From NCBI GenBank assembly GCA_012520615.1, contig JAAYNX010000177.1:1-34596 (forward strand): a stretch of DNA of 34,596 nt. The letters run 5' to 3'. Source of the stretch: Clostridiaceae bacterium (GTDB taxonomy: Bacteria; Bacillota; Clostridia; DSM-8532). The notes beneath the pieces are model-generated. The model was not told where the DNA came from and made no database searches. It worked only from the letters and a program-made list of their open reading frames with translations. A program made the translations under genes and the position numbers. Below are positions 1 to 34,596 of the stretch, in pieces; position 1 is the first letter of the stretch, and each line of letters opens with the position of its first letter.

Positions 1-39
1 CTTGCCCAAGAAGACAAGCATTTGCGAAGTCTGATTGGT

Positions 40-67
40 TGCAAGCTACTGCTGAAGGTCGCTACAC
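40..67 (-). repeat. Short dispersed repeat (copy a), related to 13487-13523
   Basis: Minus strand GTGTAGCGACCTTCAGCAGTAGCTTGCA. Confidence 0.7.
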
Positions 68-2344
68 ATTTATGCCTTCTTGAAGGGTTACATTGTCACT
101 AAAAAGTGTTATATCCAGAGGTTGCCCTTTTTCCAAATCTATTGTTACTCCTGTTTCACAAACGGTAATTTTTAATATGCGGCCTCTGAAGACCAAGCAG
201 AATGAATACTTCTCCCATGATTTTGGCTTAAATGGAGCAAGGCACAATTTCCCGTCTTTAATTCTCATGCCGCCAAAACCGTTTACAATGCTCATCCAAG
301 TACCGGCCATTGAAGTAATGTGAAGGCCGTCATCGGTGTCATTATTATAGTTATCAAGATCCAGTCTGGCAGTTCTAAGATAGAACTCATAAGCTTTTTC
401 CTCTCGGCCTATTTCTGCTGCCAGAATGGAGTGAACACACGGGGAAAGAGAGGACTCATGAACTGTAAGTGGTTCATAAAAATCATAATTTCTGATTTTC
501 TCTTCTTTTGTATACAGGTCATTAAGGAACCATAACCCCTGAAGAACATCAGCCTGCTTTATATAGCAGGATCTCAGTATTCTATCCCATGACCAATTCT
601 GATTTATAGGTAAATCTGAGGGACCAAGGTCTGCCACAGGGGTTAGTTCTTTGTCAAGAAATCCGTCCTGCTGAAGAAAGACACCAAGCTCCTTATCTTC
701 CGGCAAATACATACGTCCGCTGATATCCTTAAATGTTGCAATTTCGTCTAAAGAAAGCCCCAAGCGTTTAATCATTTCATTGTATAAAGCTTCATGGTTC
801 TTGCTCATCATATCCAGCGTATCGACTGTATATTGCAGGCTCCACTTTACCATCCGGTTTGTATACCAGTTATTATTTACATTGTTTTCGTATTCATTGG
901 GCCCAGTAACACCCAGTATCATATAAACATTTTTTACAGGATTATAATTTACTCTTGAAGCCCAGTATCTGGAGGTTTCAACCAACACATCTATCCCTTT
1001 TTGTATAAGGTATGATTCATCATTTGTATACTCGGTGTAAATCTTTACTGCATAGGTTATGGCACAATTTCTATGAATCTCTTCAAAGGTTATCTCCCAC
1101 TCGTTATGGCATTCCTCACCGTTCATAGTAACCATAGGATAAAGAGCTCCGCGCATTCCCAGTTTTGCTGCATTTTCTTTTGCCTTCTCAAGATGGTTAT
1201 ATCGGTATTCTAAGAGGCTTCTGGCTATTTTAGGCTCTTTTGTACCTAGATAGAAATAGAAACAATAAGCTTCGGTATCCCAGTAGGTACTGCCCCCATA
1301 TTTTTCTCCGGTAAAGCCTTTAGGCCCTATGTTAAGACGGGGATCTTCCCCTGAGTAAGTGCAGTTAAGCTGATAAATATTGAATCTTATCCCCTGTTGA
1401 GCTGCTACATCTCCAGATATTGTAATGTCACCCATGCTCCAAATATTTGCCCATTTTTCTTTATGAGCATCAAATAGTTTATCATAGCCTATTTCTAAGG
1501 ATTCTCGCGCTTTTCCCGCTGCAATTTTACTAATTCCGCCAGCATTGTAATACCTGTCACTAGTAACAGCAATATATTTTTCAAGTGTTATAGTTTTCCC
1601 CTTATAAATCTTGGTTTTTATTTGGGTTCCGACAAATTCTCCATTTTTCAAGAATACTGCTTTTTTCTCCAAAACGTCGGCACCGATTATATTCCAAGTA
1701 AAAGCAGCAGATACATTAAAATTTGTTTTCAGAGTCTTCATATGCAGATAAGAGGCGAAATCGGTTGCACAACTCGATATATACTCCCAGAATTTTTCCT
1801 GATAATTGGCGTCCTCATTTCTTACATCGCCATTGAGAAATGGCAGTAGATTCAGTTCTGCGTCATCATCAAGACTGGTTATTGAATATCTAATTGCCGC
1901 AAGATCACTATCTGCATAGCTAATAAATCTTTCGGTCTTTATATCATATTTTGAGCCCTTGGAATCAATATAGGTAAAGCTTCTTCTCAATACACTTTCC
2001 TTCATATCCAGTTCTCTTCTGTAATCCGAGAATTTACAATTGGCCAGATCAAGTTTTTCCTCGTTTATTCTTACTTCAATGCCAATAAAATCAATAGCAT
2101 TCAAGACCTTTGCGAAATATTCCGGGTAGCCGTTTTTCCACCATCCGACCTTGGTTTTGTCAGGATAGTAAACGCCGGAAATATATGTGCCTTTTAAAGT
2201 GTCACCCGAATAATCCTCTTCATGGTTTCCTCTTAACCCCATTCTACCGTTTCCTGAAGACATTATGCTTTCAAAAAAACGGTTTTCCGCAGGCGAAAAA
2301 CCTTCTTGGATTATTTTCCAATCGTCTTTTATAAGTAAACTCAT
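62..2344 (-). CDS. GH65 family disaccharide phosphorylase (maltose/kojibiose/trehalose phosphorylase-like; substrate not resolvable)
   Basis: 760 aa ORF with GH65-like motifs GEECHNEWEITFEE, VTGPNEYENNVNNNWYTNRM and DGLHITSMAGTWMSIVNGFGGMR; neighbour of a beta-phosphoglucomutase gene. Confidence 0.9.
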   Translation of the reverse strand: MSLLIKDDWKIIQEGFSPAENRFFESIMSSGNGRMGLRGNHEEDYSGDTLKGTYISGVYYPDKTKVGWWKNGYPEYFAKVLNAIDFIGIEVRINEEKLDLANCKFSDYRRELDMKESVLRRSFTYIDSKGSKYDIKTERFISYADSDLAAIRYSITSLDDDAELNLLPFLNGDVRNEDANYQEKFWEYISSCATDFASYLHMKTLKTNFNVSAAFTWNIIGADVLEKKAVFLKNGEFVGTQIKTKIYKGKTITLEKYIAVTSDRYYNAGGISKIAAGKARESLEIGYDKLFDAHKEKWANIWSMGDITISGDVAAQQGIRFNIYQLNCTYSGEDPRLNIGPKGFTGEKYGGSTYWDTEAYCFYFYLGTKEPKIARSLLEYRYNHLEKAKENAAKLGMRGALYPMVTMNGEECHNEWEITFEEIHRNCAITYAVKIYTEYTNDESYLIQKGIDVLVETSRYWASRVNYNPVKNVYMILGVTGPNEYENNVNNNWYTNRMVKWSLQYTVDTLDMMSKNHEALYNEMIKRLGLSLDEIATFKDISGRMYLPEDKELGVFLQQDGFLDKELTPVADLGPSDLPINQNWSWDRILRSCYIKQADVLQGLWFLNDLYTKEEKIRNYDFYEPLTVHESSLSPCVHSILAAEIGREEKAYEFYLRTARLDLDNYNNDTDDGLHITSMAGTWMSIVNGFGGMRIKDGKLCLAPFKPKSWEKYSFCLVFRGRILKITVCETGVTIDLEKGQPLDITLFSDNVTLQEGINV

Positions 2345-2396
2345 ATTAATTGTTAACCTCCGAGTACCGAATATTGGGATAAGGCTTGTATAAGCC

Positions 2397-3434
2397 CTAG
2401 ATAAAAGGTTTTGACTCCACTAAGTCAGTCGGAATAATATAATGGGTTGGTGCGTCTTCTTCTCCCTCGATTTTGTCTAGAAGAAGTTTTGCAGCATAAA
2501 AACCAAGTTTTTCAGCATTAACATCTACTGATACAAATACTTCATTTCCACATGTAGCTACAGGAGTGTTATTAAAACCTGTTACAGCAATATTGGAAAT
2601 ATTGGCTTTACGCATGGCACTCAAAACCCCCAGCGCTTGCATATCATCGCTGGTAACAATTGCGGTGGGAAACTTCTCGCCGAATTCACAAGTTTCTATT
2701 AATTTCTGCAGACACTCATAACCGAATTCTTCTGAAAAATCTCCGTTTAAGAATGTAATATTTTCGTCTATTGTATACCCATGAACTGAAATAGCTCTTT
2801 TATAGCCTTCAAATCTGTCTCTTGACACATTGTGACCGATAGGTCCACCAATAAATGATATTTTTTTGTGTCCTTTAGAAATAAGAAAGTCTGTAACTTG
2901 GTAAGTTGCTTGGAAATTGTCATTGTCTACCCAAAGTACACCTTCTGTTTTATCGGGCCTACCAATTACAGAGAATAAAAAATGTTCTTTTGTTAAATAT
3001 TCTATACATTTGTCATTTGCTCTTGATGTAAATAGAATAATTCCGTCTACACTGCGACTTGTGATATATCTAATTGCAATATTGAGATCTTCATCCTCGT
3101 TTTTGTTATAAGCGAACATAACATTATAACCATTTTCCTGGGCATACTGGCTGATGCCTGTCATAGCCTGAATAAAAAATGGGTTTCTGATTAAAGTCTG
3201 TGCTTCAGTATTCAAAATAAGACCAATAGTTTTAGTAGCTTTGTTTGCAAGACTTCTCGCAATAGCATTGGGATGATATTTTAGCTCTTTTATAGCTTTC
3301 CGGACACGTTTCTTTGTGTCTTCGCTTATTCTGGGATTATCTGATAATACCCTTGACACAGTTGATATAGACACACCTGCTGCTTTTGCGACATCATTTA
3401 TTGTTGTGTTCATTAATTTTTCTCTCATTTCCAT
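2397..3434 (-). CDS. LacI family transcriptional regulator
   Basis: N-terminal TTINDVAKAAGVSISTVSRVLSDNPRISEDTKKRV LacI helix-turn-helix followed by a periplasmic-binding-like domain. The start may be the internal ATG (MNTTINDVAK, about 3413). Confidence 0.93.
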   Translation of the reverse strand: MEMREKLMNTTINDVAKAAGVSISTVSRVLSDNPRISEDTKKRVRKAIKELKYHPNAIARSLANKATKTIGLILNTEAQTLIRNPFFIQAMTGISQYAQENGYNVMFAYNKNEDEDLNIAIRYITSRSVDGIILFTSRANDKCIEYLTKEHFLFSVIGRPDKTEGVLWVDNDNFQATYQVTDFLISKGHKKISFIGGPIGHNVSRDRFEGYKRAISVHGYTIDENITFLNGDFSEEFGYECLQKLIETCEFGEKFPTAIVTSDDMQALGVLSAMRKANISNIAVTGFNNTPVATCGNEVFVSVDVNAEKLGFYAAKLLLDKIEGEEDAPTHYIIPTDLVESKPFI

Positions 3435-3457
3435 AAATAAAACTAAACTAGAATCTG

Positions 3458-3471
3458 TGAAAACGCTTGCA
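3458..3471. promoter_or_regulatory. cre/LacI-type operator TGAAAACGCTTGCA
   Basis: Matches the core cre pattern TGNAANCGNWNNCW by eye; lies just downstream of the lacI -10 box. Confidence 0.6.
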
Positions 3472-3477
3472 TAATCT

Positions 3478-3506
3478 ATTCTAAATCAGCACTTTTCTTT
3501 TGTCAA
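3478..3506 (-). promoter_or_regulatory. SigA-type promoter of the lacI gene (TTGACA-N17-TAGAAT)
   Basis: Minus strand: TTGACA (3506-3501), 17-nt spacer, TAGAAT (3483-3478). Confidence 0.7.
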
Positions 3507-3636
3507 CATACCTCTTTCAAGATATATTCACACTGTTAATTAGAATTTTACCATATAAACGTTATATAATAATGATATATTATAAACAAACTTTATAATT
3601 AAATCATAGCATATTCTAACAGTACATTATATTTAT

Positions 3637-3665
3637 TTGACTTTAATGGGTAAATCTTTTATAAT
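3637..3665 (+). promoter_or_regulatory. SigA-type promoter of the pgmB gene (TTGACT-N17-TATAAT)
   Basis: TTGACT 3637-3642, 17-nt spacer, TATAAT 3660-3665, about 55 bp upstream of the ORF. Confidence 0.75.
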
Positions 3666-3718
3666 GCGATTAAAATTATCCGTATTTTTCCGACAGTAAT
3701 TTTATGGAGGAAACTCTC

Positions 3719-4372
3719 ATGAGTATTAAAGCTGCATTATTTGATCTTGACGGTGTCATTGTAGACACAGCCAAATACCATTTTCTTGCATGGCAGAGGC
3801 TTGCCAATGAACTAGGTTTCGTTTTTACTGAAAAAGATAACGAAAGGCTTAAAGGTGTATCCCGTATGCGCTCATTGGAGATTCTTCTAGAAGTTGGCGG
3901 CATTCTGGGTAGCTTTTCTGAGGCTGAAATGAATGAGATGACAGAGCGTAAGAATCGATGGTACGTTGATTACATATCTAAAATGGATGAGAGCGAAATA
4001 CTGGAAGGAAGCGTTGAATGTCTAAAAGGGTTCAGAGAAATCGGGATTAAAATTGCATTGGGGTCAGCCAGTAAAAATGCTATGCTAATTCTTAACAATC
4101 TCAAGATAAAACACTATTTTGATGCTATCATTGACGGCAATAAGGCAACAAGAGCAAAGCCACATCCCGAAGTTTTTCTTTTGGGAGCAAAGGAGCTTGG
4201 AGTAAAGCCAGAAGAATGTGTTGTATTCGAGGATGCCCAAGCCGGTTTGGATGCGGCAAAAATAGGCGGCATGAAAACTGTGGCTATCGGAAAGCCCGAG
4301 AACTTAGTAGGTTATGATAGGATTTTCAGAGGGCTATTCGAGGTAAATCCAAAGGAAATCGCCCAATTGTAA
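3719..4372 (+). CDS. pgmB: beta-phosphoglucomutase (HAD superfamily)
   Basis: AALFDLDGVIVDTAKYHFLAWQRLA...GSASKNA...KPHPEVFLLGAKELGVKPEECVVFEDAQAG. The track start at 3704 overlaps the GGAGG ribosome-binding site (3706-3710), so the start is reassigned to ATG 3719. Confidence 0.93.
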   Translation: MSIKAALFDLDGVIVDTAKYHFLAWQRLANELGFVFTEKDNERLKGVSRMRSLEILLEVGGILGSFSEAEMNEMTERKNRWYVDYISKMDESEILEGSVECLKGFREIGIKIALGSASKNAMLILNNLKIKHYFDAIIDGNKATRAKPHPEVFLLGAKELGVKPEECVVFEDAQAGLDAAKIGGMKTVAIGKPENLVGYDRIFRGLFEVNPKEIAQL

Positions 4373-4425
4373 AATAGCTAGATACAAAAAGAATGCAAGC
4401 CTAGATATCGTATAATCCTATAATT

Positions 4426-4448
4426 AAAGCCGCAAGATTGCGGCTTTT
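4426..4448. terminator. Bidirectional Rho-independent terminator between convergent pgmB and purA
   Basis: AAAGCCGC-AAGATT-GCGGCTTTT; perfect stem with A/T flanks on both sides. Confidence 0.8.
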
Positions 4449-4456
4449 GATTATTC

Positions 4457-5770
<1,314 letters not shown>

Positions 5771-5796
5771 CTATACATTAATTTATTTGCCTTTAC

Positions 5797-5825
5797 ATTA
5801 TATAGGTTTTGATTCTTTCATGCAA
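5797..5825 (-). promoter_or_regulatory. Putative SigA promoter of purA (TTGCAT-N17-TATAAT)
   Basis: Minus-strand TTGCAT (5825-5820), 17-nt spacer, TATAAT (5802-5797). Confidence 0.6.
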
Positions 5826-5873
5826 TTATTTATCTTTGCTGCATTTAATTTTTTTACAATGTAATAACAATAA

Positions 5874-5941
5874 AAGAGCCTTATTAAGAATAAAGTCTAC
5901 CCCGAATAAAATATTACCGAGTTTTCATTAATAAGGCTCTT
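5874..5941 (-). terminator. Long-looped inverted repeat, probable terminator after the sulfhydrylase gene
   Basis: 14-bp perfect inverted repeat AAGAGCCTTATTAA / TTAATAAGGCTCTT separated by 40 nt, followed on the minus strand by TTTATTGTT. Confidence 0.55.
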
Positions 5942-5952
5942 CATCGATTTTC

Positions 5953-7236
5953 TTATTTTATTGATTTAAAACCTAGCTCCAAATCTGCAATAATATCGTC
6001 AATATGTTCGGTCCCTATTGAAAGACGAACCGTACTTGGTTTAATACCACAACCCAGCAATTCTTCCTCGTTCATCTGGGAGTGTGTTGTAGATGCAGGA
6101 TGAATCACTAATGATTTTACATCGGCAACATTTGCCAGAAGAGAAAATAATTCAAGACTCTCGCAGAATTTTTGCGCTTCCTTGGAGCCACCCTTGATTT
6201 CAAAGGTAAATATTGACCCACCGCCATTGGGAAAATATTTTTTGTAAAGGAAGTGGTCCTGGTGACTGGTTAAAGAAGGGTGATTCACCTTTTCAACTTG
6301 GGGGTGCTTTGATAGGTATTCAACAACTTTTAATGCGTTCTCAATATGCCGTTCAACTCTGAGGGACAGTGTCTCAAGCCCCTGAAGGAGTAAAAATGAG
6401 TTAAATGGACTGATAGTAGCTCCCGTATCCCTCATAAGAGTTGTACGAATCTTAATTATATAGGCAAGGTTACCACAGGCTTGGGTAAACACAATACCGT
6501 GATAGCTAGGATTAGGCTTTGAAAGACCTGGGAATTTATCGTTCTGCGCCCAGTCAAATTTTCCGCTGTCTACTATAACACCGCCCATAACAGTTCCGTG
6601 GCCGCCAATAAACTTGGTAGCTGAATGAACTACTACATCTGCACCATGTTCAATGGGACGAAGCAGAAAAGGGGTGGCAAAGGTACTGTCGACAATTAGG
6701 GGAATGCCGTTTTTATGGGCAATCTCCGCCACTTTTTCCATGTCTATAATGTCACAGTTTGGGTTGCCCAGGCTCTCCATAAATAATGCTTTTGTATTGG
6801 GCTTTATTGCTTTTTCGAAATTCTTTACATCACTTCCGTCAACAAATGTAGTTTCTATTCCAAAATCGGCAAGAGTATTGGCAAAAAGGTTATAGGTGCC
6901 TCCGTATATAGTTTTTGATGACACTATATGGTCACCGCTTACAGCAATATTTTGAATAGCATAGCCAATAGCGGCCGATCCGGAGGAGGTGGCCAATGCA
7001 GCAGCTCCACCCTCCAATGCTGCTATTCTTTGCTCAAAGACATCAGAGGTGGGATTCTGTAGACGAGTATAAATATTCCCGCCTTCTGTTAATGCAAATC
7101 TACCGGCAGCTTGCGCACTATCCTTAAACACATAGGATGTAGTAGCATAAATAGGAACCGCTCTTGCATCGGTAGCAATATCAGGTTTCTCCTGACCTAC
7201 ATGAATTTGTAATGTTTCAAATCTATATTTAGCCAT
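5953..7236 (-). CDS. metY: O-acetylhomoserine (thiol)-lyase / sulfhydrylase, PLP-dependent
   Basis: MAKYRFETLQIHVGQEKPDIATDARAVPIYATTSYVF...DSTFATPFLLRPIEHGADVVVHSATKFIGGHGT. The start is moved from 7254 to 7236 because AAAGGA acts as the RBS. Confidence 0.92.
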   Translation of the reverse strand: MAKYRFETLQIHVGQEKPDIATDARAVPIYATTSYVFKDSAQAAGRFALTEGGNIYTRLQNPTSDVFEQRIAALEGGAAALATSSGSAAIGYAIQNIAVSGDHIVSSKTIYGGTYNLFANTLADFGIETTFVDGSDVKNFEKAIKPNTKALFMESLGNPNCDIIDMEKVAEIAHKNGIPLIVDSTFATPFLLRPIEHGADVVVHSATKFIGGHGTVMGGVIVDSGKFDWAQNDKFPGLSKPNPSYHGIVFTQACGNLAYIIKIRTTLMRDTGATISPFNSFLLLQGLETLSLRVERHIENALKVVEYLSKHPQVEKVNHPSLTSHQDHFLYKKYFPNGGGSIFTFEIKGGSKEAQKFCESLELFSLLANVADVKSLVIHPASTTHSQMNEEELLGCGIKPSTVRLSIGTEHIDDIIADLELGFKSIK

Positions 7237-7389
7237 GTTAAAAAATCCTTTCATTTATATTATTATTCCCTTTATTATGATTCTCTAACAATGGCACATT
7301 CGTCCGTTTCTAAAGTTTTGCCTAAGTAATTTTTCAAATAATAATTTCATATGGCACCAACTTTCAATTATCATACAATTCATATAGGA

Positions 7390-7418
7390 ATTATATGAGT
7401 AATTTATTATGTTGTCAA
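7390..7418 (-). promoter_or_regulatory. SigA promoter of metY (TTGACA-N17-TATAAT)
   Basis: Minus-strand TTGACA (7418-7413), 17-nt spacer, TATAAT (7395-7390). Confidence 0.75.
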
Positions 7419-7440
7419 TAAGAAAATATCTTTAAAAAAA

Positions 7441-8631
7441 TCACCTTCTTCCTAACTCCCTGCCGCCATCTCCTATATCTGAAATGTAGAAGCTTGCTTC
7501 ATATCCTATTTTTTCTTTATATGCCTTACCCACTTTCAATATGAATTCATCTATACTTTTATTAGCTACCAGGTTCACTGTACAGCCTCCGAATCCAGCT
7601 CCTGTCATACGGGAACCTAAAACTCCGTCTATTTTCCGGGCTTCGTCAACTAAAGTGTCCAGCTCGATTCCCGTAACTTCGTATAAATCTCTGAGTGAAT
7701 TATGTGATTGATTCATGAGTTTCCCGAACAACTCCAGATTACCTTCTTTTAAAGCTTTAACCGAGTCAAGAACTCTTTGATTTTCGTAAATGATATGTTC
7801 GACACGTTTTTTAATAATGTCATCTCTTAGCATACTTTTATACTCTTCGTAGTCCATGACCGATATATCCCTAAGACAATCCGCTTTAGGGAAAACCTCC
7901 CGAAGAATCTCCAAGCCTGCCTCGCATTGGGCTCTTCGCTCATTGTATTTACCTTCCCCAAGGCTTCGCTTCTTATTTGTATTTCCTATAACAAGAGAAT
8001 ACCCGTCAAGCATAATAGGCACATGCTCATAGCTTAAATCCTTGCAGTCAAGAAAAATCGCATGATCCTTTTTCCCCATGGCTGAGGCGAATTGATCCAT
8101 TATCCCGCACATTACGCCGACATAATTATGTTCTGCTTTTTGTGATATTAAAGCCATTTCAATCATATCTATCTCTTTTGTCTTACCATAGGCCTCATCT
8201 CCCAGGCTTACCAGAGCAATGGCGGTTGCTACCTCTATGGCTGCCGAAGATGACAAACCGCTGCCTAATGGCACTTTGTCATCATACATTAAATCACAGC
8301 CCCTGATATTAAAGCCGGCTTTCATAAGCTCATCTGCCACACCCAGCTGATAATTTCCCCACTTAAGATTCTTATAGGCCGACAAATTATTTAAATCAGT
8401 CTCTACCATCTTTTCAAGATCTGTGGCAATTAGTTTTATTATGTTATCATTGCGTGGTCTGGCAACTATTCTGGTAGCCAATGTAAGTGCTGCGGGAAAA
8501 ACAAAGCCTCCATTATAGTCGGTGTGCTCACCGATTAAATTGACACGTCCAGGTGAGGTGAATATGCGTAGTTGCTCGCCGCCTCCGCCAAAATACCCTA
8601 AAAACCTTTGGATGAGTGTTATCGTATCCAT
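7441..8631 (-). CDS. galK: galactokinase
   Basis: FTSPGRVNLIGEHTDYNGGFVFPAAL; VPLGSGLSSSAAIEVATAIAL; GSRMTGAGFGGCTVNLV. Confidence 0.96.
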   Translation of the reverse strand: MDTITLIQRFLGYFGGGGEQLRIFTSPGRVNLIGEHTDYNGGFVFPAALTLATRIVARPRNDNIIKLIATDLEKMVETDLNNLSAYKNLKWGNYQLGVADELMKAGFNIRGCDLMYDDKVPLGSGLSSSAAIEVATAIALVSLGDEAYGKTKEIDMIEMALISQKAEHNYVGVMCGIMDQFASAMGKKDHAIFLDCKDLSYEHVPIMLDGYSLVIGNTNKKRSLGEGKYNERRAQCEAGLEILREVFPKADCLRDISVMDYEEYKSMLRDDIIKKRVEHIIYENQRVLDSVKALKEGNLELFGKLMNQSHNSLRDLYEVTGIELDTLVDEARKIDGVLGSRMTGAGFGGCTVNLVANKSIDEFILKVGKAYKEKIGYEASFYISDIGDGGRELGRR

Positions 8632-8682
8632 TATGCTTCCTCCCCGTTAATTATCGTCGAAATCAATATATTAATAATTGCT

Positions 8683-9663
8683 CTAAATCGGCTTTAGGTC
8701 ATTATCAATAAATTTTTTGTAAGCCGCTCTAAGTTCTGTTGCCTTTTCCTCGGGAGCTGTAGGATTACAATGTGCCCACGCACCTGTTTCGCTGGAGGCA
8801 TTGAATTTCTGCTTCACCTCTGTGCGCATGGGTGAGAAAAACTCTATATGGAAATGGTATTCATCAGAAAAGTCGCCACTGTTCACAGGATCCTGGTGCA
8901 TACACATCATGTAGGGAAAAGGTTTATCAAATAAGGAATCCAGCATTCCCACCGTTTGGCGGATTGTTTTTGCTAGGTTATTTTTTTCCCTTTCATTAAA
9001 TTGAGTAAGATTCTGCTTGTGATTTCTATTTATAATGTACACTCCGTAAGGGTATTCTGTAAAGAAGGGTAGGAACACGGTGAAATCTTCATTTTCAAAA
9101 ATGATTCTTTCCTTAAAATCCCTTTCCTCGAACAGCATCCTGCAAATCAGACATTCTCCGGCTTTATCATAGTATTCTCTGCAGGCTTCCAGCTCAAGTT
9201 TAAGTTTTTTCGGAATAAAAGAATAACCGTATATTTGCCCGTGGGGGTGGGGCATGGTTACTCCTACAACCTCTCCGCGATTTTCAAAAATATAAACATA
9301 CTTTATTTTTTCATCCTTCTTTATATCTTCAAAGCGTTCAATCCATAAATCTACAAGCTTTCTTACGTGGCTTTCGGGCAACTGGGGTAAAGTTATAGTA
9401 TGCTTAGGGGAATAAAGTATAACCTCACACTTGCCGTAGGCAGGTTCTGCCTTGAAGAAATTGTTTGCTACATCATCGGGCTTAGGTGGATTTTGCATAA
9501 GTGCGGGAAAATCATTGTCGTATTTCATTACTTCATAATCAGGCACATTTCCGCTCGATGGACAAAAAGGGCACCAATTCTCGGGCATTTGAGGCCTGTT
9601 TTGTCTATGTGAGGCTATCATAACCCAGTCCTTTATTAATGGATGCCATCTTAACTCTGCCAT
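8683..9663 (-). CDS. galT: galactose-1-phosphate uridylyltransferase
   Basis: ELRWHPLIKDWVMIASHRQNRPQMP, CPFCP, HPHGQIYGYSFIP catalytic HPHGQ motif, YHFHIEF. Confidence 0.94.
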   Translation of the reverse strand: MAELRWHPLIKDWVMIASHRQNRPQMPENWCPFCPSSGNVPDYEVMKYDNDFPALMQNPPKPDDVANNFFKAEPAYGKCEVILYSPKHTITLPQLPESHVRKLVDLWIERFEDIKKDEKIKYVYIFENRGEVVGVTMPHPHGQIYGYSFIPKKLKLELEACREYYDKAGECLICRMLFEERDFKERIIFENEDFTVFLPFFTEYPYGVYIINRNHKQNLTQFNEREKNNLAKTIRQTVGMLDSLFDKPFPYMMCMHQDPVNSGDFSDEYHFHIEFFSPMRTEVKQKFNASSETGAWAHCNPTAPEEKATELRAAYKKFIDNDLKPI

Positions 9664-9735
9664 TTACACCATCCTTTCACTAGCCCATACACAATAATAT
9701 ATTTTTTTGTTGACTTGCTTTACCCTAATTATAAA

Positions 9736-9765
9736 TTTACATACTAAACTGGTAAATGTTATAAT
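9736..9765 (+). promoter_or_regulatory. Putative promoter of the AraC-family gene (TTTACA-N18-TATAAT)
   Basis: TTTACA 9736-9741, 18-nt spacer, TATAAT 9760-9765; an ATTTAC/GTAAAT inverted repeat overlaps the -35 region. Confidence 0.6.
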
Positions 9766-9799
9766 GTGTGTACTATATGGCTTTTTGTTAACTGGAAGG

Positions 9800-10642
9800 A
9801 TGTTAATTTTGCTTGAAAAATATTATATTTCTAAGAAAGACAATACGGATTTAAATGTATACAGATGTGGTTTTGAAGAATGCATACCAGAACATTCTTG
9901 GGGGCCCGGAGTTCGGGATCACTATAACGTTCATGTAATATTGTCGGGGAAGGGCTGCTTTATTGTAAACGGGAAACCTTATAATCTGGAAGCGGGGCAA
10001 GGTTTCCTAATCTGTCCGGGGGAGGTTGTCTCATATAAAGCTGATCTTAATGCGCCTTGGACATATTCTTGGGTAGGCTTTCACGGCCTTAAGGCAGAAC
10101 AGATTTTAAAAAGAGCCAACCTTTCGTCTGACTGCCCCATATTCAGCTATCATAAAAATGATTTATTGATTGAAAGCCTTGATAAAATGATAAACGAGGC
10201 AAGGAATGAACAAGCCTCGGATTTAATGTTGTCCGGTCTGCTATATCAGTTTTTGGCACATTTAGTACACAGGAAGCAAGTAAAGAAGCCAATTGTCGAT
10301 AACAATACAGGCGCAGCAAGATATGTATCCAAAGCGGTGGAATACATTGAAAAAAACTATGCCGGTAATCTTTCGGTAAATGGTATCGCAAATCACTTAA
10401 AAATAGACCGAAGCTATCTTTCAACATTATTTTCCCGATATCTTGGTATAGCTCCCAGAGATTTTTTAATTAATTTCCGCATCAACAAGGCCTGTGATCT
10501 TTTAGATAATCACCATCTCAGTATAGGCGACGTTTCAAGATCGGTAGGATATGAAGACCCCCTTCAATTTTCTAAAATATTCAGAAAAGTAAAAGGGGTC
10601 TCTCCTTCAAAATTCAGAAACAATTGTTGTAAAAAGCCTTAA
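9800..10642 (+). CDS. AraC family transcriptional regulator
   Basis: Cupin-like N-terminus (HVILSGKGCFIVNGKPYNLEAGQGFLICPGE) plus C-terminal AraC HTH (YIEKNYAGNLSVNGIANHLKIDRSYLSTLFSRYLGIAPRDFLINFRINKACDLL). Start ATG 9800, or TTG 9809, which has better RBS spacing. Confidence 0.92.
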   Translation: MLILLEKYYISKKDNTDLNVYRCGFEECIPEHSWGPGVRDHYNVHVILSGKGCFIVNGKPYNLEAGQGFLICPGEVVSYKADLNAPWTYSWVGFHGLKAEQILKRANLSSDCPIFSYHKNDLLIESLDKMINEARNEQASDLMLSGLLYQFLAHLVHRKQVKKPIVDNNTGAARYVSKAVEYIEKNYAGNLSVNGIANHLKIDRSYLSTLFSRYLGIAPRDFLINFRINKACDLLDNHHLSIGDVSRSVGYEDPLQFSKIFRKVKGVSPSKFRNNCCKKP

Positions 10643-11322
10643 TAGGCTTCTTTAGATTGTCCTTCACCACTTACAAGCACTGGAGTTGTAGAATACCCTA
10701 CTCCAAGCCTTTCGCACCCGAAATCTAAATATTTTTTTGCTGTTTCCAAATCCCTGATACCGCCTGAAGCTTTAACCTTAATACGTCCCTTAGCTGCTTC
10801 AATCATGGCTTTCACAGCTTCATCGGTAGCTCCCTTATTATGAAATCCTGTTGAGGTCTTCACAAAGTCAGCTCCGGCTTCAATACAAATTTCTGTAGTT
10901 TTCTTAATTTCTTCATCGCTTAAAGTGCAAGTTTCAAATATTACTTTCAAAAGAACTCCGGCCTGTTTTGTAATATCGGCTACGGCTTTAATATCACTTA
11001 AAACTAGGTCCCACAAACCGGATCTTATATATCCGTAATTGGCAACCATATCAATTTCAGTAATACCTTTTTTTACATAGAGAGATGCTTCGTATGCCTT
11101 TACCTCCGTCATCCCATCTCCATGCGGAAAGCCTAATGTGCAGGAAACCTCTGTTTGGCTTCCCTTACAAAGATCTACAGCCAAATCAATATCACATGGC
11201 CTTACACATACGGTTCGAACTGAAAATTTAACACCCTCTAAAATGGCTTTTTTAGCTTCTTCCCGAGACATTTCAGGTTTAAGTACAGCATGATCAATAT
11301 AACGGGCAACGTTTGTTTCCAT
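10639..11322 (-). CDS. deoC: deoxyribose-phosphate aldolase
   Basis: ARYIDHAVLKPEMSREEAKKAI; VLLKVIFETCTLSDEEI; GADFVKTSTGFHNKGAT; IKVKASGGIRDLETAKKYL. Confidence 0.95.
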   Translation of the reverse strand: METNVARYIDHAVLKPEMSREEAKKAILEGVKFSVRTVCVRPCDIDLAVDLCKGSQTEVSCTLGFPHGDGMTEVKAYEASLYVKKGITEIDMVANYGYIRSGLWDLVLSDIKAVADITKQAGVLLKVIFETCTLSDEEIKKTTEICIEAGADFVKTSTGFHNKGATDEAVKAMIEAAKGRIKVKASGGIRDLETAKKYLDFGCERLGVGYSTTPVLVSGEGQSKEAY

Positions 11323-11413
11323 AGGCTTGTCCTCCTCTTAAAATACAGCTTTAATATGGTCGGAACAGTAATTTATTATTCCGAACAAAAAATATAGAAT
11401 TATTTGTATTTTA

Positions 11414-11443
11414 AGTATAGACTCCTACTATCATTAATGTCAA
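11414..11443 (-). promoter_or_regulatory. Putative promoter of deoC (TTGACA-N18-TATACT)
   Basis: Minus-strand TTGACA (11443-11438), 18-nt spacer, TATACT (11419-11414). Confidence 0.6.
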
Positions 11444-11458
11444 ACTTATAAAAAAACC

Positions 11459-12526
11459 TTATACTACGATTTCTCCTGATTTAAGACTTACGTAAACCAG
11501 CCAGTAGCCGCCCATATCACGTATGGAAGTATCCTGTATCGGTGCCCATCTGCAAGCATTGTCAAAGGGCTTATTATCCTTTTCATTTTTCGCCGGAACA
11601 CCAATTACATAATATTCAGAGCCATTACCCCCACGATACAGACCTGCGAGAATATGTTTAAATTTGAATAATCCAACCAATATTTTAGGATTGGCAAACA
11701 ACGGCACGTTGATTCCGGACATATACATAATATTGCTTAGTTTTGCCAAATCTGAAACTCTATACCACGAATAACCTCTACTGGACCTGTTAAAGGGAAT
11801 ATGAGTTTCAAAATTATTCATTAAAAGCCCCTCTAACTTGCCTATATCACATTGCTTATTTGAAGTATTCTCTCTCTTTGTTTTTTTCTTTTCATAGTTC
11901 GACTTAGGGGAATAAGCGTCCTGATATATTAACGAAGAATAATTTATCGAATCGGGCTGGGGGGTATTATCGGCAGTTATATCACTTAACGGAGGGGTAT
12001 CAACAGTTTCCTCCTTTATAGCCGGTTGAATTATCTGCGAATCGGTTGTATTCCCGGTATATGAAATATCCGGTTCGGGAGTTTTAGGCTTTTCTTCTTC
12101 GCGAGAGCTCATAAGTATTACCTGCCTGATGCTCTCATCCCATTTATGGCTTTTCTCAAAACTAGCAAAAAGGGGAATCCATTTCTTGTTCTGACTTTCG
12201 GCGGTCAATGCCGCAAAACGCACCGAATCCGGCTTTAAATTATTATTTCTTAATGTTTCGGCTTCTATTTCCAGCCCGCTTTGCATACCACTATAAGATG
12301 TGTTTACAGTGCCTAACAGAATAGGTATAAGTTTATCATTTCGTACAAAAATCAAGTAGAGAACATATTTAAAAGGGCCCTGCTTTAAGCCTTTAACATG
12401 AATTGAGGCCTGTATTCTGCCTTCCCAGGAATCCAGACGCACAAATGCTTCAGGCATACTTCCTGCACTGAATCCTCCGTCCAGTTCCTCCATTATGGCG
12501 TATTTCCTTGCAAAACCTACCTGCAT
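11459..12526 (-). CDS. Conserved-looking protein of unknown function: two globular regions joined by a P/S/T/D/K-rich linker
   Basis: 355 aa ORF; N-terminal globular part (about residues 1-145), low-complexity linker, C-terminal part around NFETHIPFNRSSRGYSWYRVSDLAKLSNIMYMSGINVPLFANPKILVGLFKFKHILAGLYRG. Confidence 0.8.
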   Translation of the reverse strand: MQVGFARKYAIMEELDGGFSAGSMPEAFVRLDSWEGRIQASIHVKGLKQGPFKYVLYLIFVRNDKLIPILLGTVNTSYSGMQSGLEIEAETLRNNNLKPDSVRFAALTAESQNKKWIPLFASFEKSHKWDESIRQVILMSSREEEKPKTPEPDISYTGNTTDSQIIQPAIKEETVDTPPLSDITADNTPQPDSINYSSLIYQDAYSPKSNYEKKKTKRENTSNKQCDIGKLEGLLMNNFETHIPFNRSSRGYSWYRVSDLAKLSNIMYMSGINVPLFANPKILVGLFKFKHILAGLYRGGNGSEYYVIGVPAKNEKDNKPFDNACRWAPIQDTSIRDMGGYWLVYVSLKSGEIVV

Positions 12527-12614
12527 AATATCACCTGATAAGTCCTTTCATGAAAGTATACGCATCAAATCAGGCTGATATAACATTTCCCTTTTAATTT
12601 ATAAGCAGGCAATT

Positions 12615-13445
12615 TTAAAGCTCCCGGCAAAGACGTGCAAAATCCTCAATAGTAAGCTCTTCGGCACGGACATTTTCTTTTATACCAAGTTTAGTAAGGA
12701 CTTCTCGCAAATGTTCCTTGCCCCCGTCCAGCCATCCTTGGGAGCCCAATGAATTAAGAAGAGTTTTTCGTCTTTGGCCAAAAGATGCCTTGACAATTTT
12801 AAAGAACAATTCTTTATCAATGTCCTGCACGCAAGCAAGTTCTCGCTTTTTAAGCTTGACTACGGCCGAATCAACATCAGGTTTGGGAATAAAGCAATTC
12901 TTTGAAACCGTAAATGCAAGTTTGGGGTCTGAATAGTAGCGAACAGCTATCGATAATGCACTATAATCCTTTGTAGAAGGGGTTCCGGCTAGTCTGAGCG
13001 CAACTTCCTTTTGAACCATGAACACCAATATGTCCCAGGGTACATCACCTTCTAAAAGCATCATAATAATCGGAGTGGTAATATAGTAGGGCAGATTCGA
13101 TATAACCTTTAATGGGCCTGTCCAGCCATTTATCAACTCTTTTATATCTGCTTTCATAATATCTTGGTTTACAACCAAAACATTCGGAAATGAGCCAAGA
13201 TTCTCGTTTAGCGCAGGGATCAGGTTTTTATCAATTTCTACCGCAACTACCTTTCCCGCAAGTTTAGCAATTTCAGCAGTCATAGAACCTATGCCGGGGC
13301 CAATCTCAATAACTAAATCAGAAGAGCTCACCTCTCCTACATCAACAATTTTCTTTATAATGTTGATGTCGGTAAGAAAATTCTGGCCTAGCGACTTTGT
13401 GAGTTTAAGCCCGTATTTCTTTAAAACTTCGTTTGTGTTTATCAT
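12615..13445 (-). CDS. rsmA (ksgA): 16S rRNA (adenine(1518)-N(6)/adenine(1519)-N(6))-dimethyltransferase
   Basis: GLKLTKSLGQNFLTDINIIKKIV; VIEIGPGIGSMTAEIA; VISNLPYYITTPIIM. Confidence 0.97.
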   Translation of the reverse strand: MINTNEVLKKYGLKLTKSLGQNFLTDINIIKKIVDVGEVSSSDLVIEIGPGIGSMTAEIAKLAGKVVAVEIDKNLIPALNENLGSFPNVLVVNQDIMKADIKELINGWTGPLKVISNLPYYITTPIIMMLLEGDVPWDILVFMVQKEVALRLAGTPSTKDYSALSIAVRYYSDPKLAFTVSKNCFIPKPDVDSAVVKLKKRELACVQDIDKELFFKIVKASFGQRRKTLLNSLGSQGWLDGGKEHLREVLTKLGIKENVRAEELTIEDFARLCREL

Positions 13446-13486
13446 AATAACCCCTTATCAGACTGTGCATAAAGTATCAATAAACA

Positions 13487-13523
13487 GTGTAGCAACCTTC
13501 AGCTACGCAGCAGTAGCTTGCTG
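13487..13523 (+). repeat. Short dispersed repeat (copy b), related to positions 40-67
   Basis: GTGTAGCAACCTTCAGCTACGCAGCAGTAGCTTGCTG; one mismatch plus an 8-nt indel against the other copy. Confidence 0.7.
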
Positions 13524-13539
13524 TAATTTTCAGACAAAA

Positions 13540-13559
13540 TGGGCGGTAATAACCGCCCA
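13540..13559 (-). terminator. Rho-independent terminator-like hairpin after the yabE-like gene
   Basis: Minus strand TGGGCGGT-TATT-ACCGCCCA followed by TTTTG. Confidence 0.65.
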
Positions 13560-13582
13560 AAAAAGTTCTATATCAAATTACA

Positions 13583-14686
13583 TTATTTACATGCATCTAC
13601 GTTGTCTTTCCAACGGTTGTCATTCTGCTCATTCAGAATATATACAACTACTTTTCTTCTTCCCCACCGGCTTACTTCTTCTTTGGTGTCAAAATATAAG
13701 TCGATGTTTTTGCCTTTTATAGCACTTCCTATATCCCCGGCAATAGCAAAGCCATAATCCGGTGCCGATCCGGGAACTTCAACATAGAGTTTGGTTCCCA
13801 GCGGAATAACCTTTGGATCAACTGCAATAACACCTACTCTTGCTCGCATTCCCGTATATGTTATTCCAAATTCAGGATGATCCTCATGCTTTCCAGTATC
13901 TTCAAAGGACGATGTGTACGCCGTAGCTCTCATATCAAGTACCTTGGAATACCTTACGGTGTCACCTCTTGAATTTCTAAAATTCTTCACTATCCCGTAC
14001 TCGACTACCTGATCTACAGGGGCTTTTACAATATCTTCATTTACAAACAACCGGTCAACGGGCTTTCCGTCTTCGTAAGTTATCTTAAAATATTTCTCTC
14101 TTATTCCGTTTTCCCCTGCGACAACAGTCTTAGTCTCACCATCATTCATGGTTTTATTGGGTTTTTCAACTACGGCAAACGGTATATCTTCCTTTTCTGC
14201 AGTGATTTCTTCATTTACACGAACCACACGGATAACCATATCAGATGTAACTTGACTTGTGGCTGTCATCCCTTCGAAACGGTCCAATGGACCTAATGTA
14301 ATACCGTTTTCTTTTATTACTTCTTCAACCGTGTCTTTGTAAGACCATACCTCCCTAAGCTGTCCGTCGATCATAATGCTAACCGGTACCGCCCGCTTTA
14401 TGCTAATAACATTCAGGGCATTATTATCTAAGATTGTACTCAGAGGCATGCTAATATAGTCTCCAGGTCTTATCGAAATGTCCATTCTTTCGAGAGCCTG
14501 TTCAACACTAGCACCCATAGTTTTCACGACGATTGGCTTACCGTTGTCAATAACCTTAACATCTTTACTGATGTTATTGTATAATTTAATACCTGCGGTT
14601 ACAGCAAATGCCGATAGAATCAACAGTGTAGCCAGTTGCTTAAGGGGAAGCGTTCGTTTGATGATAGTAAAACTTAATCCGTTCAT
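13583..14686 (-). CDS. YabE-like protein with DUF348 repeats, G5 domain and 3D domain
   Basis: N-terminal membrane segment, KPIVVKTMGASVEQALERMDI and IMIDGQLREVWSYKDTVEEVIKENGI repeats, G5-like region, C-terminal DMRATAYTSSFEDTG...VIAVDPKVIPLGTKLYVEVPG...AGDIGSAIKGKNIDLYF (3D domain). Confidence 0.92.
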   Translation of the reverse strand: MNGLSFTIIKRTLPLKQLATLLILSAFAVTAGIKLYNNISKDVKVIDNGKPIVVKTMGASVEQALERMDISIRPGDYISMPLSTILDNNALNVISIKRAVPVSIMIDGQLREVWSYKDTVEEVIKENGITLGPLDRFEGMTATSQVTSDMVIRVVRVNEEITAEKEDIPFAVVEKPNKTMNDGETKTVVAGENGIREKYFKITYEDGKPVDRLFVNEDIVKAPVDQVVEYGIVKNFRNSRGDTVRYSKVLDMRATAYTSSFEDTGKHEDHPEFGITYTGMRARVGVIAVDPKVIPLGTKLYVEVPGSAPDYGFAIAGDIGSAIKGKNIDLYFDTKEEVSRWGRRKVVVYILNEQNDNRWKDNVDACK

Positions 14687-14839
14687 TCAAACTTCCTCTC
14701 CTTATTTAATTGATTTTCAGCAACTGTATTGTTGCTTGTTGTGTGTTTTTATCTATATCAATGGCATAATTTTCCGCACATTATTTTATATCTTTTGTAA
14801 ACAATCGCTCCACTTTTAATTGGTATGCAAGGCTTTTAC

Positions 14840-14868
14840 ATTTTATATAGGATTATTTTTTTTGTCAA
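14840..14868 (-). promoter_or_regulatory. SigA promoter of the yabE-like gene (TTGACA-N17-TAAAAT)
   Basis: Minus-strand TTGACA (14868-14863), 17-nt spacer, TAAAAT (14845-14840). Confidence 0.7.
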
Positions 14869-14877
14869 GGGTTCCCA

Positions 14878-15591
14878 TTATTTTTTGGTAATTACATACA
14901 GTATTGCCCAGTTTTTTGACTCTGAATTGTAATTAAAGCCTATCTCCAAATTGTTTATTCCGTTAACGACATGAGGCAAGCTTTTATTAGCTTCTTCTAC
15001 AACATATGCATTTACTATGAGCCTGGCTTGTACAAGATGCGGTTCTTCACCATTAATAATGGTAAAGGCGTTATTTGAGTTGCTTTCATCGGCTAAAGAT
15101 ATTGATTTAATATTTGACATAAGTTCTATGTATTCATTTTCTTCATAGGAATTGCCCCATAAAGTAAAATCCTTATCCAGATAGTTTAGGGAATCATGAT
15201 ATTTTTCAAGCGTAATATTCGAAAACCATTTTTCTGTAACTTGTTTTAAGTCATCTTTAATAAGGCTTTTAAAAAAAACCAAGGCCTGTTCTTGTTTCTG
15301 AAGTGTCTGCAAATCTGATACTGCCTTTTGTTTGGCAATACTCAGCTCTAATCCCAAATCGTTTATTCTTTCTTTTTGAGAAGCGTTTTCATTTTCCAAT
15401 TTTTTATTGGCCTGCTCCAATTCTTCCACTGTGGCTGATAGAATTCGATTCTGCCCACGGAGCCAATCCTGTTCAATCTTGTCGGTTTCCCGCTGGTTTT
15501 GCAGATTTTCTTTGTCCCACACAAGATAATTAAGCATGAGAAACATAAAGAGAACAATTGCAGATATCATAACTATTACAAATTTTTTCAT
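14878..15591 (-). CDS. Membrane-anchored coiled-coil protein of unknown function
   Basis: MKKFVIVMISAIVLFMFLMLNYLVW transmembrane segment, then a coiled coil (ATVEELEQANKKLENENASQKERINDLGLEL) and a C-terminal domain. Start moved from 15678 to 15591 (RBS GGGGGAG), which removes the overlap with tatD. Confidence 0.8.
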   Translation of the reverse strand: MKKFVIVMISAIVLFMFLMLNYLVWDKENLQNQRETDKIEQDWLRGQNRILSATVEELEQANKKLENENASQKERINDLGLELSIAKQKAVSDLQTLQKQEQALVFFKSLIKDDLKQVTEKWFSNITLEKYHDSLNYLDKDFTLWGNSYEENEYIELMSNIKSISLADESNSNNAFTIINGEEPHLVQARLIVNAYVVEEANKSLPHVVNGINNLEIGFNYNSESKNWAILYVITKK

Positions 15592-15622
15592 AGCCAACTC
15601 CCCCGGTTCCGAGTAGATCGGA

Positions 15623-16384
15623 TTACAATCTGAATAGTTTAATTGCGTTGTTTGTTGTAGCCTCTTCGGCCAAAGCATAATCTATTCCCTTTATTTCAGA
15701 AATTTTTTCTAAAATAATCTTAATAAATCCGGACCAGTTCCTTTTCCCCCTATGGGGTTCGGGAGCCATATAGGGGCAATCTGTTTCAACCAAAAGCATA
15801 TCAAGAGGAACATAGCGTAGCACATCAATAGGTTTTTGGGCATTCTTGAAGGTTATGGCACCACCCAGCCCAATTTTAAAACCAAGGTTTAAAACTTCCC
15901 GAGCCATTTCTTTAGACCCGGAAAAGCAATGAAACACCCCTCCCGCTTCACTGGCTTTTTCGCTTTTAATTATATCTAAAACGTCTTTATGAGACTCTCT
16001 GTCATGTATGATTATAGGAAGATTAAGCTTACAGGCAAGTGCAATTTGCTTGGCGAACCACTCTCTTTGCACTTCCCTAGGCGAAAAATCGTAGTGATAA
16101 TCCAGACCGATTTCTCCTATCGCAACAACTTTATCCGCTTTGGAGAGCGTGGTGAGAGTATCGATTGTATTCTCATCACACTCTGAAGCATCATGGGGAT
16201 GAACTCCCACAGCCGCATAAACAAAGGGATATTTTGCTGCAAGTTCAATTGATTTTTTTGAGCTTGCAATGTTGCTGCCTGCGTTAACTATGTGCGTAAC
16301 GCCATGGGAAACGCAATCTTGCAGGACTTGGTCGCGGTCTATATCAAATTTCTCATCATCGTAATGAGCATGCGAGTCAATCAA
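15623..16384 (-). CDS. tatD: TatD family metal-dependent hydrolase
   Basis: MIDSHAHYDDEKFD; AAVGVHPHDA; AIGEIGLDYHYDFSP; VFHCFSGS; LLVETDCPYMAPEPHRGKRN. Confidence 0.96.
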   Translation of the reverse strand: MIDSHAHYDDEKFDIDRDQVLQDCVSHGVTHIVNAGSNIASSKKSIELAAKYPFVYAAVGVHPHDASECDENTIDTLTTLSKADKVVAIGEIGLDYHYDFSPREVQREWFAKQIALACKLNLPIIIHDRESHKDVLDIIKSEKASEAGGVFHCFSGSKEMAREVLNLGFKIGLGGAITFKNAQKPIDVLRYVPLDMLLVETDCPYMAPEPHRGKRNWSGFIKIILEKISEIKGIDYALAEEATTNNAIKLFRL

Positions 16385-16401
16385 AACAAATTCTCCATTC
16401 T

Positions 16402-18360
16402 TTAGCTAACCTTACTACCTGTGGGTATGTCTTTATCAACAGTAACCAATACAAGGTTATCATTTGAGGTAGCAGCCAGAATCATACCTTGGCTCTCAAT
16501 GCCGCGTAATTTTGCAGGCTTTAAATTTGCTACGAGGATTAGAGTCTTTCCTACCATCTCCTCAGGTGAATAATACTTAGCGATGCCTGATACAACCTGT
16601 TTTTCTTCTTCTCCGCAAACTACCTTCAGCTTTAAGAGCTTATCGCTTTTTTCAACCTTTTCACAGGAAACTACTTTAACCACTCTTAAATCAACTTTGG
16701 CAAATTCATCTATTCCTATTAAGGCAACCCCTTCAGGTTTATCCTCGGCTTTTTCTTTCTTTGCAGCGGTTTCTTTTGTTTTATTCTCGCTTGGAGTAAG
16801 AGCAGAAAGGGCCTCCATTTCCTTTTCAAGGTCAATACGTGGGAATATAATCTCTCCTGTTGTTACAGGTGATGACTGTTCATATACTCCCCATTGACCT
16901 GCACTCTCCCAAGTTCTTTGGTTTTCGGGAATGGCAAGCTGCCTCCATATAATCTCAGGGGTATCGGGCATAAAGGGCTGAATCAAAATTGATATGATTC
17001 GTATGCTCTCGGCAAGATTATACATGACCTCTGCCAGTCTGGCTTTGTTTTCCTCTTTCTTTGCAAGAGCCCAGGGCATGGTTTCATCAATATACTTATT
17101 TGTACGGGAAATTGCTTTCCAAATTTCTGAAAGCGCAGTGCTGAATTGTAGCTTATCAAGATATTCCTCAGCTCTGTTCTTAGTATTTACAACCAGACTT
17201 CTTAATTCCTGATCAAATTCGCCCTTTTCTCTTTCTTTGGGTATAACACCTTCAAAGTATTTTTTAATCATAGCTGACGTGCGGCTAACTAAATTGCCCA
17301 AGTCGTTGGCTAAATCAGAGTTTATGCGTGTAATAAGGGCTTCATTGGAGAAAACTCCATCAGCTCCAAAAGGAACCTCTCTTAATAAGAAATATCTGAT
17401 GGCGTCAAGGCCGTACTTTTCAATTAAAACCACAGGGTCCACCACATTGCCCTTGGATTTTGACATTTTTCCGCCCTCAAGGACAAGCCAACCATGGCCA
17501 AAAACCTGCTTTGGCAACGGTAAATCCAGTGCCATGAGCATTGCCGGCCATATTATGGTATGGAATCTGATAATTTCTTTACCGACGAGATGTACATCGG
17601 CGGGCCAATACTTTTTGAAGTTTTCGTCATTTCCTGACAAATATCCAAGTGCTGTAATATAGTTAGAAAGAGCATCAATCCAAACATAAACCACATGTTT
17701 TTCATCAAATGTAACCGGAATTCCCCAATTAAAAGATGTCCGGGATACACAAAGATCCTCAAGACCGGGCCTTAAAAAGTTATTTAACATTTCGTTTCGA
17801 CGTGAGGTGGGCTGAATGAAGTCCGGATTTTCCTCTAACAGCTGTATTAATCTGTCCTGATATTTTGAAAGTCTAAAGAAATAGCTTTCTTCCCTTGTTT
17901 TCTCAACAGCTCTTCCACAGTCAGGACATTTACCGTCAACAAGCTGGGTTTCTGTCCAGAAAGACTCGCAAGGAGTACAATACAAGCCTTCATACTCGCT
18001 TTTATAGATATCACCTTTATCATAAAGGGCTTTAAATATCTTTTGAACAGCTTCCATATGAAACTCATCGGTTGTCCTTATGAATTTATCATTGGTTATT
18101 TTCATAAGGCTCCACAGTTTCTTTATGCCATTAACGATATTATCAACATACTCTTTCGGGGTTACTCCGTTTTCCGCTGCCACTCTCTGGATTTTCTGAC
18201 CGTGTTCATCGGTCCCTGTAAGGAACATAACATCGTAGCCCTGCAGTCTTTTATATCTTGCCATCGCATCAGCTGCAACCGTTGTATAGGAATGGCCTAT
18301 ATGAAGCTTTCCGCTTGGATAATAAATTGGTGTTGTTATATAGAATGTCTTCTTGCTCAC
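16402..18360 (-). CDS. metG: methionyl-tRNA synthetase with C-terminal tRNA-binding domain
   Basis: FYITTPIYYPSGKLHIGHSYTTVAADAMARYKRLQGYDVMFLTGTDEHG; KMSKSKGN; C-terminal IDEFAKVDLRVVKVVSCEKVEKSDKLLKLKV. Confidence 0.98.
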   Translation of the reverse strand: MSKKTFYITTPIYYPSGKLHIGHSYTTVAADAMARYKRLQGYDVMFLTGTDEHGQKIQRVAAENGVTPKEYVDNIVNGIKKLWSLMKITNDKFIRTTDEFHMEAVQKIFKALYDKGDIYKSEYEGLYCTPCESFWTETQLVDGKCPDCGRAVEKTREESYFFRLSKYQDRLIQLLEENPDFIQPTSRRNEMLNNFLRPGLEDLCVSRTSFNWGIPVTFDEKHVVYVWIDALSNYITALGYLSGNDENFKKYWPADVHLVGKEIIRFHTIIWPAMLMALDLPLPKQVFGHGWLVLEGGKMSKSKGNVVDPVVLIEKYGLDAIRYFLLREVPFGADGVFSNEALITRINSDLANDLGNLVSRTSAMIKKYFEGVIPKEREKGEFDQELRSLVVNTKNRAEEYLDKLQFSTALSEIWKAISRTNKYIDETMPWALAKKEENKARLAEVMYNLAESIRIISILIQPFMPDTPEIIWRQLAIPENQRTWESAGQWGVYEQSSPVTTGEIIFPRIDLEKEMEALSALTPSENKTKETAAKKEKAEDKPEGVALIGIDEFAKVDLRVVKVVSCEKVEKSDKLLKLKVVCGEEEKQVVSGIAKYYSPEEMVGKTLILVANLKPAKLRGIESQGMILAATSNDNLVLVTVDKDIPTGSKVS

Positions 18361-18475
18361 TTGAGGATACCTCCAACTTATAAGAAATTTTTATATAAAT
18401 TATTATTACTTATTCTTTCCATAAAATTTATTATATCATAACATAAATTCAGGCATAGCAATTCTGGTTTTATCT

Positions 18476-18967
18476 TTACAAAACCTCTTGTGCAGTAATA
18501 ACAGCCGTACAAAAGATACCTTTTCCCTTTCCGAATTCTGTAAGGCCTTCTCCCGAGGTTGCAGTTATTCCTACGCTGCTTATATCTATACCAAGTAAAT
18601 CTGCAATGCTTTGGCGCATAAGCTCGATATAGGGCGCCAGCTTAGGTATTAAAGCTTCTATAGAAATCGATACATGTATAATCTTTTTATTTCCTAGGGT
18701 TGCAAGAGCTTCATTAAGGTATACCTTGCTATCAGTTATTCCTTTTTCCAGGCAGAGTTCATCAGCCCTTCTTCCCAAAATATTTATACATGAGATGCCA
18801 GAAATTGCATTGGTGATGGCATGAAGAACTACATCGGCATCACTATTTCCCTTTAATCCGGGAAAATTGTCAATGACAACACCGCCTAAGACAAGATTCT
18901 TATTATCTTCAGGATCTGTAAATCTGTGACTGTCCTGACCTATAGCCACCCTGAACAAAAAAATCAA
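18476..18967 (-). CDS. Divergent 2-C-methyl-D-erythritol 2,4-cyclodiphosphate synthase (IspF)-like protein
   Basis: VAIGQDSHRF and SDADVVLHAITNAI match IspF; PKLAPYIELMRQSIADLLGI also matches, but the canonical GDIG/FPDTD motif is absent. The track start is a TTG; exact start uncertain. Confidence 0.75.
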   Translation of the reverse strand: MIFLFRVAIGQDSHRFTDPEDNKNLVLGGVVIDNFPGLKGNSDADVVLHAITNAISGISCINILGRRADELCLEKGITDSKVYLNEALATLGNKKIIHVSISIEALIPKLAPYIELMRQSIADLLGIDISSVGITATSGEGLTEFGKGKGIFCTAVITAQEVL

Positions 18968-19041
18968 CTCACTTTGCAGATTATTTTCGCGATTTTTTTA
19001 TATCCTTTAGTATAATAGAATATTTGACATAAATCCAACAA

Positions 19042-19082
19042 AATAAAAAAGGAAGATGGAGATAGCCCCCAAGCTTCCTTTA
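19042..19082 (-). terminator. Rho-independent terminator after rex
   Basis: Minus strand AAAGGAAG...CTTCCTTTTTTATTTT. Confidence 0.7.
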
Positions 19083-19102
19083 TAAGTGAGTAAAAGTGTT
19101 GC

Positions 19103-19738
19103 TCACTCGCCTTTTTCTCGTAACCGGTAACCTAATACCATCAAGCTGTCACTTAAATGAACATTCTCAACCACAATTCCTTCGCCAAGTGATAAATCCG
19201 AAGGAGTAAAGTTCCATATACCTTTAATGCCTAAAGATGTAACCTCTGTTGCGGCCTCAATAATCTTCTTATTGGGTACTGTTAAAATCGCAATATCGAC
19301 TTTGTTATTTGCAACAAACTCGGCTAATTTATCAGTACTATAAACTTCAATACCATTAATTTTTTTTCCGATTTTATCTTCGCTAACATCAAAAATCGCT
19401 AAAATGTCGTATCCTCTTTTTTTAAAGTTTTCATAGTTTGCCAGAGCATTTCCCATGTTTCCCGCTCCGAGGATTATACACGAAAACCTTTTATCTGTGC
19501 CGAGGATTTTGCTTATTTCTTCATAGAGATATTCTACATTGTAGCCATACCCTTGTTGACCAAACCCTCCAAAGCAATTCAGGTCCTGACGGATTTGCGA
19601 TGCGGTAATTTGCATTCTCTCACTTAATTCTTTAGATGAGATACGCTTAATGTCAAGCTTAATAAGATCGGAAAGATAGCGAAAATAACGTGGTAGTCTT
19701 CTTATGACAGCCATTGAGATTTTCTTTTCTTCAATCAT
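19103..19738 (-). CDS. rex: Redox-sensing transcriptional repressor Rex
   Basis: VIRRLPRYFRYLSDLI...RISSKELSERMQITASQIRQDLNCFGGFGQQGYGYNVEYL; GAGNMGNALANY. Confidence 0.96.
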   Translation of the reverse strand: MIEEKKISMAVIRRLPRYFRYLSDLIKLDIKRISSKELSERMQITASQIRQDLNCFGGFGQQGYGYNVEYLYEEISKILGTDKRFSCIILGAGNMGNALANYENFKKRGYDILAIFDVSEDKIGKKINGIEVYSTDKLAEFVANNKVDIAILTVPNKKIIEAATEVTSLGIKGIWNFTPSDLSLGEGIVVENVHLSDSLMVLGYRLREKGE

Positions 19739-19789
19739 TATTACTACCTACCTTACAAATATAAATATGATACCTTATTGCATTCTTTA

Positions 19790-19818
19790 ATTTTATCAAA
19801 TTGTTATTTTTTTGTCAA
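19790..19818 (-). promoter_or_regulatory. SigA promoter of rex (TTGACA-N17-TAAAAT)
   Basis: Minus-strand TTGACA (19818-19813), 17-nt spacer, TAAAAT (19795-19790). Confidence 0.7.
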
Positions 19819-19820
19819 TT

Positions 19821-19863
19821 TATAACGAGAATAAAGGTTTCCCCCATATCTCTTAAGTGGCGG
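19821..19863 (-). repeat. Intergenic repeat family, module A (copy R, hisF-rex)
   Basis: Minus strand CCGCCACTTAAGAGATATGGGGGAAACCTTTATTCTCGTTATA; aligns with modules at 23635-23673 and 32592-32631. Confidence 0.55.
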
Positions 19864-19873
19864 ATAGAAGTCG

Positions 19874-20635
19874 TCATAACCTTACTGTAACTCCATTATC
19901 CTTTAGATACTCTTTTAAATCTAATATCTTCATCTGTCCAAAGTGAAACAGAGAAGCTGCCAAAACCGCATCTGCTTTACCTTCTATTATGGCATCCTTA
20001 AAGTGCTCATATTCTCCTGCTCCCCCCGATGCAATAACCGGAATTTTAACTGCTTCGGCTACTGCTCTGGTCAGCTCTATATCATAGCCTGACTTGGTGC
20101 CATCCCGATCCATACTGGTAAGCAAAATCTCACCGGCTCCAAGTTTTTCGGCTTCATAAGCCCATTCCACCACATCTCTTCCCGTATTAACCCGGCCTCC
20201 GTTTAAATATACATCCCAGCCCGGCCCGTCTAGGCGTTTCTTTGCATCAATTGCCACTACAACGCATTGGGAACCGAATTTCTGCGCAGCTTCACTAATA
20301 AGTTCAGGTCTTTTAAGCGCGGCAGAGTTAACTCCTATTTTGTCCGCTCCAGCCAGTAATATCTTACGAAAATCCTCGACAGTTCTTACTCCTCCCCCTA
20401 CGGTAAAAGGAATAAATACCTGTTCCGCAACCTTTGAAACCATATCCAGCATAATATCCCGGGATTCCGAAGATGCGGTAATATCGAGAAAAGTAATTTC
20501 GTCGGCACCGGCCTTATCGTATGCAGCAGCGCACTCCACCGGATCTCCGGCATCAATGAGATTTACAAATTGTACACCCTTTACTACCCTGCCTTTATAA
20601 ACATCCAGACAGGGAATTACTCGTTTTGTCAACAT
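19874..20635 (-). CDS. hisF: Imidazole glycerol phosphate synthase subunit HisF
   Basis: [68 protein letters not shown]. Confidence 0.98.
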
Positions 20636-20663
20636 AGACTACTCCTCTTTAGGGTAATATCAG

Positions 20664-21380
20664 CTAATCACTACACAGCATTTCCAATGCTTTTTTTAAA
20701 TCTACATCACCTGTATAAATAGCCTTACCCACAATTACTCCAGCCACTCCTGTTTCTTTTAATTTTCTTATGTCTTTTAATGATGATACTCCACCTGATG
20801 CAATAACCTCCATTTGAACATTTTTAATCATTTCAGTCATTGCTAAAAGATTAGGCCCGGACAACATTCCATCGGTTGCTATATCAGTATAGATTATGGT
20901 TTGTACACCCAGGGATTCCATGTTTACAGCATGTTCTACGGCCTTAACACCGCTTGTTTTTTCCCAGCCCTCAATAGCCACAAAGCCGTCCTTGGCATCA
21001 ATTCCGACAGCAATCCGGTTGCCGTATTTTTTTACGGCATCGCTTACCATTTCAGGATTCTTAACAGCCGAAGTCCCCAGTATTACTCGTGTAACACCAA
21101 GTTCCAAGACAGTTTCAATATCGGCCATTGTTCTAATTCCGCCCCCGGTTTGAATAGGGATGCTAAGTTCTTTAGCAATGCGGCTTATTATTGTGCGGTT
21201 ATTGCTTTCGCCTCTGGCACCGTCTAAATCTACCACATGAAGATATTTAGCCCCCGCATTTTGGAATTGCACCGCCATGCTGACCGGATCGTCGGAAAAA
21301 ATAGTTATATCATCGTATCGCCCTTGAGTTAAGCGGACACACTTGCCGCCACGTATATCAATAGCAGGATATATTATCAT
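20664..21380 (-). CDS. hisA: Phosphoribosylformimino-5-aminoimidazole carboxamide ribotide isomerase
   Basis: MIIYPAIDIRGGKCVRLTQGRYDD; LHVVDLDGARGE; QTGGGIRTMADIE; YTDIATDGMLSGPN. Confidence 0.98.
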   Translation of the reverse strand: MIIYPAIDIRGGKCVRLTQGRYDDITIFSDDPVSMAVQFQNAGAKYLHVVDLDGARGESNNRTIISRIAKELSIPIQTGGGIRTMADIETVLELGVTRVILGTSAVKNPEMVSDAVKKYGNRIAVGIDAKDGFVAIEGWEKTSGVKAVEHAVNMESLGVQTIIYTDIATDGMLSGPNLLAMTEMIKNVQMEVIASGGVSSLKDIRKLKETGVAGVIVGKAIYTGDVDLKKALEMLCSD

Positions 21381-22063
21381 ACTTTACGCACCACCTTTAG
21401 AAAATTATTTATTATGGCTAACCCCACCTTACCGCTTTTTTCGGGATGAAACTGGGTTGCATAAACATTGTCACTTGATATGGCAGCGTCAAAAGAAATT
21501 CCGTATCGGGATGTTGCCGATACAATACTTCTGTTAGATGCCTCCACATAATATGAATGGACAAAGTACAAATATGCTTCCTCATTTTGCTTGCAGTTCG
21601 TAGAAGCAGAATTATCTTGCGAATCGGTAAAGAGCCTCGCAGGAAGATTCTCAAACAATGGGCAAGGTTTGGGAAAGCTAAGATTATTCCATCCCATATG
21701 TGGTATTTTTATACCTATATCGGCAGGGAATTTTTTTACCCGCCCCTTCAATATGCCTAAGCCTTTAGTGTCTAAAAGCCCAGCAGGGTGCTCCTCACTG
21801 TATTCAAACAGTAGTTGAAATCCAAGACAAATACCCAAGAACGGTTTTCCCATATTGATACAAGTTTTTACTACCCTATCCATACCCTTTTCAACAAGGC
21901 TATTCATGCAAGAGTCAAATGCTCCTACCCCGGGAAGCACTACTGCTTCACTTTTAAGGATAGTTGCCTCATCGCTTGTTATCAAGGGGTCTGCTCCTAA
22001 CATTTTAAAGGCATTAGCCACATTTTTTAAGTTCCCAGCATCATAATCTATAATGGCTATCAT
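21377..22063 (-). CDS. hisH: Imidazole glycerol phosphate synthase glutamine amidotransferase subunit HisH
   Basis: IAIIDYDAGNLKNVANAF; VLPGVGAFDSCM; PFLGICLGFQLLFEYSEE; FHPEKSGKVG. Confidence 0.97.
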   Translation of the reverse strand: MIAIIDYDAGNLKNVANAFKMLGADPLITSDEATILKSEAVVLPGVGAFDSCMNSLVEKGMDRVVKTCINMGKPFLGICLGFQLLFEYSEEHPAGLLDTKGLGILKGRVKKFPADIGIKIPHMGWNNLSFPKPCPLFENLPARLFTDSQDNSASTNCKQNEEAYLYFVHSYYVEASNRSIVSATSRYGISFDAAISSDNVYATQFHPEKSGKVGLAIINNFLKVVRKV

Positions 22064-22950
22064 GCAGTAAACTTCTTTCCTGTAATTCTCTCGTATGCCT
22101 CGATATATTTTGCCCTTGTTTTTTCAATAACCTCTTGCGGAAGCTTGGGAGCCGGCGGCGTTTTATCCCAGTCCAGAGATTCAAGGTATTCTCTCAAATA
22201 CTGCTTGTCAAAGCTTTTTTGGGCCCTTCCCGGCTCATAATCCGCCAGTTCCCAGAATCTTGATGAGTCAGGAGTGAACATTTCATCGGCAATAACCAGT
22301 TCACCGTCCAACATGCCAAATTCAAACTTAGTATCAGCAAGTATTATTCCTCTGCTTAATGCATATTTTTCTGCTTTTTTATAAAGGGTTATCGATTTTT
22401 CTTTAAGAGTCGAAGCTAATTTCTCACCTATCTGCTTCTTAACATATTCATAGCTTACATTGATATCATGGCCTTCCGAAGCTTTTGTGGATGGAGTGAA
22501 AATAGGTTCGGGAAGTTTATCTGCCTGTTTTAAACCTTCCGGTAGCTTGATTCCGCTGATTTCCCCGGTTGACTTGTAATCCTTCAAGCCTGAACCTTCA
22601 AGGTACCCGCGCACTATACATTCAGCCTCCACCATCTTGACTCTCTTTACAAGCATGGAACGACCCTTTAGCTCCTCTTTGAATTTCGACAATCCCATAG
22701 GATATTCGGACACATCAGTGGTTATCACATGGTTTCCTATGATATCCTTGCAATAATCAAACCAAAACTCGGAAATACCGTTGAGTACGCAGCCCTTATC
22801 GGGTATCAGGTCATCAAATACTACGTCAAATGCTGATATGCGGTCGGTAACTATCATTAACAGCTTATCCGCTCCTACCTCATATACATCTCTTACCTTT
22901 CCTTTTATAAATACAGGTAAATCAATAAAATTTGTGTCCTTAATGAGCAT
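22060..22950 (-). CDS. purC: Phosphoribosylaminoimidazole-succinocarboxamide (SAICAR) synthase
   Basis: FIKGKVRDVYEVGADKLLMIVTDRISAFDVVFDDLIPDKGCVLNGISEFWF; ECIVRGYLEGSGLKDY; DEMFTPDSSRFW. Confidence 0.97.
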   Translation of the reverse strand: MLIKDTNFIDLPVFIKGKVRDVYEVGADKLLMIVTDRISAFDVVFDDLIPDKGCVLNGISEFWFDYCKDIIGNHVITTDVSEYPMGLSKFKEELKGRSMLVKRVKMVEAECIVRGYLEGSGLKDYKSTGEISGIKLPEGLKQADKLPEPIFTPSTKASEGHDINVSYEYVKKQIGEKLASTLKEKSITLYKKAEKYALSRGIILADTKFEFGMLDGELVIADEMFTPDSSRFWELADYEPGRAQKSFDKQYLREYLESLDWDKTPPAPKLPQEVIEKTRAKYIEAYERITGKKFTA

Positions 22951-23013
22951 TAATGTATCCTCCGTAACTTATTTATAATCATTTAAGATAGTTATCTAAG
23001 AACCAATCAAAAC

Positions 23014-23604
23014 TTACAATAAACCCTTAGTCGACAGAACTCCATCAATTGTCGAATCAATGGTTACTGCCTCTTTTAGAGCTCGGGCAAAGGCTTTAAA
23101 TACGGCTTCTATAATGTGGTGATTATTCTTGCCGTGTATCAGCTTGATATGAAGCGTCATGCCGCTATTAACTGCAAGGGCACGGAAGAACTCTTCAAAC
23201 ATTTCTGTTTCCATTTTACCGACTCTATCGGTTGAAAACGGCACTTCAAAATGCAAAAATGGCCTGTTGGAAAGATCAAGACTTACCAGTGCAAGGGATT
23301 CGTCCATGGGAACATAGCTTGTTCCAAATCTCTTGATGGATTCTCTCTTGCCTAAAGCATCCGAAATCGCCTTGCCCAGCACTATGCCAATGTCCTCGGC
23401 GGTGTGATGCCCATCCACAAATAAGTCTCCCTTACACTCAAGCTTAAGATCAAAACGTCCATGACCTGAAAAAAGGCATAACATGTGATCCAAAAAACCT
23501 AATCCTGTAGAAATTGTGTTTTCTCCTTTTCCATCTAGATTAAGTTTAAGAGAAATCTCTGTTTCTTTGGTTTTTCTGGATAATTCGGCACATCGCATCG
23601 TCAT
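23014..23604 (-). CDS. hisB: Imidazoleglycerol-phosphate dehydratase
   Basis: TGLGFLDHMLCLFSGHGRFDL; DGHHTAEDIGIVLG; KNNHHIIEAVFKAFARAL. Confidence 0.98.
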   Translation of the reverse strand: MTMRCAELSRKTKETEISLKLNLDGKGENTISTGLGFLDHMLCLFSGHGRFDLKLECKGDLFVDGHHTAEDIGIVLGKAISDALGKRESIKRFGTSYVPMDESLALVSLDLSNRPFLHFEVPFSTDRVGKMETEMFEEFFRALAVNSGMTLHIKLIHGKNNHHIIEAVFKAFARALKEAVTIDSTIDGVLSTKGLL

Positions 23605-23634
23605 ACTCTCCTTTACTTTTCAGGTCTAATTTAA

Positions 23635-23748
23635 CCACCTTCGAGGTGGGGGAAATTATTTATTCTCATTATAATGACATCACCCGTTACCGAAATCAAA
23701 GATTTCGAACGGGTCCCGCGTCATTGAAATTCGTTTATTCTCATTATA
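23635..23748 (+). repeat. Intergenic structured repeat (copy H, hisC-hisB): module A, hairpin B, repeated module-A tail
   Basis: CCACCT-TCG-AGGTGG hairpin and GGGGGAAATTATTTATTCTCATTATA tail; hairpin AATGAC..ACCCGTT..CGAAATC-AAA-GATTTCG AACGGGT..GTCATT (23673-23725); direct repeat TTTATTCTCATTATA at 23659-23673 and 23734-23748. Confidence 0.8.
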
Positions 23749-23760
23749 GCATTGGCATTA

Positions 23761-24822
23761 TTAACCTGCTATCATCTTCTTAACTTTTTCAACCAATTTC
23801 TCCATATCATCCTGAGTCCCTATTGTGATACGCAGCCAGTCGCAAATCTTAGGGTCTTTAAAATTCCTTATTAAAATACCCTCTTGCCTTAGTTTATATA
23901 ATGCTTCCGGCCCTGGAATGCCGGGGATTCTTATAAACAGGAAATTTGCCTTTGAATCAGTCATTTCAACACCCAAACCAAGCAGTTGTTCTTGTGTCCA
24001 TTGACGAGTTTTTATAATCATCTGTCTGGTTTGATTAAAATACTCGGTGTCACTAAACGCTGCTTCAGCTGCTATTTGGGCGATTCTGTCCAGAGGATAG
24101 GAATTAAAAGAATCTTTTACTCTGGTCAATCCATCTATCAATTCCTTGCAACCCATAGCCAGACCAATTCTTTGACCGGCTAATGCCCGTGATTTTGAAA
24201 GAGTTTGAACAACAATAAGGTTATCATACCGGGAAATCAGAGGTATGCAGGACTCACCACCGAAATCTATATATGCTTCATCCACTATAACAAGAGTGTT
24301 TGGCCGTTTTTTTAGTAATGCCTCAATGGTATCGGGCTGAATATAAATACCGGTAGGAGCGTTAGGGTTAGCAAAAATAATACCCTTCAAGTCCTCAGGG
24401 TATCGTGATAAATCAATAGAAAAATCGTTTTTGACAGGAACCTTTACGCAAGGGATATCAAAAAGCGCTCCATATACCGGATAAAAGCTGTAGGTTATAT
24501 CTGGGAATCCAATTTTTTCGGTGTTATCAAAAAACGCCTTAAAGATAAATGCCAATACCTCATCTGACCCGTTACCCGCAAAGACTTCCTCTTCTGATAT
24601 GCCATAATATTTTGACACCGCTTGTTTTATTATGGCACCCTCGCTGTTTGGATAGAGGCGCAAATCCTCCAAAACAAAGTTTCTTATCCTTTCCATAACC
24701 AAAGGCGAAGGCGGATATGGATTTTCGTTTGTATTAAGCTTAATAAATTCTTTATTATTTGGTTGCTCTCCCGGCACATAGGGAATAAGTTCCCTTGTAT
24801 TGCGACTAAAAAAACGACTCAT
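23761..24822 (-). CDS. hisC: Histidinol-phosphate aminotransferase
   Basis: KLNTNENPYPPSPLV; NPNAPTG; VDEAYIDFGGES; SKSRALAGQRIGLAMG. Confidence 0.97.
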   Translation of the reverse strand: MSRFFSRNTRELIPYVPGEQPNNKEFIKLNTNENPYPPSPLVMERIRNFVLEDLRLYPNSEGAIIKQAVSKYYGISEEEVFAGNGSDEVLAFIFKAFFDNTEKIGFPDITYSFYPVYGALFDIPCVKVPVKNDFSIDLSRYPEDLKGIIFANPNAPTGIYIQPDTIEALLKKRPNTLVIVDEAYIDFGGESCIPLISRYDNLIVVQTLSKSRALAGQRIGLAMGCKELIDGLTRVKDSFNSYPLDRIAQIAAEAAFSDTEYFNQTRQMIIKTRQWTQEQLLGLGVEMTDSKANFLFIRIPGIPGPEALYKLRQEGILIRNFKDPKICDWLRITIGTQDDMEKLVEKVKKMIAG

Positions 24823-26168
24823 TATTTACCCTCCGTTCCGGACACGGGGACGGTTATGTTGTCTTTTTTATCTTCCTGCCCGTTTACTCTTATCCGTATT
24901 GCCTGTTCGTGAGCTGTCAGCCCCTCAGACTGAGCAAAGGCAGCCACATCGGAAGCGGCAGATTCAAATGCATCCCGGCTATATGAAATTATGCTTTGAC
25001 GTTTTATAAAATCATACACTCCCAAAGGAGAGAAAAATCTTGCAGTACCTGATGTAGGCAAGGTGTGATTTGGCCCTGCAAAGTAGTCTCCGAGAGGCTC
25101 CGGCGAATAATTTCCCAGAAATATGGCCCCTGCATTTTTAATCTTAGATAATAGGTCAAAAGGATTCTTTGTACATACCTCCAAATGCTCCGGAGCAATA
25201 TTATTGCTGATTTCTACTGCATCTTCAATTGTGTCTGTAACGATGATAGCCCCGTATTTTTCCAGGGATTCAGCCGCGGTTTGTGCTCTAGGAAGCTTTG
25301 ACAATTGTTGCGCCACCTCTTGAGAAACCATTTGAGCAATCTCTTTTGAAGTAGTCAGCAAAATTGATGATGCCAACTTGTCATGCTCTGCCTGTGAAAG
25401 AAGATCAGCCGCCACATAAGCCGGGTTTGCCGTTTCGTCGGCAATAATCAATATCTCACTTGGCCCCGCTATCATATCAATGCCGCAGGTCCCGAAAACC
25501 ATCTTTTTAGCCGTGGCAACATAAATATTGCCCGGCCCCACTATTTTATCCACTTTTGGGATGACATTTGTTCCATAGGCCATGGCAGCAATTGCTTGAG
25601 CTCCCCCAACCATGAATACTCTATCGGCACCGGCAAGCTTTGCACACGCTAGAATCAACGGATCAACCTTTCCTCCCTTAACTGGTGGTGAGCATAGTAT
25701 AATCTCCTCCACACCGGCTACCTTTGCGGGAATTACATCCATCAAAACTGTTGAAGGCAGTGGGGCGCTTCCTGCAGGAGCATATACACCAACTCTGGAA
25801 AGGGGTGTAACCTTCTGTCCTAAAAGGATTCCTGCTTCATTAGTAGTAAACCATGATTTTTCAAGCTGTTTTTCATGAAAATCTTGTATATTGGCCGCAG
25901 CTTTTTCAATAACCTTGAGTAAATTACGGTCAATCGAATTCAAGGCTTCATCCATCTCTTTTTGTGAAACCTCGATAGTATCCAATGTAAGCTCCACTTT
26001 GTCAAACTTTTTACTGTATTCGATAAGAGCCTCATCCTTACGTTCTTTTATATTCCGAATAATTTCAGCGGTAGCCTGTTCGACCTCAATCTGACCTTCC
26101 GGGCTACGCTTATTCAGAGCTTCATACAATAACGCCAGACTATCTTTTCGGTACTCATATATCTTCAT
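24822..26168 (-). CDS. hisD: Histidinol dehydrogenase
   Basis: VYAPAGSAPLPSTVLMDVIPAKVAGV; KIVGPGNIYVATAKKMVFG; DMIAGPSEILIIAD; LLSQAEHD; FAGPNHTLPTSGTARFFSPLGVYDF. Confidence 0.98.
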   Translation of the reverse strand: MKIYEYRKDSLALLYEALNKRSPEGQIEVEQATAEIIRNIKERKDEALIEYSKKFDKVELTLDTIEVSQKEMDEALNSIDRNLLKVIEKAAANIQDFHEKQLEKSWFTTNEAGILLGQKVTPLSRVGVYAPAGSAPLPSTVLMDVIPAKVAGVEEIILCSPPVKGGKVDPLILACAKLAGADRVFMVGGAQAIAAMAYGTNVIPKVDKIVGPGNIYVATAKKMVFGTCGIDMIAGPSEILIIADETANPAYVAADLLSQAEHDKLASSILLTTSKEIAQMVSQEVAQQLSKLPRAQTAAESLEKYGAIIVTDTIEDAVEISNNIAPEHLEVCTKNPFDLLSKIKNAGAIFLGNYSPEPLGDYFAGPNHTLPTSGTARFFSPLGVYDFIKRQSIISYSRDAFESAASDVAAFAQSEGLTAHEQAIRIRVNGQEDKKDNITVPVSGTEGK

Positions 26169-26220
26169 AATTCAACCTCTATTTGACATCTCATTTATTC
26201 CAAGCAGCAAGGAATATCTC

Positions 26221-26853
26221 TTAGAGTTGTTTTCTTATATCCTCAATAATTCTTGTAATCCGTTGATTCTCCATTTTCATGCTGACACGGTTTACAACCA
26301 TTCTTGCACTTATGTCTGCAATTGTATCTAGCACCACAAGCCCGTTTTCCTTTAATGTTCGTCCGGTTTCAACCAAATCTACAATAACCTCCGAAAGCCC
26401 AACCAATGGTGCCAATTCAATAGAGCCGCTCAGTTTTATTATTTCAACAGACTCGCGCCTTTTATGTCTAAAATATGTTCTAGCCACCTCAGGGTATTTA
26501 GTTGCCACCCGGTTTATTGAAACCAAGTCCATTTTCCCTTCCAGCTCCTTAGGGCCGGCAACACACATTTTACATTTAGCAAATCCAAGATCCAAAACCT
26601 CGTAGAGGTCTCTACCCTCTTCAATGAGGGTATCCTTTCCCACAATACCTATATCGGCGGCGCCATACTCAACATATACAGGAACATCGGCAGGTTTCGC
26701 CAGAAAAAAACGAATTTTATTCTTCTCATCCGATAAAATAAGTTTTCTGGAATTGCTCTTTAATTCTGTGCAGTCAATTCCGGCTCCTTCAAGAAGGCTT
26801 ATGCTAAGATCGGTAAGACGTCCCTTCGATAAAGCAAAAGTTATATATCTCAT
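26221..26853 (-). CDS. hisG: ATP phosphoribosyltransferase, short form
   Basis: [60 protein letters not shown]; 210 aa short form consistent with adjacent hisZ. Confidence 0.97.
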
Positions 26854-28058
26854 AGCGTTATCTCCTCTCTTGAACCGTCATTTTTTATACATACGAATTT
26901 AGAAAATCCCTTGGCCGTAGCATATTTTTTGCTTTCTTCCATTCCCAACTGCATAATATCCAGCTCAGCAATACAGTCATTGGCGATTAGCTGCCTGCAA
27001 TAGTCGCCGGCAAGCTTTCTTGCATTTTTTTCATAGGTTACGAAAACCCCGGCCGATTCTTGTTCAAATTGCTTTTTCTGCCTTTCCAAAGCCATCATAA
27101 CCATATTGATTCCAAGAGAAAAGCCTGTAGCTTCACAATCCCTACCGAATTTTGCAACAAGTTTATCATAACGACCGCCGCTAAGTATGGGAAATCCCAC
27201 TCCGTAGGTATAGCCTCTGAAAACAATTCCGGTATAATAATTTAGGCTCTGTACCATCCCCAAATCCAAGGAAACATATTGGGAAAGATTGCGGTCTTCA
27301 AGTATATCCAGAACCTCTTTGATGTTTTCTATTGCCTTAGTAGCTACTTTTCCGATATCTTCATATTTGATTTCCTGAAGAATATCTTTGGAGCCAAAAA
27401 GTTTAGGAAGATCCAGAATAATTCTTTTTAACGGGTTCTTCACCTGGTGTCTGTCCATAACCTGTTCAACACCCACAAGGTTCTTCTGGTCAATAAACTC
27501 CCTGACCTCTTCTATTTCATCTTCTGAAAGACCCGATTCCTCCATTAGTCCTTTAAAAAAGCCAACCTGCCCAATATCAATCTGGAATTCATCAATTCCC
27601 GTTGCTCTTATTGTTTCGATTGCCATGGCAACTACCTCAGCATCAGCTTCGGGAGAGTTAATACCCAGAAGTTCGCATCCAGCCTGGGTAAATTCATGCT
27701 GCCTTCCCCCTCCTAATTCATCGAAGCTAAAGGTATTCCCGATATAACAGCATTTAAGAGGAAGGACCTCATCTTTGAGCTTGGTTGCGGCAATCCGAGC
27801 TACAGGAACGGTAAGGTCAGGCCTTAAAACTAGCAGACGTCCTTTAGAGTCGCAGAATTTGTACATACTTTCCTGACTAATTAAGCCTCTTTCCCCTCCA
27901 AAAGTGTCGTAAAACTCTATGGTAGGGGGCTCGATCTCTTTGTATCCGTTGAGCTTAAAAGCTTTTCTTATCTTGCTTTCAAGCACTCTTTTTTGGCTGC
28001 ATGATTCAAATAGTATATCTTGAACTCCTTCGGGTGTATAAATGTTCCATCTTCTCAT
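26850..28058 (-). CDS. hisZ: ATP phosphoribosyltransferase regulatory subunit
   Basis: [62 protein letters not shown]; HisRS-like without the anticodon-binding domain. Confidence 0.96.
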
Positions 28059-28113
28059 AATTCGGGCCTCACTTTATCACTTCATCACGTTAATGTGCTA
28101 AATTACAAACTTT

Positions 28114-28142
28114 ATTTTATATGTTTATTCACCGTCTGTCAA
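28114..28142 (-). promoter_or_regulatory. SigA promoter of the his operon (TTGACA-N17-TAAAAT)
   Basis: Minus-strand TTGACA (28142-28137), 17-nt spacer, TAAAAT (28119-28114), about 55 bp upstream of hisZ. Confidence 0.75.
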
Positions 28143-28174
28143 TAGGGTTACAATGTGTTTTAGGACAAGAGAAC

Positions 28175-29062
28175 CTAGACTTGTCTAACAGAAGACAAGC
28201 CAAAGAGGCTTCCTACCATTCCGAGAATGAGACTCACACTTATGAGAACTGTTGTAACCCCTAGCACCAGGCTACCCTCCGGCGGCAGAGGAATAAAGGG
28301 AATCGTACCCCCTATGGCTATATAACCCTGATGAATCACCAGTGACATGATAAAAGTAGCTATCAGCCCTGCCCCAACGGTTATCAGCAAACCTACGCAA
28401 ACAAAGGGAAAGCCGATGAACATACGGGATGCTCCTAAAAGATGCAACGTTTTTATTTGATCTCTGTTATTGTAAATTCCCTGCCGAATCATATGAGAAA
28501 TAATGATTACAGTGGTTATGCCCACAGCAACGATAACAAGATAGCCAACAACATGTATACCATTTATTATGCTGTTAATGCTCTCTAAAACCCCTCTATT
28601 GTCTCTGACAAACTCAATTTCCTTAAAACCTTCCACCTTTTCGACTATAGAATCTATCATGCCGGGATTAATCCTTATTTCTATGTAGGCTTTAAAAGGA
28701 TTTTCCTCGAAAAGCTCCAAAACACCCGCATCATTAGCAAGAATTTGTTCCATCCTATTATAGGCTTCCGCTTCATTAACTAACCTGACACTTATAACGC
28801 CATCCAGTTTATCTATACTATCAACCAAGCCGAGTACCCCATTTTCATTCACATCTTCGTGATAAAATGCACTTATTTCAGCTTCCTCTTCTAACATAGT
28901 TACTAGACGGGACGCAATGCTCCAGCCTGTTACCACTGATGCCAGCAAAAACAAAACCAGAACAGTGCCCAAGAATGTAAAAATGTTCGAGAGAGAATTT
29001 AGGCGAATAATCCTACCAGCTTCTTTAAAAAAATAATCCAAATTCATCATGAACTTTTTCAT
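28175..29062 (-). CDS. ftsX-like: FtsX-like permease
   Basis: N-terminal KKFMMNLDYFFKEAGRIIRLNSLSNIFTFLGTVLVLFLL, extracellular loop, three further hydrophobic segments with FtsX-like HLLGASRMFIGFPF. Confidence 0.88.
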   Translation of the reverse strand: MKKFMMNLDYFFKEAGRIIRLNSLSNIFTFLGTVLVLFLLASVVTGWSIASRLVTMLEEEAEISAFYHEDVNENGVLGLVDSIDKLDGVISVRLVNEAEAYNRMEQILANDAGVLELFEENPFKAYIEIRINPGMIDSIVEKVEGFKEIEFVRDNRGVLESINSIINGIHVVGYLVIVAVGITTVIIISHMIRQGIYNNRDQIKTLHLLGASRMFIGFPFVCVGLLITVGAGLIATFIMSLVIHQGYIAIGGTIPFIPLPPEGSLVLGVTTVLISVSLILGMVGSLFGLSSVRQV

Positions 29063-29751
29063 ATGCCATCACCCCGCTTTTCTACCGAAATAGTGCCCTG
29101 AGACATCCGTATGATGGTGGTGTTTTTTTGGCTTTCAATCAAATGAGTTGCATGTGTTGTCACAACAACTGATGTGTTTTGCTGCTGAAAAGAAGATAAA
29201 ATATTAAGAATGTTAACAGCATTATCCTGGTCCAAATTACCAGTGGGTTCATCAGCTAAAATCAATCCCGGTTTTCTGGCAATGGCTCTTGCAATAGCCA
29301 CTCTCTGCGCCTCTCCCCATGACAGGTTTTCTACCATCGAATGAGACTTATGAGATAGCCCTACCTTTTTAAGGGCATCAATTGCATATTCCCTCATTTC
29401 TTTACGAGAAAATTCAAGAAACCTGATTCCCATCAAAACATTTTCCAGTGCGCTCCTACCGGGAACAAGCTTAAGCTCTTGAAAAACCGGCCCCACCCTC
29501 TGGCGTAGGCATCGAATATCCTTTGACTTTAATTCAGAAAGAGTTTTATCCAGAACCTTTACCGTACCTGAGGTTGGATTTTCCATTCCCATAATAAGCT
29601 TCAATAAGCTGGTTTTCCCCGATCCGCTCGGGCCTGTAATATAGACGAGTTCACCGCTACCTATGGTTAAATCAATATTATTTAACGCAAGTGTTCCATC
29701 TCCATATCTTAACGATACTTCTTTTAGTTCAATCATGCCGTTATTCCTCAC
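29059..29751 (-). CDS. ftsE-like: FtsE-like ABC transporter ATP-binding protein
   Basis: MIELKEVSLRYGDGTLALNNIDLTIGSGELVYITGPSGSGKTSLLKLIMGME; LILADEPTGNLD; signature LSWGEAQR; 4-bp overlap with the ftsX-like gene. Confidence 0.92.
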   Translation of the reverse strand: MRNNGMIELKEVSLRYGDGTLALNNIDLTIGSGELVYITGPSGSGKTSLLKLIMGMENPTSGTVKVLDKTLSELKSKDIRCLRQRVGPVFQELKLVPGRSALENVLMGIRFLEFSRKEMREYAIDALKKVGLSHKSHSMVENLSWGEAQRVAIARAIARKPGLILADEPTGNLDQDNAVNILNILSSFQQQNTSVVVTTHATHLIESQKNTTIIRMSQGTISVEKRGDGI

Positions 29752-29757
29752 TTTTCC

Positions 29758-30864
29758 CTAAAAAAAAGGCTTCACTTTAAACTCAATAAAACCATCCTTC
29801 ATCTCTACAGATTGAATGCTGATATCGCCTATAAGTTCACTAAAATCAATCAACAAATAGCCATTGCGAAACAATTCTTCTATAGATGCCTTCTCCAGCT
29901 TCATACCATAGAAAGTTCCTTCTGTTATTGCAAATTTTAAAACACTTTTACTTTCAACAGCCATAGTGCCGCGCAATAACAACTGATTTTCAGGAACTTC
30001 AATCTGTATTCTTTCAGGACTTATATCAAAAACCATTTCCGGAAGCTTCGTATCCTTTTTTATAATCTCATTGATTAAAGTCTCGGAAACAGAACCTCTT
30101 ACAGATAAGAAGTCAAAGCCTAAGTTAAAATCCTCCACTTGGAGATTCGATTCATAAAACACTCTGGAAAATTCTTTTGATACATTGGAGAATAGTGCCT
30201 TAGCTTCACTCCACGATTGATCTAGCTGGTTTAATTGATCCTGATATTTCTTTCTTTCTTCTGATAGAGATGCTAGAAATTCTTCCTGTTCCTGCTTTAA
30301 TTGAAGTTTTTGGTTCAGGGCTAGTTGTAAATCTTCTCTATTCCTTTCCAGTAAAGCTTTATTGGATACCAACGTTTCTCGTTCAGATATTAATGCGTCT
30401 TTTTCTTTTTCAATGGTTTGAAGCATTTCGCCCGTATTGTGTGATAGAGTTCTGAGGACATTCAGCCTTTTTATAAAATCTGTGAGATTTTCTGCTGATA
30501 ATAGAATTTCAAGAGATGATGCAGGCCCGTTTTTTTGATATACTACCAATACTTGTTCCAATATCTCGAGCTGCTTGTCGTAATCTTCTTGCCGCTTTGT
30601 AATATCCGTTTCGGTCGCAGAAATTTCTTTTTCTAAGGATTCAGTTTGTCGCTGCAATTCTTCTGATATTCTGTTCATCTCATCTATTTGTTGCGAAAGA
30701 AAAAAAAGCTCCTCTAAAACAGCCTTCTCCTCAATTGAGATCTCTTCAAGGTCTTGTTGAGGATTGGAAATAATATCCGTTCGTCCCGACACCGCAACTA
30801 TAGATATTAAGGTAAAGCATAATATAAATATGAGACCAGTCATGGATCTTTTCAGTTTAACCAT
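29758..30864 (-). CDS. Secreted or membrane-anchored coiled-coil protein, FtsEX-linked, with no visible peptidase domain
   Basis: Hydrophobic N-terminus, long coiled coil resembling the PcsB/CwlO/EnvC coiled-coil region (VVYQKNGPASSLEILLSAENLTDFIKRLNVLRTLSHN), C-terminal beta-rich-looking domain; 6-bp gap to the ftsE-like gene. Confidence 0.8.
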   Translation of the reverse strand: MVKLKRSMTGLIFILCFTLISIVAVSGRTDIISNPQQDLEEISIEEKAVLEELFFLSQQIDEMNRISEELQRQTESLEKEISATETDITKRQEDYDKQLEILEQVLVVYQKNGPASSLEILLSAENLTDFIKRLNVLRTLSHNTGEMLQTIEKEKDALISERETLVSNKALLERNREDLQLALNQKLQLKQEQEEFLASLSEERKKYQDQLNQLDQSWSEAKALFSNVSKEFSRVFYESNLQVEDFNLGFDFLSVRGSVSETLINEIIKKDTKLPEMVFDISPERIQIEVPENQLLLRGTMAVESKSVLKFAITEGTFYGMKLEKASIEELFRNGYLLIDFSELIGDISIQSVEMKDGFIEFKVKPFF

Positions 30865-30963
30865 GCCTCCTCAAACAGAATAGTTTAATACAATACATGC
30901 TAATTCGAATAATTTCTTATCTATTATAACATGGAAGAGTTGCATTATAGGAGTACTAATACA

Positions 30964-31095
30964 ATGGCACATAAAAAGGAACCTCCAGCCATATCATGCG
31001 TAAATCAAAAGTATTATTACAAGCGGCTTCGGGTATCTTTTGGATTGAATTCCCGAGGGGCACGCATGACATCGGCTAAAGGTTCCATGGTGTAA
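30964..31095 (+). CDS. Candidate small basic protein (43 aa), not in the ORF track
   Basis: MAHKKEPPAISCVNQKYYYKRLRVSFGLNSRGARMTSAKGSMV*; AGGAG about 10 nt upstream of the ATG; otherwise unexplained 258-bp gap. Confidence 0.35.
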   Translation: MAHKKEPPAISCVNQKYYYKRLRVSFGLNSRGARMTSAKGSMV

Positions 31096-31122
31096 ATTCG
31101 TAGCAATTAGTTTATATAATTT

Positions 31123-32562
31123 TTAAGCCTCGACTTTAGACAAATCTTCCTCTTTTGTTTCTGAGACAACAGAACCGTCATCTTTTATGTCGTCCCCTTG
31201 TCTATTATCCTTGCCTAGGTACTCAGGCAGTTCCATGCCTGCCATTTTAAACATCTCATTCATAGGAGGTATGGACTTAAGCATTCCAGAAAGAAAGTTT
31301 GCCGTTGCCGGAGTTCCTTCGTTACCTCCCATGCTGTCCCATACAGTAACCTTATCAATCTTAATGCCCTTGATAGCTTCGACCTGTACCTTCATTAACT
31401 GTTCCATCTTGTCGGCCAGCATCATACGTGTCGCATTAAGAGCGTCACCACCGGCTGCCTGCACTAATTCGCCATAACCTAAAGCCTGTTTAGTCAAGAG
31501 TTCCTGCATACCCCGAGCTTCAGCTTCCATCTTCAAGTAAATAGCATCTGCTTGACCTTTTGCAATTCTTCTGGTTTGCTCCGCTTGGGCTTCAGCCTCA
31601 AGCTCCAGCTTCCTCTTCTGAATCTCAGCCTGAACAAGTACGTCAGCTTCAAGTGTTGCCTTTTCACGGGCAGCACGCGCAGCTTCTGCTTCCTGCTCTG
31701 CTGCATACGCTTCCTGTAACGCTTTAGCTTGTGCAATTTTTTCAGCAGCTGTTGCTCTTCTCAATGCTTCTGCTTCAAGTTCACGAAGTGTTGCGTTGGA
31801 CTGAGAAACTTGTGCTCTGGATTCGTTTTCACCCTTAATTGCTTCTGAGTCTGCGGCTGCGACCTGTATTCTTTGGTCACGTTTGGCATTTGCCTCACCT
31901 ATTGAACCATCTCTATCCTGCTCAGCAACAGATTTTTTTGCATCATTTATAGCCTTTGCTGCAGCTTCCTTACCAAGAGCCACTATGTAACCCGACTCAT
32001 CGGTAATGTCTGTTACGTTTACGTTAATTAGACGAAGACCGATTTTCTTAAGCTCTGACTCCACGTTACCTGATACTGCTTCTAAAAACTTATCACGGTC
32101 AGTATTTATTTCCTCGATATCCATTGTTGCAATCACTAACCGCAATTGTCCGAAAATTATGTCCTTAGCTAGCTCCTGAATTTGTACCAGCTTAAGTCCG
32201 AGTAAACGCTCAGCGGCATTTTGCATAACACCGTTTTCGGTTGAAATACCAACAGTAAAACTGGACGGTACATCAATACGAATATTCTGTCGGCTTAAAG
32301 CATTTCTCAAGTCAACACTGATTGACATTGGTGTCAAATCCAAGTACTCATAGGATTGGAATACGGGCCATATAAAAGCTGCTCCACCGTGGATACACCT
32401 AGCAGAGATTGCTGACCCATCTTTGGATGTTCCTACCTTACCGTAGATAACCATGATCCTATCGGAGGGGCATCTCCGATACCTAGATACAATGAACATG
32501 AACATAGACAAAACTAAAATCACGCTGACACCAATAAGAATAAAACCTGAGTCAAATGGCAT
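31123..32562 (-). CDS. floT-like: Flotillin-like SPFH domain protein
   Basis: N-terminal TM segment, YRRCPSDRIMVIYGKVG, SPFH region, long Ala/Glu-rich coiled coil (AKALQEAYAAEQEAEAARAAREKATLEADVLVQAEIQKRKLELEAEAQAEQTRR), RBS AAGGAGG. Confidence 0.95.
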   Translation of the reverse strand: MPFDSGFILIGVSVILVLSMFMFIVSRYRRCPSDRIMVIYGKVGTSKDGSAISARCIHGGAAFIWPVFQSYEYLDLTPMSISVDLRNALSRQNIRIDVPSSFTVGISTENGVMQNAAERLLGLKLVQIQELAKDIIFGQLRLVIATMDIEEINTDRDKFLEAVSGNVESELKKIGLRLINVNVTDITDESGYIVALGKEAAAKAINDAKKSVAEQDRDGSIGEANAKRDQRIQVAAADSEAIKGENESRAQVSQSNATLRELEAEALRRATAAEKIAQAKALQEAYAAEQEAEAARAAREKATLEADVLVQAEIQKRKLELEAEAQAEQTRRIAKGQADAIYLKMEAEARGMQELLTKQALGYGELVQAAGGDALNATRMMLADKMEQLMKVQVEAIKGIKIDKVTVWDSMGGNEGTPATANFLSGMLKSIPPMNEMFKMAGMELPEYLGKDNRQGDDIKDDGSVVSETKEEDLSKVEA

Positions 32563-32591
32563 AATTGGACCTCCTTATAATTCTTTTTCTC

Positions 32592-32731
32592 TAACGAGAA
32601 TGTATATTTACCCCACCTCTTTAATGGTAGGTTGGGTTCACTATCACAGGCGGGGTTATCTTCCCCACCTCGAGTTTCAACGACTCGGGACCTGTTCGAA
32701 ATCTTTGATTTTGGTAACGGGTGAGGTCGTT
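32592..32731 (-). repeat. Intergenic structured repeat (copy F, nfeD-flotillin): hairpin B then module A with duplicated AGGTGGGG arm
   Basis: Minus strand AACGACCTCACCCGTTACCAAAATCAAAGATTTCGAACAGGTCCCGAGTCGTTGAAACTCG, 54/61 identical by hand count to 23673-23733; followed by AGGTGGGG..CCCCGCCT..CCTACC..AGGTGGGG and TAAATATACATTCTCGTTA. Confidence 0.8.
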
Positions 32732-33459
32732 TAAATAATCTCCTTAGGGACATTATCCTTTGGTATTTCCGTTGGCACTACTAATAGCACACCTTCGGAT
32801 TCAACACCTTGAACTGTAATTTTTTCACCTGTTTTTAAAGTGCGTTCTCTATCTGTGACCGCATTAACCTCAGTCAGCCTGTCTTGAATAATAACGATTA
32901 CTTTTCCGACACCGCTTTTTAACGGTGGTATGGGTATGTACACTTCACCTGTTACTCCTATTGCATTATCCAGAACAATATTACCTTTTTGTTGAAGCCG
33001 CAATACTGTTCTTAATGACCACGCTACGAAATAAAGCGCCATCCACCCTGCCAGAAGAGCTAGCAAAACAGCTCCAGGTATGGGTACTCCCCATCCGATG
33101 GCAGCAACACCCATCCAACCTCCTATCGAAAGGAATCCTATAATACCTCTCAAGGTAAACAGCCTTAAAGAATCTGCCTTGCTGCCGGCATCATCACCGT
33201 GTTCATCGATATTACTTAGATGATCATCGTAAATGTCATGGGGCTGGTCATCTGCTATATCATCGGGTATCCCGTCGTCAAAGTCGGTATCCAAATCGCC
33301 ATCGGCGAAATCATCAGCGCCGTCTAAACCATCGGCCCCAACCCCCTGAACAAACCCGAAAAATGACATAACAAACTGAAAAATCATAATCATTGTTGCA
33401 GGAATAGCAATATAGGCAAAAGCCTGCTGCAGCCCCGTCATCTCATTCCACCAGTCCAT
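32731..33459 (-). CDS. NfeD-like membrane protein with a strongly acidic loop
   Basis: Hydrophobic segments, Asp-rich loop, LRGIIGFLSIGGWMGVAAIGW, C-terminal OB-like IGVTGEVYIPIPPLKSGVGKVIVIIQDRLTEVNAVTDRERTLKTGEKITVQGVESEGVLLV; adjacent to flotillin. Confidence 0.85.
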   Translation of the reverse strand: MDWWNEMTGLQQAFAYIAIPATMIMIFQFVMSFFGFVQGVGADGLDGADDFADGDLDTDFDDGIPDDIADDQPHDIYDDHLSNIDEHGDDAGSKADSLRLFTLRGIIGFLSIGGWMGVAAIGWGVPIPGAVLLALLAGWMALYFVAWSLRTVLRLQQKGNIVLDNAIGVTGEVYIPIPPLKSGVGKVIVIIQDRLTEVNAVTDRERTLKTGEKITVQGVESEGVLLVVPTEIPKDNVPKEII

Positions 33460-33472
33460 GTTATCCTCCCTT

Positions 33473-34024
33473 CTATGTGTGGATTTTCCCTATCAAATGA
33501 TCCGCATATCTTTTAAAATACGCAGACTCCCATGCACATATAATAATTTTTAGCACCAACTCCAGCTTTTCCTTTGCGCCCGGGCAGGGTTCATTATAAT
33601 TTTTTAAATATTCATCTATTCTTATGAACAGCTTCTTGATATCAATAATCTCATCTTTCTCCGCCGGTATTAGTATATCGCACAAACATTTATAAATATC
33701 ACTATCATCCATAATGTCGTCAGCGTTATCCAAGAGGTCTCCGTTGGCGTGACTAAGTATTTTCGCTATTTTTTCGAGGGCCAATGTCTCACGTAGCATA
33801 TTTATCAATATGATACGTGCCGTCTGACTTTTTGAATACTTTCGGCCGACTGGCGGATTTAAATATCCCCGCTTAATCCAGTTGTGCACAGCTCCCGCTT
33901 CCAATCCTGTTATTTCACAAACTTGGGATAGGGTAATGCCTCCGGTAAAAGTAAAAATTCCTTGCAGCAGAGGCACATCGGATACAGGAACCTGTGTTCC
34001 CGGAAAGTTTTTTTGCAATATCAT
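33473..34024 (-). CDS. DUF1836-type protein with MerR-like HTH
   Basis: GITLSQVCEITGLEAGAVHNWIKRGYLNPPVGRKYSKSQTARIILINMLRETLALEKIAKIL. Start moved from 34051 to 34024 (G-rich RBS GGGGGGG). Confidence 0.8.
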   Translation of the reverse strand: MILQKNFPGTQVPVSDVPLLQGIFTFTGGITLSQVCEITGLEAGAVHNWIKRGYLNPPVGRKYSKSQTARIILINMLRETLALEKIAKILSHANGDLLDNADDIMDDSDIYKCLCDILIPAEKDEIIDIKKLFIRIDEYLKNYNEPCPGAKEKLELVLKIIICAWESAYFKRYADHLIGKIHT

Positions 34025-34233
34025 ATTGATTCCCCCCCCATTAGATGTCATCAGCTAACCCGATACCATGATTATAATATATAGTCATATGATTGTAAAT
34101 AGTATTCATTTGAATTTATTACATTATCATTGCTTTACTACCCCAAAAAATTTAATATACCTCCTCCTCTCTTACTTTTTCACTTATTTTCTAGCTGATT
34201 CTTAATATTTCATTAATCTACTCATGAAACAGA

Positions 34234-34260
34234 TAAAAAAAGACCCACAAAAGTGGGTCA
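34234..34260 (-). terminator. Rho-independent terminator
   Basis: Minus strand GACCCAC-TTTT-GTGGGTC-TTTTTTT, directly downstream of the small ORF 34267-34395. Confidence 0.92.
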
Positions 34261-34266
34261 GTCAGA

Positions 34267-34395
34267 TCAACCATTTTTTTGCTTTGCTCGTTTGGTGTCA
34301 TGACCTGTTCCGGGTACCGGTTCTCCCCGATTATCCTTAGGCGGGTCGGTGTCCGGAAACCTCTTTTCATTGTATTTATGCTTTTTTGCCGACAT
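34267..34395 (-). CDS. Small hydrophilic basic protein (42 aa), not in the ORF track
   Basis: MSAKKHKYNEKRFPDTDPPKDNRGEPVPGTGHDTKRAKQKNG*; RBS AAAGGAGGGAGCATATG; stop followed 7 bp later by a strong terminator. The listed ORF 34218..34424 covers this DNA in another frame. Confidence 0.75.
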   Translation of the reverse strand: MSAKKHKYNEKRFPDTDPPKDNRGEPVPGTGHDTKRAKQKNG

Positions 34396-34596
34396 ATGCT
34401 CCCTCCTTTGTAATTATGTAGCACAATTTTAATTCTAATTACCTTGCTCGATATGATAAACTTATATATGTGGCTCTGTTAACTTAGTATGAAAGAAATG
34501 AGACCTGAAAGACCTCTGGTAGGTTTAAAAAAGAAAAAACCTACAAATGGAAACGACTTAAGTGTAAAATAACACGAAAAAAAGTGGTGTGCAAGC

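Follow-up and report, generated by a model that had tools for sequence, protein, structure and literature searches.

A structured hairpin repeat between hisC and hisB and its relatives: a candidate superfamily of small mobile elements

What occupies the gap between hisC and hisB in this Clostridiaceae genome, and does it belong to the operon or has it moved there? The window, that is, the whole stretch of 34,596 nucleotides that was analysed, carries both genes on the minus strand (hisB 23014-23604, hisC 23761-24822; identities by NCBIfam), within a run of his genes that also encloses purC (22060-22950). The gene coordinates bear out the 156-bp spacing with a strong hairpin to which a sequence-only reading had drawn attention, and the sequences it quoted are present. 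That reading took the content for one modular repeat. The structured repeat is there, but it consists of two units, a compact complete one and the truncated left end of another; the "small hairpin" and the "tail" described earlier are present and belong to this second unit, not to the compact one.

Units of this family are built from a left hairpin (P1) and a right hairpin (P2) and sort into three classes, whose labels are our own: class I opens with TATAACGAG, class II with TATAnCATGAATTT or ATACGGAGTAT, and class III combines CAAGG with a tiny P1. Read in the order of the minus (operon) strand, the gap comprises TGCTATAAT, the compact unit (GAGAATAAACGAATTTCAATGAC...P2...GTCAT), TATAAT again, and the left end of the second unit, which ends after its first small hairpin. 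TTTATTCTCATTATA is present twice, at 23659-23673 and 23734-23748, on either side of the compact unit. The minus strand is also the family-model strand for this unit, with 74 bits for the covariance model R2 (see below) against 25 on the other strand. The features of the window are the following.

23668-23748 (-): compact class I unit with a TATAAT box at each end (R2 match 23673-23736 (-), 74.3 bits; BLAST)
23743-23748 (-): TATAAT within TGCTATAAT, upstream of hisB; the unit is placed at this -10-like box of the host, which relatives lacking the unit retain
23720-23725 (-): outer closing stem, 5' side (AATGAC), with the same covarying pair as the 3' side GTCATT
23682-23714 (-): right hairpin P2, ACCCGTT CGAAATC TTT GATTTCG gt AACGGGT, 14 bp with a 2-nt bulge (folding and covariation)
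23673-23678 (-): outer closing stem, 3' side (GTCATT), with a covarying pair (UA 29, CG 7, GC 3, GU 2)
23635-23673 (-): left end of the truncated second class I unit (TATAATGAGAATAAATAATTTCCCCCACCTCGAAGGTGG, which also opens full class I units such as L003, L004, and L096)
32590-32735 (+): full-length but aged class I unit, oriented opposite to the flanking genes (R2 match 32668-32731, 73.8 bits)
32690-32722 (+): P2 hairpin of the 32590-32735 unit (sequence)
19820-19863 (+): lone class I left end between rex and hisF (sequence comparison)

The hairpin of the gap recurs on the opposite strand at 32671-32731, and the identity of 54/61 counted by hand in the earlier reading is exact on recount (BLAST E 4e-16). 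The change reported between these copies at the third pair of the outer stem, from T-A to C-G (AATGAC/GTCATT versus AACGAC/GTCGTT), is real. The stretch 19821-19863, listed earlier as a further copy, is family sequence but represents the left end of a unit only. The right end of the unit at 32590-32735 (positions 32731-32735) also supplies the stop codon (TAA) of the minus-strand gene at 32731-33459.

Searches of the host genome and of its relatives returned many further intergenic copies in both. The host alone yields 52 BLAST matches at a loose threshold and 32 matches with the first covariance model, some of them in head-to-tail arrays with a period of 68 bp. Across the searches, tandem arrays had periods of 68, 137, and 126 bp. 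The 68-bp arrays of the host often lie at contig ends (contigs C28, C151, C246, C202, C176, and C89), as would be expected if longer arrays had been truncated in the assembly. BLAST detects copies in 15 of 31 further genomes of the family and in none of 29 genomes from other families; where relatives have a name, the records are metagenome-assembled genomes of uncultured Clostridia. The first covariance model matches 20 of 33 genomes of the order. With model R1, matches came from 6 of the 398 other genomes in a phylum sample, including G437, with at least 13 copies whose P2 stems are entirely different. Adding the members found by R1 gave model R2, which on a class sample detects the element in 70 of 391 genomes and 44 of 222 genera (a per-genome count near 13 in this search reads as at least 13). 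The element is thus spread over a class of gut and digester bacteria. Searches of viral contigs and of plasmids gave no match. A single match lies on MT835596.1 (L309), an unannotated human gut scaffold labelled "Bacteriophage sp.", where the neighbouring ORFs look bacterial, one being sortase-like by eye; this record is possibly a mislabelled bacterial contig. In Rfam 15, the element stays below the gathering threshold, and a relaxed search gave only tRNAs and sub-threshold matches. No description of the family was found in the open-access literature searched, and as far as this literature goes, the element is previously undescribed.

Comparison of the copies reveals a common plan: TTAT(A), P1, CAAYG or CAAGG, a short spacer, P2 with a bulge of 2-3 nt, the closing half of the outer stem, and TTAT(A). 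The covariance model has the same architecture, with a variable left hairpin, CAAKG, a bulged right hairpin, a closing stem, and TTAT. P1 varies freely in size (TTACGAAGTAA, TTGCGAAGCAA, ATACGGAGTAT, or a 13-bp stem enclosing three hairpins), the smallest form being a hairpin of 4 bp and the largest a cloverleaf with three hairpins, and units measure about 70-150 bp. P1 and P2 both occur in all subclasses, so that each end has a subterminal hairpin, the two lying on the same strand, and a TTAT(A/T) box stands at both unit ends. The ends of class I, TATAAYGA...TCRTTATA, resemble short inverted repeats, limited to TATAAYGA; terminal inverted repeats are absent from classes II and III. Truncated units also exist, with the truncation at either end.

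Selection on the structure had been proposed from the single compensatory pair, and covariation reaches far beyond it. Among 43 core modules, that pair is UA in 29, CG in 7, GC in 3, GU in 2, and UG in 1. Across 20 full-length class II units, two-sided changes affect 10 of the 55 pairs, amounting to 15 cells as compared to 3.1 in shuffles (0/500) and 0-7 in slid controls. The superfamily alignment, which was fitted to the model and is hence biased towards structure, displays 9 of 18 pairs with 55 two-sided cells against 7.4 in shuffles (0/500) and at most 16 in slid controls. The class II count rests on a named structure in full-length units and replaces the RNAalifold consensus, which was misleading on an alignment of mixed lengths in which short units were misaligned. 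Exchanged stems are also directly readable in the sequences, as in GCCGTCGGAAGC/GCTTCCG..ACGGC and ACCCGCCCGCAATC/GATTGCG..GGCGGGT. The hairpin is more stable than expected by chance: the z value of the his copy is -2.45 on the minus strand and -3.75 on the plus strand, and that of a full-length relative is -7.65.

The structure has a preferred strand. We call canonical the strand with G-T wobbles in the closing stem; on the complement, these pairs would be A-C mismatches. Of 26 superfamily members, nearly all fold better on the canonical strand than on the complement; together with the wobbles, this points to a single strand in its folded state (DNA or RNA) as the probable functional form. 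Within the host family, P2 substitutions leave 23 G-T and 22 A-C mismatches, a neutral-looking ratio. Old copies thus look free of visible selection, as would be expected of the dead copies of a mobile element.

Is the repeat nevertheless a fixed regulatory RNA, a leader or attenuator of the his and other operons? Its covarying, stable structure would suit such a role, as would the position of class II units upstream of genes in one orientation and the presence of decayed class I units at the same hisB site in two relatives (G001 and G002). The hisC-hisB site of G011, however, is empty and reads ATGATATAATGAGATAGG (a similar box is found in G003, G004, G008, and G013), and that of G006 and G007 holds an unrelated hairpin repeat. 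These empty and foreign-filled sites largely refute the regulatory reading, against which also stand the mixed orientation of class I (11 versus 8), the G530 copies located behind terminators (see below), the neutral decay of old copies, and the lack of a fitting Rfam family; we consider it very unlikely. Other loci tell the same story. The L002 copy is absent from three species with a clean junction, L004 also has an empty site among relatives, the L010 locus contains a class I unit in G011 and the bare CAAGTCTATAAAAACAG in the host genome, and a class II unit of G018 stands where G023 reads AATTATAACATATTTT. In the clear empty/filled comparisons, a TTATA-like box occurs once when the site is empty and on both sides when it is filled, which fits either a 4-5-bp duplication or a box borne by the element. 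Empty sites in relatives, copies in both orientations, and identical copies within one genome (G530, see below) indicate that the element is mobile, and a mobile, structured repeat family is very probably what fills the gap. The preference of the earlier reading for a mobile element over a fixed cis-regulator is upheld by the empty sites, the foreign-filled site, and the mixed orientation of class I, and the check it proposed came out in its favour, with many more copies and covariation well past the single pair. The unrelated hairpin repeat of the his site, CATTCTGAGCGAAGCGAAGAATC ... GATCCTTCGACT..CGCTCAGGATGACA, lies directly behind the same -10 box in G007 (L122) and G006 (L123); it is also observed at L014, L083, L085:4073-4175 (-), L095, and L106, nested in or abutting P2.

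The insertion sites are not random. In the host's family, 42 of 49 class II units are oriented towards the gene on their left (p 4e-7), and orientation relative to the gene on the right is random (22 to 23). Its left junction is ATTATA, i.e. TATAAT towards the gene, in 28 of 36 units, some of which are inner units of arrays. After the right box, nCA, corresponding to the TGn of an extended -10 box, was counted by eye in 14 of the 22 class II copies without a following unit, and TGnTATAAT-type boxes exist in relatives without the element (L151, L146, and L263). From these motifs, we conclude that class II probably lands on -10 boxes, leaving one on each side; the boxes themselves are putative promoters.

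A second kind of transcription boundary is targeted in G530, a genome of 1.76 Mb with recent activity and the clearest case of targeting. A unit of 70 nt is present there in 39 copies, of which 18 are identical, and one head-to-tail pair has a period of 69. An intrinsic terminator directly precedes 33 of these 39 copies, as compared to 88 of 400 element-free intergenic TTTATT sites (22%; p 7e-15). The T-tract is always to the left of the canonical strand, and TTTAT is found at most left junctions. The feature shared by -10 boxes and terminator T-tracts is the TTAT box, and it is likely that the element targets transcription boundaries.

Group IIC introns insert at terminator T-tracts, and the precise, orientation-fixed insertion behind intrinsic terminators, seen in G530 only, recalls them. 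A retro-mobile element using a reverse transcriptase and such T-tracts could also leave truncated units. The truncations occur, however, at either end, and the element carries no group II intron hallmark: domain V is missing (no Rfam match), and P2 lacks a fixed catalytic triad, given that covariation affects half of its pairs and entire stems have been swapped. A crude motif search of G530 detected no group-II-type reverse transcriptase and no RT-like ORF. This origin appears extremely improbable.

Which enzyme, then, might move the element? The earlier reading had called it REP/MITE-like; its mobility stands, as documented by the empty sites and both orientations, but the likeness to either type holds only loosely, as neither the REP foot nor a TnpA_REP in the host is found and most subclasses lack terminal inverted repeats. 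REP, BIME, and REPIN elements share with it the bulged hairpins, the mosaic and tandem layout with head-to-tail arrays, and a strand-specific fold (PMC6006769, PMC8266576), and Y1_Tnp genes occur, one each, in five of eight copy-bearing relatives and twice in G530. A REP is defined by a GTAG or GTGG tetranucleotide 0-2 nt 5' of the hairpin (PMC6006769). In contrast, the foot of the aligned family and superfamily members is CAAYG or CAAGG, not GT[AG]G, and the unit is longer and made of two modules. Moreover, Y1_Tnp has no match in the host genome (98% complete), nor in G016, G023, or G027 (with G027 at a completeness of only 84%). The two Y1 genes of G530 (C8:93357-93863 and C14:23807-24325) are single-copy and REP-type, at 78 and 59.9 bits against the REP_Tyr_transpos cut-off of 80. 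Neither these nor the Y1 genes of the five relatives have the element next to them. A REP/BIME-type element moved by TnpA_REP (RAYT) is consequently improbable. By eye, GTAG-type palindromes are seen within the coding sequences of the G530 Y1 genes, and this genome appears to carry a canonical REP family distinct from the present element. The RAYT as a partner was not supported by the searches of the host genome and eight relatives, nor by a phmmer search of G530.

If the element were an ordinary MITE moved by a DDE transposase (IS630-like or another), with a TTATA target and a 4-5-bp duplication, this would account for the class I ends that look like short inverted repeats, and for a box present twice in filled sites and once in empty ones. 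Yet, classes II and III share P2 and the TTAT box without any terminal inverted repeat, both end modules are internally covarying hairpins, and no transposase with such ends was seen; this alternative is unlikely. Bacterial MITEs such as Correia/NEMIS, RUP, and ERIC are similarly small, protein-less, and intergenic, with an AT-rich target and hairpin transcripts (PMC2229807). They differ from the present element in having terminal inverted repeats, which most of its subclasses lack, and in their target, a bare TA rather than TTAT(A) at transcription boundaries. The element therefore behaves as a small mobile hairpin repeat but lacks what defines REPs and classical MITEs.

Elements derived from IS200/IS605 have in common with it a hairpin near each end, a short box beside the left end and at the right end, and an asymmetric strand, although no TnpA with the element's ends was found in the host, the relatives, or G530. 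Likewise, no autonomous copy, with an ORF between left and right ends, was detected in G530 nor among the matches listed for five relatives, and the genomes searched yielded neither an autonomous partner nor a mobilising enzyme. The closest described elements, compared by description, are bcr1-bcr3 of the Bacillus cereus group, which according to excerpts of two reports are about 100-400 bp long, lack an ORF, have a stable structure, and occur in tens of copies, frequently within UTRs or gaps of operons, with a mobility tied to one or more TTTAT motifs (PMC6542083; PMC3446304). The likeness lies in an ORF-less structured repeat with a TTTAT-like end motif, and is a resemblance between descriptions, not homology. 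In these excerpts, bcr1-bcr3 are reported only from the B. cereus group, with no terminator or -10 targeting described (PMC6542083; PMC3446304).

Taken as a whole, we lean towards a new superfamily of small, non-autonomous mobile elements made of the two hairpin modules P1 and P2. As to how they move, the folded canonical strand may be recognised and moved by some enzyme, in the way IS200/IS605-type HUH transposases act on end hairpins; such a single-strand, HUH-like mechanism is possible but less likely than not. Insertion would leave a box on each side, and the neighbouring promoter or terminator would survive. With promoter or terminator intact, insertion would be harmless, so that copies could accumulate, also head to tail. 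The most complete version of this scenario combines a class-wide, hairpin-only superfamily, a mobiliser distinct from known Y1 and DDE enzymes, and fixed-orientation homing to DNA left un- or weakly paired by transcription (-10 boxes and terminator T-tracts), the box on each side keeping the promoter or terminator. In its entirety, it is tentative and rather doubtful.

Small structured repeats have so far been known from single groups, such as Bacillus cereus. Here, one architecture is traceable over at least 44 genera, with stem sequences replaced and pairing kept, which makes for a rare long evolutionary record. The preference for -10 boxes and terminator T-tracts suggests a testable explanation for the low cost of intergenic repeats to their hosts, and the missing mobiliser is something concrete to look for.
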